Source of the DNA: Fimbriimonadaceae bacterium
GTDB taxonomy: Bacteria > Armatimonadota > Fimbriimonadia > Fimbriimonadales > Fimbriimonadaceae
Reading direction: 5' to 3'
Length of the DNA stretch: 64,000 nt
Assembly (NCBI GenBank): GCA_019638675.1
Contig: JAHBTE010000001.1
Coordinates: 1,830,605 to 1,894,604, forward strand
In this document: positions 1-64,000 of the stretch, piece after piece
Numbering within the stretch: the stretch's first letter is position 1
How the letters are laid out: each line of letters opens with the position of its first letter
Notes under the pieces: generated by a model
Databases searched by the model: none
Told to the model about the DNA's origin: nothing
Seen by the model: the letters and a program-made list of their open reading frames with translations, nothing else
Position numbers and translations under genes: made by a program

Positions 1-257
1 AAGCAGGCAGAGACGATGAAGCTAGGTTTGGATTAGAAGAGCTAGACCGATTACTTTTCGAACCTTGGGCGACTGAAATTCGCCAAGAAAAGCGGTCGGA
101 AGTTGTCATTTTGTGCCCGAGCCAAACCGAAGTCGGCCTTGGAATAGTCGTGAAAAATACGACTCATGGCAGTTTTCCGTTCGATGCCCGCGTTTTAGAT
201 GATCCCCGCCTTCGCACCCAGCGAACGTTTGAGATTGTTGCGGAATCGCTCACCTGA
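1..257 (+). CDS. C-terminal end of an unrecognised protein
   Basis: This is the tail of a gene that starts before the window. Reading from base 3 the frame is open to a TGA at 255-257 and gives 84 residues of ordinary protein-like composition, rich in charged residues, ending in AESLT. It contains a stretch EVVILCPSQ followed by VGLGIVVKN, which looks like alternating beta strands. No motif allows a family call. The following gene starts only 30 bases downstream but has its own promoter-like hexamer, so they may not be one operon. The frame and stop are clear; the function is unknown. Confidence 0.6.
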   Translation, partial: AGRDDEARFGLEELDRLLFEPWATEIRQEKRSEVVILCPSQTEVGLGIVVKNTTHGSFPFDARVLDDPRLRTQRTFEIVAESLT

Positions 258-287
258 TCGGGTTCGCCATCGGGCATACTTGAACCT

Positions 288-2996
288 ATGGCTTGTTGGG
301 TTAGGAAATGGTTCACGTTCGGGTTGGTTCTTGCCAGTTGCCCGGTGTTTGCCCAACTCAACGAACGAGAATTGGCGGGATTGGAAGACTCGCTTTTCTT
401 AGCAAATCTAACTCTCAAAGATCTGGCGACGGATCGTAACCCTTTCCGCACCATGGAGCTATCCGATTGGGTGAAGTCCGGGCTGGGTGATCCCATCGCT
501 TCTTCAAGTTCTTTGATGAAAGCACATGAATCTGGGCTGACCGCCAAAGTGTCGGATTTGATAAAGAACTATCTCAAGTCGGCGACTGGAATTGATGCTC
601 AGTTTCCCGATTCGGGCGAGAAGTTTGCTGCCAAATCTGGCTTACCGGAACCGCTTGGCAAGATCGTAGATTCTCTGGTCGGGACAGTTTCGCAAACAGA
701 CTTAGAAATCCGCACCGCCTTAGAAAAACTCAAACCAGAAGAACTCCGCCTCCTCATTGAAAGTCTGCCATCGCAAGCGATTGAGGAGCCGAGAATAAAG
801 TTAGGGTTCATACGTGGCCGAGTGGCAAGCTTGGCTGAATGCGAAGCTTTGATGAAGAAAGTTGACCTGGCCGCAATCTTAACGGCAGGTTGGAAGCTCC
901 AGGTGGAAGTTGAACAAGCCGCAGCGACGCTTAAAGCGACAAAGATTACTTTCCCCAAAAAACAGCGGTTAACTGTCAACGGATTGGTAGTCGTTATCGG
1001 GAGTTCGGAAAATGATATTCATGATGAACTCGATGCTCGTATCACCATTGATCTTGGCGGCGATGATACATACATGGGTCGCGCCGGGGCAGGAGTTGGC
1101 TATTCTTCGGTTTTGATCGACGTTAGCGGTGATGACCGCTACAATGTGCCAGATATCAGCATCGGAGTTGGCGTTTTAGGGGCTGGATGCGCGGTTGACC
1201 TTGGCGGCAATGACCAGTTTTGGGGCCAATCTTTGAACTACGGATGCGGCATCGGGGGGCTCGGCGTTTTCAGTAAGTCTGGTGGCGATGACTACTACTC
1301 CACGGTAGCAGCGGGACAAGGTTTTGGAATGTTTGGCGCGGGAATCTGCACAGATTCGAGCGGCGATGATCTGTATAAGATTAACTTGATGGGGCAGGGT
1401 GCTGGCAGATTGAAAGGGCTCGGCTGGCTGATTGATGCCAAGGGAGCAGACATTTATCAGGCGGGTGGGCTGATTCTCAATTCACCCTTGTTTACTAATG
1501 TGAATTATTCTTTTGCGCAAGGTTTCGGAATGGGATTCCGTGATGATGCAGGTGGCTCTCCCGGTGGTTGTGGACTGCTCACGGATGGCGGAGGGCGTGA
1601 TAACTATTTAGCCGAAACTTATGCTCAGGCCGCATCCTATTGGTTCGCGGTTGGATCGCTTTACGACAAGTCTGGGAACGATACTTACAAAGGTCACCAT
1701 TATGTTCAGTCAAGTGCGATGCATATGACCTCGGCGTATCTTTTCGATCTTGCGGGTGAGGATTCTTACACCACGCAGTACGGTGCCGCGCAAGCGATTG
1801 GTCACGACTACGGGCTTGCCTTTTTGCTGGATCGGTCGGGGAACGATGTTTACGCAAGCCGCGACGCACGACCCGCTACTGCGATTGCCAACGGGGTTGG
1901 AATCTTCCTTGAAGGCGATGGGATTGACCGCTATGCAACCTGGCCTGCATATGCACGACGAGACCGGTCGATGATTTCACTGAGTGTTTTCGCTGACCTA
2001 GGTGGAGCGGACTTGTATCCGGAAGCGAGAGGCGAAGGCGAATTTGAAATTACTGATGTCACCTCAATTCGGGATGATCGAATAACGTTTGCTCAACCTG
2101 GCGAAACCCAGGTTCAGCCACCAGCAGTTGCAGATCCAAAACCAGGATCAAAGCCTAAACCATCCGATGCGGAACTTGAAAGGCTCTATCGTCTCGCCAG
2201 CCAGTGGGGGGTTGGTTCTGCAACAGAGAGTGTGAACGAATCAATCCGTGAACTCATCGCAATCGGGGCACCGGCGTATGAATGGATGATTGAGAAGAAG
2301 TTGGCGGCGGTTCAGCGTTTGGAGGTCAGAGCCTGGGCACGTATCACCAATGGAATCGGAGTCGATGCTATTGCCGCTCTCGGCAGGAAGGCATTGACCG
2401 CAAACGAAACAGAACTCACCGCGATAATCCGAATTGGAATCGAAGGGCAGATCAAAGATATCGGCGCTTTGCTGCCCAACATCATTTCGACAAAACCAAA
2501 CTTAAGAACCCTTGCGATTCGGGCGGCTGGTTCGCTCAAGGCAATTGCCGCAAGTCAGGCGATTTTGCCTCTCCTGTTCAATGCTGATCCAGTCCTTATC
2601 CGAACCGCGATGTCGGCATTGGCGGATATTGGCGATTCAGATGCGGTTGGAACCGCCGCAAACTTTGTGAATTCAGATGACCCATTCGTCCGCGATTCAG
2701 CAGTTCGGCTGATTTTGCAATCTCCCCAGCAAGCTGAACTCATAGGGAAGACGCTGATTGAAGACGTTGATGAGAGGAAAGCCCGTATTGGATTGCTGAT
2801 TCTCGCGAAGCTTGATATGTTTAACTCACTGCTCAAAGTCGCGGCGGCTCTGGATGATCCGAGGCCGGGAATGAGAATTTCTGCGCTCCTATTGCTCAAC
2901 GGAAAGTGCCCACCGGAGTCAAAAGAAAAAATGATTGCGTTGCAGAATGATCCTGTGCCGAGTGTCGCCCGTGTCGCGAAGCAGGTGAAGCCATGA
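288..2996 (+). CDS. Large secreted repeat protein: Gly/Asp-rich GDDxY repeats followed by HEAT-like repeats
   Basis: The 902-residue product begins with a signal peptide (hydrophobic segment ending CPVFAQ near residue 24), so it is probably exported. Residues about 220-620 hold roughly ten diverged repeats of 25-40 residues, each built around D-x-G-G-x-D-x-Y (for example GGDDTY, SGDDRY, GGDDYY, SGNDTY, GGADLY) separated by glycine-rich turns such as AGQGFGMFGAG. This periodicity fits a beta-helix or solenoid with carboxylates repeated along one face. A Pro/Lys-rich linker near 635-650 leads to alpha-helical HEAT-like repeats to the C terminus. The stop overlaps the next start (ATGA), so the HIT-like and gmhA genes are translationally coupled to it. 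The ATG at 288 follows CATACT by seven bases. I do not recognise a named family; metal binding by the Asp residues is inference. Confidence 0.85.
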   Translation: MACWVRKWFTFGLVLASCPVFAQLNERELAGLEDSLFLANLTLKDLATDRNPFRTMELSDWVKSGLGDPIASSSSLMKAHESGLTAKVSDLIKNYLKSATGIDAQFPDSGEKFAAKSGLPEPLGKIVDSLVGTVSQTDLEIRTALEKLKPEELRLLIESLPSQAIEEPRIKLGFIRGRVASLAECEALMKKVDLAAILTAGWKLQVEVEQAAATLKATKITFPKKQRLTVNGLVVVIGSSENDIHDELDARITIDLGGDDTYMGRAGAGVGYSSVLIDVSGDDRYNVPDISIGVGVLGAGCAVDLGGNDQFWGQSLNYGCGIGGLGVFSKSGGDDYYSTVAAGQGFGMFGAGICTDSSGDDLYKINLMGQGAGRLKGLGWLIDAKGADIYQAGGLILNSPLFTNVNYSFAQGFGMGFRDDAGGSPGGCGLLTDGGGRDNYLAETYAQAASYWFAVGSLYDKSGNDTYKGHHYVQSSAMHMTSAYLFDLAGEDSYTTQYGAAQAIGHDYGLAFLLDRSGNDVYASRDARPATAIANGVGIFLEGDGIDRYATWPAYARRDRSMISLSVFADLGGADLYPEARGEGEFEITDVTSIRDDRITFAQPGETQVQPPAVADPKPGSKPKPSDAELERLYRLASQWGVGSATESVNESIRELIAIGAPAYEWMIEKKLAAVQRLEVRAWARITNGIGVDAIAALGRKALTANETELTAIIRIGIEGQIKDIGALLPNIISTKPNLRTLAIRAAGSLKAIAASQAILPLLFNADPVLIRTAMSALADIGDSDAVGTAANFVNSDDPFVRDSAVRLILQSPQQAELIGKTLIEDVDERKARIGLLILAKLDMFNSLLKVAAALDDPRPGMRISALLLLNGKCPPESKEKMIALQNDPVPSVARVAKQVKP

Positions 2997-3424
2997 CTCT
3001 AATCCACAAATTTGTTGAAGAGTGCCGCGCTGGAACAATGGCCCGGTGTTTGGGCCTAATGAAATCTGGCTGGGCGGTGATGGGTGATCCACAAGTTCGG
3101 GAAGCATATTGCCTGCTTTATCCTGATCCGGTGGTTGCCACTCTTAACGATCTTAGCGGTGATGAGCGAGCGCAGTTTTTATCAGATATGGCGACTCTGG
3201 GCGATGCGGTGCTGAAAGTTTCGGGTGCTGATCGAATCAACTACGAAATTCTGGGAAATCTGGAGCCTGCTTTGCATGCTCACGTTTTTCCGAGATGGGT
3301 TTCAGAACCGCCAGAAATCCGGCACAAACCCATCTGGTTTGAAGATTTTGAGGCGGCAGGCAAGTTTGACTTGACGATTCACGGGGATGATCACGCGGCT
3401 CTGAAAAGGGAGCTTGGTTTTTGA
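2993..3424 (+). CDS. HIT-like protein
   Basis: The 143-residue protein carries NYEILGN followed by PALHAHVFPRW at about residues 83-102. This matches the C-terminal motif of the HIT/GalT superfamily, whose members hydrolyse or transfer nucleotide phosphoester groups through a histidine triad. Only two of the three triad histidines (H95 and H97) are present; the third position is Phe, so catalysis may be altered. The start overlaps the preceding stop by four bases (ATGA), and the stop overlaps the next start, making a tight three-gene unit. A nucleotidyl hydrolase or transferase role is the family expectation; the substrate is unknown. Confidence 0.65.
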   Translation: MTLIHKFVEECRAGTMARCLGLMKSGWAVMGDPQVREAYCLLYPDPVVATLNDLSGDERAQFLSDMATLGDAVLKVSGADRINYEILGNLEPALHAHVFPRWVSEPPEIRHKPIWFEDFEAAGKFDLTIHGDDHAALKRELGF

Positions 3425-4002
3425 AGGATTTCATCCAATCAGAACTCCAAGAAGCTCACTCTGCTCTACAGCGGTTGCTTGAAGATCAGGCGACTATTGC
3501 TCAAATTGAACAAGCCGGGAAGATGATTGCTCATGCGTTGGGTGAAGGCAGCCGAGTTTGGTCAGCGGGGAACGGGGGTTCAATGTGCGACGCGATGCAC
3601 TTTGCTGAAGAACTGAGCGGACGGTATCGGGAAGATCGCCCAGGATTGGCCGCAGTAGCATTTAGCGATCCTGGATTCCTCACTTGCGCGGCTAACGATT
3701 TCGGATACGAAAAAGTATTTGCTAGAGCGGTGGAATCTCATTGCAAAGCAGGAGACGTACTCATTCTATTTTCAACCAGTGGCAAAAGCCCAAACATTAT
3801 TGCGGCGGCAACACAGGCTAAGAATCAACAAGTGAAGGTTATTGCTCTCACCGGTAAGTCAGGTTCTTCGCTTGATTCTCTTGCCGAAATCTGCATTGTC
3901 ACGCAAGGCGGGCAGTATGCCGACCGGGTCCAAGAGCTTCATATTAAAGTGGTGCACATCCTGATTGCCCTGACGGAACGTCTGTTGTTTAACAAAGGTT
4001 GA
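3421..4002 (+). CDS. gmhA: Phosphoheptose (sedoheptulose-7-phosphate) isomerase, SIS domain
   Basis: GmhA converts sedoheptulose 7-phosphate to D-glycero-D-manno-heptose 7-phosphate, the first step of ADP-heptose synthesis for lipopolysaccharide core or other surface glycans. The 193-residue length is typical. Visible hallmarks are GNGGS near residue 50, HFAEELSGRYR near 60-70 with catalytic Glu64, NDFGYEKVF with Asp93, the phosphate loop STSGKS near 118-123, and QELHIKVVHILI near 171-182 with the catalytic His. The start codon is TTG, overlapping the previous stop as TTGA. A heptose isomerase implies heptose-containing envelope glycans. Confidence 0.92.
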   Translation: MKDFIQSELQEAHSALQRLLEDQATIAQIEQAGKMIAHALGEGSRVWSAGNGGSMCDAMHFAEELSGRYREDRPGLAAVAFSDPGFLTCAANDFGYEKVFARAVESHCKAGDVLILFSTSGKSPNIIAAATQAKNQQVKVIALTGKSGSSLDSLAEICIVTQGGQYADRVQELHIKVVHILIALTERLLFNKG

Positions 4003-4003
4003 T

Positions 4004-4498
4004 ATGAAAATGAAGTGGGGAATTGCCGTTCTGGTTGGTTTATGCTTGGTGGCCTGCGGCCCTAAATCCGACAAAATGGATCCGGATGAAGCGGCAAAGC
4101 AAGCGGGCCTTCGGCGAGACCAGTACTCCCATCAAGGTGAGGGGAATCAGGTTGTCACCGGAGCCGACGGCACCACCACCGCAATCTTGGAAGAGTCGAA
4201 CTTTGCGGACTTTGGCCTGGGTGTTTACCCAGGGGTCGGTGAAAAAAAAGGGAATGCTTATCGGCATACGGCGGGTAACACAGTTACGACTTCATATACT
4301 TTGCATGCTAAAGATGATCCAAAAAAAGTAATCGCCTTTTATGAAACCGAACTAAAAAGCCAAGCACGTTCAGGTGGAGAACTTGGCTCCGTTATTGCTG
4401 GACGGCTTGGAGACAAAAGCGGCATGGTATCGGTTATGCCAGAAGGGGCAACTGGTTCAAAAATTGAAGTTCAGATCATCGAAGAAACCAAAGATTAG
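4004..4498 (+). CDS. Putative lipoprotein of unknown function
   Basis: The 164-residue product starts with a short basic segment, a hydrophobic stretch and a lipobox LVAC at residues 15-18, so it should be lipidated and anchored in a membrane. The mature part has a low-complexity start followed by a mixed alpha/beta region with TTSYTLHAKDDPKKVIAFYE, similar in style to small periplasmic domains that sample a time or sum over residues, but I cannot name the family. It starts one base after the gmhA stop, so it is likely co-transcribed. Confidence 0.75.
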   Translation: MKMKWGIAVLVGLCLVACGPKSDKMDPDEAAKQAGLRRDQYSHQGEGNQVVTGADGTTTAILEESNFADFGLGVYPGVGEKKGNAYRHTAGNTVTTSYTLHAKDDPKKVIAFYETELKSQARSGGELGSVIAGRLGDKSGMVSVMPEGATGSKIEVQIIEETKD

Positions 4499-4569
4499 GT
4501 TCAAGTAACGGGGATTTTGACTATCCTGACAACCACTAACCCTCAAAATGCGTTTATTTTGGTGAGCAC

Positions 4570-5445
4570 ATGAAGTACTGGAAGGCCATTCTTGGATTGA
4601 TCGCGGTCGGCGGGTTTGGATACCTCGCTTTTTCCATGCGAAACAACGACGGCAAGTTGCCGTGGGAAGCCGCCGAAAAGGTGGCACAAACCAAGAAAAT
4701 TACTCTCCCCGCTGAATCTCAGATTGAATGCCTTCTGTTAGAAGGATTAGATGCTGGGGGAAGTAAGGTCGGTGAAGAGGTAACTCTTGGCGTTTTGAAG
4801 GATGTAAAGGCTGGCGGAAAAACCGTGATTCCGATGGGAACCAAAGTTATTGCCGAAATCAGCCGATCTCGCGGAGCAAGCCTTCTGAATGCGATCAGCA
4901 ACACTCCTGCTCGCTTAGAAATGACTCTGAAACACGTTGTCCTTTCCGATGGGCGCGAGATTCCAGTACGGGCGAACGAGGGCAAAGAGATTTACATCTT
5001 TACCCAAGAAAACACCGCTGACCGAATCGATTCCGCGAAGATTGATAACCTTTGGAATGACCCTGAAGCGAGAGGTTCTTTGCTGAAAATAGCCGAAGGC
5101 GCAGTTACTGGCAAAGGGCTGGAAGAACAGCAAAAGCAGATCAAAAATTTGGCTGATCGGCTTGGGTTAGAGCATACGAGTGAACTTGCTTCTGAGCCGG
5201 GGAAATCTGTTCAAGGCTTAGATTTGATTTCGGCTTTGGATATGATGCGTAAGGGTGATACAGGTTCCTTGGACGGTGTCCAGGCAGTTCTTGCGGCGCA
5301 AGCGGTGGGTGAACTTGCCGACCTCACTTCATCGATTGATCACAAAGTGCGTGGAATATTCAAGGGCCGCACGATCCGAGCAACTATTGGAACTCCGGTT
5401 TTGCTCTATACGGCAAAAGCCGAATCGTTTGAATTCCCCAAATAA
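4570..5445 (+). CDS. Membrane-anchored beta-rich protein with TrbI/VirB10-like core (tentative)
   Basis: The 291-residue protein has one N-terminal membrane helix (residues 5-22) and a periplasmic part. The segment ITLPAESQIECLLLEGL, a VGEEVTL strand, KTVIPMGTKVIAEI and later RTIRATIGTPVLLYT resembles the Pro-x-Gly-Thr strand pattern of the VirB10/TrbI beta-barrel core as used outside conjugation systems. A helical, partly coiled segment sits at about 150-230. No conjugation genes are nearby, so a stand-alone envelope role is more likely. Its stop lies one base from the stop of the convergent alkC-like gene. The ATG follows GGTGAGCAC, a weak ribosome binding site. Confidence 0.6.
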   Translation: MKYWKAILGLIAVGGFGYLAFSMRNNDGKLPWEAAEKVAQTKKITLPAESQIECLLLEGLDAGGSKVGEEVTLGVLKDVKAGGKTVIPMGTKVIAEISRSRGASLLNAISNTPARLEMTLKHVVLSDGREIPVRANEGKEIYIFTQENTADRIDSAKIDNLWNDPEARGSLLKIAEGAVTGKGLEEQQKQIKNLADRLGLEHTSELASEPGKSVQGLDLISALDMMRKGDTGSLDGVQAVLAAQAVGELADLTSSIDHKVRGIFKGRTIRATIGTPVLLYTAKAESFEFPK

Positions 5446-5446
5446 G

Positions 5447-6559
5447 CTATTTGTTGAGTTGAAACATGCCGATTGGGTGCACTTGACCATTGATAAGGGC
5501 ATCCACTCTATGTTCTCCGGGGAAGTGCTTTCGAGTCGTCATTTCTTCAAGTGAAACTCGTTTTTGGGCAGCTAACCGGTCGTTCGAATGAAGGGTTGTG
5601 GACTTCAATTTGAAGACTTTAGCGGATGATTTCCCATTTGCTTTGATGTAATGAATTCGAAAGTCAATGTTTACGGTATGCGGTTGATTACTCGGATTCA
5701 CCACATCAAACTGAATGAGCACGGAGCCACCGATATGCGCTTCCACCGGAATCACCGCCTTTTTTACCGTAATTGGGGAATCACTAGAAAATCCGAGCAC
5801 GGCAAGTGCTTCTGGGTTTCCCGCTTTGATAGCAAACCGCAGAGCGTGTTTGATCACCCATTTACGTTCGGTAGAGGCATCCTTCATCCAACGCTTTGCA
5901 GTGCTGATGAGTTGATCGGGATTATCTTTCCCAATGTCGTTGAGGTTATTCGCAACCGAGCGGCGAACATAGAGTTCGGGATCATCTTTGAGTAATTCCA
6001 AGAGATCCAGAACCGGAGTCGGATCGCGCTGAAATTCCGGTAAGCGTGATGCCCAGGGAAGTCGCGGCCTTGTGCCTTCCGAGACCAGTCTCCGCACGTG
6101 AACGTTATCATCGGTCGCCCAAGTTTTGAGTTTTTCCAGTGTTCGCGCTTGATGATGAATCAGAAGTAGGCGGATGCTGAATTCGGCGGTAAAGAGTTTT
6201 GTGAAGTGGTAATTCGCTTCGATAGAAGTCTCAAAGTCATCTGCGCCGTAGTTGCCGATAAACGTAGTATGGGGCAGATAGAAAAAGGTTGCCATTCCAC
6301 CATCGCCTTCAGCAGATTCCGGTCTTGACCCTGAACTTTCGATTAGTATCCTTGTTGCTTCAGCGTAATCGCTTGGGAGCGTTTCGCGCAGAACTTTCGC
6401 AATATGGCGTGCTCGCGGCATGAGTTCGAGAGCCTCATATCCGTGTAGAACCTGCTCCATGAATTGCGAAGCAGGGAATGCAGGGTGGACTTCTAAAATC
6501 ATCTGAGCAATACGCGCGGGGATTTCCGGGCCAAACGAGTTTTTGAGCGGTTCTGCCAT
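5447..6559 (-). CDS. alkC: AlkC-type DNA alkylation repair glycosylase with C-terminal Ig-like domain
   Basis: The 370-residue protein fits the AlkC branch of HEAT-like-repeat DNA glycosylases, which excise N3-alkylated bases. It opens with AEPLKNSFGPEIPARIAQMI, typical of the family, and continues as paired helices up to about residue 265, including WATDDNVHVRRLVSEGTRPRLPW and DPELYVRRSVANNLNDIGKDNP, the DNA-facing segments. The last ~100 residues are beta-rich (ITVKKAVIPVEAHIGG onward) and correspond to the Ig-like domain found in many AlkC but not AlkD proteins. It is divergent from the MBL-fold gene across a 77-base gap and carries TATTGT seven bases before its ATG. Confidence 0.85.
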   Translation of the reverse strand: MAEPLKNSFGPEIPARIAQMILEVHPAFPASQFMEQVLHGYEALELMPRARHIAKVLRETLPSDYAEATRILIESSGSRPESAEGDGGMATFFYLPHTTFIGNYGADDFETSIEANYHFTKLFTAEFSIRLLLIHHQARTLEKLKTWATDDNVHVRRLVSEGTRPRLPWASRLPEFQRDPTPVLDLLELLKDDPELYVRRSVANNLNDIGKDNPDQLISTAKRWMKDASTERKWVIKHALRFAIKAGNPEALAVLGFSSDSPITVKKAVIPVEAHIGGSVLIQFDVVNPSNQPHTVNIDFRIHYIKANGKSSAKVFKLKSTTLHSNDRLAAQKRVSLEEMTTRKHFPGEHRVDALINGQVHPIGMFQLNK

Positions 6560-6636
6560 GTGTGAAACAATAGTCTACTACTATTCTAAGATCGTTTCTC
6601 GGAACAAAGAGGGTTATTTGCAAAGTAGAGAAGTGA

Positions 6637-7671
6637 ATGTTTCTTGCCGCTTCGGTTGCATTTGCCATGATTCAATCCAGGTTCTTTCACATCGAAAAAG
6701 TTGCCGACGACGTTTACGCCGTTATCCGGAACGAGCCTCCTGGTTTAGCCGTGGATTGCAATGTACTGTTGATCATCAATGAGCAAGATGTGGTGATGGT
6801 AGATGCCAATATTGGGCCGGAAAGCGCAACCGCTACATTAAACGCTCTTGCCGAGATAACAGATAAACCAATTTCGGCAATTATAGCAACGCACTATCAT
6901 GATGATCATATGGGCGGAGTTGCCACTGTTCGCCAGCGATTCCCGAAAGTTGAACTCATCGCCCACAAATCGGCAAACGAAGCAATAGTAAATCTGCTAA
7001 AGCCAGCAAGAGAAGGAATGGTAGCAGTGGCTCCTCAAATGACAGGCTGGTTAAAAGGATTGATCGCCGCAGGAAAGAGTGCGGAAGGAGCTCCAATCAC
7101 CGAGGAACAACATGCTAGTTATGAAAGCGATATACGTATTGCGGATCGATACGCCGTGGAAATGAAAGATATTCCTTTGCCATTTCCGACAAAAAGTGTT
7201 GATTCAAAAATGGTGTTGAAAAGAGGCAAGCGCACGATAGAAATTCTGCATTTGGGCGAAGGGCATACTCCAGCCGATTTAATTGTCTGGCTTCCGCAAG
7301 AAAAAATCGTTGCGGCAGGGGATTTAGTTGTCTGGCCAGTACCGCTAGTGGGAGATAACCAATCAAACGTGCCCGCTTGGTCAAAAACCTTAGCCGAAGT
7401 TAAAAAACTCGGCTTCAAAGCTCTTGTGCCGGGTCATGGCCCTGTTATGCGAGATGCCAAATACTTAAACCAGTTGCAGTCCTTTTACTCCGAAGTCACT
7501 AAGACCGTTCATGAGCAAATGAACGCGAACATTTCGTTAGACACGATGCTGAAGACTCTCAAGTTTGAGGATCAAAAGCATTCATTTTGCGCAGACTCTA
7601 CGGTTCGGCCTTTCTTGTTCGAGAACTACGCAAGAATTCCTTCAATCGGCTCTGCATTTCGTCTGTTCTAA
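6637..7671 (+). CDS. MBL-fold metallohydrolase
   Basis: This 344-residue protein has the metallo-beta-lactamase fold signature THYHDDHMGG near residues 86-95, which supplies the two-metal site, plus downstream ligands in GEGHTPADL (His), VAAGDLV (Asp) and VPGHGPV (His). The pattern matches subclass B3/Blh-like or quinoprotein-relay-associated MBL proteins; the substrate cannot be read from sequence. The first ten residues (FLAASVAFA) are hydrophobic but too short for a good signal peptide; ATG 6667 is an alternative start. A TGA directly precedes ATG 6637 in frame, so no longer form exists. The stop is interlocked with the convergent membrane-protein gene. Confidence 0.85.
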   Translation: MFLAASVAFAMIQSRFFHIEKVADDVYAVIRNEPPGLAVDCNVLLIINEQDVVMVDANIGPESATATLNALAEITDKPISAIIATHYHDDHMGGVATVRQRFPKVELIAHKSANEAIVNLLKPAREGMVAVAPQMTGWLKGLIAAGKSAEGAPITEEQHASYESDIRIADRYAVEMKDIPLPFPTKSVDSKMVLKRGKRTIEILHLGEGHTPADLIVWLPQEKIVAAGDLVVWPVPLVGDNQSNVPAWSKTLAEVKKLGFKALVPGHGPVMRDAKYLNQLQSFYSEVTKTVHEQMNANISLDTMLKTLKFEDQKHSFCADSTVRPFLFENYARIPSIGSAFRLF

Positions 7672-9128
7672 CGTCCTGCCTTAAGCAGGATTTTTGAAAG
7701 GTTGAGTGATCTCCAATCATTAGTTGAGTCGTTTTGGATTTCGGCAGTGACTACTTGGTGAATGGAGGAGTCAAGTTTCGACTCTTTGAGCTGCTCCGAA
7801 GACCGCATCACGCGAGTGGCATCTGCACTCAAATATTGCAAGTAATTAATGTCTGGGTTTTGGTGAGAGAGATTGATTCGAGCAATCAGTCCTTCTGGGT
7901 TAATAATGTTCAACCCAAGGATCACCGTAAACCCAGCGAGAATGGCCCCGAACCCGAACCTGTTTGGTCGGTTAGCAGTGATTGTGGGAAGTAGCCAGGC
8001 AAAGGTAATGGCGAGCCAACCCATAAACGCAGAAGTGTACAGACGTAGTTCAGTTAGGCCGAATGCGTCCGTGTAAATCTTCATCCGCAAGCCAGCCGAC
8101 GCAATGACGAAGAACACGAGCACAATCAGCGATCGGATCAGCCAGGTGTAGAGACGCCCGTTGGTTAGTTTAATCGAGTCAATTCCCAGAACCACAAGTA
8201 GCGCAAGGCCGGCAACCCAGCAGAGTTGGAAGAATCCACTTCGGGCATATTCTGCATAAGAGAGCCCGGCCGTTGTGACAATCGTTTGATTCCCGGCAAA
8301 TAAGTACCGAAACTGAACTGCGATAAAGCTGGCAAAAAGAGCAACTAGCGATCCAAGTGCCATATTGACTTCGATTACGCCAATTTTTTGTTTGTTCGGA
8401 TCAGTTGGAGGAGTTCCGTACTTAGGTGGCCCGATGAAGTTCTTGCCGCTCATGGGTGGGTAATCGTATGGCGAAAGAATAAACCGCGAAAGAACCCCGC
8501 CCCCACCTACCCATACGCACAGAAAAACAAAAATGTATTGGAAAATGAACTCGAAATCCAGATTGAAGTTAAAGAGGTTGTCGACACCAGACTTAAACAT
8601 GGCATCGGCAGAATAGAAAAGCCCACCGAATACGAGCAAAAGGGGTGCAGAAATTAACAAGCCTCTAACTGTAGAAGCGGCAATTTTTCGCTGACCGTTC
8701 TCGTCAGATTTCGGAAACTTCACTTCTTTGGCATGGCGACTGAACTCCATCGGAATTGTCAAGAACTTGCCGATTGAGTCACCAAAAACTCTGGAGATTG
8801 GGGCATTTGCAATGCCGCCACTCCGGGCAAAAGCGAGCGCGCACCCAAGGGCCGTGATGATGGCAAATCCATTGGCAACTTGCAAACCAGTCGCATCACG
8901 AAATGCAAACAGGCTGGCGAATAATATCGCGCACCCAATCATAAGTTTGGATGAGCGACTGATTGCAATCGGTGAATCTTTTAGGCACCAATACCCCGCT
9001 CCAAAAGTAAGAATTGCGATGAGCGCAATGTTTAATCCCCATTCAGCTTTTGCTAATAAAGCGGCACTCACCGCCCCAATTGCGATCGCCGTAAAGAAGA
9101 CTCGGTTGACTAGCCGTGCCCTGTCCAT
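7668..9128 (-). CDS. DUF4173/DUF4153-type multi-pass membrane protein
   Basis: The product is about 486 residues with some twelve hydrophobic segments and a conserved central motif SYAEYARSGFFQL that is diagnostic of the DUF4153/DUF4173 membrane families of unknown function. The N terminus begins with several short hairpins and a cytoplasmic loop around residues 130-155. The C-terminal ~70 residues are soluble. A TTG start 21 bases upstream (9149) is possible; the ATG at 9128 is preferred. The 3' end shares four bases with the MBL-fold gene (CTAA carries both stops). Confidence 0.8.
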   Translation of the reverse strand: MDRARLVNRVFFTAIAIGAVSAALLAKAEWGLNIALIAILTFGAGYWCLKDSPIAISRSSKLMIGCAILFASLFAFRDATGLQVANGFAIITALGCALAFARSGGIANAPISRVFGDSIGKFLTIPMEFSRHAKEVKFPKSDENGQRKIAASTVRGLLISAPLLLVFGGLFYSADAMFKSGVDNLFNFNLDFEFIFQYIFVFLCVWVGGGGVLSRFILSPYDYPPMSGKNFIGPPKYGTPPTDPNKQKIGVIEVNMALGSLVALFASFIAVQFRYLFAGNQTIVTTAGLSYAEYARSGFFQLCWVAGLALLVVLGIDSIKLTNGRLYTWLIRSLIVLVFFVIASAGLRMKIYTDAFGLTELRLYTSAFMGWLAITFAWLLPTITANRPNRFGFGAILAGFTVILGLNIINPEGLIARINLSHQNPDINYLQYLSADATRVMRSSEQLKESKLDSSIHQVVTAEIQNDSTNDWRSLNLSKILLKAGR

Positions 9129-9232
9129 CTTGACCGATGCAACCCACAACAGAATTGCTTGGTTCCCGGGAGAGTCTTTTGGGAAAAATCGAAGAGAATT
9201 AGTTTATTTCCCCGGAATCGAATTCACATCGG

Positions 9233-9238
9233 TAAACT
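9233..9238 (+). promoter_or_regulatory. -10-like hexamer TAAACT, leaderless arrangement
   Basis: TAAACT ends six bases before the GTG start at 9245, and no Shine-Dalgarno sequence lies between. If this is the -10 element, transcription would begin at or next to the start codon. No clear -35 element is visible. The same spacing recurs at other genes in the window. Confidence 0.5.
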
Positions 9239-9244
9239 TGAACG

Positions 9245-9946
9245 GTGCCAGAGCGAATCGTAACAGTTATTGGAATTGGGAATCTACGATGCGGTTCTTT
9301 GGTACTCGCTACGTTGTGTCGCTGGTATCCAGATGTTCCGATTTCTGTGCGTTTGTTTGATAGCAATGAAGAACGTCTCGACCTCATGGACATGCTGGGG
9401 CGGCAACTTTTTGACCTTTGGAATTCAGAAGTGCGCCTCTCATCCGGTAGCGACCTGGCTGAATCAATGGACGGAGCTACTGATCTGATCGTATGTTTGA
9501 ACGAAGACTGTTCACGCCGGATGGTCGGCGGAAACCGCGCGGAATCGCTAGATTTTTTTGAGGAAACTCAAGAACGCTCGTTCTTTGGTGGTGACCCAAA
9601 CAAACCAACCCCGGTCGAAAACTTATCTGATCACACTAAACGTATTCTCGGAGCACCAGTTCAGCAGGGAAGCACACGCCAGGAAGTAATTCTCGAAGCA
9701 TTTGCAAAGGTGCGGCATCAGCTCAGTCCACCAATAAGGATTGTGAGCCTAATGAGGGATGTTGAACTCAAAACTGATCTACCAATCACCCAACTTAGCT
9801 GGCCCGAGCCACTTACAGAATTGCAAGTTGCAACCAAGCCATTCCAAATTTTGCGCTGGGTGAAAGGTGATGAAAAGGTCGAGGATTTAATTGAGAGAAT
9901 AAACGATAACCCACTCATGGAATGGTTAAAAGCTGGAGAAGAATGA
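9245..9946 (+). CDS. Rossmann-like protein resembling the GH4/LDH-type NAD-binding domain
   Basis: The 233-residue protein begins IVTVIGIGNLRCGSLVLATL, a beta strand and glycine-rich turn, followed by an acidic strand end (VRLFDSNEERLDLMDMLGRQL) as in NAD-binding domains of family 4 glycosidases and malate or lactate dehydrogenases. The downstream part TDLIVCLNEDCSRRM fits the next beta-alpha unit, but no catalytic domain is recognisable and the protein is about half the length of a GH4 enzyme. The GTG start is supported by the promoter hexamer six bases upstream. Function unknown. Confidence 0.65.
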   Translation: MPERIVTVIGIGNLRCGSLVLATLCRWYPDVPISVRLFDSNEERLDLMDMLGRQLFDLWNSEVRLSSGSDLAESMDGATDLIVCLNEDCSRRMVGGNRAESLDFFEETQERSFFGGDPNKPTPVENLSDHTKRILGAPVQQGSTRQEVILEAFAKVRHQLSPPIRIVSLMRDVELKTDLPITQLSWPEPLTELQVATKPFQILRWVKGDEKVEDLIERINDNPLMEWLKAGEE

Positions 9947-10012
9947 CTCAGTTTGGTACAAAGGCCGCCGAATGAATCTTTTTGCTGATTCAAATCGAAT
10001 AGAGTAAGGGTA

Positions 10013-10567
10013 ATGAACGGGGCAACGGATATTTCTGGCTGGAAGCACTTGCACGAGAACGTGCGAAAGCTTTGGCGAATTTCAAATTTGATTACTGGTG
10101 TCGTTGTAGCCGGGTTTGCCGTAATTCCAGATTTGATTATTCGCAAATCTGCTGATAAGTGGCCGCTGTTCCCATTCGCTATTCCGTTGGTTGTCCTCGT
10201 GCTGATTGTTGGTTTAGGGCAGTGGATTGTTGGTCGTAGTTTTGAGTGCTACCGCTACGAACTCGGCGAAGATGACCTTGCCGTTGCCAAAGGAGTATTT
10301 TGGAAGAGTTGGCGGTTTGTCAATCGTAATCGCATCCAACACGTTGACCTGAGTAGCGGGCCAATCGCACGTGCGCTCGGATTGGTTCATGTTTCCGTCT
10401 TTGTGGGTGGGATGCAGGCGGCGGCTGTTTCGATTCCCGGGCTATCCACTCACGATGCTGAAATGCTCCGTAGCAAGCTGATCAAAGCTTCAGCAGAAGT
10501 AATTCCGCCCGATCCTATGAGTGCGACTACGCCACCACCCGCTCCGCCGGAGTTTCCCAATGGCTGA
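10013..10567 (+). CDS. YdbS-like bacterial PH (bPH2) membrane protein
   Basis: The 184-residue protein has two membrane helices (about residues 27-45 and 53-72) followed by a bPH2 domain with the signature strand order YRYELGEDDLAVAKGVFWKS and RNRIQHVDLSSGPIARALGLVHV. A proline-rich tail ends the protein. It overlaps the start of the next gene, a three-domain relative, giving the common YdbS-YdbT pairing. In Bacillus such proteins affect resistance to antimicrobial peptides of competing cells; here this is only family knowledge. TAGAGT lies seven bases upstream of the ATG. Confidence 0.8.
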   Translation: MNGATDISGWKHLHENVRKLWRISNLITGVVVAGFAVIPDLIIRKSADKWPLFPFAIPLVVLVLIVGLGQWIVGRSFECYRYELGEDDLAVAKGVFWKSWRFVNRNRIQHVDLSSGPIARALGLVHVSVFVGGMQAAAVSIPGLSTHDAEMLRSKLIKASAEVIPPDPMSATTPPPAPPEFPNG

Positions 10568-12122
10568 GCCGGTCTACCATCGCATTCACCCGCTCACGAT
10601 GGTGGTGGAACTACCGCGCGTTATTAAGCAACTTTTCGTTGCGATTATCCTCGTTATTTTCCAGTTCACGCGCAAGGGTGGTTTAAGTGAGGAATTAGGG
10701 TTCGAGGTCGTTGCGGCCGCGCTCGGTGCGCTTGTTATCGTTCCCCCATTGTTGCGTTACTATTCGTTTGGTTATGCCATCCACGAAGGCAAGTTACTCG
10801 TGAAATCGGGGATTCTCCAAAAGAATCTGCGCACTATCCCACTCGACAGAATTCAAAACATCAACCTCACGCGGTCGCTTTTGCACCGCATTCTTGGGTT
10901 AGTGGATCTCGAAATCGAAACGGCGGCGGGCGTTAAGGCCGAGGCATCAATTTCCGCATTGACCGATGAGCAAGCTCACGTTTTGAAAGCCCAGCTCATG
11001 GGAACCAAGGTTCAGTCGTTCTCGCGGGTTGACCGAGAGCTTGATCGCACGGTTATCTATCGCCCAACGGTAAAAGAACTTTTGCTCGTTGGAGCCAGTG
11101 AAAACCGCGCAGGTGCCATGATCGCGGCCGTACTTGGTTTTGGTGCTTTTCAGCCAATGCTCCAAAGCTTCTTTGAGCAAGAAGGCAAGCAAGTTGCCCG
11201 AAGCGCAAGGAGTCTGCCACCTGCGGGATGGCAACTGATCATCGCAGGGATATTCGTGTTCATCTTGATTGGCTGGATTATCTCGATTATTTCAGCATTT
11301 GTGAAGTACTACAACTTTGAACTCTCTCAAAAAGATGGCAACCTCAAACGCACTTACGGGCTAATCAATCACTTTGAAAACATGTTGCCGATCAAGCGGA
11401 TTCAGACGGTTCACATTGACCAGAACTTCATTCAACGGTGGCTAAAAATCTGCAAGATGTATGCGGCAACTGCGGGGGGCATGGTTCAAGAAAAGAAAAG
11501 TGAAGCCAATCAAGCGCAGATTGCGACGGCACCGTTGTTAACTCCAGTTTTGCGAGATGATATGCGTGACTCATTGCTCAAAACCGCATTGCCAAAAGCT
11601 GATGTGTCTAATCCAGAATGGCAACCGGTGAGTAAAAACACGATCTACCGCCACTTGCGAACCGGCCTCTGGCCATCACTGTTCTTTTCTGGGTTGATGG
11701 CAGTAGTTTTTTGGATTTATCGCCAACCGTTTACGCGAGGAGTGGTGAAGATTCAGCCATTCTGGGATCAATTTGGCCCATACCTCACCTTTACTGGATT
11801 GATGTTGCTGGCTTTGTTATCCGGCTGGATTTATTGGAAATGCGCGCGCTGGTCAGATGCTCATTCCGTCATCATCACTCGGCTTGGGTGGTTTAAGCGA
11901 AGGTGGAATTATTTACCGATGGATAAGGTGCAACTCGTCAGTGTCAGCCAAAGTCCAGCCCAACGGTGGTTCAAGTTGGCAACCGTTGATTTTGATTCTG
12001 CAGCTCCTACATTCCAAAAAACCGAAATCGACGATATGCCAATTGAAGAAGCGTTTGCTTTAGCCAAGCGCGTGCATACTAAATCTGGCGATTCGCGAGA
12101 TTCGCTTGTGGATGGTTTCTGA
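10560..12122 (+). CDS. YdbT-like membrane protein with three bPH2 domains
   Basis: The 520-residue protein contains three copies of the bPH2 module, each preceded by a pair of hydrophobic helices: KSGILQKNLRTIPLDRIQNINLTRS near 85-110, then TYGLINHFENMLPIKRIQTVHID near 265-290, and TRLGWFKRRWNYLPMDKVQLVSVS near 440-465. The ATG at 10560 lies inside the end of the YdbS-like gene and is preferred over an upstream in-frame start at 10521. The stop shares one base with the next ATG, so this trio is co-translated. Confidence 0.82.
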   Translation: MAEPVYHRIHPLTMVVELPRVIKQLFVAIILVIFQFTRKGGLSEELGFEVVAAALGALVIVPPLLRYYSFGYAIHEGKLLVKSGILQKNLRTIPLDRIQNINLTRSLLHRILGLVDLEIETAAGVKAEASISALTDEQAHVLKAQLMGTKVQSFSRVDRELDRTVIYRPTVKELLLVGASENRAGAMIAAVLGFGAFQPMLQSFFEQEGKQVARSARSLPPAGWQLIIAGIFVFILIGWIISIISAFVKYYNFELSQKDGNLKRTYGLINHFENMLPIKRIQTVHIDQNFIQRWLKICKMYAATAGGMVQEKKSEANQAQIATAPLLTPVLRDDMRDSLLKTALPKADVSNPEWQPVSKNTIYRHLRTGLWPSLFFSGLMAVVFWIYRQPFTRGVVKIQPFWDQFGPYLTFTGLMLLALLSGWIYWKCARWSDAHSVIITRLGWFKRRWNYLPMDKVQLVSVSQSPAQRWFKLATVDFDSAAPTFQKTEIDDMPIEEAFALAKRVHTKSGDSRDSLVDGF

Positions 12123-12898
12123 TGGCACGAAAAGATACGTTGAGCCCGAGCAAAATCACAACGTATCTGGCTTGCCCGACTAAATATTATTGGACTTATG
12201 TGAATCCAAAAGGGAAATGGTATCTGCGTTCAAAAAGTTACTTTTCGTTTGGCACGAGCCTGCACAATGTGCTCCAGCGGTTTCATGATTCTGGCGACCA
12301 CGGAGTCACGACAACCGAAGAAGCAGTCGCGGCTCTCGAAGAAAGCTGGATCGAAGCGGGTTACTCTAGCCAAGACGAAATGATGCAGCAACTCGCCGAG
12401 GGCAAGGCGATTGTTGAAGCTCATGTCGAGCGGGTCATGCGTGAACCGATCACCGCTCAAACTATCGTTGTCGAAAAACTGTATCGTCGCGACCTTGGCC
12501 CATTTGTCCTCATCGGTCGGGTTGACCGAATTGATGAACACGAAGACGGCACAATTGAAATCATTGACTACAAAAGCGGGCGAGAAGGTGTCACCGAAGA
12601 GGAAGTCAAAAATGACCTCGCAATGAGCAGTTATCAACTCATTTTGCGGGAGCATTTCACGGATCGTAAAATCGTCGCTTCGATCATCGCCTTGCGGAGC
12701 AACACGAAGGCCACTGCGCATCTGGATGAGGCAGAAATGGCGGAATTCCAGCAAATGCTCACCGAACTCGGCAACCAGATTTTAAACCGAGATTGGAATA
12801 ACGAAGAGCCTGTTCCCAAAGCTCTGTGTCCGACTTGCGACTTTAAAGCCTTGTGCTCGCAGCATCCAGGGTTTGAACTTCCTACTACTGCCGAGTAA
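12122..12898 (+). CDS. RecB/Cas4-like PD-(D/E)XK nuclease with Fe-S cysteines
   Basis: The 258-residue protein shows the nuclease core motifs GRVDRID near 138-144 and IEIIDYKSG near 152-160 (the D...D-x-K metal site), followed by the QxxxY-type helix (AMSSYQLIL). One cysteine near residue 16 (LACP) and three near the C terminus (CPTCDFKALC) match the iron-sulfur staple of the AddB/Cas4 group. No CRISPR array or cas genes are present, so a stand-alone DNA repair exonuclease is the best reading. It is coupled to the bPH2 genes by a TGATG overlap, which is odd in functional terms. Confidence 0.85.
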   Translation: MARKDTLSPSKITTYLACPTKYYWTYVNPKGKWYLRSKSYFSFGTSLHNVLQRFHDSGDHGVTTTEEAVAALEESWIEAGYSSQDEMMQQLAEGKAIVEAHVERVMREPITAQTIVVEKLYRRDLGPFVLIGRVDRIDEHEDGTIEIIDYKSGREGVTEEEVKNDLAMSSYQLILREHFTDRKIVASIIALRSNTKATAHLDEAEMAEFQQMLTELGNQILNRDWNNEEPVPKALCPTCDFKALCSQHPGFELPTTAE

Positions 12899-12959
12899 CC
12901 CAGGCGTAGAAACGACGAGTTGGGGCATAACGTCCAATTAGGCAGAGGTATCTCGAACT

Positions 12960-14393
12960 ATGGTCAATGCGATTCTATTTGGTGTCACCGCCGCCCTTCA
13001 GCCCAATACAACCGATCTCACCATTTATAACGGTGGGTTCGCTTTAGTTAAAGAACAGCGCAGTTTCTCGCTGAAGTCTGGAATTCAAGAAGTCGCGGTA
13101 GAAGATGTCGCTCAGATGATTGAAGCCAACAGCGTAGCAATCAAAAGTCTTTCCGCACCAGGTTCGTTTTCGGTTTTAGAACAAAACTACCAATACGATT
13201 TGATTAGCCCACTGGCAATTCTCAATAAAGCAGTGGGATCAGAAATTACCTTTACGCGCATCCTGCCGAACGGTCAAAAAGAGCGATTGACCGGGCGATT
13301 GATGAGTTCGCCGACCTCGATGGTCAGCAACGAAAACGGTGGTCAGAATTTCACCTGGAACGGAATGGTGATTCAGACCAGCGATGGCAAAGTGATTTTG
13401 AACCCAACGGGCGAAATAGAAGTGAATTCGATTCCAAACGGCTTGATTAGCAAACCAACTTTGGTTTGGCTACTGGAAGCGGCTTCTGCCGGAATGCAGA
13501 CGGTTGAACTGAGTTACCTTACTCAGGGAGTGAATTGGAAAAGCGACTACGTTGTTTCGCTTGATGCGGCTGGGAAGCTAGCGGATGTGAAAGGCTGGGT
13601 CACTTTGACCAACAACTGCGGGACGAGCTTCAATGTCAAAACTCTGAAGTTACTAGCAGGGGATGTTCAACGCGCGCAACCGAATATGCCGAGGGGTGGA
13701 TCATTTGGTGGGGCCGCGGATCAACGGATGCAGACAAAAGGATTTAGCGAAGAATCATTCGCCGACTACCACCTCTACACCCTTGGCAGACCAACCACAG
13801 TCAAGAACAAAGAAATCAAGCAAGTGAGTTTGCTTGAAGGGTTTAAGGTTCCGTTTACTAAGCGATTAGTCGTTGACCCGATGAAGTACTACTCAGGCTA
13901 TCGCCCAAGCGAAGGGGAAGTTGGTACTGGAGTTATCAAGCCAACAATCCAGCTTCAGATGGTGAACAGCAAGGCGAACAACATGGGAATGCCTCTCCCC
14001 GCTGGAACAGTGAAGGTTTATCAAACTGATAGCTCTGGGTCGTTGCAGTTACTCGGTGAGGATCGCATTGACCACACGCCAAAAGACGAGAAGGTCACAT
14101 TAACGGTTGGCCGGGCATTTGATATCGCAGTCGAACGAAAACGAGCTGACTTTAAATGGTACACGGTGAATAACTCTCGCCGCGGCATGACAGAAATGTT
14201 TGAAGTCGAGCTGAGAAACCGCAAAGAAACGCTTGAAACCGTTACTTTGATTGAGCGGTTCTGGGGCGAATTCACGATCATGAATCCTTCTATGGAGCCT
14301 AAGAAACTGGATAGCAACACTTACGAGTTTACGGTGACGCTAAAGCCAAATGAAGTCAAAAAGGTGACCTTCACGGTTGAAACTCGTTGGTAA
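12960..14393 (+). CDS. DUF4139 domain protein
   Basis: The 477-residue protein has the DUF4139 layout: an N-terminal TDLTIYNGGFALVKEQRSF strand pair, a coupled beta domain, and the core SAGMQTVELSYLTQGVNWKSDYVV near 178-205 followed by a long beta-sandwich containing NNCGTSFNVKTLKLLAGDV. The end (FTVTLKPNEVKKVTFTVETRW) is the usual last strand pair. The first 17 residues are weakly hydrophobic, so export is possible but not certain. Family members are of unknown function, some annotated as mucoidy inhibitor A. Confidence 0.8.
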   Translation: MVNAILFGVTAALQPNTTDLTIYNGGFALVKEQRSFSLKSGIQEVAVEDVAQMIEANSVAIKSLSAPGSFSVLEQNYQYDLISPLAILNKAVGSEITFTRILPNGQKERLTGRLMSSPTSMVSNENGGQNFTWNGMVIQTSDGKVILNPTGEIEVNSIPNGLISKPTLVWLLEAASAGMQTVELSYLTQGVNWKSDYVVSLDAAGKLADVKGWVTLTNNCGTSFNVKTLKLLAGDVQRAQPNMPRGGSFGGAADQRMQTKGFSEESFADYHLYTLGRPTTVKNKEIKQVSLLEGFKVPFTKRLVVDPMKYYSGYRPSEGEVGTGVIKPTIQLQMVNSKANNMGMPLPAGTVKVYQTDSSGSLQLLGEDRIDHTPKDEKVTLTVGRAFDIAVERKRADFKWYTVNNSRRGMTEMFEVELRNRKETLETVTLIERFWGEFTIMNPSMEPKKLDSNTYEFTVTLKPNEVKKVTFTVETRW

Positions 14394-14432
14394 ATGTTAA
14401 GGAGTAGGGAACCTGCCATACTAAAAAGCGAT

Positions 14433-15344
14433 ATGGGTCGGTTAATTGCGGCAGCAGATGTCGGGAGTAACACGGCCCATCTTCTTATTGCTCATATCAC
14501 TAATTCTGGCTTAAAGCGCTTGGTTAACGAAAGCGAATGGCTTTCGCTCGGTGAGGTTGTCAGCCGCGAAGGGCGGATTTCCGAAGCCAAGCTCAAGGAA
14601 CTCATGGTCACGCTTGGTCGGTTTCGATCAATGCTGGATCAATACAAGGTCAAAGATGCCGCATTTTTCGCCACCGAAGCGATGCGCCGCGCGGAGAACC
14701 ACGATGAAATCTTAGAACTCATCAGAAACAAATTTGATATCAAGGTCGAGATTATTTCACCGCGCCGAGAGGCAGAACTTAGCTATCTCAGTACGCAAAT
14801 GGATTGTGCGAGTACAGAACCGACCGTGCTAATAGAAGCAGGCGGGGGAAGCGTTCAAGTCGCATATTGTGAGCGTGGCGAAATCCAAGAACTCACCAGT
14901 TTGCCCATCGGGTCAGGAACTCTGAGGGCTCGGTCTGGACTAGATCAACCAGCCAACGAATACAGTCTTGCTCGCGTTAACGAGATTATTGAATCGGAAT
15001 GCCAGGAAGTCGCTAGTTATCCAACTCCGAAACGGATCGTGGCATGTGGCGGAGTTTCGCGTGGGCTTTGGCGGGCATTGCATCCCGATGGCGACCAAAC
15101 GCTGAGTGTGGAAGAACTTGAATTCCTGAGTTGGGATTGCGCCCGTTTGACGACGGAAGTCATCGTGGATCGTTACGACGTGAAGATCAACCGCGCGCGG
15201 ACTTTGCTCGCTGGTTCGCTCACCTTGCGCTACCTCATGGGGATGTTTGGACACAGCGATGTCCAGGTCAGCCGATACGGAGTGAGGGAAGGGGCGATTC
15301 TCGAAATCGCGCGGATGCAGGAGGACGAGTGGCTAACGGAGTAG
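14433..15344 (+). CDS. ppx: Ppx/GppA exopolyphosphatase-type phosphatase
   Basis: Ppx releases phosphate from polyphosphate chain ends; GppA acts on pppGpp. The ~303-residue protein shows the actin-like ATPase fold phosphate-1 motif AADVGSNTAHLLIA at the start, the catalytic-Glu region FFATEAMRRAENHDE, SPRREAELSY, and the phosphate-2 motif EAGGGSVQVAYC. It is short, lacking the HD-like C-terminal domains of long Ppx. Genomic linkage to polyphosphate kinase favours the polyphosphate role. The true start is probably ATG 14433 (CATACT ten bases before); the frame opens at 14394. The end overlaps ppk by 16 bases. Confidence 0.85.
   Translation: MGRLIAAADVGSNTAHLLIAHITNSGLKRLVNESEWLSLGEVVSREGRISEAKLKELMVTLGRFRSMLDQYKVKDAAFFATEAMRRAENHDEILELIRNKFDIKVEIISPRREAELSYLSTQMDCASTEPTVLIEAGGGSVQVAYCERGEIQELTSLPIGSGTLRARSGLDQPANEYSLARVNEIIESECQEVASYPTPKRIVACGGVSRGLWRALHPDGDQTLSVEELEFLSWDCARLTTEVIVDRYDVKINRARTLLAGSLTLRYLMGMFGHSDVQVSRYGVREGAILEIARMQEDEWLTE
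15317..15324 (+). promoter_or_regulatory. Strong Shine-Dalgarno that fixes the ppk GTG start
   Basis: GCAGGAGG lies inside the end of the ppx gene and ends four bases before GTG 15329. It decides the ppk start: the frame is open to 15131, but the first 66 codons of that extension are out-of-frame ppx sequence and unlike any Ppk N terminus. Confidence 0.75.
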
Positions 15345-17392
15345 TAACCGATACCCACCGTTACGTCAACCGCGAGTGGAGTTGGCTTCAGTTCAACCAC
15401 CGCGTTTTGCTTGAAGCCCTCGCACCGGAAAACCCTTTACTCGAGCGCATCAAGTTTTTGGCGATATTTGAATCCAACCTCGACGAGTTTTACATGGTTC
15501 GGGTGTCGGGATTGATCGAACAAGATGCGGCGGGTGTGAGCCAACGAACTCCAGATGGTTTGACTCCAGCCGAGCAACTCGAAATGATCGCCGAGACGAT
15601 TATCCCTATTCGGCGTCAAGCGGCGGAAATTTGGGAAAACGACCTCGTTCCCCAGTTAGAAAAACAGGGAATCAAATTTATATCTGCTGAGAAGCTAACT
15701 AAGGCTCAGCAGAAGAATCTCAATCTATATTTTGAAACGGAAATCTTCCCGTTGCTAACGCCTTTGATGATGGAGCCGGCCCAAACCTTTCCATTCATCA
15801 GCAACCGTAGTTTGAACCTAGCTGTGGAGCTGCACGAAGATGGGCGAACTAAGTGGGCAAGGGTGAAAATTCCACCCGTATTGCCTCGCTTGATTCCGGT
15901 CAATGGCGACCCTAAGAAGTTCATTTTGCTAGAGGATTTAATTGGAGCAAACCTAGAGCATCTGTTCCCTGGTGTGGAAGTCATCGGTTCGCATATTTTC
16001 CGAGTGGTTCGTGACGCGGATATTGAAATCCGCGAACTAGAAGCCGCCGACTTGATTGACGCGGTTGAAAAAACACTCAGGCTACGTAGATTTGGCGACC
16101 CAGTTTTGCTGGAGGTTGAGGAATCTATTGCTCCCGCCGCGTTAGAACTTCTTCAAAAAAATCTAGAGCTTCAGGATTCTGATACGTTCATTGTTCCCGG
16201 TCGGCTGGGAATGGATTTCCTTTGGGAGCTTGCTAGCCTGAATGAACCAACACTGAAGTTTGAAACTCACCATCCGTTTGAATTGCCTCAGTTGGAAGAA
16301 AGCGAAAACCTATTCCAGGCAATCAAATCCAAGGATCTGCTTGTCCATCACCCGTACGATAGCTTCGATCCCGTTCAGACTTTCATCTCATCGGCGGCAA
16401 CTGATCAACGGGTGATTGGGATCAAACAAACCTTGTATCGAGTCGGTTCTGAATCGCCCGTGGTTGAAAGTCTGCTTGAAGCTGGGGAAGCAGGAAAGCA
16501 AGTAGCGGTGATGGTTGAGCTCAAGGCTCGTTTTGATGAAAGCAACAACCTCATTTGGTCGCGAGCGTTAGAACGATCTGGTGTCCACGTCACCTACGGC
16601 ACAGTGGAAATGAAGGTTCACTGCAAGCTGTGCCTTATCGTCCGCAAAGACCAAGACGGAATCCAGAGTTACGCCCACATCGGGACAGGAAACTATAATC
16701 CGTCAACGGCAAAGCTATACAGTGATATTGGGCTGTTCACTTGTGACCCTGATATTTGCCAAGACATCACCGAATTGTTCAACTATCTCACCGGATACAG
16801 CCGCCAGGTGAAATACCGTAAGTTGCTTGTTGCTCCGCTTGACTTGCGCGAAGGCATTATTGAGCGAATTGAACGAGAAATAGAAGCAAAACACCAAACC
16901 GGGGTTGGCAGAATTGCTTTCAAGTTGAATTCGCTGGTGGATATCGAAGTGATAGATGCTCTCTACGAAGCTAGCCGCGCGGGGGTAGAGATTGACTTGG
17001 TTGTTCGCGGAATCTGCTGTCTGCGGCCGGGCGTTCCAGGAATGAGCGACAACATTCGGCTAGTGAGCATTGTCGGGCGGTTCTTAGAGCATTCCCGCAT
17101 TTATTACTTCGCCAACGGCGGGGAACCAGAGGCACTTATCGGAAGTGCCGATATGATGCGTCGGAACCTTGATCGCCGAGTTGAGGTGTTGGTTCCGGTT
17201 AGCGACCCAGACCAAATTGAGTATTTGATTGAAGACGCGATCGGTGCCCCGCTCATGGATAACGTCAAGGCATGGCTCGGGATGCCAGGCGGTGGTTATA
17301 CTAAGATTCAACAAGAAGAAGGGCAACACCCTTACTCGTCGCAAGATGAGCTAATGAAAAAGCCAGCGACAAAGGTTCTGCCGCTGGCTTAA
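15329..17392 (+). CDS. ppk1: Polyphosphate kinase 1
   Basis: Ppk1 reversibly polymerises the ATP gamma phosphate into inorganic polyphosphate. From GTG 15329 the protein is 687 residues, the normal family length. It starts with HRYVNREWSWLQFNHRVLLEAL, the conserved N domain, then the head domain, and the two PLD-like C domains containing the autophosphorylated histidine in MKVHCKLCLIVRK and the second His motif HSRIYYFANGG. DNRDE-type elements (ESNLDEFYMVRVSGL) are also intact. It overlaps ppx by 16 bases, so synthesis and breakdown enzymes are made together. Confidence 0.96.
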   Translation: MANGVVTDTHRYVNREWSWLQFNHRVLLEALAPENPLLERIKFLAIFESNLDEFYMVRVSGLIEQDAAGVSQRTPDGLTPAEQLEMIAETIIPIRRQAAEIWENDLVPQLEKQGIKFISAEKLTKAQQKNLNLYFETEIFPLLTPLMMEPAQTFPFISNRSLNLAVELHEDGRTKWARVKIPPVLPRLIPVNGDPKKFILLEDLIGANLEHLFPGVEVIGSHIFRVVRDADIEIRELEAADLIDAVEKTLRLRRFGDPVLLEVEESIAPAALELLQKNLELQDSDTFIVPGRLGMDFLWELASLNEPTLKFETHHPFELPQLEESENLFQAIKSKDLLVHHPYDSFDPVQTFISSAATDQRVIGIKQTLYRVGSESPVVESLLEAGEAGKQVAVMVELKARFDESNNLIWSRALERSGVHVTYGTVEMKVHCKLCLIVRKDQDGIQSYAHIGTGNYNPSTAKLYSDIGLFTCDPDICQDITELFNYLTGYSRQVKYRKLLVAPLDLREGIIERIEREIEAKHQTGVGRIAFKLNSLVDIEVIDALYEASRAGVEIDLVVRGICCLRPGVPGMSDNIRLVSIVGRFLEHSRIYYFANGGEPEALIGSADMMRRNLDRRVEVLVPVSDPDQIEYLIEDAIGAPLMDNVKAWLGMPGGGYTKIQQEEGQHPYSSQDELMKKPATKVLPLA
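17355..17390 (-). terminator. Intrinsic terminator of the M28 peptidase gene, inside the ppk 3' end
   Basis: AAGCCAGCG at 17360-17368 pairs perfectly with CGCTGGCTT at 17382-17390 across a 13-base loop. Read on the minus strand the stem is followed by TTTTTC, as expected for termination of the gene ending at 17408. The stem is built from the last ppk codons. On the plus strand no T run follows. Confidence 0.55.
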
Positions 17393-17407
17393 TAACTGAT
17401 TCGTTAG

Positions 17408-18985
17408 TTACGGTAGTCCGCCGCCAAGATTCGGAAGTACGTTCCGAACCGGCCCGTCAATTTTCGGTCGAGTCGTTTGACTTGCGAATTCGTAAGCCAG
17501 TGCGTACATCAACCGGACGCTCTTCGTGTACTTCTTAAAGTCAATCACTGATATTTCATCGCTTGGTCGGTGATAGTGAGCATGCGAACCTGAGAAGAAG
17601 AACACTGCCGGCACGCCTTTCGCGATATAACTGTAATGATCGCTGCGGTAGAAGATTCTTTCTGGATCGTCTAGCCGATCGTAATAGGGATCAAGCGTCA
17701 TGTTGTCAACCGATGCGTTTACTGAGTTCACCGTTTGAGTAATGTCGGAACTGACAATGCGAGGGCCGATGACAAAAAGACCGTTGCCGTCGGTGAGTCG
17801 TGCGTTCGCCGGGTTCGTGTCGCCGGGCTGTTTCGCCATTCCAATCATGTCTAGATTGATTTGCAGAACAAGATTCTTAAGATCAATAGTTGGATTTGCC
17901 GCGAAGTATTGAGAACCCCACAGACCTTTTTCTTCGCCCGTGTGCCAAACAAAGATGATGCTTCGCTTAGGTTTGTTTCCAGCCGCGATGACACGAGCGA
18001 TTTCGATAAGGGCAACCGTGCCGGAACCGTCGTCGTCTGCTCCGTTATAAATTGTGTCTCCGTTTGCATCGGCTCGACCAATTCCAACATGGTCATAGTG
18101 AGCACCAAGTGCAATGTATTCAGCTTTTTGCTTTGGATCGCTCCCAGGAATGATGCCAATTACGTTTTGGGTGATAGCTTCTTGTTGCTCAACCCCAAGT
18201 GTGAGTTTTACAACTGGCGCCATCGTTGCAAATTCTGCGCGTCCTGCTGACATGATGCTTCCCACTAAAGTATCGCCAACCGTCTTTGAAACCATTACGG
18301 ATGCGATAGATACTTGTGAATCGTTGCTCGGCGTGAGTCTTCCACCTTCAGTCATCCGATCAACTTGCCGTTTCCAGCTAGCGGTGTTGGAAGAGTTGCT
18401 GATGAGGATCACTGCGGCGGCGCCGTTGCGGGCGGCAGCTTGTTCTGGTGATTCCCAGTCTTCCGAAGAGAAAACATCCCTCATCGTCACACCTTGCGGC
18501 AAACTGCCATCCGTGACGACGATTGCGCCTTTCACGGAATAACCCTTGAACGGGTCGATGTCTTTTTTGAGGTTGGTGTATCCGGAAGCGATAAAGATCG
18601 GTGTGCCCTGTACCTCAGCAGATTTAAGGCCGCGAGGCATAAAGTCTTCACCCAAGACAAAACTCTTCCCACTGATCGTAAGGGTTGTTGCATCGGCTTT
18701 GAGCTTCGCGCCCGAGAGTTTGATCGGCTGAAAATACGTTCCGTCCACTCCGCCCGGTTGAACGCCGTACATGGTGAGCTGAGCGGCGATGTATTGGGCC
18801 GTAATATCAAGGCCACGGGAAGGTGTATCACGACCTTCCATCAAATCGTGGGCGACAAAGGTCAGATGTGCGCGGAGATTGGTTTCGGAAATTTTGTTCG
18901 TATCCGGGGCCAAAGCAGCTAGCGCGGAAGAAGCAAAGGCGGCAACACAAAGTGCGCCAACCGCTAAGCGACGAGTTAGCATGCT
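17408..18985 (-). CDS. Secreted M28-family aminopeptidase (PA domain plus zinc peptidase)
   Basis: The ~525-residue protein has a signal peptide (LTRRLAVGALCVAAFASSALA), then a protease-associated domain around residues 100-230, then the M28 dizinc catalytic domain: ALGAHYDHVG (His, Asp), NGADDDGSG (bridging Asp), HTGEEKGLWGS (catalytic and metal Glu), NLDMIGMA (Asp) and YRSDHYSY (His). It should remove N-terminal residues from peptides outside the cytoplasm. The start is uncertain: AAAGGAG lies just one base before ATG 18985, with in-frame ATG 19009 and GTG 19033 upstream. Confidence 0.88.
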   Translation of the reverse strand, partial: SMLTRRLAVGALCVAAFASSALAALAPDTNKISETNLRAHLTFVAHDLMEGRDTPSRGLDITAQYIAAQLTMYGVQPGGVDGTYFQPIKLSGAKLKADATTLTISGKSFVLGEDFMPRGLKSAEVQGTPIFIASGYTNLKKDIDPFKGYSVKGAIVVTDGSLPQGVTMRDVFSSEDWESPEQAAARNGAAAVILISNSSNTASWKRQVDRMTEGGRLTPSNDSQVSIASVMVSKTVGDTLVGSIMSAGRAEFATMAPVVKLTLGVEQQEAITQNVIGIIPGSDPKQKAEYIALGAHYDHVGIGRADANGDTIYNGADDDGSGTVALIEIARVIAAGNKPKRSIIFVWHTGEEKGLWGSQYFAANPTIDLKNLVLQINLDMIGMAKQPGDTNPANARLTDGNGLFVIGPRIVSSDITQTVNSVNASVDNMTLDPYYDRLDDPERIFYRSDHYSYIAKGVPAVFFFSGSHAHYHRPSDEISVIDFKKYTKSVRLMYALAYEFASQTTRPKIDGPVRNVLPNLGGGLP

Positions 18986-19104
18986 CCTTTCTACCACTGT
19001 TGCAGGCATTTTTGTGACATTAATTTTAAGCACCGCAAGAATCCGCCACCTTTGCGCCTCTCAAGGCGTCCAAGAATCAGGCATATCCGCCGAGAATTGA
19101 ACGT

Positions 19105-20001
19105 ATGAACGATCCGAATAAGACTCAGCTTGGGGCACCGCCAGTTATCGATCCAAACCGGACACAACTGGGTAGCCCAATTGATCCGAATCGGACGGTC
19201 ATGGGATCGCCAACATTTGAAGCTACGGTCACTATAAAGCCAACGCAATGTCCGGTTTGCAAAACGTTCAACCCGCCCGGAATGATGTTCTGTACCGAGT
19301 GCGGACTCATCTTTGAAATGGCTTTGGATGGCGATGCTTTCGGAGCTCCGGCGGTTCAAGTCCCTGTACTGGTTGATCCAAACGGTAGAGAGCACCAACT
19401 CCGCCCGGGCGTCACGACAATCGGCCGACAGGCAGATATTGCGGTCGAAGATACACGGGTCAGCCGATCTCACGCTCAATTTTCTTGGGAAGCGGGTCAA
19501 GTATTTGTCACCGATGTCGGTTCTACCAACGGTACAGCGGTTGATGGAAACCGTATCGCCGCCCAAGCTAAAACGGCGGTTTCAAATGGCGCAAAAATCA
19601 GCCTCGGTGGGTTTGAATTAACCTTGGGAATGCCAGGTGAAGCCAACAAGACTATGGCGGCGATGAGCGGAAAAACTGCTGCGCTAACCGCTCCGCCGAC
19701 CGCCTCAGGTGCAGTTGCATGGGTGATTGTGGACGGCGAAAAGAAGCCACTCACGCCTGGAACGCATTCTTTTGGTCGCAAATCCGACAACGATATTCAA
19801 ATTCCAGACCCGTATGTCAGCGGGAAACACGGAGAATTTCACGTGGACGATAATGGCGTTTCAATCACCGATATCGGCTCCACTAACGGAACATTTGTCA
19901 ACGAAGCCAAACTCGCGGTTGGACAAAAGTCGCTCATCCACCCGACTGATAAAGTTCGGCTTGGACAATACGAACTGAACCTCAAGTTTGGGGATAGTTG
20001 A
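19105..20001 (+). CDS. Double FHA-domain protein with zinc ribbon and N-terminal Thr repeats
   Basis: The 298-residue protein starts with three near-repeats DPNKTQLG, DPNRTQLG and DPNRTVMG, then a C4 zinc ribbon (CPVCKTFNP ... CTECG), then two FHA domains at about 100-175 (TTIGRQADIAV, RVSRSHAQF, STNGTAV) and 215-290 (HSFGRKSDNDI, VSGKHGEF, STNGTFV). FHA domains bind phosphothreonine. The Thr in each N-terminal repeat is a plausible Ser/Thr-kinase target, as in GarA/OdhI-like proteins; this is inference. It overlaps a PP2C phosphatase gene by one base. No kinase gene is in the window. Confidence 0.88.
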   Translation: MNDPNKTQLGAPPVIDPNRTQLGSPIDPNRTVMGSPTFEATVTIKPTQCPVCKTFNPPGMMFCTECGLIFEMALDGDAFGAPAVQVPVLVDPNGREHQLRPGVTTIGRQADIAVEDTRVSRSHAQFSWEAGQVFVTDVGSTNGTAVDGNRIAAQAKTAVSNGAKISLGGFELTLGMPGEANKTMAAMSGKTAALTAPPTASGAVAWVIVDGEKKPLTPGTHSFGRKSDNDIQIPDPYVSGKHGEFHVDDNGVSITDIGSTNGTFVNEAKLAVGQKSLIHPTDKVRLGQYELNLKFGDS

Positions 20002-20822
20002 TGGACGAAATCACGGCAGAAATAACCGTCGAGCAAGTTGCACCAAAAGTGGAACTTCGCGTGATCCCTAAGCTCAGTTTCGGAGCGAAAACCGACATGG
20101 GCAAGGTTCGTGAGAACAACGAGGATAAGCACGAATTCTATATCACCGAGAACCACGGTGAAATCGCCGCTAAGGGCAATATCTTCGTCGTTTGCGATGG
20201 TATGGGTGGTCACGAAGCAGGGCAGTGCGCCAGCGAACTCGCGACCAAAACGTTCATTGACGTATATCGCTCGCATCCAAGCGAAGATATTGCGGTCTGC
20301 GCACGCGCGGCGGTCACTGCTTCCACTCGGTTCATCAACGATATCTCGATGGCAATTCCGAGTCGAAAAGGGATGGGAACCACGCTTTCTGCACTCATCC
20401 TCTGTCAAGACAGATCGATGGTTGTGCAAGTTGGGGATTCTCGGGTTTATCGCTTGCGCGACGGCGACCTCAAGCAGATAACAACTGACCACACTTGGGT
20501 GGAAGAAACCGTCGCGGCTGGAATGATGAGTCGTGAAGAGGCTGAGCAACACCCATACCGCCACGTGATCACTCGGGCTTTGGGGACAGAACGTGATGTT
20601 ACGCCGGATGTGATTGAGGACGATGTTCAAGTTGGCGACCAGTTCATGATTTGCTCAGACGGCGTGACCAACCACGTGCAGGATTCGCAAATCGCCCGGA
20701 TTATGAGTTCGATGTCACCGAGCGAAGCGGCTTGGCGCTTGGTAGGCGATGCACTTGTGGGCGGCGGTAGCGACAACGCAACCGTGATCGTTGTTCGGGT
20801 AGACGGACTAGAGTCCGTTTAG
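20001..20822 (+). CDS. PP2C-type Ser/Thr protein phosphatase
   Basis: The 273-residue cytoplasmic protein carries the PP2C metal-binding motifs: KTDMGKVRENNEDKHEF near 32-48, FVVCDGMGGHEAGQCAS near 65-80, GTTLSALIL, VQVGDSRVYRLRDG near 138-151, HVITRALG, and CSDGVTNHV and SDNATVIVV toward the end. It dephosphorylates pSer/pThr proteins. The ATG at 20001 shares one base with the FHA gene stop; TTG 19998 is an alternative. Pairing with the FHA protein suggests that protein or its partners as substrates. Confidence 0.93.
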   Translation: MDEITAEITVEQVAPKVELRVIPKLSFGAKTDMGKVRENNEDKHEFYITENHGEIAAKGNIFVVCDGMGGHEAGQCASELATKTFIDVYRSHPSEDIAVCARAAVTASTRFINDISMAIPSRKGMGTTLSALILCQDRSMVVQVGDSRVYRLRDGDLKQITTDHTWVEETVAAGMMSREEAEQHPYRHVITRALGTERDVTPDVIEDDVQVGDQFMICSDGVTNHVQDSQIARIMSSMSPSEAAWRLVGDALVGGGSDNATVIVVRVDGLESV

Positions 20823-20865
20823 TTAAATTCTCCGAAACTAGCAAATCTTCAAAAATGATCGTTGG

Positions 20866-20871
20866 TACACT
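20866..20871 (+). promoter_or_regulatory. -10-like hexamer TACACT with TG extension, leaderless arrangement
   Basis: TGG precedes TACACT, giving an extended -10 shape, and the hexamer ends six bases before ATG 20878. There is no Shine-Dalgarno sequence, so the transcript would begin at or near the start codon. Confidence 0.55.
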
Positions 20872-20877
20872 TTTACC

Positions 20878-21390
20878 ATGCGAAAGTTATCATTGATGCT
20901 CGCTCTGATTTGTTCGTCGTTTGCGTTTGCGCAGTTAGCGCAACCTGGGCCAGAAATCTCGGCGCTTAAATGGATGGTCGGCGAGTGGACATCCGAAGGG
21001 AAGTTCACTATGATGGGCTCCGAAATGCCTTACACCGCCGAGTGGACGGTAACCATGGAAGGCCCGTTTTTGAAGAGTGTTTCCAAAATGAACATGATGG
21101 GAATGACACTCATCGAAACTGGATACACCCATTGGGACAAGGCAAAGAAACAGTATGTGATGACCACTTACACAAACTTCTCAGATATGCCTCGGATTGA
21201 ACGTGGAACTATGACTGGTTCGGTTCTTACCATGCTCAGCGATCCTTGGGAGGCGATGGGCCAACCTGCCAGCTCCCGGGCGACTCTGACCAAAGTTTCC
21301 GACGATGTTATGCAGTTTAAGCTTGAAATGAAAGCGGGCGACGGTTGGGAAACTGCTAGCAACGATCAGTTCAAACGGAAGAAGAAGTAA
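20878..21390 (+). CDS. Secreted DUF1579 family protein
   Basis: The 170-residue protein has a clear signal peptide (residues 1-18, ending FAFA) and a lipocalin-like single domain: ALKWMVGEWTSEGKF, TAEWTVTMEGPFL, IETGYTHWDKAKKQYVMTTY, typical of DUF1579 proteins of unknown function. The mature protein ends in a basic tail. It is monocistronic, with its own promoter-like hexamer and a strong terminator after it. Confidence 0.8.
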   Translation: MRKLSLMLALICSSFAFAQLAQPGPEISALKWMVGEWTSEGKFTMMGSEMPYTAEWTVTMEGPFLKSVSKMNMMGMTLIETGYTHWDKAKKQYVMTTYTNFSDMPRIERGTMTGSVLTMLSDPWEAMGQPASSRATLTKVSDDVMQFKLEMKAGDGWETASNDQFKRKKK

Positions 21391-21406
21391 TTCAATTCTG
21401 AAAGCT

Positions 21407-21436
21407 AATTAGGCTCCCTCAGGAGCCTAATTTTTT
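21407..21436. terminator. Intrinsic terminator between convergent genes
   Basis: AATTAGGCTCC (21407-21417) and GGAGCCTAATT (21422-21432) form a perfect 11-base stem with loop CTCA, followed by TTTT on the plus strand. It terminates the DUF1579 gene. The same stem could act on the opposite strand for the aldehyde dehydrogenase gene, but the T run there is weaker. Confidence 0.85.
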
Positions 21437-22862
21437 AATCTTTAAGCAGGAGTTTTTCTTCCGTCATTTCGTGGAACGTATTTTCTACGCCCTCACGACC
21501 AAAACCGCTATTTTTCACGCCCCCGTACGGCATGGCGTCGAACCTCAAGCTAGGCGGGTTATTGATGATGAGCCCGCCGATTTCGATCTCCTCATAGTAT
21601 CGCTGAACTCGGGACTTCTCGGTTGTGTAAAGCGAAGCATGGATTCCGAACTGGCTAGCATTGACCCATTCGATTGCTTCCTCATCGGTTGAGTAGCTTT
21701 GGAGAGTAACCAGCGGAGCGAATGCTTCTTCTCGTCCAAGCGTGTGATCGCGAGTGATGCCTTCCAATACAGTTGGTTCGATCACATTCCCGATCCGGCT
21801 ACCACCCGTTAAGATCGTGGCTCCCGCATCTTCGGATGAACTGAGCAATTCCATGACCTTATCGGCGACATCATCTGATATCACAGGGCCGCAGATAGTC
21901 GATTCATCTAGAGGATCGCCCGTTTGAATTTCTTCGACTGCTGATAAAAATTTAGTCTTGAACGATTCGTAAAGTGATTCTTGAACCAAGATGTGTTGGA
22001 GCGAGATGCAAATCTGTCCTGCGTAGGCAAACGCGGCGGTGGGAAGTTCCTTCAGTGCTTTCTCAATGTCGGCATCTGCGGCAACGATTGCGGTCGCATC
22101 ACCACCGAGTTCTAAAGCAACCTTCTTCTTCGGGAGTAATTCTTTTAGCATCCAGCCAACTTTCGGTGAGCCAGTAAATGAAAGCATTGCTATGCGTTCG
22201 TCTTGCGCGGCTTTTTGAGCGAGAGCCGAAGGCATATTGAGAACGTTGACAACTCCATCGGGGCAACCGCATTCGTGAATGATCCTCCCAAGTGCTAGGG
22301 TGCAGAGCGTCCCCATACTCGGGGTTTTTACGACGACTGTGTTCCCGGCGGCGAGCGCAGGCGCGATTTTGTGAGCCGCCAAGTTGTACGGCCAATTGTA
22401 CGGAACGATTGCGAGAATCGGCCCGATAGGGAACCGTTCGCTGGTGCATTTGAGTCCAGTGTCGCGAGGGTCGTAGCTAACGTCGATTGTGCGGGTGTGA
22501 TCTTTAACCGCAAGTTCTGCGCTGAGTTCAAAAGTCAGCGCAAGGCGATCAACTTCGGCTCTGGCTTGGGTGACTGGCTTACCAATTTCCTGAGCCATGA
22601 GAGTTGCAAGTTCTTCTTTACGTTCTCGCACGGTTTGCCCGATGGATTTGAGGAGTTTGGCTCGGTCGGCTTTTTTAGAAAATCTCCAAGTTTCAAACGC
22701 GGTTTTGGCGGCGTCAATTGCCGCGGTGACTTCGCTCCATCCCGCTTCGGCGGCAGTGCCGACGAGTGCGCCATCGTAAGGTGCGTAATGCTGAGTTTTG
22801 CCGATACTTTGGTCGCATGGCCCGCCAATAAAAACGCCATTGATCAGCAACTCTTGATGCAT
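21435..22862 (-). CDS. NAD(P)-dependent aldehyde dehydrogenase
   Basis: The 475-residue enzyme oxidises an aldehyde to the acid. The fold landmarks are present: FPIGPILAIVPYNWPYNLAAHKIAPAL (cofactor region with catalytic Asn), ELGGDATAIVAADAD (catalytic Glu), AFAYAGQICISLQHILV with the nucleophilic Cys near 285, and EEAFAPLVTL. It resembles the succinate-semialdehyde or lactaldehyde dehydrogenase-like group; the exact substrate is unclear. The ATG at 22862 is preferred because the frame upstream to 22925 runs across the divergent pyrF promoter. Confidence 0.9.
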   Translation of the reverse strand: MHQELLINGVFIGGPCDQSIGKTQHYAPYDGALVGTAAEAGWSEVTAAIDAAKTAFETWRFSKKADRAKLLKSIGQTVRERKEELATLMAQEIGKPVTQARAEVDRLALTFELSAELAVKDHTRTIDVSYDPRDTGLKCTSERFPIGPILAIVPYNWPYNLAAHKIAPALAAGNTVVVKTPSMGTLCTLALGRIIHECGCPDGVVNVLNMPSALAQKAAQDERIAMLSFTGSPKVGWMLKELLPKKKVALELGGDATAIVAADADIEKALKELPTAAFAYAGQICISLQHILVQESLYESFKTKFLSAVEEIQTGDPLDESTICGPVISDDVADKVMELLSSSEDAGATILTGGSRIGNVIEPTVLEGITRDHTLGREEAFAPLVTLQSYSTDEEAIEWVNASQFGIHASLYTTEKSRVQRYYEEIEIGGLIINNPPSLRFDAMPYGGVKNSGFGREGVENTFHEMTEEKLLLKD

Positions 22863-22884
22863 CCTTTTATCATGGCATTGCGTT

Positions 22885-22897
22885 CGTATAGAATACG
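22885..22897. promoter_or_regulatory. Palindromic divergent promoter between ALDH and pyrF genes
   Basis: CGTAT-AGA-ATACG is a perfect inverted repeat. It contains TATAGA/TAGAAT on the plus strand, ten to twelve bases before the pyrF ATG, and TATTCT on the minus strand, placed to start the aldehyde dehydrogenase mRNA. The two promoters would overlap, so firing of one should exclude the other, or a dimeric regulator could bind the palindrome. Confidence 0.4.
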
Positions 22898-22904
22898 TAA
22901 AGGA

Positions 22905-23615
22905 ATGGGGAATCGCAATCAACACAAGATAATTTGTGCGCTAGATACGGGGAATCTGGAGCACGCAATTAATACGGTTAAACGGCTGAAAGATTATGTC
23001 GGTGCCTTTAAGATCGGGCACGCATTGACATTACCGAACGGACTGGATGTCATTGACCGATTGCAAGATGCCGGAGCAACCCGCATATTTCTTGATCTCA
23101 AATTCCACGACATTCCGAATAGTGTTGCGGTTGCGGTGCGCGAAGCAGCGAAGCATCGGGTTTGGATGCTGACAGTGCACCTTAGCGGTGGCCCGGCAAT
23201 GCTCAGCGCGGCGGCTGAAGAAGCAAAAATGTTCGGTCAAGTTGAGCGGCCTTTGCTTGTTGGAGTCTCGGTTTTGACTTCACTTGATGAACAAGATCTA
23301 CGTGACCACCTCGGTGTGATGCGGAGCTTAGAGGAACACATGATCGCTCTCAGCGAAATGGGAATGAACGCGGGGATTGATGGATTGGTGTGTTCGGTTC
23401 ATGAAGCTTCTATCCTGAAAAAACAGCACCATGGGGCCGTGATTGTAACGCCAGGAATCCGGGCCGCGGGCGAGGAAGTAAACGACCAGCAACGCGTGGG
23501 CGATGGCAAAGACGCGATCGACGCGGGTTCGGATTACTTAGTAATTGGGCGTGCGCTTACGGGAGCGGGCGATCCAGAAGCGGCATTGCGGAGCCTCCGG
23601 CTTATCGAAGAATGA
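22905..23615 (+). CDS. pyrF: Orotidine 5'-phosphate decarboxylase
   Basis: PyrF makes UMP from OMP, the last step of pyrimidine synthesis. The 236-residue protein shows IICALDTGNLEHA, the catalytic FLDLKFHDIPNSV motif near 58-70, MLTVHLSGG and VTPGIRAAG near the end, and SDYLVIGRALTGA, the phosphate-binding loop. ATG 22905 is chosen; ATG 22872 in the same frame overlaps the palindromic promoter. The stop overlaps the mutY start (ATGA). Confidence 0.95.
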   Translation: MGNRNQHKIICALDTGNLEHAINTVKRLKDYVGAFKIGHALTLPNGLDVIDRLQDAGATRIFLDLKFHDIPNSVAVAVREAAKHRVWMLTVHLSGGPAMLSAAAEEAKMFGQVERPLLVGVSVLTSLDEQDLRDHLGVMRSLEEHMIALSEMGMNAGIDGLVCSVHEASILKKQHHGAVIVTPGIRAAGEEVNDQQRVGDGKDAIDAGSDYLVIGRALTGAGDPEAALRSLRLIEE

Positions 23616-24622
23616 CCGACTTCCAGTCGGCGTTGCTGAATTGGTATAAAGCCAACGCTCGCGATTTGCCTTGGCGCAAAGCCGACCATATTGATCCTTA
23701 CGCAGTTTGGATGAGCGAAGTGATGCTGCAGCAAACTACCGTCGGGGCGGTGATCCCTTACTATTTGCGGTGGATGGAGCGTTTCCCTACGCTAGAATCG
23801 CTGGCCCAAGCGAGCGAAGAAGAAGTGCTGGTCTACTGGCAAGGGCTGGGTTATTATTCGCGTTGCCGAAACCTGCTCACGGCCGTGAAAATGGTGCAGA
23901 CACAAGGTTGGCCGCAATCGGTTCAGGAATGGCTCGCCTTGCCGGGAGTGGGTGATTACACGGCGGGAGCGGTTGCATCTATAGCACAAGGAATCCCCGC
24001 CGCGTTAGTGGATGGAAATGTCGAGCGTGTATTTGCCAGGCTAACCTGCAACCCCAAAATCAATTCTGCGCTAAAGGCCGACGCTTGGCGTTGGGCGAAA
24101 GAAAATCTTTACGAACTTGATCCGGGAACCTGGAATCAGACGTTGATGGAGCTAGGTGCGACAATCTGCACACCCAAAAACCCAAGATGCGGTGTATGCC
24201 CAGTTTCAAGCCATTGCCGGGCGTTTCAGAACGGCGTAGTGGCCGACTATCCTTCACCAAAACCTGCGAAAGAATGGATTGAGGTGTTCCACCAAGCTTG
24301 GGTGTTTGAAAATGCAGGGAAGTTTGGGCTCGTCCAGGCTCAGCCGGGCGAATGGTGGGCGGGGATGTGGCACTCGCCTAGAGGTGCAGAATCGGATTTG
24401 GTAGAGTGTTTCGGGAATCCAGAACGGGAGCGTGTTGGAACCATCAAACATGTGGTGACAAAACATAAAATTACGGTTGAAGTTTATCGAGTGAAATCAA
24501 ATCATCCAGCATTAAGGTGGTTCAATCGAAACGAATTAGATGAGCTTGCAATCTCATCGCCTGGGCGGAAGATTCTTACCTTGGTGAATCCTGCCGCTCA
24601 ACCACGTCTTGAGTTGGAATAA
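23612..24622 (+). CDS. mutY: A/G-specific adenine DNA glycosylase
   Basis: MutY removes adenine mispaired with 8-oxoguanine. The 336-residue protein has the catalytic Glu in WMSEVMLQQTTV near 31-42, the helix-hairpin-helix LPGVGDYTAGAVASIA near 109-124 with the Asp in DGNVERVFARL, and the 4Fe-4S cluster cysteines in CTPKNPRCGVCPVSSHC near 184-200. The C-terminal NUDIX-like 8-oxoG recognition domain is present but short. It is coupled to pyrF and its end overlaps a convergent small gene by 47 bases. Confidence 0.95.
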   Translation: MTDFQSALLNWYKANARDLPWRKADHIDPYAVWMSEVMLQQTTVGAVIPYYLRWMERFPTLESLAQASEEEVLVYWQGLGYYSRCRNLLTAVKMVQTQGWPQSVQEWLALPGVGDYTAGAVASIAQGIPAALVDGNVERVFARLTCNPKINSALKADAWRWAKENLYELDPGTWNQTLMELGATICTPKNPRCGVCPVSSHCRAFQNGVVADYPSPKPAKEWIEVFHQAWVFENAGKFGLVQAQPGEWWAGMWHSPRGAESDLVECFGNPERERVGTIKHVVTKHKITVEVYRVKSNHPALRWFNRNELDELAISSPGRKILTLVNPAAQPRLELE

Positions 24623-24890
24623 CCAGCCAACCGTCCGCAACGCCGTTGAGAATAAACATAGTTAAGTAGGTGAGCACTACGCTCAAAAAGAAAATCCGCA
24701 CGACAAACGTTATCAATGGTAAGCCGATGCGACGAGCAAACTTTTCTTGTTTGATCATTGCTTGCCGCGCTTTCTCTCGCTTTTCCGGTTTTGCGAGGTT
24801 AATTGCCGCACGTTGCAATCGCCGAATGAATGGGCGACGCATATACCAAAGCATCCCCCACCAAATACGGCGAGCAATAAAGTGTGTCAT
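24576..24890 (-). CDS. Small membrane protein of unknown function
   Basis: The 104-residue product is basic in its first 60 residues (many Arg, Lys and Trp) and has one strong membrane helix near 60-85 (IFFLSVVLTYLTMFILNGV). It starts inside the end of the upstream gene (ATGA overlap) and so is co-translated with the ADP-ribosylglycohydrolase-like protein. The 47-base overlap with the convergent mutY end is unusual but the coupled start supports a real gene. Confidence 0.6.
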   Translation of the reverse strand: MTHFIARRIWWGMLWYMRRPFIRRLQRAAINLAKPEKREKARQAMIKQEKFARRIGLPLITFVVRIFFLSVVLTYLTMFILNGVADGWLVIPTQDVVERQDSPR

Positions 24891-26839
24891 TTCTGATTCA
24901 AGAACTGAGCGGGGAACACAACCTTGCCCGTTTCATCGAAAAACGCGAGTTGCAACGGTGGGATCGGGCTGTTTCCGCGAACAACTTTCACGAGGATATG
25001 TGATTCTCCGTGAGTTGTGAAATCAGCCGTCGAAGTTCCACCAAGTCGCAGTGGTTTGGGGGTTGCATCGTGATAGCTCAATACTTCTACGCCGTCAATC
25101 CACACTTTGAGGCCGCCTGCTATGTGTGCGAGTACTCGCATTGCCCCAGGTTGATTCCATTGCATATGGGCGTACAAATAGGTAACACCCGCACCCTGGT
25201 TAAAGATAGGCTCGACATCGAATTCCGTGCCGGAAGAAAAATGCTCCGCCCAGCGGATTCCGATATCGCTTCTACCTGAAAATGGTGCATCCCAAACTTG
25301 AATCTTCGACTGGACTTTTTCCGGCGGATGGACGTAGGTGAATCCCGTGCCTTCGATATTTACAAACGGGCCAAGAATCCAATATGCCTGTGGTTTTATG
25401 AACGGAATCAAAACACTCAGGCCGTTGATTTGCAATCGGAGCTGAGGGTCTAAAACCGGGGGGTGAAAAGGCTGGATGACAGCCGGAAATTGCACTTCAG
25501 TTCCAACCGGAATAACGCAATCATCAATTCGGTGCGCCATTTGCCATGCTGGCGGGCCGGTGAGCGAAAGTTTGAAATCTGGATCGGCACTTATGTTCTT
25601 GACCAGCAGTTGGAACTTGCGCGTGGGCATGGCGCCGAGTGGCAGGTCAATATAGTGAGCGGTTAGCTCTGCACCATTGATTTCAAATTTGCAGAAATCC
25701 GGCTCACGATTAAGTAGCTTTGCAAGGGAAGTCGGGAAATGAGGAACAGACGGAGCGGCAATCAGAGGCTCGGCTGGCTCTGTTGCTTCAACTGACTGTT
25801 CTTCAGTCGGCTCGGTTACAGATTCAGCTTGTTCGCCTTCGGGTGTGGTTTGCTCTTCTTCTGATTCTTCAGTTGATTCGGCAATGAGCTCCAAAGATTC
25901 AGGAATGACGATTTCTTGTTCTTGAACTAGGCCCTCAATTTGTGCGGCGAAATCGTGAATCGTTGCGGGAGGCGTTAGGTGCCTTAGAGCGTGGGTCGCA
26001 ATGTAATCTTTACCGAGCGGCCCTAGGAAATTGGCGTCAAGTGGTGTCCAAAAAAAGGCCGCACACGCGCAACTCACCGCAGTGGCGATATCCGATTGAC
26101 CACCGCATCCGACGGTGATCAGCGCGGCTGACTGCGTGTTTTGACTGCAATGGAGCAATCCCAGTAAAGCAAAACTCGCGGTTGCCACAATCCCGTTTCG
26201 ATCTAAGTCGGGGAATCGGTTAACAAATTGATTGGCGAATTCCTGTGGCCCTTCTGGGTGACCGATATGAGCAACTAAATGCGGCCCGACTCGGTGAAGG
26301 TCGCTTTGTTTGGGCAGGGCCGATGAAACTGCTTCCCAGAATTCTGATGCAGTCATCCCTGGCCAGCTAATAGAAAGTGCGTATGCGAACGCGGCTGGAA
26401 TCCATACTCCATCGCCAGCATGGTCAATGCTCGCGTCGTAATAGGCGTGAGTAGTGGCTTTCTCTGCAAAGCCGGGAAGAGTTAGCCCCCAAAACAGGGC
26501 GCGCAGTAATCCGCGGGCACCATCTGGGAGAGGGTTATCCATTGCACCGGAAATCGGTGCTCCGAATCCCCGTCGGAGGTTCATCATGCCGAACGCCGTT
26601 TCGTCGCTTTGGTCGTCAAGATTTTCGAGTAGAACCTGCCCCAGCTGGACGGGAGATTTGTCTTCCGAGACTGCTTTGGCCCAAACAATCCAACTGTCGA
26701 GCAATGGATGAGGAGCCATACGAGCTGGGATCGGCTCATAGCCGTTCATTTTCTGATACTGATTTCGACCAATACGCGGCGCACCCAAGGTAACTCCGGC
26801 GATGGCAGCAAGAACGGCGTTATGAGTACGATTCTCCAT
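24887..26839 (-). CDS. ADP-ribosylglycohydrolase-like protein with C-terminal beta-sandwich
   Basis: The 650-residue protein has an N-terminal all-helical ADP-ribosylglycohydrolase-like domain (residues 1-300): AAIAGVTLGAPRIG, YYDASIDHAGDGVWIPAAFAYAL and GCGGQSDIATAVSCACAAF. In active family members the last motif reads GGDTDT and binds two magnesium ions; here it is GGQSDI, so one ligand is lost and activity may differ. A Glu/Thr-rich linker covers about 320-370. The rest is beta-rich, ending in a domain with LKVWIDGVEVLSYHDA that resembles sugar-binding or PA14-like sandwiches. No signal peptide. Function unknown; macromolecular de-ADP-ribosylation is only a family suggestion. Confidence 0.7.
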   Translation of the reverse strand: MENRTHNAVLAAIAGVTLGAPRIGRNQYQKMNGYEPIPARMAPHPLLDSWIVWAKAVSEDKSPVQLGQVLLENLDDQSDETAFGMMNLRRGFGAPISGAMDNPLPDGARGLLRALFWGLTLPGFAEKATTHAYYDASIDHAGDGVWIPAAFAYALSISWPGMTASEFWEAVSSALPKQSDLHRVGPHLVAHIGHPEGPQEFANQFVNRFPDLDRNGIVATASFALLGLLHCSQNTQSAALITVGCGGQSDIATAVSCACAAFFWTPLDANFLGPLGKDYIATHALRHLTPPATIHDFAAQIEGLVQEQEIVIPESLELIAESTEESEEEQTTPEGEQAESVTEPTEEQSVEATEPAEPLIAAPSVPHFPTSLAKLLNREPDFCKFEINGAELTAHYIDLPLGAMPTRKFQLLVKNISADPDFKLSLTGPPAWQMAHRIDDCVIPVGTEVQFPAVIQPFHPPVLDPQLRLQINGLSVLIPFIKPQAYWILGPFVNIEGTGFTYVHPPEKVQSKIQVWDAPFSGRSDIGIRWAEHFSSGTEFDVEPIFNQGAGVTYLYAHMQWNQPGAMRVLAHIAGGLKVWIDGVEVLSYHDATPKPLRLGGTSTADFTTHGESHILVKVVRGNSPIPPLQLAFFDETGKVVFPAQFLNQK

Positions 26840-26903
26840 AAGCTAAGGTGATCTGATTGTACTTGCGAATTTCGGTCGGGCTGGGTTTCGCTGACCTGGG
26901 CAG

Positions 26904-26909
26904 TAGAAT
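26904..26909 (+). promoter_or_regulatory. -10-like hexamer TAGAAT, leaderless arrangement
   Basis: TAGAAT ends six bases before the GTG start at 26916 and no ribosome binding site lies between. The same hexamer and spacing precede GTG 39576. Confidence 0.55.
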
Positions 26910-26915
26910 CAATTT

Positions 26916-27494
26916 GTGGGAGGATTCGACCTCGCGGTTTTTCGAGCGATCAACGGCTGGCCAGATTGGCTAGAGCCGATCTTTATCACGCTGAGTGAAG
27001 GGAACAAGTGGCTCGTCGTTCGGCTGATAATGCTAGCGTTTCTAGTGTTTTGTTTGTGGCGGAAACAAACTCGTGCCCCAGCAATCATCGGAATATTGGC
27101 TTTTCTTATCGGGAACGAAGTCTGCGACATCCTCAAAAACTGGCTAATGATGCCAAGGCCAAGCGTTGAACTGCTAGATGCGCATGTTCGTGTAAACCGG
27201 TTGACAAGCTTTGGAACTGCGTCGGCTCATTCATCAAACATGATGGCGGTTGCGACCGCATTCTTGTTTTATTGGCGGAAAGCGGGCTATGTGTGGCTGG
27301 TGATTGCTATCCTGACCGGGATTTCCCGCATCTATGTAGGGGTTCACTATCCTTACCAAGTGTTCTTTGGCTGGGTGGTCGGTGCGGTCGTTTGCTTAGC
27401 TCTCATCGGTATTTGGGAAGGCTGGAAAAAGAATCGTGGAGTTCCTCAGGATGAAGAACTCCACGATGAGTTGCCGGAGAACCCAGCGGTTTAG
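26916..27494 (+). CDS. PAP2-family membrane phosphatase
   Basis: The 192-residue protein has five or six membrane helices and the three phosphatase motifs: KNWLMMPRP near 69-77, ASAHSSN near 107-113 (His in place for catalysis), and SRIYVGVHYPYQV near 137-149. The last motif normally ends HYPxD; here the Asp is Gln, which would weaken the charge relay. Relatives dephosphorylate undecaprenyl pyrophosphate or phosphatidic acid. The start is GTG. The stop interlocks with the convergent GerMN gene. Confidence 0.85.
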   Translation: MGGFDLAVFRAINGWPDWLEPIFITLSEGNKWLVVRLIMLAFLVFCLWRKQTRAPAIIGILAFLIGNEVCDILKNWLMMPRPSVELLDAHVRVNRLTSFGTASAHSSNMMAVATAFLFYWRKAGYVWLVIAILTGISRIYVGVHYPYQVFFGWVVGAVVCLALIGIWEGWKKNRGVPQDEELHDELPENPAV

Positions 27495-28060
27495 TTGGTT
27501 GGCTCGTTGATCTTAATGACTGGCTGTGGCTCGGTCAGATCAATGTGACCCAGTGATTCAATTGATTGCCCATCAACCACGAACTTAACGGCTTGCACAT
27601 CTGGGAAGAATCCCATCACCGAAAGCACCCCTTCGATAACAGTTTTTTCATCCATGGAGCCAAATCCGCTTTGGAATTCCTTGGTGAAGTTGATTGTCGC
27701 AACCCCATTTTCCATAGTCACAGCCGTAGCTTTCGCGTTTGGATCAACTGCTTCAAGCTTTTTGAGATACTCATTAACCGCATAAACTTTAGGATCAACT
27801 CCCGCAGGCGGGGTCATTTTGCTGACGTCGAAAGTGAGGTCATCACCTTCCATTTTAGGGTTAAGAGTTGTGACTTGATCACGCTGGCTATCCGGAACCA
27901 CGTCTACGTTGATCGGGTCTTGCTGGATTACTTTTTGTTGATCCTTAGGAACCGATCGCGCGTTAGGATTTGTTGCAAACATCCCGAGTCCAGCCAGGGT
28001 AATTGACCCGGCGGCGATGAGAACGATTGCGAGTACATTTTTTCCAGAGCTTTTAGCCAT
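27491..28060 (-). CDS. GerMN domain membrane-anchored protein
   Basis: The 189-residue protein has an N-terminal membrane helix (about 8-28), a disordered acidic linker, and a GerMN domain at about 90-180 with VYAVNEYLKKLEAVD, VATINFTKEFQSGF and VKFVVDGQSIESL. GerMN occurs in spore germination proteins of Firmicutes and in envelope proteins of many non-sporeformers. It begins two bases after the amidase gene and is co-transcribed with it, which suggests a peptidoglycan-linked role. Confidence 0.85.
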   Translation of the reverse strand: MAKSSGKNVLAIVLIAAGSITLAGLGMFATNPNARSVPKDQQKVIQQDPINVDVVPDSQRDQVTTLNPKMEGDDLTFDVSKMTPPAGVDPKVYAVNEYLKKLEAVDPNAKATAVTMENGVATINFTKEFQSGFGSMDEKTVIEGVLSVMGFFPDVQAVKFVVDGQSIESLGHIDLTEPQPVIKINEPTN

Positions 28061-28062
28061 GA

Positions 28063-29655
28063 TTAGAATTTCTCCCCGAGGAACAGTTGAATGCCTCTGA
28101 GTATAGCGGCGGACATGCGGTCGGCGAAATCGGGCTTAGTCATTTGGGCACGGTCGTAATCGTGATTGATGAATCCCATTTCGATTAGTACAGATGGCAC
28201 GTTGCTATCTCTCAATACTTTAAAACCACTCTGATAGATTTTTCTATCCGACCAAGCACCCAAATCAGGGATTTTGCTGGTCTTGGCGATTTCAGATTGA
28301 ATGCACTCGGCAAGCAGTCGGTCAATCGGGTCTTGCTGGTGGTAGAAAGTGATTCCCCCCGACTTGCCGTTGTTGAGCTTTATGCTGTTCACGTGAATGC
28401 TGATGAACATCGTTGCGTTGCTCTTGTTAGCAAGCTGAGCACGATCACCCAAGCTTGGATAAACGTCCGAATCTCGGGTCATGATTACCGAGGCTCCTGC
28501 TTTGGTCAAAAGATCTCTCAATTTTTGCGCGACGGGCAGAGCGATATTCTTTTCAGTGAGCTTGCCGAAGGTCGTTCCAGAATCTTTGCCTCCGTGGCCA
28601 GCATCAACGACAAAAATCTTTCCGGCAAGCGTTCCACCCGCTCCTGGATTAAATAGCCGAATCCGAATCAATGAGCCACTAGTCGAAGCAGTAAATGCCA
28701 TGGGCCGCTTGGTGTTGACATTGAAAATTGCCATGCCACCGTCGTCAATTTGCTCAATGCTGTCTACCCAACTGGAACCAGCCAGTTTGTCTTCAATCGC
28801 TTTGCCAAATTCTGCGTTAGAAATCGTGATCTGCAGCTTAGTTGGCGTAATGTATTGGATTGCGGGAGGTACTGAAAGCTTTTCGGAGGCATTGACGGAG
28901 AACACGGTTCCGTTGCTGTCGTCAGATTCCACCTTGGGTTCTGTGAGCCGCAAAATCGGTACTGCGGTTGACCCTTGTGTATTTGTGCCAACTGGCTTGA
29001 TCTGAGTCTTGACCTCGCTAGGAGGAATCTTCCCAATTTCAGGAAGAGTGATCTTAAACTGCCGGGTTTCCGCTCCGTTGATGATTGGAATTGCGACGGA
29101 AGCAGGGTGTTCGTAGACGATACGGGCTATATCTTGGGTGTATTGACCGACTCGCCACCAGTTGGGAAGTTTATTATCTTCTCCCAAATCTAGCTTCGCG
29201 CCGACTAAATCCACTACCAGGCGGTCTGGGTTAGTCAGCCGCATCATTTTTGGCTTGAACTTAATTGTGGAATCCACTTGCAGGCCAGCCATGGTGAGTT
29301 CGACATTGCGGATTCGACTCAGAACGCGGTAGAAGTCGCCGTCCCATTCATAAAGTGCGCCGAGATAGCGAGCGGAATCAGTTAGGCTGAGGAGGAGTTC
29401 GTTACCGCGCTTTTGGGTGGGAACTCTGAATAGCTTTCCTTCGGTTGCCACTTCGATTTCGTCGCCTTTCACGGTGATGTTCCAGCCCCAACTTTTAGCT
29501 AACTTGGGTGTGATGTAACAGTGATCACCCAACTGGTACGCGTCAACCTTTGAAAGTGGATTTGTAGTGAATTGCACGGACACTGGCTCGAAGTTTTGAG
29601 CCCAGGCCGCTGTAATCACCATCCATGGTGCAATACATGCGATCCATCGCTTCAT
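28063..29655 (-). CDS. amiC: N-acetylmuramoyl-L-alanine amidase (AMIN plus Amidase_3)
   Basis: The enzyme cuts the amide bond between MurNAc and the stem peptide, typically during cell division. The ~530-residue protein has a signal peptide (MKRWIACIAPWMVITAAWA), a copper-amine-oxidase-N-like segment, an AMIN targeting domain near 115-330, and a zinc Amidase_3 domain near 345-525 with VVDAGHGGKDSG (His), the Glu in TEKNIALPVA, SIHVNS (His) and the catalytic Glu in VLIEMGFINH. The start at 29655 follows CATAAT by ten bases; ATG 29667 is an alternative. Confidence 0.93.
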   Translation of the reverse strand: MKRWIACIAPWMVITAAWAQNFEPVSVQFTTNPLSKVDAYQLGDHCYITPKLAKSWGWNITVKGDEIEVATEGKLFRVPTQKRGNELLLSLTDSARYLGALYEWDGDFYRVLSRIRNVELTMAGLQVDSTIKFKPKMMRLTNPDRLVVDLVGAKLDLGEDNKLPNWWRVGQYTQDIARIVYEHPASVAIPIINGAETRQFKITLPEIGKIPPSEVKTQIKPVGTNTQGSTAVPILRLTEPKVESDDSNGTVFSVNASEKLSVPPAIQYITPTKLQITISNAEFGKAIEDKLAGSSWVDSIEQIDDGGMAIFNVNTKRPMAFTASTSGSLIRIRLFNPGAGGTLAGKIFVVDAGHGGKDSGTTFGKLTEKNIALPVAQKLRDLLTKAGASVIMTRDSDVYPSLGDRAQLANKSNATMFISIHVNSIKLNNGKSGGITFYHQQDPIDRLLAECIQSEIAKTSKIPDLGAWSDRKIYQSGFKVLRDSNVPSVLIEMGFINHDYDRAQMTKPDFADRMSAAILRGIQLFLGEKF

Positions 29656-29821
29656 ATTGATTGGCATTATGGCGGATAAACGTCTTGGCTTGCTTGAGGG
29701 TTCAGCGAAATAAGCCAATTTTTGGCGAAAACACATACTTAAATCATCGGGAGTCCCGGTAAATCTTTAAGGGTGAGTCAGCCAGATTCCGTAATCAAGC
29801 TAGCCCACCCTCAATTCAGGG

Positions 29822-30769
29822 CTAATTTACTCGGTAGTAGAAAGCAAAAGGAGAATCGAATTGGTTAGAACCGGATCCGAAGCTTCCAAAGTTGATTCGA
29901 GTTGAACCAGTCATATTGTCGATTCGTGCGATGCGATTGTTGAGTCGGTCGACAATGTAAATTCTCCCAATTGGGTCAAGAAAGACTCTCATAGGGCCAT
30001 CTAGTTGAGTAGATGAAGAACCACTTGAACCGTAGGTCAGCCATCCGGCACCGGTCATATCGTTTACGCGAACGATTCGGTCGTTGTCAGTATCGGCGAT
30101 ATAGATTCCGTTTGACCCATCAAAGTCTAACCCGGCGGGATCATCGAACTGGTTAACACCTGATCCAAATGAACCCAGGCTTACCCAGTTTGTTCCTGCC
30201 ATATCATTAAAGCGAACAATCCGATGGTTATTGGTATCCGCCACGTAAATGCGCCCTACATTATCGATTTCGATATCAAACGGAGTGTCAAACTGATTTG
30301 TACCGGAGCCATGACCTCCAAAAGTGACCCAATTAGTGCCGCTCATATCGTCGAACCTGGCAACTCGGTGATTGGCATCAACAACATATATGCGATCCGA
30401 AGAATCGATCGCGATCCCGGCAGGCTGGTTGAACTGGTTGACGCCGGATCCTGCGGTTCCAAATGAAACCCAACCACTCCCATTTTTATCATTAACTCGG
30501 ATGATTCGGCCGTTTCCTCGGTCAACGATGTAAATTCTTCCTTGAGAATCAACGTCAATATCAACAGGCTGGTCGAACTGGTTGACGCCAGAACCCATAC
30601 TTCCAAAAGTAGACCAATCCGATCCTCCGAGGTTTGAAGTACTAGCGATTCGGTGATTGTTGTCGCCGAACAAGTACTCTGGACTTACGGTTGTACCGGC
30701 TCCACCGCCGCCGCAACCGAGAATAATCAAACCCAAAATGACACCACTGAGAACCGCGATTTTATTCAT
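29822..30769 (-). CDS. NHL-repeat beta-propeller lipoprotein
   Basis: The 315-residue protein has a lipoprotein signal with lipobox ILGC near residue 19 followed by glycines. The mature part is five to six NHL-type blades of about 46 residues, each with a pattern GSGVNQFDxPxxIxxDxxGRIYxxDxxNxRI. Such propellers bind proteins or ligands at the cell surface. The repeats are unusually similar to each other, which suggests recent duplication. Confidence 0.85.
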   Translation of the reverse strand: MNKIAVLSGVILGLIILGCGGGGAGTTVSPEYLFGDNNHRIASTSNLGGSDWSTFGSMGSGVNQFDQPVDIDVDSQGRIYIVDRGNGRIIRVNDKNGSGWVSFGTAGSGVNQFNQPAGIAIDSSDRIYVVDANHRVARFDDMSGTNWVTFGGHGSGTNQFDTPFDIEIDNVGRIYVADTNNHRIVRFNDMAGTNWVSLGSFGSGVNQFDDPAGLDFDGSNGIYIADTDNDRIVRVNDMTGAGWLTYGSSGSSSTQLDGPMRVFLDPIGRIYIVDRLNNRIARIDNMTGSTRINFGSFGSGSNQFDSPFAFYYRVN

Positions 30770-30836
30770 GATCGTGCCCTCAAGAATACCGGGGAAATTG
30801 AGCTTTGAGTTCTTTCTGAACCAATGTTCAGACTAT

Positions 30837-31637
30837 TTATTCGATGACGTTGCTGTCAACTTCAACCGCTTTGTTCTGCGTACGCACAGCGTGAACGCTT
30901 CCACCGACAAGAATCAAAATCAGCACTCCCCAGAAGAGAATAGGAGGCATGATTGGGATATCGTAACCTGGATCACCAAATAGCATGAAGTCGTTCTTTT
31001 CACTAGTGTAGTTGTGAGCTGAGTAAACAAGGAGTTTCACGCCCGCCCATCCAACAAGCAAATACGCCATGTGTTCGAGGAAAGGAAATTTTTCGAGAAG
31101 CTTAATAAATACACCAGCCGCGAATCGCAGAAGAATTACGCCAATGATTGCCCCAGCATAAACAACCCAAATCTTATTGGCAAAAGTGGCTTCTGAGTTC
31201 TTATCGGCAATACTCGCGGCAACTAAACTTACGCCCGCAAGAACACTGTCAACGGCAAAGGCAATGTCAGCCAGCTCAACCATGATGACGGTTTGCCAGA
31301 ATCCTTTATTGTCGGCCATGTGACCGACTTTTTCTTCGTCTTCATGCCCTGGTGTAAAGAAGAAATGCTTAACCGTAATGAAGATGAGATACAGGGCACC
31401 AATGGTTTGGAGCCACCACAAAGACATGATCCAACCAGCGGCAAGAATCGCTATCGCGCGAAAAACGAAAGCTCCGCCTAACCCATAGAGCAATGCTTTT
31501 TGGCGCTGTTCCTTTGGTAGATGCCGAACCATAATCGCCAAAACAAGGGCGTTATCGGCAGAAAGAAGCCCTTCCAAGATGATCAAGACACCGATAATGG
31601 GGAAATCAGTGAATTCAAATAACTGAGGCTTGAACAT
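30837..31637 (-). CDS. TerC/YkoY-family integral membrane protein
   Basis: The 266-residue protein has seven or eight membrane helices with the TerC hallmark ILEGLLSADNALVLAIMVRHLP near 20-41 and the matching MVELADIAFAVDSVLAGVSL near 118-137, each bearing membrane Asp residues. TerC proteins are linked to manganese export and metal loading of secreted proteins. A His/Glu-rich loop sits near 90-105. It is divergent from the zinc-ribbon gene. Confidence 0.9.
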   Translation of the reverse strand: MFKPQLFEFTDFPIIGVLIILEGLLSADNALVLAIMVRHLPKEQRQKALLYGLGGAFVFRAIAILAAGWIMSLWWLQTIGALYLIFITVKHFFFTPGHEDEEKVGHMADNKGFWQTVIMVELADIAFAVDSVLAGVSLVAASIADKNSEATFANKIWVVYAGAIIGVILLRFAAGVFIKLLEKFPFLEHMAYLLVGWAGVKLLVYSAHNYTSEKNDFMLFGDPGYDIPIMPPILFWGVLILILVGGSVHAVRTQNKAVEVDSNVIE

Positions 31638-31708
31638 GGATTAGGGACTTGCTGAAATTTTGCCACAATAACAAATCGGAACCCAGTCCAAAACAGGTTG
31701 AAAGTCAG

Positions 31709-31918
31709 ATGCCAATTTACGTTTACGAATGCGACACTTGCAAAATGGTTTTTGAAATCGAGCAACGCATCACGGAAGAACCGTTGACAAAGTGCGAATG
31801 CGGCAAGGGCAAAGTTAAGCGAATTATTCAGCCAGTGGGAGTAGCATTCAAGGGCTCAGGGTTCTATATCAACGATTCAGCAAAACCTTCTGCAGATTCA
31901 ACATCTTCCGATTCATAG
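31709..31918 (+). CDS. FmdB-type zinc ribbon protein
   Basis: The 69-residue protein begins MPIYVYECDTCKMVFEIEQ and continues KCECGKGKVKRIIQPVGVAFKGSGFYIND, the conserved FmdB-like regulatory domain with a CxxC...CxC zinc site and a Ser-rich tail. The role of this common small family is unclear. ATG 31709 is chosen since the family always starts with MPxYxY; the open frame runs back to 31649. Confidence 0.88.
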   Translation: MPIYVYECDTCKMVFEIEQRITEEPLTKCECGKGKVKRIIQPVGVAFKGSGFYINDSAKPSADSTSSDS

Positions 31919-31939
31919 GATTTTTGTAACCGCTTTGGG

Positions 31940-31945
31940 TAAGTT
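31940..31945 (+). promoter_or_regulatory. -10-like hexamer TAAGTT, leaderless arrangement
   Basis: TAAGTT ends six bases before ATG 31952 with no ribosome binding site between. It is the weakest match of the set, but it has the same spacing as the others. Confidence 0.35.
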
Positions 31946-31951
31946 CGACTT

Positions 31952-33637
31952 ATGTCGGGCATTTCACGGAAAGAGTTTCTCAAGATCAGCGGGGCGGGGC
32001 TCGCGGGAATGATTCTACCGGGTTCGGTTGGAGCCGAATTCCAAGATCAACCAGCCGCCGGAAGCCTGACAATTGAAGATGTCAAAACTGCCCTGAAAGT
32101 AGCGAACCTCACGTTTGAAGACGACGAACTCAAGGCTGTTCTGGCATCGGCAGAAGAAAGCCGTACCAGCTACCCTCAATTAAGAAAAGTTGCATCAGGC
32201 ATGAACTGGCCCGGTTGCAACTATCGCCTGGGTATGCCGACCGACGATGCAGCCGCACGATACGCCCACAGCGTGACCACCCGCGAAGTGAGCTTGAAAC
32301 GACCAGAAAAGGAAGAGGATTTAGCTTTTCTGAGCGTTGTGGAACTCAGTCATCTCATCAAAACTAAACAGATTTCAAGTGTTGAACTCACAAAGTTCTA
32401 CATTGCACGCCTAAAAAAATACGGCCCCAAGCTCCGCAACGTCATCAATCTCACAGAAGAGCGGGCAATGGCCGACGCTGAATCGGCAGACGAACATCTC
32501 AGCAGGGGCGTTTATCTTGGCCCGCTTCACGGAATCCCATACGGAGCAAAAGATTTGTTCGATGCGGTTGGATATCCCACAACGTGGGGTTGCGAAACAT
32601 TTAAGGACAGAATGAGCAGCGGCGATGCCGACATCGTTTCGCTTTTGCGCGCTGCTGGCGCAGTCTTAGTAGCGAAACTCAGCATGGGTGCGCTGGCTAT
32701 GGGCGACGTTTGGTGGAAAGGGCGAACCGAAAGCCCGTGGGATGCCCGAGTTGGCAGCAGTGGAAGTTCTGCGGGTTCGGCAAGCGCAGTTGCCGCTGGT
32801 CTGGTTCCGTTTGCTATTGGTACTGAAACAAACGGTTCGATTGTCAGTCCATCCCACAACTGCCGGGTGACAGGTTTGCGACCAACTTTCGGCACGATTA
32901 GCCGTGCCGGGGCAATGGCATTGTGCTGGAGCCTCGATAAAATAGGGCCGATTTGCCGCGACGCAGAAGACTGCGCGGTGGTTTATTCCGCTTTGAACCA
33001 CATGACTGGACACGACCCAAGCCAGACGATGAGCGGGATTCTGTACAAATCTCGGAAAGACCTTCAAGGAATGACCGTTGGTTACCTTGTCGCCACCGAT
33101 GAAGCCGCTCAAAAACCAGTTGACCTCGAAAGCAAAAGGTGGCTCAAAGCGGTTTCCGAACTAGGCGCGGCGATCAAACCGATCACTCTTCCGGCTTACC
33201 CAGATGCGATGGAAGCAATCCTGGTTGCAGAGTGTTCCGCCGCGTTTGAAGAATTCACCCGCTCCCCGGAGATTCAGGATTTAGAAAAGTATTCGACCTG
33301 GCCCAATACGTTCCGGAGCGGACGGCTTATCCCCGCAGTGGAATATATCCAGGCCGATCGATACCGTCGGCATCTTGCCATGCTTTACCAAGAGCAGTTG
33401 GAAACCGTTGATTTCGTGCTAGCCGATGATAGGGTTTACCAACGAATCTACGGCTTAAACCTCACCGGCTGCCCGCAGATACTCATTCCGTGGGGAGTGG
33501 ATGATCGGGGAAGGGCAATGAGTTGTTCGCTGATTGGGCGACCGTATTCCGAAGATGTGCTCACAAGCGCGGCTTATGCTATCCAGCAGAAAATGGGTTT
33601 CCACAAACTGCGACCAGATATGAGCCAGTGGGCTTAA
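31952..33637 (+). CDS. Secreted amidase (amidase signature family)
   Basis: The 561-residue protein has the Ser-cisSer-Lys triad of amidase signature enzymes: Lys in IPYGAKDLFD near 193, and the serines in VGSSGSSAGSASAVAAG near 270-285, followed by ETNGSIVSPSHNCRVTGLRPT. These enzymes hydrolyse amides; GatA, the Glu-tRNA amidotransferase subunit, is a relative, but this protein has an N-terminal SRKEFLKISGAGLAG segment like a Tat (or lipid-less Sec) export signal, so it is probably periplasmic. The signal has RK rather than RR. The stop is shared with MsrA on the other strand. Confidence 0.85.
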   Translation: MSGISRKEFLKISGAGLAGMILPGSVGAEFQDQPAAGSLTIEDVKTALKVANLTFEDDELKAVLASAEESRTSYPQLRKVASGMNWPGCNYRLGMPTDDAAARYAHSVTTREVSLKRPEKEEDLAFLSVVELSHLIKTKQISSVELTKFYIARLKKYGPKLRNVINLTEERAMADAESADEHLSRGVYLGPLHGIPYGAKDLFDAVGYPTTWGCETFKDRMSSGDADIVSLLRAAGAVLVAKLSMGALAMGDVWWKGRTESPWDARVGSSGSSAGSASAVAAGLVPFAIGTETNGSIVSPSHNCRVTGLRPTFGTISRAGAMALCWSLDKIGPICRDAEDCAVVYSALNHMTGHDPSQTMSGILYKSRKDLQGMTVGYLVATDEAAQKPVDLESKRWLKAVSELGAAIKPITLPAYPDAMEAILVAECSAAFEEFTRSPEIQDLEKYSTWPNTFRSGRLIPAVEYIQADRYRRHLAMLYQEQLETVDFVLADDRVYQRIYGLNLTGCPQILIPWGVDDRGRAMSCSLIGRPYSEDVLTSAAYAIQQKMGFHKLRPDMSQWA

Positions 33638-34284
33638 CCGCCTGCGCCGCCGTTCACATGATCTGAAAAATCGATGTGGCAGGCGCGACCGGTTTTCTCG
33701 CTGTATTGCTGGTGATAATCTTCAGCCATCCAGAAGGTTTGATCCATTACAATTTCCGTGACGATTGGGCGCTTGAACAGCGGAGCCGCATCTTTTTTCG
33801 ATTGTTCAGCAATTTTGCGTTGCTCATCGTTCACCGGATAGATTCCTGAGCGGTATTGGGTGCCAACATCCGGGCCTTGCCGGTTCATGGTGCAAGGGTT
33901 GTGGATGTTCCAGAACCGATCTAAAACTTGCTTATACGAAATGACCGACGGGTCAAACTCCACCATCACCGCCTCTGCGTGCCCGGTGTTTTCGTAGCAG
34001 ACTTCTTTGTAGGTCGGGTTTTTGGTTTTGCCGCCAATATAGCCAACTGCGGTCGCTGTGATACCCGGGGTGAGACGCAAATACTTCTCGGTTCCCCAGA
34101 AGCAGCCACCCGCAACCACCGCGCGTTGAGCTTTAACTCCAGGCCGGAGTTTGAATTTGGTTGGCGCCAGGGTAACAGTTTCGCTTGGTTTTTGGTCTTG
34201 CGACTGGGGAGCCAGCCGGGTGATCGCCGCTGTGGCAAGGGCGAATGAGGCGATTCCCGCCGCGATGGCAATTCCGAGTTTCAT
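33634..34284 (-). CDS. msrA: Peptide methionine sulfoxide reductase A, exported form
   Basis: MsrA reduces methionine-S-sulfoxide in proteins. The 216-residue protein has the catalytic GGCFWGTEKY near residues 59-68, GYIGGKTKNPTYKEVC, GHAEAVMVEFDP and FWNIHNPCTMNRQGPDVGTQYRS. The first 50 residues form a signal-like hydrophobic helix plus linker, so it probably repairs envelope proteins. AGGAG lies four bases before the ATG. The C terminus is Gly/Ala-rich and lacks obvious resolving cysteines. Confidence 0.94.
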   Translation of the reverse strand: MKLGIAIAAGIASFALATAAITRLAPQSQDQKPSETVTLAPTKFKLRPGVKAQRAVVAGGCFWGTEKYLRLTPGITATAVGYIGGKTKNPTYKEVCYENTGHAEAVMVEFDPSVISYKQVLDRFWNIHNPCTMNRQGPDVGTQYRSGIYPVNDEQRKIAEQSKKDAAPLFKRPIVTEIVMDQTFWMAEDYHQQYSEKTGRACHIDFSDHVNGGAGG

Positions 34285-34299
34285 TGTTCTCCTAATGTA

Positions 34300-34818
34300 T
34301 TAGGACGCTGATTGGTTCACGGAATTTGCTTTGTCCTGGGATTGGTGGATGAATTCGTCGATGATGTTCCGGACTTCGTGGGCATCTTCGAACTTTGGAT
34401 AAATGGCAACATGATAGTAATGCTTATGTCCATGGATGATCACCTTACCCATGAGCAATTGTTCTCGAATTTCAACATTTCTGACCTCGTCTTCAATTGT
34501 TAGTTGCTTTCGGATAGCTACAATTGCGCCAGACGGTGAAAGCAAAAATGATCCTAGCTGATTAATATAGATTATTGGGCTTAGGCATACTACTACTATC
34601 ATTATGATTAGCCCTGGCAAAAAGTTAACAAGAAAAGGTGTCTTTTGTAAAGATATAGTATAATATGTGGAAAATATGACCAATAGGATATTTAAAATAT
34701 AAAGAGTAGACATGAGATATCTGTTGGCCCGTGTCTCAGAAATCACTAAAAGTCCTTCTGAGGTTAGCTCCATCTTGCTTGGACCAATCGTTTTTGGGAG
34801 TTGAGAGAGTAGACTCAT
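34300..34818 (-). CDS. Two-helix membrane protein, sister of the next gene
   Basis: The 172-residue protein has two membrane helices (about 38-56 and 64-86) between an N-terminal beta-like segment and a C-terminal cytoplasmic part (LTIEDEVRNVEIREQLLMGKVIIHG) that resembles a bacterial-PH-like fold. It has the same plan as the neighbour at 34815-35354 and starts inside its stop. Both are A+T-richer than the flanks. No family recognised. Confidence 0.6.
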   Translation of the reverse strand: MSLLSQLPKTIGPSKMELTSEGLLVISETRANRYLMSTLYILNILLVIFSTYYTISLQKTPFLVNFLPGLIIMIVVVCLSPIIYINQLGSFLLSPSGAIVAIRKQLTIEDEVRNVEIREQLLMGKVIIHGHKHYYHVAIYPKFEDAHEVRNIIDEFIHQSQDKANSVNQSAS

Positions 34819-35354
34819 TTGGCATCTGCCTTGTTTTGATCGAGGAATTCGTGGATTAACTTTTGAACCTGTTCAGCTTGTTCGATGTAAAGCGTTCCGG
34901 ATACTTTGCGTTTCTCCAACTCAGATTCGATGATCACACAGTAGTCGTGCCACATTTCTTTTTTCACCTTTACGGCGGTGACTTTATCGGGAGGATATTT
35001 GTCCCTGGGTTGCCAGATGACTAGGCCTTGCTTGGTAAGAGTGGTTTTCGACCACGGTTGGAAAACGCCTAGAGTTGCAATTATTGCGCCGACCCAAAAA
35101 GCTGGATTTGAGAGCGAGCTATTTGTGCCTTGTGCATTAGGAAAATAGACGGACATTAGAAATAAGACGAGTGCAATAAACCCTATAACACCCGTAGATA
35201 ATGAGAACGCAAGTTTTATCGTAGATACACTAGACTTGATTACTAAATTGCCGTCCTCATCGATCTGATAAGTTTTCGTCCCGATTGTGATCGGCAAGTT
35301 GGATGCGGTGGCTTCGATACTCTTATTATCCGATTTTGAAGGGTGTAGTTGCAA
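34815..35354 (-). CDS. Two-helix membrane protein of unknown function
   Basis: The 179-residue protein has an N-terminal beta-like segment (TYQIDEDGNLVIKSS), two membrane helices near 48-70 and 85-100, and a soluble C-terminal part (LTKQGLVIWQPRDKYPPDKVTAV) like a bPH-type membrane-associated domain. It precedes and overlaps (ATGA) a gene of the same layout, so the two proteins probably pair in the membrane. Function unknown. Confidence 0.6.
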   Translation of the reverse strand: MQLHPSKSDNKSIEATASNLPITIGTKTYQIDEDGNLVIKSSVSTIKLAFSLSTGVIGFIALVLFLMSVYFPNAQGTNSSLSNPAFWVGAIIATLGVFQPWSKTTLTKQGLVIWQPRDKYPPDKVTAVKVKKEMWHDYCVIIESELEKRKVSGTLYIEQAEQVQKLIHEFLDQNKADAK

Positions 35355-35378
35355 TATTTTCGGCGATGATTACGCTTC

Positions 35379-35400
35379 CACGGGTTAAACCCGTGCCACC
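35379..35400. repeat. REP-like palindrome, CACGGGT family
   Basis: CACGGGTT and AACCCGTG form a palindrome (35379-35395) followed by CCACC. It matches the hairpins that flank the transposase gene at 38106 and 38684, in the same orientation as the right-hand copy. Confidence 0.7.
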
Positions 35401-35416
35401 GTTTCTTGACTACATT

Positions 35417-35556
35417 CCCTCCCCAAGCTTGGGGAGGGCAGGGCGGGGTTGTTCGGCGATGGTCAACCCACCTCTTCATCTCCTCCCAATCTTGGGAGGA
35501 AAACGCGTTCACAATATCTCCTGCTCAATGATCTCCCTCCCCAATTCTGGGGAGGG
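35417..35556. repeat. Three CCTCCC...GGGAGG palindromes
   Basis: Perfect or near-perfect inverted repeats lie at 35417-35438 (arms CCCTCCCCAAG and CTTGGGGAGGG), 35481-35500 (TCCTCCCAA and TTGGGAGGA) and 35535-35556 (CCCTCCCCA and TGGGGAGGG). The same motif recurs at 36621 and 42951. No coding frame covers this stretch; it is a mosaic of dispersed repeats. Confidence 0.7.
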
Positions 35557-35594
35557 GCAGGGGAGGGGTTAAAACAATGGGAAACAAATGCGTT

Positions 35595-35617
35595 CACGGG
35601 TTTGCACCCGTGGCACC
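35595..35617. repeat. REP-like palindrome, CACGGGT family, second copy
   Basis: CACGGGT at 35595 pairs with ACCCGTG at 35606-35612, followed by GCACCC. With the copy at 35379 it brackets the cluster of CCTCCC palindromes, in direct orientation. Confidence 0.65.
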
Positions 35618-35632
35618 CATACAAAAACTACA

Positions 35633-36568
35633 TCACTCCTCGCACATTAGCCGACCGTCTGCCGTCATCGTATAAAACCGACCGCTCGGCGACATCGTCC
35701 GAACTGCGAACCCGCTTTCGTGTTCCAACACAATATGATCCGCGAGTAGCCGTAAATCCTCACGCGGGAGCAAGCCTTCCGCCCGCGAGCGAGAATCGAG
35801 CCCCACTGCCTGGATCAACCCAAACTTAGTATCCCAATCCTCATCCGCCGGAACATCGCCAGCAGAATCTGCAAAGTGGAGCGAACCCCAAATATGCGGG
35901 CGGTGGATGTCCAACACGTTCGTCGGAGCGAAAGTCCAATACTTTTCAGGTTGGGTGTGATCCTTCACGTAAACGCCGTTGCGGACATCTACCGGCCAGA
36001 ACATCTTCATCATATTGAATTTCCACGTGTCGCCCGCCGATGGAGCCTTGCCGCTGTGCCCGATCTGGGTGAGGAACGTCCAAGGGAACGCCGCGCCAAA
36101 CCGCCAGCCTCTTTCGGTTGCGCTTGGGTCGTTGACCGCGCCATCGGTCACCAAAACCAGCCCAAGATCAGGGATTTCCAGGTCGTCGCACCTGGTTCCG
36201 CCGCAGATGTAGGGGCGATCCATGCTCATATCCAAAATCACGCCAAGCGGATTGATCTCCCATTCAAAGTAGTTGTGCCCGTCGCAATCTGGGTCAAGAA
36301 ACAGTTCAAACGCGTTATCGAGCCACACGCTCGAATCGTGTTCGGTTTGGAACGCCCAGAGGTCGTGTTCTTCCATTCGCGCGGCAAGATACAGGTGGGT
36401 GTGATCCCAAAGAAGCTTGGCTTCTATGCTTGTGGGGTTGGTTTCGCCGCCGAGGATTCCGTGCCATTCGGTGATCCACTCTGCCGCTTGCCAGCTTGGG
36501 TGGTTGAGGTCGTTGAGCAGCGGCGGGGAAGAAGTAAAAGGGCAGACGTATCCTCGTGGCTGGCGCAT
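35633..36568 (-). CDS. CBM9-like (DOMON-type) carbohydrate-binding protein
   Basis: The 311-residue protein has the family-9-like carbohydrate-binding module found alone in many environmental bacteria: LLNDLNHPSWQAAEWITEW, AKLLWDHTHLYLAARMEEHDLWA, DNAFELFLDPDCDGHNYFEWEINPLG and ERGWRFGAAFPW. The aromatic residues for sugar stacking are abundant. No signal peptide is evident, so its location is unclear. The last ~70 residues are a family extension. TAGCAT lies six bases before its ATG. Confidence 0.85.
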   Translation of the reverse strand: MRQPRGYVCPFTSSPPLLNDLNHPSWQAAEWITEWHGILGGETNPTSIEAKLLWDHTHLYLAARMEEHDLWAFQTEHDSSVWLDNAFELFLDPDCDGHNYFEWEINPLGVILDMSMDRPYICGGTRCDDLEIPDLGLVLVTDGAVNDPSATERGWRFGAAFPWTFLTQIGHSGKAPSAGDTWKFNMMKMFWPVDVRNGVYVKDHTQPEKYWTFAPTNVLDIHRPHIWGSLHFADSAGDVPADEDWDTKFGLIQAVGLDSRSRAEGLLPREDLRLLADHIVLEHESGFAVRTMSPSGRFYTMTADGRLMCEE

Positions 36569-36574
36569 AATTTG

Positions 36575-36580
36575 ATGCTA
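36575..36580 (-). promoter_or_regulatory. -10-like hexamer TAGCAT, leaderless arrangement
   Basis: On the minus strand TAGCAT ends exactly six bases before the ATG at 36568, without a ribosome binding site. Confidence 0.45.
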
Positions 36581-36620
36581 CCTAGAGAAAACAAAATCAG
36601 GATAACCCCCTCCTTTCATT

Positions 36621-36640
36621 CCTCCCCAGAATTGGGGAGG
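36621..36640. repeat. CCTCCCCA...TGGGGAGG palindrome
   Basis: Eight-base arms CCTCCCCA and TGGGGAGG surround GAAT. It belongs to the same dispersed family as 35417, 35535 and 42951. Confidence 0.65.
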
Positions 36641-36652
36641 AGAGCTTGGCAA

Positions 36653-36690
36653 CAAAAACCCCCACCGAGATAAATCCCAGCGGGGGGTTT
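36653..36690 (-). terminator. Probable terminator of the rplJ-rplL operon
   Basis: On the minus strand ACCCCC and GGGGGT arms enclose an imperfect inner stem and are followed by TTTTTG. The plus-strand side also has GGGGGGTTT, so the element may stop transcription both ways. It lies about 60 bases past the rplL stop. Confidence 0.45.
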
Positions 36691-36692
36691 AA

Positions 36693-36733
36693 CCTCACCC
36701 CCCGGCCCCCTCTCCATTGAAACGGAGAGGGGG
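36693..36733. repeat. CCTCACCCCC hairpin repeat, copy 1
   Basis: CCTCACC is followed by the stem CCCCCTCTCC (36706-36715) and GGAGAGGGGG (36724-36733) around ATTGAAAC. The same unit occurs at 42901 and 60342, each time just past the 3' end of a gene. Confidence 0.7.
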
Positions 36734-36749
36734 GAGTAGGGGAAATGAA

Positions 36750-37139
36750 TTACTTGATTTCGACTTTTGCGCCAGCTTCTTCGAGCTTCTTCTTGAGCTC
36801 TTCTGCTTCGTCTTTGCCGATGCCTTCTTTGAGCTTTTGAGGAGCACCATCGACCATGTCTTTAGCTTCCTTGAGGCCCAAACCAAGAGCATCTTTAACG
36901 ACCTTGATAACGCCGAGCTTGTTTCCGCCTGCTTCAGCGAGAACGACATCAAATTCGGTCTTTTCTTCAGCGGCTTCAGCAGCGCCACCGCCACCACCGC
37001 CCATCATCATGGGCATGCCCATCATTGGTGCAGCGGCGGTTACGCCGAACTTATCTTCGAGAGCGGTCTTAAGTTCGCTCAATTCTAATGCGGTCATACC
37101 ACTAATGGTATCGACGAGCTTTTCTACAGTGCTTGCCAT
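36750..37139 (-). CDS. rplL: 50S ribosomal protein L7/L12
   Basis: The stalk protein recruits translation GTPases. The 129-residue product has the N-terminal dimerisation helices ([20 protein letters not shown]), a methionine- and glycine-rich hinge ([12 protein letters not shown]), and the C-terminal factor-binding domain [21 protein letters not shown] ... [14 protein letters not shown]. It is eight bases downstream of rplJ in the same operon. Confidence 0.98.
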
Positions 37140-37147
37140 TGTGTTGG

Positions 37148-37849
37148 TTACTCCGTTTCGGTTGCAGGTTCATCTGCGGCAGGGGTTTCTTCTGCGGTCG
37201 GGGCAGCGGCTTCTTCGGCCGGTGCAGAATCTGAGACATCGGTTGCTTCGGCAGCAGGAGCTTCAGCTTCAGCAGCTGGAGCTTCGGCGGCGGCTTTGGC
37301 TTCGATTGGTGAGCCTTCGGCTACCTTGTCGGCGACGGCGCCAATCACGCGGATCGGATCTGCGTAAAGGGCTTCGATAACGCCAACCAGGTTGGAGAGC
37401 GGAGCAGCGATTGCACCAATAACTTGGGCGATCAATACTTCGCGCGGTGGGAGCTTGCTCAGGTCTTCAACGGCGGAGCCGCTAAATTCCTTGCCACCAA
37501 TCAACCCTCCTTTGACAACCAGGCGTTTGCTGGATTTGGCAAAGTCAACCAGAACCTTGGCGCAGTCGCTTTCGTTTTCATACAGAAAAGCGTATGCGGT
37601 TGGGCCGCTGGTCATTTCTTCGCTCAGAGCGGCGGAATCATCGCCAGCTGCTTTGCGGAAAAGGGTGTTTTTGATGACGTGAAGCTCGCCGCCCTTGGCC
37701 TTCAGTTCTTTTCTGAGGGTTTGGATCTCCTTCACCTTGAGGCCGCGGTAATCGGTGAAGATTACGCCTGCCGCGCGCTGGTATTTTTCCTGCGCGCTTT
37801 CGACAACGTTAGCCTTTGCGATGATTTGAGGTTTTTCGGCGGTCTGCAT
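37148..37849 (-). CDS. rplJ: 50S ribosomal protein L10 with acidic C-terminal extension
   Basis: L10 anchors the L7/L12 stalk to 23S rRNA. The 233-residue protein is longer than the usual ~175: the core ends near residue 178, and about 55 further residues are almost only Ala, Glu, Pro and Thr. The core shows [25 protein letters not shown], the RNA-binding [11 protein letters not shown] and GGKEFSG. The L12-binding helix is [10 protein letters not shown]. The gene is preceded by an L10 leader. Confidence 0.97.
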
Positions 37850-37882
37850 ATTGCGTTTGCCTTTTTCGGTCCTTGCGAAACG

Positions 37883-37926
37883 AAAAAATCGGCTCTTGTC
37901 CGTGAGGTGAGGGGACAGGAACCGAC
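37883..37926 (-). terminator. Attenuator hairpin in the rplJ leader
   Basis: On the minus strand 37926-37913 (GTCGGTTCCTGTCC) pairs with 37901-37888 (GGACAAGAGCCGAT), allowing G-U pairs, and is followed by six T. It ends about 35 bases before the rplJ start, so it can cut off transcription in the leader when L10 (L10-L12) is in excess. Confidence 0.75.
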
Positions 37927-37930
37927 CTGA

Positions 37931-38042
37931 TTGCCGCCAATGGCGTAAAACTGGTTGTGTTCGTCTCTTTCTCCTCGGCGGGCTGGTTTCTTATGGTCGC
38001 TTACTTGCGACGCCTGCTGTCTCTGGTGTTTGAGCCGAGGAG
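37931..38042 (-). ncRNA. Ribosomal protein L10 leader
   Basis: The minus-strand transcript begins with CTCCTCGGC (38042-38034) that pairs perfectly with GCCGAGGAG (37979-37971), and the enclosed part contains AGAGACAGCAGGCG and a CGTCGCAAGTAAGCGACC hairpin. These are the conserved L10 leader elements, an L10 (L10-L12) binding site that mimics its rRNA target. Binding would control formation of the downstream attenuator. Confidence 0.75.
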
Positions 38043-38048
38043 ATTATA
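38043..38048 (-). promoter_or_regulatory. Consensus -10 (TATAAT) of the rplJL operon
   Basis: TATAAT on the minus strand lies just before the L10 leader and would start transcription at its first stem. No -35 consensus is visible at the usual distance. Confidence 0.65.
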
Positions 38049-38105
38049 GCATGGGTGGGTTCGGAGTGGGTTGGGACTCGGGATAGCGCGGCTCATATCT
38101 TATTA

Positions 38106-38707
38106 GGGTGGCACGGGTTTTAACCCGTGTACGCATACCTATTTCAACGGCCGGGAAGCTGATGACCAGGGCCAATCTTCGGGGGTGGTGCTTAAGTAAC
38201 GCTTGACTGGATTATTGTGAATGTAAGCAATGCTGTTCTGAATTGCCTCGTCTGTCCACATATTTCGATCGTAGCCTCCTCCTGGTTGCCAGAACTGGTA
38301 AGTAGTTAAACCTCCTTGCTTAACTACGGCACATTGCTCCCTTAATTCTGGATATTGCTTCAAAGCATACAGTGCCACTGGCGCCTTAGTCGCACGTAGG
38401 ATTTTTGATATGGAATAGTGTTCATGATTAGGCAATATGAGGATATGGCAGTGTTCAGGCATTACAACGTAAGCAAGTATTTCGAGATCAAAATCTTTTC
38501 GAACGTTATCCAGATTTTCAACAAAGTATTTAGCGATTTCGGGCATAGCAAGAAACTTATGGCGATTCTTTGTACTAAAAGTTAGTTCGTGAACATGGCC
38601 AGGAATATCAAATGACTTCCGAGTCTTGGCCTTGGCCGGATAAGTCGGGAACACACTTTGATTTTATCCGACAATTTTCTTTGCACTGGTTAAAACCAGT
38701 GCCACCC
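38106..38707. mobile_element. RAYT-REP element: transposase gene bracketed by inverted REP hairpins
   Basis: The left end (38106-38129) is GGGTGGCAC followed by the palindrome CACGGGTTTTAACCCGTG; the right end (38684-38707) is the inverted version with CACTGGTTAAAACCAGTG then CCACCC. The copies differ at one G-C versus T-A pair, and both halves of each palindrome changed together. The transposase gene lies between them. The base tetranucleotide before each hairpin reads GTGG, in the position of the GTAG-type guide of other REPs. Confidence 0.75.
38139..38654 (-). CDS. REP-associated tyrosine transposase (Y1_Tnp)
   Basis: RAYTs are single-domain HUH (Y1) enzymes that cut single-stranded REP hairpins. 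The 171-residue protein has the fold start IPGHVHELTFSTKNR, the HUH motif YVVMPEHCHILI near residues 61-72, the helix SISKILRATKAPVALYAL, and the tail WTDEAIQNSIAYIHNNPVKRYL then PEDWPWSSA, which is diagnostic of this family. The catalytic Tyr is likely the one in QPGGGYDRN. REP hairpins sit on both sides. Confidence 0.92.
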   Translation of the reverse strand: MFPTYPAKAKTRKSFDIPGHVHELTFSTKNRHKFLAMPEIAKYFVENLDNVRKDFDLEILAYVVMPEHCHILILPNHEHYSISKILRATKAPVALYALKQYPELREQCAVVKQGGLTTYQFWQPGGGYDRNMWTDEAIQNSIAYIHNNPVKRYLSTTPEDWPWSSASRPLK

Positions 38708-38771
38708 AAGCAGTAGTGTCTTGATCCAATTTGACCTTCCACACTCATTTCCAGTAAAACTGACCTCACGC

Positions 38772-39566
38772 ATGAACGCCTCTTCGATCCCCACCGCCGA
38801 CACTGAAGCTGGACGCCAGTTCGCTGAAGACGGATACTTCATCGCCAAAGGCGTTTACAGCCACGAGGAAATCCGCACACTTGAAACCGATTTCGACCGG
38901 ATCGTGAACCAAATTCTGAGCAGTGGGGAAGCGGTGAACGCCCGCTGGAGCGGCCCGGAAATGGATAGGCTGGACACAAAGCAATTGGTGGTTTTGCACA
39001 CGCACAACGTTCAGCAGTATTCGGCGGTGTGGGCAAAGGCATTCTATCAAGAGCGGTTCATCCAAGCCGCGACCGATATTCTGGGGCCGGATGTGGTGCT
39101 GCACCACAGCAAGTTATTCCAAAAACCGAGCGAAGAAGGTGCGCCGTTCCCGATGCACCAAGACTGGACGTACTTTCCGACCGTGAACGACACGATGATG
39201 GCGGGCATCATTCATGTTTCCGAAGCGACCGACGAAATGGGCTGCCTGCGGGTGTATCCCGGTTCGCACAAACTCGGGCGAGTGGATGGAAGCAACGGGC
39301 AGACCGAATCGGAAATGCTGGCCCAGTATCCGCTAGAAAACGCTTTGCCGTTAGAAGCCGAGCCGGGCGACGTTGTGTTCTTCCACTACTTCACCATCCA
39401 CGGTTCTATGCCCAACCGGTCATCCAAAACTCGCAAAACGGTTCTGGTGCAAATGCACTCTGGATCAGACCGGGTGGAAGAAGGCATCCAGCACCCAGAC
39501 GAGCATCTTGTTCTTGCTGGCTGGAACCACCACGCGACACGGAATTCGGCGGGAATGGCGAAGTAG
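38772..39566 (+). CDS. Phytanoyl-CoA dioxygenase (PhyH) family protein
   Basis: Members are Fe(II)/2-oxoglutarate oxygenases that hydroxylate small molecules. The 264-residue protein has FAEDGYFIAKGVYSHEEIRTL at the start, the iron ligands His and Asp in FPMHQDWTYFP near 132-142, and the distal His in FHYFTIHGSMPNRSSKTRK near 208-226 with the Arg for 2-oxoglutarate. ATG 38772 fits the family N terminus better than the upstream in-frame start at 38721. The substrate is unknown. Confidence 0.87.
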   Translation: MNASSIPTADTEAGRQFAEDGYFIAKGVYSHEEIRTLETDFDRIVNQILSSGEAVNARWSGPEMDRLDTKQLVVLHTHNVQQYSAVWAKAFYQERFIQAATDILGPDVVLHHSKLFQKPSEEGAPFPMHQDWTYFPTVNDTMMAGIIHVSEATDEMGCLRVYPGSHKLGRVDGSNGQTESEMLAQYPLENALPLEAEPGDVVFFHYFTIHGSMPNRSSKTRKTVLVQMHSGSDRVEEGIQHPDEHLVLAGWNHHATRNSAGMAK

Positions 39567-39569
39567 AAT
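39564..39569 (+). promoter_or_regulatory. -10-like hexamer TAGAAT, leaderless arrangement
   Basis: TAGAAT contains the stop of the upstream dioxygenase gene (TAG) and ends six bases before GTG 39576, the same layout as at 26904. Confidence 0.45.
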
Positions 39570-39575
39570 CAAACC

Positions 39576-39905
39576 GTGAAAGTTTTGTTTGTCCAGCCAG
39601 AATTGGAGTTTTTGAAGGAGCGTCTCAGCGGGTTTAACGGCCTCACCGCGCGGGGGATGGGGCTGGATGGAAAAGGGCCGTCCACGATCATGCGCGAATC
39701 GCGGGATATGAAGTTCGACGTGGTGGTGACCACCGACCGCTCGCTGCGGTTCCCAATGGGATCAGAAGGCTGGACGTTCGGGATTCTGTTTTTGGAAATC
39801 TCTCCGCTGGACGAAGCGACGTTGACGGAACAACTGGATCGGATTCGGTCGGGGATTCTGGGGGCAAGGGTCGGCGAAGTTTCTACCGTCCGCTGGCCTC
39901 GGTAA
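39576..39905 (+). CDS. Small protein, possibly DUF5615/PIN-like
   Basis: The 109-residue product starts with GTG and reads KVLFVQPELEFLKERL, then MKFDVVVTTDRSLRFP and GWTFGILFLEISPLDE. The order of an N-terminal strand with helix and then a TTD strand turn resembles the DUF5615 PIN-like family, which includes toxin-like proteins, but the first Asp expected near residue 6 is missing. No antitoxin gene is adjacent. Treat as hypothetical. Confidence 0.5.
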   Translation: MKVLFVQPELEFLKERLSGFNGLTARGMGLDGKGPSTIMRESRDMKFDVVVTTDRSLRFPMGSEGWTFGILFLEISPLDEATLTEQLDRIRSGILGARVGEVSTVRWPR

Positions 39906-39925
39906 GACATATTGACCAATTCGCT

Positions 39926-41179
39926 TTATTTTATGAGAACGATTTGATTTAGATCAGTCCCACCAAATCCCCTTAACACATGATCAGCATCAAGTCCACG
40001 AACATCATCATTCATTGTGTTAAAACGTTTGCAATTAAGCAAGTCTATAAACTCAAGAGCCTGATCTTTTGAGATTGATGTATTGTTGACAATTTTTCTA
40101 ATAAGTTGCAACTGCAATTCTGTAGTGCAATCTTCATAATCATGCTTACACCCTAGTAGTCTGTGATAATAAGAAAACCAGGTTTGAAGAAATGTTCCTG
40201 CTTTCAGAAACGCCAAATCAAAGCTAGTGTTACTATCCAAAATCTCAGTTATATGTTTTCTAAAATGATCACTCTTGGAATTTGGTATTGATCTCGTCCC
40301 TTCGTCTGCGAAGTGTATACCAAGGAAAAGGAAGCCCTCAGCGGTAGAACCATTACGAGCACTCTTTTGCCCAGATTTATAGTATTCAATACTCAAATTA
40401 TCTAGAAGCTCAGTAAGTAGAGATTCGGCTTTTGTGGATTGACATTGAGACTCAGTTAAAACTACTATATCATCCACATACCTGATGTAGCCTGGAAATT
40501 CGCGACTCATTGTATCGTCGACGTCCTTTAAAAAGCAGGCCGCCAAATATGGAGCAATAGTAGTGCCTTGAAAGATGCCGTAGGCTCGTGGCCAGAATCT
40601 TTTGTAGTTATGATTTGAGACACCTTTAGATTGACCTGGCCGTTTTGTAAAAGGGTCGATTAGTTTGCAAATTCTTTCCGGAATTCCATCCCAACCCAGG
40701 CGCTCAAACAGTAGGTGCTTGCGTATACTAGGATAATAGTTCTTGAGGTCAGTTTCATAAACGAATTTATTTTGTTTGCACAGATGGCTGACCTTTTGGC
40801 AACAGGCACGTACATCGAATGATTTATCGTTTGTGGAGCGGCTAACACCATACGCATTAGCGTGAATTGTAGGAAAATGACTAGTTAGGACTCTAGTAAT
40901 AACTCGTTGAAATACCAAATCTGTTACGCTTTGTCTTGTAACACCACGGGACTTCATTGTACCATCTTGGCGTTCCTGCCTAATTATTTTTGAAGAGAAT
41001 GACGGCTGGTATATACCAGATAGTAATTTTTCTACACTATTATTTAGTGAGCTTACTGTTAACTTTGAAAGAACTTCTCTTGATTGAGTAAATTTTTCTT
41101 TTCTTAATAATACTATCTCATTTTGAAAGACTGGTAGGGCGAATACATTGTCAAAGTCGAACAAATTACGCCCTATCAA
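39926..41179 (-). CDS. Orphan reverse transcriptase
   Basis: The 417-residue protein has the RT core in order: an N-terminal finger region (KSRGVTRQSVTDLVFQRVI, residues 77-95), motif A ETDLKNYYPSI (142-152), the motif GIFQGTTIAPYLAACFL (201-217), the catalytic YIRYVDDIVVL (231-241), FLFLGIHF (283-290) and a thumb-like tail with FLQTWFSYYHRL. It lacks an HNH endonuclease and a clear group II maturase domain, and no intron boundaries are seen. Motifs do not fit retron or DGR enzymes well, so it is likely a group II-like or 'unknown group' defence-type RT. The DNA is A+T-richer than its neighbours. The start is TTG, coupled to a ten-codon upstream ORF. Confidence 0.88.
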   Translation of the reverse strand: MIGRNLFDFDNVFALPVFQNEIVLLRKEKFTQSREVLSKLTVSSLNNSVEKLLSGIYQPSFSSKIIRQERQDGTMKSRGVTRQSVTDLVFQRVITRVLTSHFPTIHANAYGVSRSTNDKSFDVRACCQKVSHLCKQNKFVYETDLKNYYPSIRKHLLFERLGWDGIPERICKLIDPFTKRPGQSKGVSNHNYKRFWPRAYGIFQGTTIAPYLAACFLKDVDDTMSREFPGYIRYVDDIVVLTESQCQSTKAESLLTELLDNLSIEYYKSGQKSARNGSTAEGFLFLGIHFADEGTRSIPNSKSDHFRKHITEILDSNTSFDLAFLKAGTFLQTWFSYYHRLLGCKHDYEDCTTELQLQLIRKIVNNTSISKDQALEFIDLLNCKRFNTMNDDVRGLDADHVLRGFGGTDLNQIVLIK

Positions 41180-41208
41180 TTTTGGTGGTAGGCCAAGCTT
41201 ATCTGCAT
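41176..41208 (-). other. Ten-codon ORF coupled to the reverse transcriptase start
   Basis: ATG 41208 opens a frame encoding MQISLAYHQN and ending in a TGA that shares three bases with the RT start TTG (TTGA). The gmhA gene uses the same TTGA overlap. It could translationally couple RT synthesis to a short leader. It may also be chance, since the ORF is very short. Confidence 0.35.
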
Positions 41209-41565
41209 TACACCCGGCCCGCCAGCGACAGATTGTTCATCTGTCAATTTTGTGATCTTGATTTTTACTTTCATTTTGTTTTTCAACTTATTATTGCTCC
41301 TAGTATGGCGAATAACGTTTTTATTGTAATCGTAACTGCAGTAATTAGTCTTACGACGCTAAAGCATTTACCCAGGTTGCATCGAAGTTTAATCTCAATC
41401 GACATGAACCATGCCGAAATAATTTGGCATGAGCATTTTGCCAGTAATCCAGCGTCCTGCTTCTCGTTCAACCTAAAGGTACGCGAAAAACGGCGAAGGG
41501 TTGTGACCGTTAGGGATAAATACCTGTTAATTATTGCAGGACAGAATTTACTTTCTGTCTACAAA
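41180..41565. other. Structured, A+T-rich region without a gene between ispG and the reverse transcriptase
   Basis: No convincing gene lies in this 386-base stretch. It holds three hairpins: GACAGAT/ATCTGTC at 41227-41245, ATGCC/GGCAT extended by A-T pairs at 41411-41430, and GACAGAA/TTCTGTC at 41540-41559. The first and last share the GACAGA/TCTGTC stem and bracket the segment. One plus-strand frame is free of stops across the whole stretch (about 128 codons). It sits directly upstream of the RT on the RT strand, where RT-associated template RNAs are usually encoded. Confidence 0.45.
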
Positions 41566-42837
41566 TTACACCAGACTTGGTTCACTCCAAACCCCATCCG
41601 CCTTCAGAAGGTTCACCAATTCTTCTACGCCGTGCTCCTGAGGGATGCCGGACTTGACGACATCTCTTTTCCGATAAAGCGTGATTTTGCCTCCCGCCGC
41701 GCCGACATAGCCGTAATCGGCGTCAGCCATTTCGCCCGGGCCGTTGACAATACAGCCCATCACCGCGATATCCAGCCCCTTGAGGTGGCGCGTGGCGTTG
41801 CGAACCTTGTTCAGCACGCTCGGAAGATCGAACTTGGTGCGCCCGCAACTGGGGCAGGCGATGTATTCCACCTGGGTTTTGCGCAGGTTCATGGCCTGCA
41901 GAATCTCGTAACACGCGGGGATTTCGTTGATCGGGTCTTCGCTCAGGCTCACCCGAATCGTGTCGCCGATTCCTTCTGCGAGCAGGGTAGCGATCCCGGC
42001 GGTGGACTTGATTCGCGCATATTGCCCGTCGCCGGCTTCGGTCACGCCGAGGTGGAGCGGGTAGTTCATGCCTTCTTCATCCAGGCGCATCGCCATCATG
42101 CGGTTGGCGGCAATCATCACGGGTACTCGGCTGGCCTTGGCGGAGATGTTGAGATTGAAGTAGCCATGCTTTTCGCAGATACGAAGGTATTCGAGAGCTG
42201 ATTCCACCAGCCCGCGTGGAGTGTCGCCGTAGGTGATGAGAATTCGTTCGGAAAGCGAACCGTGGTTCACCCCCACACGCATGGCCCGGTCGAATTTTTT
42301 GCAGGCTTCAACAACCGGAACGAAGTCTTCTTCTATCGCGGCGATCTCGTTATTCCATTCGGTTTCCGAATAAGCAAGTTGCGACCGGAGTGCTTCTACA
42401 CTGGTTAAATCTTCTTCCGTTCGGCCTCGCATATCACCGTTGTCTGTGCCGGTTTGCTCGCCACGCGAACCGTGCCGCTTGAACACAAACAGGCCGGGAT
42501 TGACCCGGATTTCATCCACGTATTTGGCGGCTTCAATCGCGATTTTGGTGCCTTGGTGGTGCACGTCGGCGGTCATCGGAACATCTTCGTGCTGTTCACG
42601 CACTTTGGCTTTGATTTCTTCCAGGCAACTCGCTTCGCCGAGGGTGGGAGTAGTGACGCGGACGATTTCTGATCCCGCTTTGTGGAGGGCGATGATCTGC
42701 TCGACGCATGCTTCGATGTTGCGGGTTTCTTCGGTGATCATGCTCTGAACCACCACCGGGTGCCCGTTGCCCATGGTGATGTTGCCCACTCGGCAAGGTT
42801 TCGTGGCGCGGCGCGGGTAGGTGACGTCGAGGTTCAT
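41566..42837 (-). CDS. ispG: 4-hydroxy-3-methylbut-2-enyl diphosphate synthase
   Basis: IspG (GcpE) performs the penultimate step of the MEP isoprenoid pathway with a 4Fe-4S cluster. The 423-residue protein shows [22 protein letters not shown] at the start, [38 protein letters not shown], and the cluster ligands in [12 protein letters not shown] near 330 and [11 protein letters not shown] near 363. It has the two-domain bacterial length with a small insertion near residue 130. Confidence 0.96.
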
Positions 42838-42900
42838 CGCGTAGCTATTAGTTTATACGGTCTGAGCCGAGAGGTGTTGTTGAGTCCCTGTGCGGTCTTA

Positions 42901-42940
42901 CCTCACCCCCAACCCCCTCTCCATTAAAACGGAGAGGGGG
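42901..42940. repeat. CCTCACCCCC hairpin repeat, copy 2
   Basis: CCTCACCCCC precedes the stem CCCCCTCTCC (42913-42922) and GGAGAGGGGG (42931-42940) around ATTAAAAC, followed by CTTTTATTTC. It lies in the 220-base gap between ispG and the DUF899 gene together with a second palindrome. Confidence 0.7.
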
Positions 42941-42950
42941 CTTTTATTTC

Positions 42951-42970
42951 CCTCCCCAATTCTGGGGAGG
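42951..42970. repeat. CCTCCCCA...TGGGGAGG palindrome
   Basis: Arms CCTCCCCA and TGGGGAGG flank ATTC, identical to the core at 35536. A weaker relative with TCTCCCAA lies near 43027-43047. Confidence 0.65.
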
Positions 42971-43057
42971 GGCTAAAGTTTGCAACTCCCTTCCTTCGCT
43001 TTGCAAAGTAGGGGCACCGTTTGTTTTCTCCCAATCCCAAGGGAGGAAGCTTTGACC

Positions 43058-43600
43058 TCAGTTCTTGGGTTCCCAGCCGTTTTGTCCGCCGAGGAGATCC
43101 CACATGGGCCATATTGGGCAGAAGTCGTCGCCAGGGCCGAATTCTGTGTGGTTGGTGCGAACGATAGAGCCGTCCTCCAGCTTTTTGAACGCGCTGACTC
43201 CGGGCCAGTAGCCTTCACCTTCGCGGTAGTAACCCAGTTCGGTGGTGAAGTTAGAATCGTCTTTCACCATTTGATAATCCCATTTGCGATCTGCGGCGAT
43301 TTTTGTTTGAGCGTCAACCGGGTCTGGGCTGCAAAGTGCGATTTCTGCGCGGGTTCGAATTTTTGGCACGTTAGAGTTCAGCGTATCGGCCCACAAAGTG
43401 CAGTAACTGCAGCCGATTCCCATGTTGTGAATAACAAAAAGCTCATCTTTGCCATTGAAAAGATCGGAAAGGGATTTTTCGCCGTTCGCAGTTTGGAAAG
43501 TGTAGTTCTTAACTGGCTCAGCCGGGTTTTCTTTCCGTGCGGCTTGGAGCTGTTCTTTGAGCTTAAAAATCTGTTGTTCGAGTTCTTGGATAGTCGGCAT
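43058..43600 (-). CDS. DUF899 family thioredoxin-like protein
   Basis: The 180-residue protein begins with a coiled-coil segment (IQELEQQIFKLKEQLQAARKE) followed by a thioredoxin-like domain with LFNGKDELFVIHNMGIGCSYCTLWADTLN, the DUF899 hallmark with CSYC, and TTELGYYREGEGYWPGVSAFKK. It may reduce or bind a small molecule; function unproved. TAAACT lies exactly six bases before the ATG. Confidence 0.85.
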   Translation of the reverse strand: MPTIQELEQQIFKLKEQLQAARKENPAEPVKNYTFQTANGEKSLSDLFNGKDELFVIHNMGIGCSYCTLWADTLNSNVPKIRTRAEIALCSPDPVDAQTKIAADRKWDYQMVKDDSNFTTELGYYREGEGYWPGVSAFKKLEDGSIVRTNHTEFGPGDDFCPIWPMWDLLGGQNGWEPKN

Positions 43601-43606
43601 ACAGCT

Positions 43607-43612
43607 AGTTTA
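43607..43612 (-). promoter_or_regulatory. -10-like hexamer TAAACT, leaderless arrangement
   Basis: On the minus strand TAAACT ends exactly six bases before the ATG at 43600, with no ribosome binding site. It is the same hexamer and spacing as before GTG 9245 and ATG 57913. Confidence 0.55.
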
Positions 43613-43645
43613 CATCTGCCAGCGAATGGCGTGTTCCGCAGAAAC

Positions 43646-43747
43646 CTAATGCGAAAGAATATAGAGCTCGATCAGCATGAGCACCGTGACGATGATTCCG
43701 CTGAGTGCGAACAGAAAAGGCATATAGGGTTTAAATTCGCGCGGCAT
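43646..43747 (-). CDS. 33-residue single-pass membrane microprotein
   Basis: ATG 43747 opens a 33-codon frame: MPREFKPYMPFLFALSGI, then a hydrophobic stretch and LIELYILSH. It has a charged N terminus and one membrane helix (about residues 10-29). It starts 12 bases after the last gene of the paralogue array on the same strand, so it could be the seventh gene of that operon. It is too short for standard gene callers. Codon use looks coding-like; function unknown. Confidence 0.5.
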   Translation of the reverse strand: MPREFKPYMPFLFALSGIIVTVLMLIELYILSH

Positions 43748-43758
43748 CCGGTGAGATT

Positions 43759-44340
43759 TTACTTGAGCGGGTCTTGAGGTTGGAGATAATCGGCTGGCCA
43801 CAGCTTAACGCCCTTGCGGTCAAACTGACCCTGAAAAGCTTGGGCAACTTTATCGAAATCTTTTAGCTTGATTCTTTTTGTGCCGGAATCTGCAAAGGCA
43901 ATGATCCATTCTGGATTCTTGCCAGTCAGGTAAGAACTCCACATCGCAATCTCATTAACATTTTGCGCCTTTGAACCATGATAGGCAGGTAAAAGTGCGC
44001 CATCCACTCCGGCAAGGTTAAAGTTGAATTGCGGCGTAGTTGATATATCTTCAACAGGTTTAAATAAATCATGATTCTTTGTGTAAGGCTCTAGCACGAC
44101 TCGTACTGCTGGCATTCCCGAAGCTGGTGGATAGAGATCGTCGTAATCGGCTTGATAGATTATTGTGCCAGTAGCTATCTGCTTAACGTTAATTAGTGCC
44201 CGAATTCTCTTGCCATTTGAATGATCATGTGGGAGTATTGAGGGCAAAACGAGTAGCGCTGAAATTCCGATCATGATTAACGAGATCAGAATTACTGTCC
44301 AGATCGATATTTCTCCAGATTTTAGCGTCGTTTGTTTCAC
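43759..44340 (-). CDS. Paralogue array member 6 (last), membrane-anchored protein
   Basis: The 193-residue protein has an N-terminal membrane helix (about 12-33) and an external part with the array consensus: NVKQIATGTIIYQADYDDLYPPAS near 48-72, PQFNFNLAGVDGAL near 104-117, and a C-terminal QFDRKGVKLWPADYLQPQDPLK. The layout resembles H-X9-DG/pseudopilin-type exported proteins of the Armatimonadota and Planctomycetes, but the GFTLIE-type prepilin cleavage site is absent. Its start overlaps the stop of the previous gene (ATGA). Function unknown. Confidence 0.78.
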   Translation of the reverse strand: MKQTTLKSGEISIWTVILISLIMIGISALLVLPSILPHDHSNGKRIRALINVKQIATGTIIYQADYDDLYPPASGMPAVRVVLEPYTKNHDLFKPVEDISTTPQFNFNLAGVDGALLPAYHGSKAQNVNEIAMWSSYLTGKNPEWIIAFADSGTKRIKLKDFDKVAQAFQGQFDRKGVKLWPADYLQPQDPLK

Positions 44341-44915
44341 TTTTTCTCCTTCTGCTGGTCATGGTCTGGGAGGTAGTCAGGTGGGAAAAGCTTGACTCCT
44401 TTTCGGTCGAATTGATACGCAAGATGACGGAGAAAATCGGTTTCGTTAAGGGAGTAGGACTCGGAGTATCTTAGAAATTTGCTTCCAATATCCACGCCAA
44501 ATACCTTGTTCAGTTCTAAATCAGAAATATAGAAAACCACGACCTCATTGGTTTCAATTGACTTATATCCGAATGGGGAAAGAACGTTTTCTGAACTCAC
44601 TCCTGCTAAGTTAAAGTTGAAGTGTGGCTCCGAGAAGTTTTCCGCAGCTTGCCAGCTTATGTCGCTTGATTTGCCAGACGCGTAAGGTTGCAGTAGCGCC
44701 CGGACTGTTGCCATCGATGAAGCGGGCATGAACACACCCTCAAAATCGTTCATGTACAAGGAATTTGCATTGGAAAGGTTCCGTAACTGGAGCCTAGCTT
44801 GATTAGATCGAGCCGCCGATTTGGCACTTCTGAAAATATGCGGCATATCCGTTACGAAGAACAAGATTGTAGCGATGCCAACAAACCAGAGTAAGAATTT
44901 GAGAAAAGGTTTCAT
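44337..44915 (-). CDS. Paralogue array member 5, membrane-anchored protein
   Basis: The 192-residue protein is a diverged copy: N-terminal helix near 5-22, LRNLSNANSLYMNDFEGVFMPASSMATVRALLQPYA near 45-80, PHFNFNLAGVSSENVLSPFG, and the C-terminal YQFDRKGVKLFPPDYLPDHDQQKEKK. The QIA...DYDD core is weakest in this copy, while the FNFNLAGV and DRKGV...PDYL blocks are kept, so those are probably the structural core. Confidence 0.76.
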   Translation of the reverse strand: MKPFLKFLLWFVGIATILFFVTDMPHIFRSAKSAARSNQARLQLRNLSNANSLYMNDFEGVFMPASSMATVRALLQPYASGKSSDISWQAAENFSEPHFNFNLAGVSSENVLSPFGYKSIETNEVVVFYISDLELNKVFGVDIGSKFLRYSESYSLNETDFLRHLAYQFDRKGVKLFPPDYLPDHDQQKEKK

Positions 44916-45490
44916 TTAAGGGGATCCTTGTTGGCAAGATAGTTGGGTGGGAAGAGCTTGGCACCCTTTCGATCATATTGATAGGAGAGCCTTCGGAAAA
45001 ACTCTGAGTTAACGTCGTTTCCGTTCTTACTGCCGCCCAAATACCACTTAAGTCTGGAATCCCGTCCCCAACCGCATGTCGCATACCGATTTTCTTTTGT
45101 ATCAAAAATGTAACACACAATTGGTTCTTCGGAGAGAAATTCGTAACCCAGTGGGTCGGGAAGTGAACTATACGAAAGCTCAACGCCGGCAAGATTGAAG
45201 TTGAATTGCACTTCAGAATAGCCCTTATCTGATTTCCAATTGTGATCAGTTTTTTCGTAAGGTGAAAGCAGTGCTCGGAATGTTGGCATAGATGATGCCG
45301 CAGGCAATCGGTCATCATAGTCGCTGGCATAAATTTGGATAGATTTTTGAAGTGACCAAAAAATCCTGTGGGGATACACTTGCCGGTTTGCCGCCCGGGC
45401 ACTGGCAAAAAGATGGAATCCTTCGAACCCGCAAATTCCTACGACGCAGGTAAGCAGTGTCCAGCCAACAATTTTGAGCAGTCGGTTCAT
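44912..45490 (-). CDS. Paralogue array member 4, membrane-anchored protein
   Basis: The 192-residue copy has a membrane helix near 7-25, SLQKSIQIYASDYDDRLPAASSMPTFRALLSPYEKT near 45-80, VQFNFNLAGVELSYSSLPDPLG and the C-terminal YQYDRKGAKLFPPNYLANKDPLK. It is coupled to its neighbours by ATGA overlaps on both sides. Confidence 0.76.
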   Translation of the reverse strand: MNRLLKIVGWTLLTCVVGICGFEGFHLFASARAANRQVYPHRIFWSLQKSIQIYASDYDDRLPAASSMPTFRALLSPYEKTDHNWKSDKGYSEVQFNFNLAGVELSYSSLPDPLGYEFLSEEPIVCYIFDTKENRYATCGWGRDSRLKWYLGGSKNGNDVNSEFFRRLSYQYDRKGAKLFPPNYLANKDPLK

Positions 45491-46059
45491 TTGTTCTCCT
45501 TCAATGGGTCTTGGTCGGCAAGATAGTCGGGCGGCAAAAGCTGGATTCCTTTTCGGTCGAATTGCGGGGCCAACAGATTCTGATATTCAGCGTGCTTTGC
45601 TGCTGGATAGAACTTCACCGAAGAATCAGCATGAGCGACAAGAAAGCCATAAGGAGCAGCAACTACGGCTGAGTACCAAATCGCCACTTCGTTCGGTTCA
45701 CGTTGCTCCGTGCCTGGAAACGGTGGCAGGGTGTTCTTCACTCCCGCGAGATTGAAGTTAAACTGAGGGATAGTAGTATATTTTTTGTAGGGCAAAAAGC
45801 TTTCCTTTCTCTTCACATAAGAATTCAGTTGTGCTCGGAGAGTTAGCATGCTGGATGCAAGGGGGAAAGTCTCATCATTATCGATTGCGTAAATTATTAT
45901 TGCGGTTGCTATTTGTTTTTGGTTAGAAAGGCATTGGGTTTTGGATGCAACCGTGTGCCCAGTCAGCATTGGCCCAGCGATCCAAGCCACTACTGGAATC
46001 AGAATGATGGCGACGACTACGATTGCGGTTAAATCTCGTTTGCTAATAAGGCTGTTCAT
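45487..46059 (-). CDS. Paralogue array member 3, membrane-anchored protein
   Basis: The 190-residue copy has a helix near 10-30, CLSNQKQIATAIIIYAIDNDETFPLASSMLTLRAQLNSYVK near 42-83 (the form closest to the pseudopilin-type CxSNxKQI), PQFNFNLAGVKNTLPPFPGTEQ and PQFDRKGIQLLPPDYLADQDPLKENK. A short conserved middle block VAIWYSAVVAAPYGFLVAHADS corresponds in the other copies. Confidence 0.77.
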   Translation of the reverse strand: MNSLISKRDLTAIVVVAIILIPVVAWIAGPMLTGHTVASKTQCLSNQKQIATAIIIYAIDNDETFPLASSMLTLRAQLNSYVKRKESFLPYKKYTTIPQFNFNLAGVKNTLPPFPGTEQREPNEVAIWYSAVVAAPYGFLVAHADSSVKFYPAAKHAEYQNLLAPQFDRKGIQLLPPDYLADQDPLKENK

Positions 46060-46622
46060 TTCATCTCCTTTAGCGGGTCTTGGTCGGCGAGGTAATCGGC
46101 AGGCATGAGAACAACGCCTCTGCGGTCGAATTGTCCTTCAAACAATGCGAGAACTTCGGCATATTTTTCTGGTCGGTAACTTTTAGCACTCGAATCTGCC
46201 CGGCTAACCACGATCCCCTTGTACTGTCCATAAACGTGATTGCTCCACACCGCGACTTCGGTGGGTTCCAGTTGCTTGGTTCCAGGGTAAGGCGTGAGTG
46301 CCGAAGTGACTCCGGCAACGTTGAAATTAAACTGCGGGCGGCCAAATCTTGATTCCCGGGAATCAAAGAATTGACTGTTCTTAATATAGGGCATGAGCAC
46401 CGCTCGAGTGCATGGCATTGCGCTGGTAGCAAGAAACCGCTCGTCGTAATCGGATTGATAGATAAGAGTTGTTATTGCGATTTGCTTGACATTGGATAAG
46501 GCGTAGGTTGTACTTGAAATACTAGGTTCCGATTGTATTGGAAAGACAAGAATGAGAACGAACGCAAGAATTACGGCAAATGCAAGTATTCCTGTGATGA
46601 CTTCTTTATAAGCTGAATTCAT
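46056..46622 (-). CDS. Paralogue array member 2, membrane-anchored protein
   Basis: The 188-residue copy has a helix near 8-29, ALSNVKQIAITTLIYQSDYDERFLATSAMPCTRAVLMPYIK near 41-81, PQFNFNVAGVTSALTPYPGTKQ and GQFDRRGVVLMPADYLADQDPLKEMK. It is most similar to member 3 and member 1 at its ends. Confidence 0.77.
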   Translation of the reverse strand: MNSAYKEVITGILAFAVILAFVLILVFPIQSEPSISSTTYALSNVKQIAITTLIYQSDYDERFLATSAMPCTRAVLMPYIKNSQFFDSRESRFGRPQFNFNVAGVTSALTPYPGTKQLEPTEVAVWSNHVYGQYKGIVVSRADSSAKSYRPEKYAEVLALFEGQFDRRGVVLMPADYLADQDPLKEMK

Positions 46623-47164
46623 TTCGTCTCCTTGAGTGGGTCTTGGTCTGCGAGGTAATCGGCGGGCATGAGAACAACGCCTCGCCTATCAAATTGTGGT
46701 TCTAACGCTTTTAACAATTCTAAGCTCGTGAGTGTGCCACGTCCGTTAGCTAAGTAATAGACAAAGAATTCATCCTGTTTTTTTGGATTCCGAGCCCATG
46801 TTACGATCACCCGACTTGGTTCTACTTTGATACTTCCAGGATAGGGAGGTGCACCCATCGAAACGCCAGCAAGGTTGAAATTGAAGTTGGCTTTTCCTGC
46901 GTGTATCCCCGGTTCATAGACTGTCTTATTTTTGACATATTCATAAGTAAGTGCTCGGAGAGTCTTTTCGGAGGAGGCAGCAGGAAATGTATCGTCAAAG
47001 TCCGAAGCATAAATGATTAGAGCCGTAGCTAAGCTGGCGTATCGACTCTCGCTGCGATCCATCCCTTCATCTGCCACTTTGGGCTGGGCAAAAACCGGAA
47101 ACAGAAGTGCGCTAAGAACCCCAATTACTAAAACCCATACTAGAATGTGGCGGATCGTTGTCAT
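46619..47164 (-). CDS. Paralogue array member 1 (first), membrane-anchored protein
   Basis: The 181-residue first gene has a helix near 5-25 ending in FAQ, so it may be a cleaved signal peptide here rather than an anchor. It continues SLATALIIYASDFDDTFPAASSEKTLRALTYEYVK near 45-80, ANFNFNLAGVSMGAPPYPGSIK and PQFDRRGVVLMPADYLADQDPLKETK. AGGA lies six bases before its ATG. The array probably starts from a promoter in the 92-base gap after accA. Confidence 0.77.
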   Translation of the reverse strand: MTTIRHILVWVLVIGVLSALLFPVFAQPKVADEGMDRSESRYASLATALIIYASDFDDTFPAASSEKTLRALTYEYVKNKTVYEPGIHAGKANFNFNLAGVSMGAPPYPGSIKVEPSRVIVTWARNPKKQDEFFVYYLANGRGTLTSLELLKALEPQFDRRGVVLMPADYLADQDPLKETK

Positions 47165-47256
47165 TCAGATTCCTAGTTCCGCCAAACAATTATCTCAAAC
47201 CTAGGATGCCACTCCTAAATTAATGATACTGCAACGCTCAGAACAAAGCAAGCAGA

Positions 47257-48231
47257 TTATTCGCCCAGCAAGTGCCCGAGCGAGCGGAACCGCTCGTACC
47301 TTTGAACACGCAGTTGTTCGCCGGTCATCGGAACCAATTCGCTAAGCCCTTTTTCAATCGCTTCCTTTACGATATCTGATGCTTCGGCTGGATTGCGGTG
47401 CGCGCCGCCAAACGGTTCGTGCAGAACCTTTTCGACTAATCCTAACTTCAAAGCGGAATCGGAGGTGAGTTGCAACGCTGCTGCTGCTTGAGCCTTTTTC
47501 ATAGGGTCGCGCCAGAGGATCGCCGCGCACCCTTCGGGCGGGATCACGCTGTAAACCGCGTGCTCTTGCATGTAAACGCGGTTGGCGATGGCGATTCCAA
47601 TTGCTCCGCCGCTTCCACCTTCGCCGATCACGATGCTGATGACCGGAACCGTGAGTTCAAACATCTTGAGCATGCTGGCGGCGATTGCCTCGGAAATTCC
47701 ACGGGATTCTGATTCCACGCCCGGGTCGGCGGCGGGAGTATCCACAAAGGTGATGACAGGCATGCGGAACCGCTCCGCCATTTCGAACATCCGAATCGCT
47801 TTGCGGTAACCCTCGGGTTTGGCCATTGCGAAGTTACGGTAGCCGCGCTCTTGGATGTTTCGGCCCTTCTGGTGACCGACCACCATTACAGCTGTATCGT
47901 TAAACCGTGCTGGGCCAGCAACAATTGCGTGGTCTTGACCGAATCGCCGGTCGCCATCGAGTTCTAAGAACTCAGTGAAAATCGTATTGATGTAATCAAG
48001 GGTGTAAGGCCGAGGTTCAGCGCGGGCAAGTAGAACCTGCTCCCAAGGGCCAAGCCGGGAATATCGAACCTCGATGAAGTTGGTGATGCGTTGCTCAAAC
48101 TCTTTGATGCGAGTTTCCAGAGCCTTGCGTTTGGCTTCGTCAGTTTCCTTGCTCGCCAGGTCTTTGAGTTTGGCTACGCCCTCTTCCAGATCAAGAACTG
48201 GCTTTTCCCACTCTTTCCACGAATTCGCCAT
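47257..48231 (-). CDS. accA: Acetyl-CoA carboxylase carboxyltransferase subunit alpha
   Basis: AccA with AccD transfers the carboxyl group from biotin to acetyl-CoA. The 324-residue protein has the N-terminal coiled coil (LDLEEGVAKLKDL), RAEPRPYTLDYINTIFTEFLELDGDRRFGQD, KPEGYRKAIRMFEMAERFRMPVITFVDTPAADPGVESE and the oxyanion segment GEGGSGGAIGIAIANRVYM. Its ATG shares one base with the accD stop (TAATG), so the two subunits are made together. Confidence 0.97.
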   Translation of the reverse strand: MANSWKEWEKPVLDLEEGVAKLKDLASKETDEAKRKALETRIKEFEQRITNFIEVRYSRLGPWEQVLLARAEPRPYTLDYINTIFTEFLELDGDRRFGQDHAIVAGPARFNDTAVMVVGHQKGRNIQERGYRNFAMAKPEGYRKAIRMFEMAERFRMPVITFVDTPAADPGVESESRGISEAIAASMLKMFELTVPVISIVIGEGGSGGAIGIAIANRVYMQEHAVYSVIPPEGCAAILWRDPMKKAQAAAALQLTSDSALKLGLVEKVLHEPFGGAHRNPAEASDIVKEAIEKGLSELVPMTGEQLRVQRYERFRSLGHLLGE

Positions 48232-49052
48232 TAGTTAATCCCCTTGAGATGCGCGCCAAGCAACCCGCAAAGCTGGCTTAATGTAGATTTCATCTCCGAG
48301 CGTTCAACAATTCGATCTAGCATCCCTGAGCGGAATACAAACTCGGCAGTTTGGAAGTCGCCCGGAATCTTGCTGACTCCGGCTTGCGCGCTTACACGGG
48401 CTCCCGCGAACCCGACTAATGCTTTGGGTTCGGCAATGATCACGTCGGCGATTGAAGCGTAGCTTGCGAGAACTCCTGCCATCGTCGGGTCGGTGAAAAC
48501 TGCTATGTAAGGAATCCCGTTTCGACGGCAGGCATCAACGGCGGCGGTGGTTTTGGCCATCTGCATCAAACTCAGCAAACCTTCTTGCATGCGCGCTCCG
48601 CCAGAAGCGCAAAAGATAACCACGGGGCAGTTTTTTTCGACTCCGCGTTCCATTGCCCGGGCGATTTTTTCTCCAGCGACCGAACCCATCGAACCGCCCA
48701 TAAAGTGGAAGTCTGCAATCGCAGTTGAAATCAGTTTGTTGTCAATTCGCCCAAGGCCAGAAACCACGCTGTCTTTTTGGTTGAGCTTGGCCTGAGCTTG
48801 GGCGTACTTTTCTTCGTATTCCGGGAATTCGAGCGGGTCACCGCTGTATAAATCGAGGTCAAGTTGTTCGAACGAACCGATATCAAAAGTGACTTCTACC
48901 CGTTGTTGCCAGGTGAGTCGGTGGTGATGCCCGCAGTTGGGGCAGACCCAAAGATTAGCTTCAAAATCAGCGAGGAATAGCGTTTTTTTGCACCCTTTGC
49001 ACTGGACAAAGTTTGGGTTAGGTGCTTGCGGCGCTGACTTCCGGGCGAGCAT
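48231..49052 (-). CDS. accD: Acetyl-CoA carboxylase carboxyltransferase subunit beta
   Basis: The 273-residue subunit has the zinc ribbon CKGCKKTLFLADFEANLWVCPNCGHH near 18-44 and the crotonase-like core FHFMGGSMGSVAGEKIARAME, FCASGGARMQEGLLSLMQMAKT and FTDPTMAGVLASYASIADVIIAEPKALVGFAGARV. TATTCT lies eight bases before the ATG. The accD-accA order is standard for many phyla. Confidence 0.97.
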   Translation of the reverse strand: MLARKSAPQAPNPNFVQCKGCKKTLFLADFEANLWVCPNCGHHHRLTWQQRVEVTFDIGSFEQLDLDLYSGDPLEFPEYEEKYAQAQAKLNQKDSVVSGLGRIDNKLISTAIADFHFMGGSMGSVAGEKIARAMERGVEKNCPVVIFCASGGARMQEGLLSLMQMAKTTAAVDACRRNGIPYIAVFTDPTMAGVLASYASIADVIIAEPKALVGFAGARVSAQAGVSKIPGDFQTAEFVFRSGMLDRIVERSEMKSTLSQLCGLLGAHLKGIN

Positions 49053-49133
49053 AGAGAGTGAGAATACCTGGCAGATTCAGGCTCATTTGGGTTCAACCAA
49101 AAATGCGGTGGAAATCTTGCGCGTGTTCGTTTA

Positions 49134-51233
49134 CTAAGCTACCGATGCGCTGAAATCAGAATCTTGCGTGATCTGACCGACGAATTCAACTTCGGCGTTC
49201 GAACTGACCTCATTGTAGGCAATCACCGGAACATGCAAGCCATTGCGCTCCAAATGCTTGCGAAGTGGAAGCCGAATCTGTGTGCTGCAAAGAACGATTG
49301 GAGAGACGCCGCTACTATTCGCTTGGTCTACCGCAGATTGAACATCATCCACCACTTGCTTGCCCAAGGCTGGTTCCATGGCAAGGGTGACTCCGCCCGC
49401 CGTATGTTGCACCGATTCGCCGATTTGGTGCTCCAGAACTGGTTCCAAGGTGATGCAACACAGCTTTCCAGAATCATCTGAGAACTGCCGCGTGATGGTG
49501 CGGGCAATAGAAGCTCGGACAAGTTCGCCCATTTGCTCCATATCTTTGATGCGTCCGGCAAAGTCGGTCATCGTTTCCAGAATCGTAACCATGTCGCGGA
49601 TTGGCACTCGCTCTCGGAGAAGGTGCTGAAGAACTTTTTGAACGTCGCCTGGCGTGATTCCCATCGGTTCGAGTTCGCTCACAACTGTTTCGTTTAGAGT
49701 CTTGGTGTTCTCCACGAGTTTGGTCGTTTCTTGCCGGGTGAGCAGTTCGCTTGCGTGGTTTTTAATGACCTCGGTGAGGTGAGTGGTCATCATCGCGGCT
49801 GGCTCGACGACGGTATAGCCATTACGCTCAGCCATTTCCTGCATGCCTGGCTCGATCCAGAGCGCGTTGAGACCAAAAACAGGTTCTTTAGTTGGCGTTC
49901 CCGCAATGGGATGAATCACCGCGCCACTATCAATAGCAAGAAGCTCGTTCGGATAAGCGGTTGCTTGAGCCACGGTTTCGCCGCGGACTTTAAGCACGTA
50001 TTCATTCGGCTTCAGCGCCGCATTGTCTCGAATCCGAACGCTGGGCATCACGTAGCCAAGTTCGACCGCGACTTGACGTCTGGTTGCGCCGACTCGGTCA
50101 GCAAGATCGCCACCCGCCCGCACATCGGCAAGCTTAGTGAGCGAATATCCGATTTCGATTTCGATCGGGTCAACCCCGACCAGCGCCAGCACTTGCTCTG
50201 GCCCAACCGGAACTTCGGGAGCAACTTCCACCGGAGCAACTGCTTCTGGCTCAGGTTCGCCCGAAGCCATGCGTTTGAAAGATGGATTTTTTTCTGAAAG
50301 CCGACTCAGGGCAATAAGAGCACCGCCGATCATCAAAAAGATCATGGTGGGGAAGCCAGGAACGAACGCAAACAGTACCATTGCACCGCCTGCAACTCCT
50401 AGAACGCGAGGCTGGTTCAGCAACTGGCCGAACATGGTTCCTGCCATGCCGGTTTCCTGACCGTTCCGGGTAACGAGCAAGCCGCTGGCGGTTGAAATCA
50501 AAAGTGCTGGGATTTGGCTGACCATGCCTTCACCCACGCTGAGCATGGCGTAGGTGCTGAGAATCGTCATGATGTCGCCTTCGCCACGGGTGAACCCCAT
50601 GATGAACCCACCAATGATGTTGACCAGGATGATAAGCAAGCTGGCGATGGCGTCGCCTTTTACAAACTTAGAAGCACCATCCATCGCACCGTAGAAGTCG
50701 GCTTCGGCTTTGACTGCTTTTCGCCGGGTACGGGCTTGGTCTTCGTCAATCAATCCGCTGGCCAGGTCAGCATCAATCGCCATTTGTTTACCGGGCATCG
50801 CATCCAAGGTAAATCGAGCGACAACTTCTGAAACCCGGGTCGAACCGTTTGTGATAACCACAAACTGGACGATCATCAGGATGATAAAGCTAATGAACCC
50901 GACGACGAAGTTTCCGCCGAGAACGAATTCACCAAAGGTTTGAATCACGTGTCCCGCTGAACCTGAACCTAAAATGAGTTTGGTCGCGGCAATACTCAGG
51001 GCGACCCGTAAAAGCGTTGTGACAACGAGCAGGGAAGGGAAAACACTAAAGTGGAGCGGTTCCTTTACGTTGACCGCAGTGAGCATGATCACCACCGCGC
51101 TTGCCATGGTGATAACAAGGCCAAGGTCAACCAGGATTTCTGGCAAGGGAAGAATGAGCATCCCAACGATCAGGATCATGCCCACACCGAGTAGCAAGTC
51201 GGTATTCTTGAGCACCTTGGCGACGTTGTTCAT
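49134..51233 (-). CDS. flhA: Flagellar biosynthesis protein FlhA
   Basis: FlhA is the export gate of the flagellar type III secretion system. The 699-residue protein has eight membrane helices, the FHIPEP-type loop with TLDAMPGKQMAIDADLASGLID and RRKAVKAEADFYGAMDGASKFVKGDAIA near 145-205, and a C-terminal cytoplasmic ring domain (residues 340-690) with TREVVENTK-like QETTKLVENTKTLNETVVSELEPMGITPGDVQKVLQHLL. Type III injectisome SctV is the alternative, but FlhA-like length and motifs favour flagella. No other flagellar gene is in the window. Confidence 0.93.
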   Translation of the reverse strand: MNNVAKVLKNTDLLLGVGMILIVGMLILPLPEILVDLGLVITMASAVVIMLTAVNVKEPLHFSVFPSLLVVTTLLRVALSIAATKLILGSGSAGHVIQTFGEFVLGGNFVVGFISFIILMIVQFVVITNGSTRVSEVVARFTLDAMPGKQMAIDADLASGLIDEDQARTRRKAVKAEADFYGAMDGASKFVKGDAIASLLIILVNIIGGFIMGFTRGEGDIMTILSTYAMLSVGEGMVSQIPALLISTASGLLVTRNGQETGMAGTMFGQLLNQPRVLGVAGGAMVLFAFVPGFPTMIFLMIGGALIALSRLSEKNPSFKRMASGEPEPEAVAPVEVAPEVPVGPEQVLALVGVDPIEIEIGYSLTKLADVRAGGDLADRVGATRRQVAVELGYVMPSVRIRDNAALKPNEYVLKVRGETVAQATAYPNELLAIDSGAVIHPIAGTPTKEPVFGLNALWIEPGMQEMAERNGYTVVEPAAMMTTHLTEVIKNHASELLTRQETTKLVENTKTLNETVVSELEPMGITPGDVQKVLQHLLRERVPIRDMVTILETMTDFAGRIKDMEQMGELVRASIARTITRQFSDDSGKLCCITLEPVLEHQIGESVQHTAGGVTLAMEPALGKQVVDDVQSAVDQANSSGVSPIVLCSTQIRLPLRKHLERNGLHVPVIAYNEVSSNAEVEFVGQITQDSDFSASVA

Positions 51234-51353
51234 GCGAGTTCAAATGGGCGTAATTTCCGCCTATGGATAGCTTCGGTAGATTTGCGAGGAAACTTGAGGG
51301 CTGAACCCAGGAACAAATAAGATTGTCAATATGTTGCAAAGCTCAAGGTACAA

Positions 51354-51911
51354 ATGGGTGATACAACTATGAGCGCTAAGAATTTGGGCCAATGGCGAGA
51401 CAAGTATCAACTTGTACTGTGTACGATCCTTTGCCTGGTTTCTGGATATCTGAGTGGGATATTGTTTTTGCCGTTCTTTGGGTTTTTTATGCCAGGAGTG
51501 ATATTCGGCATAGCTTGGGGGGTAACCGTATTCAGAAGCTTTGGTCGAATCCTGGCCTTCTCTGTTGTATCAGGCTTTATCTATTTTCTTGCCTATGAAA
51601 TCGCGGTTTCCGGAATATATTCAGGAAGGGAAGTGAGTTTTTATCTGGCGTCACTCTTCGGGGCAGTTATGCTTTCGATAGTCTGTTATCTGATTAATCA
51701 CATTGAGATTAATTGGGTAATCGTATTGGTGATTGGCCTCATTGCACTTGCCTGTACTCCTACAATGCACATTGGCAACAGTCCAATGGCTTTATTTATC
51801 GTATGGCAAACAGTGGTTGGAGTGGCATTGAGTGGATTGATTGTTACAAAAACGCAAGCGAATGAGATCGGGTCAACGCCCGTGGTGGAATCGATCCTTG
51901 AAGAGCAGTGA
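51354..51911 (+). CDS. Membrane protein of unknown function
   Basis: The 185-residue product has five or six membrane helices spaced from about residue 20 to 165, short loops, and a soluble acidic tail (STPVVESILEEQ). No family is recognised. Starts at 51354 and 51369 are both possible; the first has AAGG upstream. It is followed by the DUF1905 gene on the same strand after 38 bases. Confidence 0.65.
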   Translation: MGDTTMSAKNLGQWRDKYQLVLCTILCLVSGYLSGILFLPFFGFFMPGVIFGIAWGVTVFRSFGRILAFSVVSGFIYFLAYEIAVSGIYSGREVSFYLASLFGAVMLSIVCYLINHIEINWVIVLVIGLIALACTPTMHIGNSPMALFIVWQTVVGVALSGLIVTKTQANEIGSTPVVESILEEQ

Positions 51912-51949
51912 AATTCCTCTTGACCGGAGTATTCTAAAACGAAGCAAGC

Positions 51950-52495
51950 ATGGCGAAAACCACCTCTCTGATCAAATTCCAAGCCGAACTTCACCGCCCA
52001 GCCGAAGGCGGGGAGTGGATTTTCTTGCGACTGCCGCAGTCCGCGAGCGATCAACTGCCAACCCGAAGCATGTGCTCGGTGGAAGGCATGATCAACGGAT
52101 TTGAATTTGTGACCACACTCCAACCGGACGGGGAAGGCGGGCACTGGCTGAAAGCCGAACCCAAACTCAGTAAAGCGGCAAAGATTCAGACTGGCGACGT
52201 GGTGGAACTCGAAATCGCGCCGACCGAAGTGGAGCCAGAGCCAGAGGTTCCTGACGATCTGCAAGCCGCGCTCGCCGCATCGCCAGAAGCAACTACGGTC
52301 TGGGAGAAAACCACACCCCTCGCCCGCCGTGACTGGATTTTTTGGATGACCACTGGCAAAAAGGCCGAAACCCGCGGCATCCGGCTAGAAAAAATGATCG
52401 ACATGCTCAGCAAAGGCAAAAAGCGGATCTGTTGCTTCGACCGCTCGGGGCAGTACAGCAACAGTCTCAGTTGCCCGATTCCTGCCGAAGATTAA
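51950..52495 (+). CDS. DUF1905 / YdeI-like protein
   Basis: The 181-residue protein has an N-terminal DUF1905 domain (FQAELHRPAEGGEWIFLRLP, RSMCSVEGMINGFEFVTTLQPDGEGGHWL) followed by a YdeI/OmpD-associated C-terminal helix set (DDLQAALAASPEATTVWEKTTPLARRDWIFWMTTGKKAETR, with the REYVxWI-like core). The family is linked to bacteriocin protection in some annotations, without firm proof. It has TATTCT 14 bases before the start. Its stop interlocks with the convergent membrane protein gene. Confidence 0.88.
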   Translation: MAKTTSLIKFQAELHRPAEGGEWIFLRLPQSASDQLPTRSMCSVEGMINGFEFVTTLQPDGEGGHWLKAEPKLSKAAKIQTGDVVELEIAPTEVEPEPEVPDDLQAALAASPEATTVWEKTTPLARRDWIFWMTTGKKAETRGIRLEKMIDMLSKGKKRICCFDRSGQYSNSLSCPIPAED

Positions 52496-53481
52496 CCTAC
52501 TGCCTTCGGTTTACTTTTCCACGACTTTATATAAGGGAACACATCGCTAGAAACCAGGTGAACCGCCACCCACAAAGTGAACCACTGAATCCCGAAAATC
52601 GGCGTGAGCCAGCCGAATTCCTGGCGGTGGGCGATGAGGTACCCGAGCGCGATAAACGCAATGTTCACAAGCAGAATCAGGAGCGGCGTGAGGAAAATAT
52701 CCTTTGATTTATTGCGGGCGTTGGCCACAAAGTAGCTTCCGAAGTAGTGGAAATAGCTGCCTCCCGCGATGTGGAGCACGTAAACCCCGGTGAGAAATAT
52801 CTGCCCTCCGTAACGACTGACGGTTCCCCAAACCATGGCTTCGGCGATAAAGAACAACGCGAGTAATGGACTGCGCGCATCGCCGGAGAGTAGGTTCTTC
52901 CAGCCGCCCATTATCAGCACCATCAACCCAAGGAACGACGAGACTCCCCATAGAACCCACGGGCGGGAGTTCACATCCCAAACGTTGAGCAGCACAATGC
53001 TGAGCCAAGTAAACGAAACAAGCGCTTGGTACGAAGTCACCCAGCGGGCGAAGATCGGCTCGTTGGCGATGTATTTGCCTTCAAAAGCTTGTTCGGCTTT
53101 GATGAAGTGGTCAATAAAATAAACCCATACAATCGCTCCGAACAAGGCGACGCCAATCGCCGACCGTGCCGCCAGCATGGCGGCAATGATCAGGATCAGC
53201 GAACCTATGTAGGCCAGGATTCGCCCGCTTTTCACCTCGTCTTGAATCCGGGTGAGAGCACTGCTTTGACCTCGAAATGCAAACACAAAATGCGCCCATC
53301 CCGCCCAGGCCACGCAAGCGTAGACGTTCAGAACTTCGGCGGAAAGTTGGTCGGAAAGCCCCTTGCCGTGGGTGGGGGGCACTAACGCAAACGGCAATGC
53401 AAAGGTCAGGCCGATTGCTAAAAACGTGAGGCCCAAAACAACTGCAGGCTGCGCAGGTGATCGAGTCGCGGTCTCCGCCAT
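52492..53481 (-). CDS. Multi-pass membrane protein of unknown function
   Basis: The 329-residue product has about nine hydrophobic helices and an aromatic-rich core with HFVFAFRGQ, WVYFIDHFIKAEQAFEGKYIA and YVLHIAGGSYFHYFGSYFVANARN. The paired His residues in membrane helices could bind a cofactor, but the family is not recognised. TAAACT lies eleven bases before the ATG. Confidence 0.7.
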   Translation of the reverse strand: MAETATRSPAQPAVVLGLTFLAIGLTFALPFALVPPTHGKGLSDQLSAEVLNVYACVAWAGWAHFVFAFRGQSSALTRIQDEVKSGRILAYIGSLILIIAAMLAARSAIGVALFGAIVWVYFIDHFIKAEQAFEGKYIANEPIFARWVTSYQALVSFTWLSIVLLNVWDVNSRPWVLWGVSSFLGLMVLIMGGWKNLLSGDARSPLLALFFIAEAMVWGTVSRYGGQIFLTGVYVLHIAGGSYFHYFGSYFVANARNKSKDIFLTPLLILLVNIAFIALGYLIAHRQEFGWLTPIFGIQWFTLWVAVHLVSSDVFPYIKSWKSKPKAVG

Positions 53482-53908
53482 ATGTTAGTTACAGTTTACT
53501 GCGGGGATTGGTTTTCTTGGCCCTATGAAGCTTTATTTGCGGATTAGATTGATAAGTCAAATTCTACGCTTATGCGGGCCTAAGTAATAGTAGCGAACGA
53601 ACTTGCACAACCTGCCGCAGGCTTCTTAGATCCTGCTTGATCCTGTAGTGAGCATGACATTTATGGGTTCCTTACTAGGTGCTCTAAACACTGGATAAGC
53701 CGCATAAAATATGTCAATTAAGCCCGTATTACTTTAAGCAGAAGCCTTTAAATTGGAAAGTCTTTCAAGCGATAAATTACGTTACAGTATGTGCTCTTTG
53801 GCAAGATTTTTATCACTGGAAGCACCGTCGGTCTATACTTGTCGGTATTACACTCACGACAGAGTTCTTTCCATAAGGTTGGGACATTCGTTCTATCATC
53901 ATTTAGTA
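53482..53908. other. Gene-free, A+T-rich stretch
   Basis: I see no gene or RNA in these 427 bases. An open frame at 53753-53974 (73 codons) is rejected because it overlaps the next gene and looks random. The composition matches the adjoining insert rather than the conserved genes, so this is probably the flank of the acquired segment. Confidence 0.5.
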
Positions 53909-54874
53909 TTACATGTGAAATTCCATCTCGATGTCTCTAATCTTAATGAGCATTTCTCCTTGCAATATATGTAGCGAATCTCTGATCCAGTGGTGTTGAG
54001 TTTCCCACGAGGTTATATCTGATGCATCGAATTGATTTGTAAAAATCTCTAGTGCGCTCTGCTCAATTCCACGTTCGATAATTTTGATCCTATCTACGTG
54101 GCTGATTTGAGATCTCAGTTTTTCTCGAAGTGGCTTTTCGTTTCGCCTCAAGGCAACGATCCAATCGTCACCATAATCGTTGAACGGCATAAGGCAAAAA
54201 ACGGAAGATCGGGTTCGTCCAAGTTCACTGGTCGCCCCAAGACGGAAATCTTTTGGGAGAGACTCAAATACTGTAGTTGGCCCTGTCGAAGCGTGCATCG
54301 TACGAATAATGGAATCCTTCGGAAATCTATCCTTTAGCGATTGCCAAAAACTAGCCCACAAGTGTCGATCATCTTTAGCACGCACTAACTTTGCTTGTTT
54401 ACGTAGCTCCCAACGCTTCGGTGCTTCGGCCACTCGAAAGCTGGGAATCCAAGCTGGATCAAGGCCAGGCCTAGTTTCTCGGCTCCAACTCTCTCCCGCA
54501 ATAACGGCAAAATATTTACATTCACTTCTGCCTTCATTAAGCCCTCTCAAATTTGCAAGGTGAACTGGGTCAAATTCCGGTGCTATCCATATCTTACAGG
54601 CTGTATTTTCATCACCGTAACCAAGTATTTGCCCATTATGTTTATGGTCGCTGCGAGTAAATTGAACCTCTATTATTGCATTCTTAAGAGTGCCGCATAC
54701 TTCGCAAAGCATATCGGCTCGGTACTGTTCAAACTTAACCTCCAAGGCGATACATCTTAATGGAAAATCAAGTACATCCTGAAGATAAACCAGGTTTTGT
54801 ATATGCGACAGCCATTTACAAAAGTCGGTCTCTCGACTCCAAACTGCCCGTAGAGATGATGGTACCGGCTCCAT
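53909..54874 (-). CDS. Putative PD-(D/E)XK-type nuclease resembling DUF4268 N-terminal region
   Basis: The 321-residue protein carries IALEVKFEQYRADMLC, then AIIEVQFTRSDHKHNGQILGYG near 66-87, ACKIWIAPEFDPVHLANLRGLNE near 91-113. The order E-x-Q ... DHxHxGQxLxY ... WIAxxFxxxH is that of DUF4268-like predicted nucleases often found near restriction and defence genes. The C-terminal 150 residues are unclear. No helicase or methyltransferase accompanies it. The gene is A+T-rich and isolated, which suggests transfer. Confidence 0.6.
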   Translation of the reverse strand: MEPVPSSLRAVWSRETDFCKWLSHIQNLVYLQDVLDFPLRCIALEVKFEQYRADMLCEVCGTLKNAIIEVQFTRSDHKHNGQILGYGDENTACKIWIAPEFDPVHLANLRGLNEGRSECKYFAVIAGESWSRETRPGLDPAWIPSFRVAEAPKRWELRKQAKLVRAKDDRHLWASFWQSLKDRFPKDSIIRTMHASTGPTTVFESLPKDFRLGATSELGRTRSSVFCLMPFNDYGDDWIVALRRNEKPLREKLRSQISHVDRIKIIERGIEQSALEIFTNQFDASDITSWETQHHWIRDSLHILQGEMLIKIRDIEMEFHM

Positions 54875-55005
54875 AACGTAAGAAAGCTAATCATACCAGG
54901 AGGCAGGCGAACTACAAGATTTTAATTTAGTAAGGGCATAATTAACTTGTCACAAGCTGGTTCGCCATGGATAGCAAAAGAGGCGAATCGTACGGGATGC
55001 GAACA

Positions 55006-55761
55006 TTAACTCAGCAACTCCCGAAGATCGGTGATCGTCACATCCGGAGCAACGGAATTCTCTCCGCGTTCTTCAGGCCTACCAGTCCGCGATGATGGCG
55101 GGACGTCGCTTGGGCGGCGAATCCAAGCTGTTTTCCAACCGTATTCAATCGCCGGAACAATATCGTGTTTGTAGCTGTTGCCCACAAACAGAATCTCTCC
55201 GGGAGGCAGACCGACCGCCTGTTCCGCCATCCGGAAAATTCGCTCATCTGGCTTACCGATTTTGTGTTCGCCTTCGATGAAGATATGCGGGAAGTATTCG
55301 CGGATGTTGAGCTTCTGGATTTCCTGTTGCTGGATATCCGCCGGACCGTTGGTGATGAGCCCGAGAGGGTACTCCTTGGCGAGTTTTTGGATGACTTCTA
55401 ATGCTTCTGGGAAGAGTTCTAGCGCGGCTTGACGCTCCACATGGTAGGTGTGCGAGAGCCGGAAGGCAAGTTCTTCGTCGAAGATGTTGAGCCGCTCGAG
55501 CATCCGGCGCATGAGTTCGACACGAGTGATTTCGCCGCTGGCGCAGTATTTTTCGTACCAGTGGGTTTTGCCGATGGTTTCCACGAAGCTAGAAAACGCG
55601 ATCGCCCATTCGCTGAGCATGGCGTCAGGAGTGCTCCCGTGTTCTGGGTGGTCTTCAAACGCTTTGCGGAGTCCTGCTTTGGCGGCATCCCAGTAGGTGC
55701 AGAGGGTGTCATCGAGGTCAAAATAGATCGCCTTGACACTTTGGAACTGCGGGATGAGCAT
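55006..55761 (-). CDS. HAD-superfamily hydrolase (subfamily IA)
   Basis: The 251-residue phosphatase-like protein has motif I YFDLDDTLCTYWD near 13-25 with the nucleophilic Asp, a helical cap near 25-110, motif II LGLITNGPADIQQQ (Thr), the Lys in KIGKPDERIF, and motif IV ILFVGNSYKHDIVPA. YjjG-like nucleotidase or other small phosphate esters are possible substrates. CATACT lies nine bases before the ATG. Confidence 0.88.
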   Translation of the reverse strand: MLIPQFQSVKAIYFDLDDTLCTYWDAAKAGLRKAFEDHPEHGSTPDAMLSEWAIAFSSFVETIGKTHWYEKYCASGEITRVELMRRMLERLNIFDEELAFRLSHTYHVERQAALELFPEALEVIQKLAKEYPLGLITNGPADIQQQEIQKLNIREYFPHIFIEGEHKIGKPDERIFRMAEQAVGLPPGEILFVGNSYKHDIVPAIEYGWKTAWIRRPSDVPPSSRTGRPEERGENSVAPDVTITDLRELLS

Positions 55762-55860
55762 GCGGCAATAAGTATGGCAGGAAATAAATTTTTTACTTAT
55801 ATACGATAAAATTCGTAATAACGGGAACTGATACGAAAGTTATCGTAGTTATCTATTTTG

Positions 55861-56472
55861 ATGAAACATTTCGCCAAAATCGCATTGATTCTCGCAGTGT
55901 TTGCCTTCACGTGCTCCGGTGCACTTGGTCAAACCGTAAAGACGAATTCGGGAAAGCTGTATCAGCTATTTACTCGGGATGACGTAAAGAAAGATTTGAA
56001 GCTCTCTGCCGACCAGCGCAAGAAAATTGATTCCACGATAGATCGCTTAGAAGCGAAGTACGGGATTGAAAATTCTGGAGGATCACGTAGATCCTCAGGT
56101 CAAGTGAGTTGGGTAGATGACATGGAGCAGGATATCCGCAAAGAGATTCTCCCGTTACTGAGCAAGGCACAGGTGACCCGGCTAGAGCAACTGCGTATTC
56201 AAATTGTGGGAAACAAGGCACTTGCGGAAAAGAAAATCCAAGATAGCCTGAAAATGACGCAAGCCCAGCGCGATAAAGTCAAGAAATTGATTAGTGCGAG
56301 TGAGGAAGATATGAAAGATATTGTTCAAGCCGCTAATGGACAAATCGATTCTAAAGTAATGTCGCAGATCAAGGAAATTTCAGCCCAACTCAACGTTGAT
56401 CTTGGGAAGATTTTGACCGCCGAACAGAAGTCTGCGTTTGAGAAAATGAAAGGGCCGAAGCTCGCTTCGTAG
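55861..56472 (+). CDS. Secreted helical protein, Spy/CpxP-like
   Basis: The 203-residue protein has a signal peptide ending LGQ near residue 24, then mainly helix. Two blocks, LKLSADQRKKIDSTIDRLEAKYG and LKMTQAQRDKVKKLISASEEDMKD, fit the LxLTxxQxxxI repeats seen in periplasmic Spy/CpxP-like chaperones and sensors. ATG 55861 is used (an adjacent TTG at 55858 is in frame). Its 3' end overlaps the convergent BlaR-like gene by 83 bases. Confidence 0.75.
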   Translation: MKHFAKIALILAVFAFTCSGALGQTVKTNSGKLYQLFTRDDVKKDLKLSADQRKKIDSTIDRLEAKYGIENSGGSRRSSGQVSWVDDMEQDIRKEILPLLSKAQVTRLEQLRIQIVGNKALAEKKIQDSLKMTQAQRDKVKKLISASEEDMKDIVQAANGQIDSKVMSQIKEISAQLNVDLGKILTAEQKSAFEKMKGPKLAS

Positions 56473-57412
56473 GATCAGTTGGCTTAACCCGGATGTTCCT
56501 GCTTACATTTAGGGAGGAATGTCCGGGCAATTTTATTTCTGTCGTTGTATTTGGTTTGAGCAGTGGAGCGGCAAATATAAGAGCTCCGATTATAGAGAGC
56601 AGAGCTGGCAGCAACGGACGCCCAGATTTGCTGATTCCAATAGACTTCCATCTTCGGCTTGTTGCGTGACATTGAATTGCAAGAGCGGGAGTTTTCGCGC
56701 GTAACAGAACGATTTGCCGTAGGGTTTCCGCGTAAAAAAGCGGGTCGTTTGTGCTGGCTGTTGCGTCGGCTTCAATTTCTCGCTCTAAGTCAAGTTCGGC
56801 TTTTAGCCAATGAATCGCCGGATGCCACCAGAAGAGAGCGGCAACGATACTGGTTAGAAATGTTCGGTACCAGTGCCGCTGCTTAATGTGTGTGAGTTCG
56901 TGTTTGAGGATAAGCCTGATCTGTGGTTCGGCGAACTGGTCAGTTATTTTTGGATTGATGTAGAGCGTGTTCCCGTAAACCGCAGCGAGTAGTGAGTTCT
57001 TGCTGGTCAAAATAATTTTCGGTGCCTTGGTTTGCAAAGTATCGGCTTCTTCTTTAACGAGTTGCGTAAGTTGGCCTGGAATCTCAGAACTCTTGTTTTG
57101 GCTAAGGAATTTTAGATGACGACATGTAGTTAGCGCGAGAATACAAATACATCCGGGTAGCCATATAGCGGTGAGAAATAAGAATTTTGGTTCGTTGACT
57201 TTGTGAATGGTTGCCCATGGCGCATTTGAAATGATCATCGCCGTCCCTAAAACAAAAGCTAAAACAAGAGATTCGAGGGCTATCTGTCTTGTCCGAGATG
57301 TGCTCGATTTTCGGAGAAATACAATTGGAATACTCAATAAAAAGCCTAGTGCGGCAATGGCAATAACGGAGGACTCTAACCGTTCAAAAAATGTTGAGGG
57401 GAGGACAATCAT
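56390..57412 (-). CDS. BlaR1/MecR1-type M56 membrane metallopeptidase
   Basis: The 340-residue protein has four membrane helices, with the zinc motif LKHELTHIKQRHWY near 168-181 (HExxH) and a distal acidic ligand ELDLEREIEADATA near 205-218. This is the M56 sensor-protease that cleaves BlaI-type repressors. No penicillin-binding sensor domain follows; the C-terminal 85 residues are a basic periplasmic tail. It overlaps (ATGA) the BlaI-type repressor gene. The signal sensed is unknown. The C-terminal 27 codons overlap the convergent gene. Confidence 0.88.
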   Translation of the reverse strand: MIVLPSTFFERLESSVIAIAALGFLLSIPIVFLRKSSTSRTRQIALESLVLAFVLGTAMIISNAPWATIHKVNEPKFLFLTAIWLPGCICILALTTCRHLKFLSQNKSSEIPGQLTQLVKEEADTLQTKAPKIILTSKNSLLAAVYGNTLYINPKITDQFAEPQIRLILKHELTHIKQRHWYRTFLTSIVAALFWWHPAIHWLKAELDLEREIEADATASTNDPLFYAETLRQIVLLRAKTPALAIQCHATSRRWKSIGISKSGRPLLPALLSIIGALIFAAPLLKPNTTTEIKLPGHSSLNVSRNIRVKPTDPTKRASALSFSQTQTSVRRSKSSQDQR

Positions 57413-57822
57413 TCTGAACTTTTCTCCGCGTTATCTTTTTCAGAACGCAATTTTTGGATTGTGCGTTCAAGTTCTGCAAGGTCAGATTCCTTAATAGTTT
57501 TAGGATCAACCGCATGCAATAGCAGGCTCGATGGTGAACCTCGGAATACATCCTGAATAATCTGTGCGATCCAGCTTCGTTTGGATTCTTCTGCCTGCGC
57601 CGAGACCGCATAAACATGACCACGACCCTCTGCCGATCTGGTCAACAAGCCCTTATCAAACATGATCTGAACAGTTTTTAGAACCGTTGTATAAGCAACA
57701 TCGTGGGTCGGCTGGATCAATTCGTGAAGCGATTTAACGCTAGATGCTCCATGCTCGGCAAGGAGTTGCAGAATCCGGGCCTCGGATTTTGTAATCTGCT
57801 GTTTTCCTGGCTTGCGTCCCAT
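57409..57822 (-). CDS. BlaI/MecI/CopY-type transcriptional repressor
   Basis: The 137-residue protein has the winged helix of the family: ITKSEARILQLLAEHGASSVKSLHELIQ, VAYTTVLKTVQIMFDKGLLTRSAEGRGHVYAVSAQAEESKRS near 42-85, and a C-terminal dimerisation part with the cleavable-region helix LLLHAVDPKTIKESDLAELERTIQKL. It should repress its own operon until the M56 protease cuts it. A palindromic AAT(C/T)GTAC(A/G)ATT overlaps its promoter. Confidence 0.93.
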   Translation of the reverse strand: MGRKPGKQQITKSEARILQLLAEHGASSVKSLHELIQPTHDVAYTTVLKTVQIMFDKGLLTRSAEGRGHVYAVSAQAEESKRSWIAQIIQDVFRGSPSSLLLHAVDPKTIKESDLAELERTIQKLRSEKDNAEKSSE

Positions 57823-57830
57823 GAATAGTG

Positions 57831-57842
57831 AATTGTACGATT
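57831..57842 (-). promoter_or_regulatory. Putative BlaI-type operator overlapping the -10 element
   Basis: On the minus strand AATCGTACAATT is an imperfect palindrome (its reverse complement is AATTGTACGATT) and contains TACAAT, nine bases before the repressor ATG. BlaI-family operators contain TACA/TGTA dyads, so this is a plausible autoregulation site. Dyad symmetry is partial, so confidence is low. Confidence 0.35.
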
Positions 57843-57900
57843 TTTATCGGAGTTCGGTTCCTCTAAAGTCCGGGACTCAGGTTAACGTTTGCATCACGCG

Positions 57901-57906
57901 TAAACT
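57901..57906 (+). promoter_or_regulatory. -10-like hexamer TAAACT, leaderless arrangement
   Basis: TAAACT ends exactly six bases before the fumC ATG with no ribosome binding site between. Confidence 0.55.
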
Positions 57907-57912
57907 CAGAGT

Positions 57913-59310
57913 ATGTCCACCCGGATTGAAAAAGATAGTTTAGGCGACGTTCATGTGCCTTCTGATGCTTATTGGGGAAGCCAAGCCGAGCGCACCCGTG
58001 GCTTGTTCAAAATCAGCGGTTTAACCGAGCACCCTCGCATGATTGACGCCTACATCATGCTCAAAAAAGCGTGTGCGGTAGCCAATGGCGAACTCGGTTT
58101 GCTCGACCAAAAGCAAGCGGATGCGATTGCTCAAGCCGCCGATGAAATCTTGGGCGGAAAGCTGCGTGATCAGTTCCCGATTGACGTGTTCCACATGGGC
58201 GCGGGCACCAGCTTCAACATGAACTGCAACGAAGTCTTGGCAAACCGGGCCGAGGAGATCCTGGGTGGAAACAAAGGCGAATATAAGCTGGTTGGTTCTA
58301 ACGACCACGTGAACTACGGTCAATCTACCAACGATACATTCCCGACGGCAATGCGGGTGATGTCGCGTTTGATGATGGAGCCGCTATTTGAACAAGTTGA
58401 CCGATTAGAAAAAGCACTTGCCGATAAAGGAAAAGAGTTTGATCATGTTCTCAAGAGCGGGCGTACGCACTTGCAAGATGCAGTTCCAATCCGGTTAGGT
58501 CAGGAATTCACCGCCTATGCGGCGAGCATCAAACGAGCCAGAAAATGGCTCGAAATGGCAGCTTGGGAACTAGAAGATTTAGGAATCGGTGGCTCAGCGG
58601 CAGGTACTGGCATGAACACCCATCCGCAGTACAGATTCCGGGTTGTCGAGCTGTTGGGTGAGTACACAGGGTTGCCATTCCGCCCGAGCGAAGATATGCG
58701 CGAGGCGATGCAAAGTCAACTCTGTATGGCGGCTCTCTCCAGCGGACTGCGGGTGCTGTGCTTAGAACTCACACGCATCACCAACGATCTGCGATTGATG
58801 TGCTCAGGGCCGCTCACCGGACTAGCTGAGATCACTTTGCCATCGGTTCAGCCGGGAAGTTCGATCATGCCGGGCAAGGTCAACCCCAGCATGGCGGAAA
58901 ACATGAACTTGGTTCTTTTCCAAGTATTGGGTCAATGTCAGGCGTTGGATTACTGCGTGCAGGCTGGTCAGTTAGAACTCAACGTAATGATGCCGAGCAT
59001 GGCCTTTAGTTCGCAGTTCTCGCTTCAGATTTTGGCGAACACAATTGATACCTACGTTGATAACTGCATTGTCGGAATCACCGCAAACGAAGAGCGATGC
59101 AAGATGTATGCAGAAACTTCGCCGAGCTTGGCAACTGCGCTCAATGCCCATATTGGCTACAAAGCAGCGGCGGATGTTGTTAAGAAGTCACTCGCTTCTG
59201 GCAAGACAATCCCGCAGGTTGTTCGCGAAGAAGGCTTGCTTGACGAGGAAACTCTTACCCGTTCGCTTGATCCTGCCTTGCTGACCGAGCCAGGAATTCC
59301 CGGCAAGTAA
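57913..59310 (+). CDS. fumC: Class II fumarate hydratase
   Basis: FumC interconverts fumarate and malate in the TCA cycle. The 465-residue protein has TRIEKDSLGDVHVPSDAYWGSQAERTRG at the start, the TSFNMNCNEVLANRAEE motif near 98-112, GRTHLQDAVPIRLGQEF near 184-200, and the catalytic signature GSSIMPGKVNPSMAENM near 316-332. The length and motifs leave little doubt, though aspartase (AspA) is a close relative. Confidence 0.96.
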   Translation: MSTRIEKDSLGDVHVPSDAYWGSQAERTRGLFKISGLTEHPRMIDAYIMLKKACAVANGELGLLDQKQADAIAQAADEILGGKLRDQFPIDVFHMGAGTSFNMNCNEVLANRAEEILGGNKGEYKLVGSNDHVNYGQSTNDTFPTAMRVMSRLMMEPLFEQVDRLEKALADKGKEFDHVLKSGRTHLQDAVPIRLGQEFTAYAASIKRARKWLEMAAWELEDLGIGGSAAGTGMNTHPQYRFRVVELLGEYTGLPFRPSEDMREAMQSQLCMAALSSGLRVLCLELTRITNDLRLMCSGPLTGLAEITLPSVQPGSSIMPGKVNPSMAENMNLVLFQVLGQCQALDYCVQAGQLELNVMMPSMAFSSQFSLQILANTIDTYVDNCIVGITANEERCKMYAETSPSLATALNAHIGYKAAADVVKKSLASGKTIPQVVREEGLLDEETLTRSLDPALLTEPGIPGK

Positions 59311-59328
59311 AGCGAAAGTCTATAAAAA

Positions 59329-59361
59329 TTGCGGGCAATCGGTGATAGCGAATGCCCGCAA
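59329..59361. terminator. Strong hairpin after fumC
   Basis: TTGCGGGCA (59329-59337) and TGCCCGCAA (59353-59361) form a perfect nine-base stem with a 15-base loop. It follows fumC, but a T run (ATTTTTAT) is present only when read on the minus strand. It may act as a transcript end in either direction. Confidence 0.4.
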
Positions 59362-59421
59362 AGTGTAATAAAATAGAGGTGCTTCACTCTCGGCATGCGA
59401 GATGTGAGCGGTGCAATTGCT

Positions 59422-60336
59422 ATGAGACAGAATTTTGCGGCGTTAGCCGTTCTTGGTTTGGTCGGTGTCCCCTTTGTTGCCAACGCGATTACGATTCGTG
59501 ATGACGTTTCAGATGCGGCTTCACAGGCGTTTGCGGCACAGAGCCAATTTCAGTCAGTTGGGCAGATAGGTGGTGCAAGCGGAGTTTTGATTGCTCCAAA
59601 TTGGGTGTTAACAGCCTGGCACGTAGCTTCTGGATTTGCGGGAAACCCTTCTGCTGCAGTCTTTACAATTAATGGAAATTCCTACACTGGGGCGGCAGTC
59701 TTTAACTTGGCACCTCCCGGATCAAACGTAAACACTGTAATCACCAATGGAACCGACCTCACATTGGTACGACTTACTTCCGATGTCGTCGGTGTAGCGC
59801 CGGCCCAACTGTATACGGGAACCATGGAAGTTGGGCACACAGCTTCAGTTATCGGGTTTGGATCTGGTGGATCGGGAACCACTGGAGCCAGCCTTGGCGG
59901 AGGAGTTAAACGTGGGATGAGAAATAGCATTGATCTATACGTTGAGCCAGTTCCCGGTGGCGATCCTGGTCAAATTCAAGGTTCGGGAAGCCGAACAAAC
60001 ACCTTTATCGCTGATTTTGACGATACAACTGAAGGGCATAACCAGGTTGGAACAGCAGATTGGCTTGACTTAGAAGGAAATGTTGCCGGAGGCGACTCTG
60101 GAGGCGGATTGTTCCTTGAAGAAAACGGACAGTTTTTCCTTGCGGGAATTTCTTCATTCGCTGGATGGGATGTTCCACCGGCCGTTCCATTTGGCTACGG
60201 TTCCATTTCTGGATTCACGAGTGTGAGTGGGAACATGGGTTGGATTCAAAATACGATTAATCCGGTGCCAGAGCCTGCAACGATGTTCGCCTTGGCTGGT
60301 CTTGCCGCGGTTGTTGCACGACGTAAGCGAAAGTAA
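59422..60336 (+). CDS. PEP-CTERM-sorted trypsin-like serine protease
   Basis: The 304-residue exported protein has a signal peptide (residues 1-24, ending VANA), an S1-type trypsin domain with SGVLIAPNWVLTAWHVASGF (His), NGTDLTLVRLTSD (Asp) and VAGGDSGGGLFL (Ser), and a C-terminal PEP-CTERM tail VPEPATMFALAGLAAVVARRKRK. PEP-CTERM proteins are cleaved and sorted by an exosortase and linked to exopolysaccharide. ATG 59422 fits the signal peptide; the frame opens at 59395. Confidence 0.93.
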   Translation: MRQNFAALAVLGLVGVPFVANAITIRDDVSDAASQAFAAQSQFQSVGQIGGASGVLIAPNWVLTAWHVASGFAGNPSAAVFTINGNSYTGAAVFNLAPPGSNVNTVITNGTDLTLVRLTSDVVGVAPAQLYTGTMEVGHTASVIGFGSGGSGTTGASLGGGVKRGMRNSIDLYVEPVPGGDPGQIQGSGSRTNTFIADFDDTTEGHNQVGTADWLDLEGNVAGGDSGGGLFLEENGQFFLAGISSFAGWDVPPAVPFGYGSISGFTSVSGNMGWIQNTINPVPEPATMFALAGLAAVVARRKRK

Positions 60337-60341
60337 GACTG

Positions 60342-60385
60342 ACCTCACCCCCTATTCCCCCCTCTCCGTTAAAACGGAGAGGGGG
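60342..60385. repeat. CCTCACCCCC hairpin repeat, copy 3, acting as terminator
   Basis: CCTCACCCC is followed by the stem CCCCCTCTCCGTT (60358-60370) and AACGGAGAGGGGG (60373-60385), then AATTTTGTTTT. It sits between the convergent PEP-CTERM and rho genes and has the shape of an intrinsic terminator on the plus strand. Confidence 0.7.
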
Positions 60386-60394
60386 AATTTTGTT

Positions 60395-61771
60395 TTAGAC
60401 GGTCGCCCGCGTTTTGGCGATAACGCCCGCCAAAAAGGCTTCGTTGGTCGGAGTGCGTTTCAGCAACTTGATCAACGATTCGGTTGCATCCACCGTGTCT
60501 TTGGCATTGGCGAGCATTCGGTGGAGATGGTAAACCGCTTCCAGAGTGTTGTCGTTGAACAACTGCTCTTCGTGGCGGGTAGAAGACCGTCGCACGTCTA
60601 TTGCTGGCCAGATGCGTCGCTCTGCGAGTTCTCGATCCAGAACAAGCTCCATGTTGCCAGTGCCTTTGAATTCTTCAAAGATCGCATCGTCCATCTTGGA
60701 ACCAGTGTCAACCAACGCGGTTGCGATGATCGTGAGTGAACCACCTTCTTCGATGTTCCGGGCTGCACCAAAGAACCGTCGAGGACGGTAAAGGGCGGCA
60801 GGATCAAGACCACCGGATAGGGTTCGACCGGATGGATTGATGGTCAGGTTGCTTGCGCGCGAATAGCGGGTGATGCTATCGAGCAAGATAACAACGTCTT
60901 TGCCGGCTTCCACCTGACGCTTGGCTTGTTCCAAACAGAGGTCAGCGACTCGCATATGGTTTTCTGCCGGTTCATCGAACGTTGAACTGATGACTTGACC
61001 TTTCACAAATCGCCGCATATCGGTGACTTCTTCTGGTCGTTCGTCAACAAGCAGAACCATCAGAACTGCGTCGGGAGTGTTTTCGGCGATTGCTTGCGCG
61101 ATAGCCTTGACGATTGTGGTTTTCCCAGCTTTTGGCGGAGCAACGATCAATCCCCGTTGACCTTTACCGATTGGAGCGATCAAGTCAATGATTCGGCCGA
61201 TGGTGCGGTCAGGTAGGGTTTCTTGCTTAAACCGCTCATCAGGGAAGAGGGGAGTAAGAGTTTCAAAATCTCGGCGAACTTGCAGTTCGGGCGATTGGGT
61301 GGCCAAGCTATTGACCGATTCAACCCGGAGCATGCCCATGTATTTTTCGCCTTCTTTTGGCAATCGCACTTGTCCGAAAACAGTGTCGCCTGGCTTGAGG
61401 GAGTGCTTTTTCACCAGCGACTGGCTAATATAAACATCTTCTGAGGACTGCTGGTAGTTCGGTTGGCGCAAGAATCCCCAACCATCGTTGACCATTTCCA
61501 GAATGCCGCGCCGATAAACTGCGCCCGCTTCTGCATTGGTCGTGATGAGGAGTTCTTCAATAACCTTGCTACGCTCCTGATCAATTGAGATCTTTGCCTT
61601 TTTGGCAAGCTTGGCAAGGTCGGTGGGAGAAAGCTGGTCGAAGTAGTTGTAATCTTCTTTTGGCAAGCTTTCCAAATCAACGACGTCGTTGTCTCTGGGT
61701 CGGTCACGGTGGCGCCGAGTGCGCTGGCGTGAACCGCTTTCTGATTTCCGCGGACGGAATGTGTGACTCAT
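60395..61771 (-). CDS. rho: Transcription termination factor Rho
   Basis: Rho is the RNA helicase ring that ends transcription. The 458-residue protein has a basic, low-complexity N terminus (residues 1-30), the Rho-N and cold-shock-like RNA-binding domain with [27 protein letters not shown] near 88-115, Walker A in [15 protein letters not shown] near 220-234, Walker B in [15 protein letters not shown] near 300-314, and the Q- and R-loops ([30 protein letters not shown]). It is monocistronic. Its presence fits the tight, interlocked convergent genes that leave no room for intrinsic terminators. Confidence 0.97.
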
Positions 61772-61842
61772 AGGGGTCTGATACGCAAGTAATGCGTTAC
61801 CTTAAATGGAGAGGAGTTTGGGGGAGCAATCAGTTGCGAATA

Positions 61843-62379
61843 TTATTCGGCTGAGCTCGTATCAACGAGTAGAGCGACATAAGGCAGATTGCGATACATC
61901 TCTTTATCGTCTAATCCATAACCTACCACAAATTTGTTCGGAATTTCAAATCCAATATATTCCACCTCAGTTTCGTGGGTCCTCGCATCTGGTTTAGAGA
62001 GCAGGGAAGCCACTCGGAGCGACTTTGGCTCCCGGGTCAGCAGGAGTTGGCGAAGGTGGGTGATGGTTAAGCCCGAGTCAATAATATCTTCGACGATCAC
62101 AACGTGCTTGCCTTTAATATCGAAATCGTGGTCTTTTTTGATACGAACCGTGCCTGTGGTTTCACGTCCGCCATCCCAACTGCTGACCTGTATAAAGTCG
62201 AACATCACGTCGCCTTTTAGCTCTCGCGCGAGATCAGCGAGGAACGGGAACGCGCCTTTGAGCACACAAAGCAAAACGATGGTTTCGTCTCCGACGTCTT
62301 TACGAATCTCAGCAGCTATTTCTGAGACACGTACTTGAATTTGTTCGGCGGAAATCAGCGTTTCTAATTTGTGACTCAT
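61843..62379 (-). CDS. hpt: Hypoxanthine phosphoribosyltransferase
   Basis: The salvage enzyme makes IMP/GMP from hypoxanthine or guanine and PRPP. The 178-residue protein has IVLLCVLKGAFPFLADLAREL, the Ser-Tyr-like flexible loop region, the PRPP motif HVVIVEDIIDSGLTITHLRQLL near 95-116 and YIGFEIPNKFVVGYGLDDKEMYRNLPYVALL near the end. It is coupled to queD by an ATGA overlap; guaA follows three genes away on the same strand, giving a purine-linked group. Confidence 0.94.
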   Translation of the reverse strand: MSHKLETLISAEQIQVRVSEIAAEIRKDVGDETIVLLCVLKGAFPFLADLARELKGDVMFDFIQVSSWDGGRETTGTVRIKKDHDFDIKGKHVVIVEDIIDSGLTITHLRQLLLTREPKSLRVASLLSKPDARTHETEVEYIGFEIPNKFVVGYGLDDKEMYRNLPYVALLVDTSSAE

Positions 62380-62813
62380 GATAATTTGTGCGTGAGGGTG
62401 ACGGTTGAGGTGGCGGTTTCAAAAATCGTGACTTGCAACTCGGAAATGTTGCTGTAAGGCTTCAGCGGCTCTGCTATTTTGCCAAGGAACCATGCGGCAA
62501 GTTCTTCGGTAGTCGGGTGGAAGGGCACGAGAGAGAGCTTCATGCCTTGCGAAACGAGAAAATCGACCAGCGGCTGATCGTTCTCGTGAAGCATCGTCGA
62601 GTGGTCAAGCTCATCAATGATCGGTTTGATAATCCGGGTGATATCGCCAAAATCGAACACCATTCCACCTTGATTGAGTGTGCCAGTGAGAGTCACACAA
62701 ATGCGGTAGGAATGTCCATGCAGGTTTTGGCAACCTTCGGTGTGGTAACTCAACCGGTGACCCATCTCCCAGCGGTATTCCTTGGATATGGTTGTGGGAA
62801 TCGGCTCAGTCAT
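62376..62813 (-). CDS. queD: 6-pyruvoyl-tetrahydropterin synthase / QueD-like protein
   Basis: The 145-residue enzyme has the zinc ligands in MGHRLSYHTEGCQNLHGHSYRICVTL near 17-42, the Cys nucleophile in that region, VFDFGDITRIIKPIIDELDHSTMLHEN near 52-78 and IFETATSTVTL near the end. The CxxxHGH motif matches 6-carboxytetrahydropterin synthase, the second step of 7-deazaguanine (queuosine) synthesis. No other que genes are nearby. Coupled by four-base overlaps on both sides. Confidence 0.92.
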   Translation of the reverse strand: MTEPIPTTISKEYRWEMGHRLSYHTEGCQNLHGHSYRICVTLTGTLNQGGMVFDFGDITRIIKPIIDELDHSTMLHENDQPLVDFLVSQGMKLSLVPFHPTTEELAAWFLGKIAEPLKPYSNISELQVTIFETATSTVTLTHKLS

Positions 62814-63565
62814 CGGCGTTGAGGAATTGTGCCGGATGAACTGGTTGGGGCCTGGGCAAAATCGCGAAACTTTTGCTTGGTGAATGTTGAATTCATCCGG
62901 TTGTAGAACAGGATCACCAGGTCTGCTTTCTTTGCAAGTGCCGGGTACTTATCGTATGCCGTCCAGAACACTTTATCGCCCGTGAACAAGGCTTGGGCAA
63001 ACATATTCAAGTCTTCTTCTTCGCTACTCGTCGAATATTCGCAAATAAAGCCTTTTTCGTGATACTTGGCACTGTGAGTTGTATTTGCTGTGCCTTCCCT
63101 CAGCGACTGAGTTCCGTCGCCTCGGTATTTGAATCCGCTCGGCAGTGCTGCAACCCATTCCGAGGTCGGGAATATCTTTGCGTAGTTGCGGAGGAGAATA
63201 CTGCTGAATTCGTGGTGGAAGGCTTCTTCTAGATAAGTATCACTAAATCCATTTCTTACTCCGCTGTTCGCCAAGTAGATCGCGTCGAGCGAGTTAGTGC
63301 CGCCGTATTCAATACCGTAAAAGGCAATTGATTTGGCGATGTAAACAGTTTTAAGGTTGCGGCTCAAAAAGTCGTTTGGATATTTAGGTAATGCCTTTTT
63401 AATTGCCGCTACGGATCGTTCCTTTTCTCGCTCATCGATCTTAACCGCCTTTGGTTTGATTTCCTCAGTCTGCCAGTAAGCAGGGAAGAAGCTGTCATCA
63501 ATATCCGAAACTATTTTGGGCTGTGAAAGCTGGGTTTGGAGAACCAGGTAAACGGCGGTAATCAT
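62810..63565 (-). CDS. Secreted putative metallopeptidase-like protein
   Basis: The 251-residue protein has a short hydrophobic N terminus and a core FSDTYLEEAFHHEFSSILLRNYAK near 110-135 that looks like a degenerate HExxH helix (HHEFSS, second His replaced), followed by a C-terminal EEEDLNMFAQALFTGDKVFWTAYDKYPALAKKADLVILFYNRM, the usual E-containing third-ligand region of putative zinc peptidases that occur next to other genes in these genomes. Activity is doubtful because the second His is lost. It lies between guaA and queD, overlapping queD by four bases. Confidence 0.6.
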   Translation of the reverse strand: MITAVYLVLQTQLSQPKIVSDIDDSFFPAYWQTEEIKPKAVKIDEREKERSVAAIKKALPKYPNDFLSRNLKTVYIAKSIAFYGIEYGGTNSLDAIYLANSGVRNGFSDTYLEEAFHHEFSSILLRNYAKIFPTSEWVAALPSGFKYRGDGTQSLREGTANTTHSAKYHEKGFICEYSTSSEEEDLNMFAQALFTGDKVFWTAYDKYPALAKKADLVILFYNRMNSTFTKQKFRDFAQAPTSSSGTIPQRR

Positions 63566-63568
63566 GGA

Positions 63569-64000
63569 CTATTCCCACTCAATTGTAGCTGGAGGCTTGG
63601 ATGTCAGGTCGTAGAGAACTCGGTTGACTCCATCCACTTCGTTGACGATGCGGTTGGAAACGTGCTCCAAGAAGTCAAAAGTAAATGGGAATGCCTGGGC
63701 GGTCATTGCATCTTCACTTGTTACGGCGCGTAATACGATTGGTTGCTCATAAGTACGCTCGTCACCCATAACGCCAACACTTCGCACATCAAGCAGTGCC
63801 GCGTAAGATTGCCAAATCCCTTTATTGAGCCCAGTTTTTAGCAGTTCTTCGCGGAAAATCCAGTCGGCATCCTGAACAATTTTCACCCGCTCGGGAGTGA
63901 CCTCTCCGAGAATCCGAACCCCAAGTCCAGGGCCAGGGAATGGTTCACGATCAACAACTTCGCTTGATAAGCCAAGCGCACGGCCGACTTCGCGGACTTC
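63569..64000 (-). CDS. guaA: GMP synthase (glutamine-hydrolysing), C-terminal end
   Basis: Only the last 143 codons are in the window; the gene continues beyond base 64000. The visible part reads EVRELGR-like [21 protein letters not shown], the [20 protein letters not shown] motif of the synthetase C-terminal dimerisation domain, and ends with [11 protein letters not shown], the normal GuaA terminus (binding XMP through the final Lys-Pro-Pro and Glu). The ATG at 63886 is an internal methionine. GuaA converts XMP to GMP. Confidence 0.95.

Follow-up and report, generated by a model that had tools for sequence, protein, structure and literature searches.

A stand-alone reverse transcriptase, probably group II-like, and its leader in a variable chromosomal hotspot of a Fimbriimonadaceae bacterium

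The analyzed window, a 64,000-nt stretch of a Fimbriimonadaceae contig, carries a lone reverse transcriptase (RT) gene between ispG and a gene encoding a 109-aa protein. With confidence about evenly divided, we regard it as an accessory antiphage gene of the G2L type, which was horizontally swapped and has a leader RNA as its probable partner. The enzyme probably descends from group II introns and acts as a previously undescribed defence protein, a role suggested by its genomic context. The features of the locus are as follows (positions in the window).

39576..39905, plus strand: convergent gene for a 109-aa protein, one border of the hotspot (ORF, sister genomes)
39906..41565, no strand: whole variable insert between the ispG stop and the end of the 109-aa gene, GC 0.38 against 0.57 in both flanks (sister-genome comparison, composition)
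39926..41179, minus strand: stand-alone RT of 417 aa (ORF, Pfam, alignment, structure model)
41176..41286, minus strand: candidate leader ORF of 36 aa that has a ribosome-binding site, AGGAG (its stop overlaps the RT start, TTGA)
41180..41565, minus strand: 386-nt A+T-rich leader that separates the RT start from the ispG stop and may be a structured RNA (folding, genome search)
41566..42837, minus strand: ispG, core gene, other border of the hotspot (ORF, sister genomes)

The RT gene and its relatives

The RT reading frame was open and intact (436 aa from stop to stop). The start codon was TTG, and the next in-frame TTG, at codon 6, is a possible alternative. The initial annotation had described a full RT core without a maturase or endonuclease domain, and both parts of this description held. 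RVT_1 was matched as an uninterrupted domain (Pfam, E 4.9e-12), and the residues D144, Q204-G205, and Y234-V235-D236-D237 were found where they had been placed and were invariant in an alignment of the window RT with its three relatives. The core was followed by thumb-like helices at approximately 304-366 and by a short C-terminal tail, and Pfam matched neither GIIM nor an endonuclease domain in the protein. The gene was present as one copy in the genome. Its base composition was indeed unlike that of its neighbors, with a GC content of 0.38 versus 0.57 in the flanks and a GC3 of 0.32 versus 0.69 in ispG. The A+T-rich island noted around the gene was confirmed, and it also covers the non-coding 386 nt that precede the RT (41180-41565).

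Three relatives, L002, L003, and L004, stood out among 291 genomes of the phylum. They showed 32% (216 aa), 25%, and 24% identity to the window RT over the core, respectively, and came from the same bacterial family as the window and from different genera. Scores with a profile built from the four sequences were 469-611 bits for the members, and the best RT outside the group reached 139 bits. The three relatives were likewise lone, A+T-rich genes with long non-coding DNA upstream. Searches of IMG/VR and GTDB 220 returned distant RTs only, with no close relatives, and no close relatives were found among plasmids or phages. Further members were also not found in 274 genomes of the class to which a Halomonas genome belongs, where the best score was 132 bits versus 469-611 for members. 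Since the RT was present in one of the eight genomes of the genus and its relatives in three of the 291 genomes of the phylum, the gene is accessory.

The hotspot and the leader

The gap that separates ispG from the 109-aa gene is clearly a hotspot of variable genes, in which sister genomes carry different cargo. In the window genome, the gap measured 1667 bp and the RT with its 386-nt leader made up its whole content, whereas the site was empty in two sisters (gaps of 71 bp in G153 and 135 bp in G152). The gap of 1779 bp in G154 contained a toxin-antitoxin-like DUF433/DUF5615 pair and a 307-aa orphan, that of 2096 bp in G157 contained a frame-disrupted DUF6119/TIGR04141 gene (461 + 73 aa; L080:4211-5848), whose protein had no PADLOC match, and that of 975 bp in G151 contained a Y1 (REP) transposase. 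In G156, a 630-aa AriA/OLD/GajA-like AAA ATPase was encoded directly after ispG (L084:1764-3656), with scores of 186 bits for PADLOC AriA and 214 bits for AAA_15, and the 109-aa gene was not found. The GC content of the inserts was 0.38-0.44 versus 0.50-0.60 in the flanks. The defence-type content of the hotspot thus comprised one strong and one toxin-antitoxin-like occupant, and, judged from its sequence, only the AriA/OLD-like ATPase strongly resembles a known defence family. Should the site hold self-contained functions, the leader and the RT would form a unit, as they are the sole occupants here.

A trace of exchange was detected in the middle of the G154 insert, where 36 nt of the end of the 109-aa gene (94%) were joined directly to a second ispG 3' end (L078:4861-5075). 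This second end, of 156 nt, was only 88% identical to the ispG of G154 itself. Such a scar is the trace expected if recombination within the flanking genes brought in a second allele from a relative. G157 retained an ispG remnant in a more decayed state (L080, approximately 4033-4116).

Two neighbors named in the initial annotation were reconsidered. The gene read as small and PIN-like is the 109-aa gene at 39576-39905, and this reading was abandoned, as the gene matched nothing in Pfam, PADLOC, NCBIfam, or PHROGs. It was present at a good score in six of the eight genomes of the genus and is a flanking gene rather than cargo. The REP transposase described as adjoining the RT is real (Y1_Tnp at 38139-38654, Pfam), but 1.3 kb, including a phyH gene, separate it from the RT. 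Separately, the 307-aa orphan of G154 (L078:5071-5994) is a candidate defence gene, which matched PHROG 23933 (E 7.5e-14), a family with no function assigned there, and had no match in Pfam, NCBIfam, or PADLOC.

The window leader showed a weak folding signal, with a z of -1.9 for the whole stretch and down to -2.6 in 120-nt windows. Its sequence was unique in the genome and had no Rfam match, and no sigma-70-like promoter was found in it. In the relatives, 620-950 nt upstream of the RT were without a convincing gene, and L002 and L004 had promoter-like sites approximately 410 nt upstream of their RTs. Near the RT, the sequences of the relatives folded more strongly than shuffled ones, with z to -5.4, -3.7, and -2.6. 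A sequence common to the leaders of the four lone RTs was sought and none was found; the L002 and L003 leaders encode similar short peptides, without statistical support. The overlap of the 36-aa ORF with the RT start may perhaps reflect translational coupling. An overlap of a small-ORF stop with the RT start was seen in the window, L002, and L004, which chance could easily explain. Long direct repeats were present in the L003 leader (L074:7627-8528), together with an inverted repeat of CCACCGACTCCACTTCCGC type.

Family assignment and ancestry

Judged by profile scores, the window RT reached the level of no named RT family tested. Among the PADLOC models, it obtained 99 bits with UG4, 93 with UG17, 65 with Drt3a, and 50 with Drt9, whereas true members scored 428 (L050) and 296 (L055) bits with UG17, 334-447 bits with Drt3a, and 355 bits with UG36. 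The highest defence-database model, PADLOC RT_UG4, also gave up to 147 bits to further RTs from this phylum, including group II RTs, and no fimbrial genes were present beside the window RT. As the UG4 and UG17 models are promiscuous across RTs, the top PADLOC matches do not discriminate, and membership in UG4 or UG17 was rejected as non-specific. With the group II model NCBIfam TIGR04416 (cut-off 300 bits), the window RT scored 87.3 bits and a true group II RT (L039) 418 bits. GIIM (PF08388) gave 68 and 60 bits to the controls L005 and L039 and a borderline 22.9 bits to the relative L002 (cut-off 23). Rfam intron RNA domains were detected beside all five group II RTs taken as controls from this phylum. 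No such domain was detected in the window between 36000 and 44000 at E up to 1, nor at the loci of the relatives (L073-L075).

A retron was also rejected: the retron_St85 model gave 49 bits versus a cut-off of 235, the other retron models did not match the window RT at E up to 0.1, and the VTG motif of retrons was absent from the protein. A diversity-generating retroelement (DGR) was rejected, as a template/variable repeat pair was not found near the RT. Direct repeats of at least 40 nt between 33000 and 48000 came only from a tandem gene family elsewhere in that span. Such a family, encoding divergent small proteins of approximately 190 aa, was observed at 43749-46706 of the window, with copies mostly about 570-590 nt apart and the common motifs FNFNLAGV and FDRKGVKLFPPDYL-like. 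Membership in an unassigned RT group, one of the two possibilities raised initially, is supported by these results, as the window RT missed every family cut-off tested and grouped loosely with the three other lone RTs, which are no less unassigned.

The ancestry of the enzyme was examined using the four-sequence profile, a structure model, motif spacing, and trees. The profile matched G2L4 best in the PDB (135 bits over 355 positions), followed by GsI-IIC (103 bits), a CRISPR RT (89 bits), DRT9 (60 bits), DRT2 (47 bits), and AbiK (34 bits). The closest solved relative is a DNA-repair RT, and not an Abi or DRT protein. The AlphaFold (AF2) model of the window RT (pLDDT 68, pTM 0.67, C-terminal tail below 50; distant RTs only as input) gave a Z score of 25.3 to G2L4, tied with 24.5 to GsI-IIC and 23.9 to a DGR RT, and scores of 21.1 to DRT9 and 19.7 to DRT2.

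G2L4 (group II intron-like 4; e.g., PDB 9d4s/9d5x) is a double-strand-break-repair RT of P. aeruginosa (PMC12337344). In G2L4 RTs, a 9-aa insertion just before xQG serves as an active-site plug, and YIDD is a distinguishing feature (PMC12337344). The window RT resembles G2L4 in being free-standing, in its similar length, in lacking an endonuclease domain, and in its long segments before xQG and before FLG. The spacing from the first catalytic Asp to QG (within GIFQG in the window RT) was 60 in the window RT, 62 in L002, 63 in L003, and 59 in L004, compared with 62 in G2L4 and 52-55 in group II RTs, and the RT3a insertion before xQG, at the plug position, was 5 to 8 aa longer than in group II RTs (9 aa in G2L4). 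Long pre-QG segments were also present in the RTs L008, L010, L021, L024/L025, L030, and L038. The structural identity to G2L4 was approximately 17-18%, and the arginine pair R190/R191 of G2L4 was not evident by eye in the window RT.

In the trees, which had long branches and left out retron references and most UG classes, the window RT, L002, and L004 were placed together (bootstrap 80-90) outside group II introns. A tree constrained to have these three inside group II was rejected (AU p 0.0056), whereas one with only the window RT there was not (p 0.127). A constrained clade of the lone RTs with G2L4 was neither rejected nor supported (p 0.46), and clades with UG17 and Drt3a (p 0.41) or with DGR RTs (p 0.26) were not rejected. 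Placement inside group II intron RTs together with a recognizable maturase domain and flanking intron RNA, the combination that the initial annotation had named as a refutation, was thus not observed. Overall, the window RT is probably of group II-like kind, L002 having kept a borderline maturase match, and we infer that its core and thumb share a common ancestry with those of group II intron RTs.

Proposed function and alternatives

In the reading that we favor, an accessory antiphage gene, the RT would be a free-standing enzyme whose ancestors belonged to the group II intron-like part of the RT tree. The leader and the RT would be carried as a single-gene cassette in the chromosomal hotspot, whose cargo would be exchanged via recombination in ispG and the 109-aa gene. 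The RT would synthesize DNA, for which its own leader transcript, or else nucleic acid that appears upon infection, would probably serve as primer or template, and either the DNA product or the engaged enzyme would stop the growth of the phage or the infected cell. The long segment before xQG, placed like the G2L4 plug, may keep the enzyme inactive until its substrate is met. Both the partnership with the leader RNA and the action of the plug are suppositions. For the initial proposal of an undescribed defence RT, the support is entirely contextual, namely a hotspot with swapped cargo that includes one known defence type.

The main rival is a domesticated RT like G2L4, acting in double-strand break repair via microhomology end joining with no RNA partner. 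The profile match, the highest Z score, the insertion at the plug position with the longer segment before FLG, and the constrained clade that was not rejected all point this way. However, the Z score is tied with those of group II and DGR RTs, clades with UG17/Drt3a or DGR were as acceptable as that with G2L4, and the window RT differs from G2L4 in its YVDD (YIDD in G2L4) and its long leader. Moreover, its patchy spread in a swap hotspot is unlike that of a housekeeping repair gene, and we consider this explanation unlikely.

An enzyme of the UG/DRT Class 2 type (DRT2/DRT9/DRT10-like), in which the RT repeatedly copies a template in the leader ncRNA, is likewise a doubtful explanation. DRT10 (UG17) is an antiphage RT (PMC12632851), and the window RT shares with it YVDD, accessory occurrence, and non-coding DNA upstream. 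With DRT2 and DRT9 it shares the arrangement of a lone RT and a candidate, possibly structured, upstream RNA, and its model resembles both; a clade with UG17 and Drt3a was also not rejected. Against this, its UG17, Drt3a, and Drt9 scores are far from the 296-447 bits of true UG17, Drt3a, and UG36 members (93 versus 296-428 bits for UG17), the profile matches to DRT9 and DRT2 are far under that to G2L4, no ncRNA homologue was recognizable, and the insert has neither a SLATT gene nor a second RT.

It is quite improbable that the RT is what remains of a mobile group II intron after loss of its RNA and is now drifting. In favor of this, the thumb is group II-like, the L002 GIIM match is borderline, and placement of the window RT alone inside group II was not rejected. 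Against it, the frame is intact and the catalytic residues are conserved, a position of the three-RT clade within group II was rejected, intron RNA was present at five of five control loci but absent from all four loci of the lone RTs, and the same isolated arrangement is found at four unrelated sites.

New chemistry has been discovered time and again in domesticated bacterial RTs, such as gene synthesis by DRT2, homopolymers by DRT9, telomerase-like repeats by DRT10, and end joining by G2L4. The window RT fits no class tested, comes from a little-studied phylum, and is located in a hotspot with other cargo in sisters. As it combines a structural feature common with the repair RT G2L4 and the genomic behavior of a defence gene, it bears on the recruitment of G2L-type RTs to immunity, and the ispG hotspot is a place to seek new defence genes in the genus. 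It is conceivable, if rather unlikely, that the four lone RTs represent a new defence class, plug-gated and group II-like, which copies its own leader RNA of approximately 400 nt, moves between strains as a one-gene cassette, and forms a link between RNA-templated DRT enzymes and repair RTs of the G2L4 kind.

Other RTs were observed during the analysis. In two genomes of the same bacterial family, an RT (402 and 417 aa, YVDD) stood directly before a gene for a SIR2-like protein of 328 and 367 aa, at L077:3975-6166 and L076:5555-7878, respectively. The two RTs formed one clade (100/100), and the partner genes matched SIR2 models of PADLOC and, weakly, Pfam SIR2_2. From this arrangement, the pair is a possible two-gene defence system. 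Another RT (L091:758-2116 in G282), with WADD and a QG spacing of 62, was located near tyrosine and serine recombinase genes and weakly joined the G2L4 references in the tree (98/72).

What the first reader, a model, noticed from the sequence alone, without database searches (positions are those of the whole stretch)
41180..41565. Hairpin-bracketed, stop-free region upstream of the reverse transcriptase
Seen: hairpins at 41227-41245 and 41540-41559 share the GACAGA/TCTGTC stem and bracket the gap; another hairpin lies at 41411-41430; one plus-strand frame runs about 128 codons without a stop through A+T-rich DNA, though no gene is convincing there. Known: retron msr/msd and DRT2/DRT9 systems encode a template RNA directly upstream of the RT, and DRT2 template RNA yields a near-endless ORF after repeat cDNA synthesis. 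Inference: this could be the template RNA of the RT.
Basis: partly seen in the sequence, partly recalled or inferred. Interest (0 to 1): 0.7.

Follow-up and report, generated by a model that had tools for sequence, protein, structure and literature searches.

The report
Possible RNA partner of orphan RT
A 386-base non-coding stretch sits in front of a very unusual stand-alone bacterial reverse transcriptase and travelled into this genome together with it; it has the layout of phage-defence enzymes that copy their own RNA, but no close relatives exist to prove that it is the RNA they copy.

Summary
Two palindromes sharing a GACAGA/TCTGTC stem (41227-41245, 41540-41559) bracket the gap; 5 of 20,000 shuffles reproduce such a pair. 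The plus-strand frame is stop-free for 128 codons (p about 0.002). The gap and RT form one foreign 1.66-kb cassette (GC 0.385, flanks about 0.56). It fills, stop codon to stop codon, a site that carries other cargo, or almost nothing, in sister species. The RT is a stand-alone 417-aa enzyme outside every curated class (best relative 23-30% identical; best fold G2L4 RT; weak Class 2 UG scores).

The template-RNA reading is only partly supported. For: RT-only cassette plus upstream gap, the DRT2/DRT9 layout; a moderately stable fold at 41320-41560 (z -3.1); a strongly structured, strand-asymmetric RNA upstream of the closest RT relative (z about -5.5 to -6.4). Against: the window's fold is equally stable on both strands, structured 5' regions are common, no homologue of the gap exists, and the DRT2 template signature is absent. 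About 100 nt next to the RT may be a 32-codon leader ORF coupled to the RT start.

I favour an RT-associated ncRNA at 41290-41565 (confidence 0.42). Main rival: leader or operator DNA of an RT that needs no template RNA.

The parts
39906..41565 (.). Foreign cassette (gap + RT gene) filling the site between the stop codons of ispG and of a convergent 109-aa gene
   Evidence: GC 0.385 vs 0.558/0.572 in flanks; sister genome G003 matches up to 39903 and from 41567, with different DNA between; near-empty site in G004 and G005
39926..41179 (-). Stand-alone reverse transcriptase, 417 aa, YVDD, start probably TTG at 41179
   Evidence: Pfam RVT_1 46.4 bits; PADLOC UG4 99 / UG17 93 bits; best fold G2L4 RT Z 27.5; only RVT_1 match in the genome
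41290..41565 (-). Candidate RT-associated non-coding RNA (structured part about 41320-41560)
   Evidence: 41320-41560: -64.7 kcal/mol, z -3.0/-3.1, 3/300 and 0/200 shuffles; but the + strand is equally stable (-66.5, z -3.3)
41540..41559 (-). Palindrome/hairpin B, 7 bp, first stem of the RT-sense RNA
   Evidence: pair probability 0.69-1.0
41514..41525 (-). 5' arm of the long-range helix that pairs with 41362-41373
   Evidence: pair probabilities 0.58-0.99
41362..41373 (-). 3' arm of the same helix
41528..41539 (-). 5' arm of outer closing helix (11 of 12 complementary to 41336-41347)
   Evidence: I3; present in the minimum-energy fold; a 12-mer with at most 1 mismatch occurs in 15% of shuffles
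41336..41347 (-). 3' arm of outer closing helix
41410..41431 (-).
   Evidence: I8; pair probability 0.52-0.65
41227..41245 (-). Palindrome/hairpin A, 7 bp, same stem as B; lies inside the leader ORF
   Evidence: pair probability 0.99-1.0
41184..41226 (-). Hairpin just upstream of the RT start (-17.2 kcal/mol)
   Evidence: not significant against its own shuffles (p 0.19); the G028 and G012 equivalents are (0.000, 0.005)
41176..41274 (-). Possible 32-codon leader ORF MKVKIKITKLTDEQSVAGGPGVMQISLAYHQN whose TGA overlaps the RT's TTG start (TTGA); alternative start TTG 41286 with AGGAG 10 nt upstream
   Evidence: codon score 0.158, best of six frames, p 0.01; no Pfam match
41305..41565 (+). Stop-free plus-strand frame (open from 41092 to 42198), antisense to the RT; hydrophobic start MANNVFIVIVTAVISL
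   Evidence: p 0.0015-0.002; codon usage not cargo-like (p 0.86), amino-acid composition the best of six frames; no homologue

Best explanation
The cassette is a two-part RT system: an orphan, stand-alone reverse transcriptase plus an RNA of roughly 240-275 nt made from 41290-41565 on the RT strand. That RNA would fold (hairpin B, a long-range helix 41514-41525/41362-41373, two inner hairpins), be bound by the RT and supply the template or cofactor for cDNA synthesis, most likely in phage defence. The RT would then be translated downstream, probably by coupling to a short leader ORF whose stop codon overlaps the RT's TTG start. Shown: the cassette, its mobility, the structure potential, the RT's fold class, and a structured RT-sense RNA in front of the closest RT relative. 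Inferred: transcription of the RNA, its binding by the RT, its use as template, and the defence role.
For: The gap and RT share composition and boundaries: 1.66 kb with GC 0.385 between flanks of 0.56-0.57, exactly between two stop codons, replaced by other cargo or almost nothing in sister genomes. The other cargo includes a DUF433+DUF5615 pair, a DUF6119 protein and a Y1 transposase-like gene, so this is a variable spot. In the family the RT and the gap occur only here, so 386 nt of sequence came with a single RT gene. DRT2 and DRT9 are RT-only proteins with an upstream ncRNA of 280 and 188 nt (PMC12489045), and Class 2 UG RTs use ncRNA templates (PMC12632851; PMC13174585). Region 41320-41560 has z -3.0/-3.1. 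The nearest RT (G028, L041) has upstream RNA of -97.1 kcal/mol, z -5.5, versus -63.8, z -1.5 on the other strand. That asymmetry resembles the one in front of a group II intron RT used as control. No group II intron RNA is present here or at the closest relatives, though Rfam found it in two true introns of the same set. Paired palindromes: 5/20,000.
Against: The window's fold is as stable on the + strand as on the RT strand. 24% of 42 control upstream regions reach z -2.5 or lower, and the 300 nt directly upstream of the RT score only -1.2 to -1.7. The second relative (G012) shows no excess structure (z -0.8). No homologue of the gap exists in 85 family genomes, plasmids or phages, so nothing tests covariation. 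No sigma-70-like promoter was found on the minus strand. By fold, and by the three-sequence profile, the RT is nearest to G2L4, a repair RT not known to use a dedicated RNA.
Confidence: 0.42

Rival explanations
1. Leader and control DNA of an RT that needs no dedicated RNA (G2L4-like DNA-repair or other host role). The palindromes are operator sites or attenuator hairpins, and 41176-41286 is a short leader ORF translationally coupled to the RT start.
For: G2L4 is the best sequence match of the three-sequence profile in the PDB (E 1e-28) and the best fold (Z 27.5). The leader ORF has cargo-like codon usage, p 0.01, an AGGAG 10 nt before an in-frame TTG, and a TGA/TTG overlap with the RT. Two near-identical palindromes suit a dimeric regulator.
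Against: 386 nt is long for a leader; the closest RT relative has a strongly structured, strand-asymmetric upstream RNA; G2L4's active site is YIDD (PMC12337344), here YVDD; no regulator gene lies in the cassette; the leader peptide has no relative.
Confidence: 0.27
2. DRT2-type reading: the RNA is copied repeatedly and the antisense (plus) strand of the concatemer carries a near-endless ORF translated into an effector.
For: The stop-free frame is on the strand antisense to the RT, as neo is to its ncRNA (PMC12039810); p 0.0015-0.002; its amino-acid composition is the best of six frames.
Against: No ACA-bounded template of a length divisible by three rebuilds a sigma-70 promoter at the junction. 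The RT scores 28 bits against Drt2 (cut-off 390). In G028 and G012 the antisense frames are no longer than chance. DRT2's template is only about 120 nt, so a 128-codon open run is not predicted.
Confidence: 0.1
3. The plus frame is the remains of a protein gene (start near ATG 41305, hydrophobic N-terminus) cut off at the ispG junction when cargo was exchanged. The gap is then scrap DNA, not an RNA gene.
For: Stop-free frame, purines at codon position 1 and low G at position 2; weak PHROG 33652 match, E 0.005; sister genomes hold broken ispG ends at this spot, so alleles are cut and joined here.
Against: No ribosome site before ATG 41305, codon usage unlike the cargo (p 0.86), no homologue in plasmids, phages or viral contigs.
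Confidence: 0.13

Closest known systems
DRT2 and DRT9 (Class 2 UG reverse transcriptases)
   Same: RT-only protein with a few hundred nt of putative RNA directly upstream, in a mobile cassette; the open frame is on the strand that neo occupies in DRT2
   Different: RT scores far below the family cut-off (Drt2 28 of 390 bits); DRT2 template signature absent; no family ncRNA recognised by Rfam
DRT10 (UG17)
   Same: UG17 is one of the two best PADLOC classes for this RT (93 bits) and for G028 (118 bits); YVDD active site
   Different: No SLATT gene in the cassette; the score is too low for membership
G2L4 reverse transcriptase (group II intron-like 4)
   Same: Best fold (Z 27.5, rmsd 3.7 over 354) and best profile match in the PDB; free-standing RT of similar length
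   Different: 18% identity; YVDD, not YIDD; G2L4 works in end-joining repair without a dedicated RNA
Retrons (msr/msd + RT)
   Same: Structured RNA proposed directly upstream of the RT
   Different: RT lacks the VTG and NAxxH motifs; 417 aa, longer than typical; no msr/msd-like a1/a2 arrangement identified
Group II intron RNPs
   Same: RT sequence and fold are group-II-like (GsI-IIC Z 26)
   Different: No intron RNA domains in Rfam scans; no maturase-level score

Membership tests
DRT2 | RT matches the Drt2 family model | tested here: not met
   NCBIfam Drt2 28.4 bits, cut-off 390
DRT2 | ncRNA template flanked by ACA, repeat junction rebuilding a promoter and an endless antisense ORF | tested here: not met
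   0 ACA-bounded templates with a junction promoter; only the open antisense frame is present
DRT2 | Upstream structured ncRNA bound by the RT | tested here: inconclusive
   z -3.1 but strand-symmetric; binding not testable here
DRT9 | RT matches Drt9 | tested here: not met
   PADLOC Drt9 49.9 bits, well behind UG4 99 and UG17 93; fold Z 21.4 vs 27.5 for G2L4
DRT10 (UG17) | UG17 RT next to a SLATT gene | tested here: not met
   UG17 93 bits over 241 residues; the cassette holds only the RT
Class 2 UG RTs in general | RT falls inside the UG Class 2 clade | tested here: inconclusive
   Long branch, no supported placement, nearest row 23% identical; no named UG reference sequences were in the tree
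Class 2 UG RTs in general | ncRNA-templated repetitive cDNA | not testable with these tools
   needs RIP-seq and cDNA sequencing
Retron | VTG and NAxxH motifs and a retron RT model | tested here: not met
   both motifs absent; retron_St85 49 of 235 bits
G2L4 RT | YIDD active site | tested here: not met
   YVDD at residue 234; YIDD defined in PMC12337344
G2L4 RT | G2L4-like fold with NTE, fingers, palm, thumb | tested here: met
   Z 27.5, rmsd 3.7 over 354 residues, model pLDDT 72.5; GII and DGR RTs are close behind, so not specific
Group II intron | Intron RNA domains around the RT | tested here: not met
   No Rfam match in 39900-41600 up to E 1; positive controls L064 and L144 matched

The most novel reading that the evidence does not exclude
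A new, minimal RT/ncRNA defence module outside all named DRT and UG classes. An orphan G2L4/Class-2-like RT would use its own upstream RNA, bracketed by twin palindromes, to make a repetitive or otherwise defined cDNA whose antisense strand is open for translation.
Probability: 0.22. Interest if true: 0.72.

Novelty: new variant of a known kind. Interest (0 to 1): 0.45.

Why it matters
Most free-standing bacterial RTs have no known template. A solo RT on its own small cassette, whose closest relative has a strongly structured RNA in the same place, would be a clean and small test case for whether RNA-templated cDNA synthesis extends beyond the known DRT classes towards the G2L4-like repair RTs.

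Tried and rejected
Close homologues: none by peptide-pattern scans of genome contigs and viral contigs with the single RT. Profile scans gave only distant RTs, about 20-30% identical. Four other phyla were sampled in part, Bacteroidota and Acidobacteria without hits at E 1e-33; an empty answer there shows little. Covariation of the RNA therefore could not be tested, and no covariance model was built. Group II intron: rejected. Known RNA family: none. Hairpin directly before the RT start as a shared mark of three relatives: at first striking, but the window's hairpin is ordinary for its composition (p 0.19), so not used as evidence. Small protein upstream of the G028 RT, read by eye: not pursued, because the same DNA is the highly structured RNA. 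DRT2-like promoter pairs without the ACA rule are abundant but only reflect the open frame. Tree placement is unresolved because of long branches.

Full report
What was checked. The three hairpins and the stop-free frame are in the sequence at the stated coordinates. The pair of palindromes sharing GACAGA/TCTGTC is unlikely to be chance (5 of 20,000 dinucleotide shuffles) and occurs only in this gap. The 128-codon run on the plus strand is also unusual (p 0.0015), and it stays so when the part next to the RT is left out (p 0.002). The stop count of 41283-41558 is ordinary, yet one frame on each strand is fully open, which none of 5000 shuffles shows. Codon usage does not support the plus frame as a normal gene. 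Its amino-acid composition is the best of the six frames, but only slightly, and no homologue was found.

Surroundings. The RT gene is 41179-39926 on the minus strand, downstream of and co-directional with ispG (stop at 41566). A convergent 109-aa gene ends at 39905. Between the two stop codons lies 1.66 kb of DNA at GC 0.385, against 0.56-0.57 in the flanks. In the sister genome G003 the flanks match at 90% right up to the two stops, while the DNA between is different: a DUF433+DUF5615 pair, a 307-aa ORF, and duplicated ends of both flanking genes. G007 carries a DUF6119 protein there, G006 a Y1 transposase-like gene, and G004 and G005 are nearly empty. So the 386-nt gap came with the RT, and the spot is a cargo hotspot. 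Neither the RT nor the gap has a counterpart in the genus; the family holds only distant RTs.

The RT. It is 417 aa long with YVDD, RVT_1 46 bits, UG4 99 and UG17 93 bits, and is far below the cut-offs for Drt2, Drt3a, Drt4, retrons and group II maturases. The best relatives are G028 (30% over 228 aa) and G012 (24%). In a 43-row tree it is a long branch without supported placement. An AlphaFold2 model (pLDDT 72.5, pTM 0.74) matches G2L4 RT best (Z 27.5, rmsd 3.7, 354 residues), then GsI-IIC and DGR RTs, with DRT9 at 21.4 and DRT2 at 20.0. A profile of the three sequences also finds G2L4 first (E 1e-28). Retron motifs are absent. No intron RNA is present.

The gap as RNA. Read in the RT sense, 41320-41560 folds at -64.7 kcal/mol, z -3.0 to -3.1. 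The fold has hairpin B, a long-range helix 41514-41525/41362-41373 with pair probabilities up to 0.99, and inner hairpins. The plus strand folds equally well (-66.5), so the signal does not name a strand, and about a quarter of control upstream regions reach z -2.5. The strongest outside support is G028: 292 nt upstream of its RT fold at -97.1 (z -5.5) in the RT sense but only -63.8 (z -1.5) in the other. This mark of a real RNA is comparable to a group II intron control. G012 shows nothing of the kind. The stretch next to the window's RT may instead be a short leader ORF: 32 codons from ATG 41274, with a TGA overlapping the RT's TTG, and cargo-like codon usage (p 0.01).

Mechanism. Most likely (0.42) the RT works with an RNA from 41290-41565, as Class 2 systems DRT2, DRT3a, DRT9 and DRT10 do (PMC12039810, PMC13174585, PMC12489045, PMC12632851), and the leader ORF couples RT translation. 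The transcript, its binding and its use as a template are inferred. A plain leader with operators before a template-free RT (0.27), a truncated plus-strand gene (0.13) and a DRT2-type endless ORF (0.10) are the rivals. The DRT2-type reading has the right strand and an open frame, but the ACA/junction-promoter signature is absent and the RT is not a Drt2 protein. The remaining probability is chance or something else.

Verdict.

Noticed in passing
39906-41565; L033 6241-8016; L035 4770-6850; L034 6655-7616; L037; L039: Cargo hotspot between the stop codons of ispG and a convergent 109-aa gene: different genes or almost nothing in each species of the genus. G003 shows a tandem join of two alleles with duplicated ends of both flanking genes.
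   Followed up: partly
L041 8469-8760 (minus strand): 292 nt upstream of the G028 RT fold far better than shuffles and only in the RT sense (z -5.5 vs -1.5): a strong candidate for an unreported RT-associated RNA.
   Followed up: partly
L080 upstream of 3575; L092 upstream of 3611: Two other RTs (Nomurabacteria; Hanstruepera) have strongly structured RT-sense upstream RNA (z about -6 and -8).
   Followed up: no
L042 8670-8832, 9069-9230, 8840-8908, 9294-9362: The G012 RT is preceded by a 90+69-nt direct repeat, with a 69-nt inverted repeat close by; looks like a small mobile element or duplicated RNA.
   Followed up: no
41283-41558: One frame on each strand is stop-free although the number of stop codons is ordinary (0 of 5000 shuffles).
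   Followed up: partly
43759-47164: Six tandem minus-strand paralogues of about 181-193 aa sharing FNFNLAGV and QFDRRGV.LMPADYLADQDPLK-like endings.
   Followed up: no
42800-42999: Very stable fold (z -5.3) just upstream of ispG, in a GC-rich repeat region.
   Followed up: no
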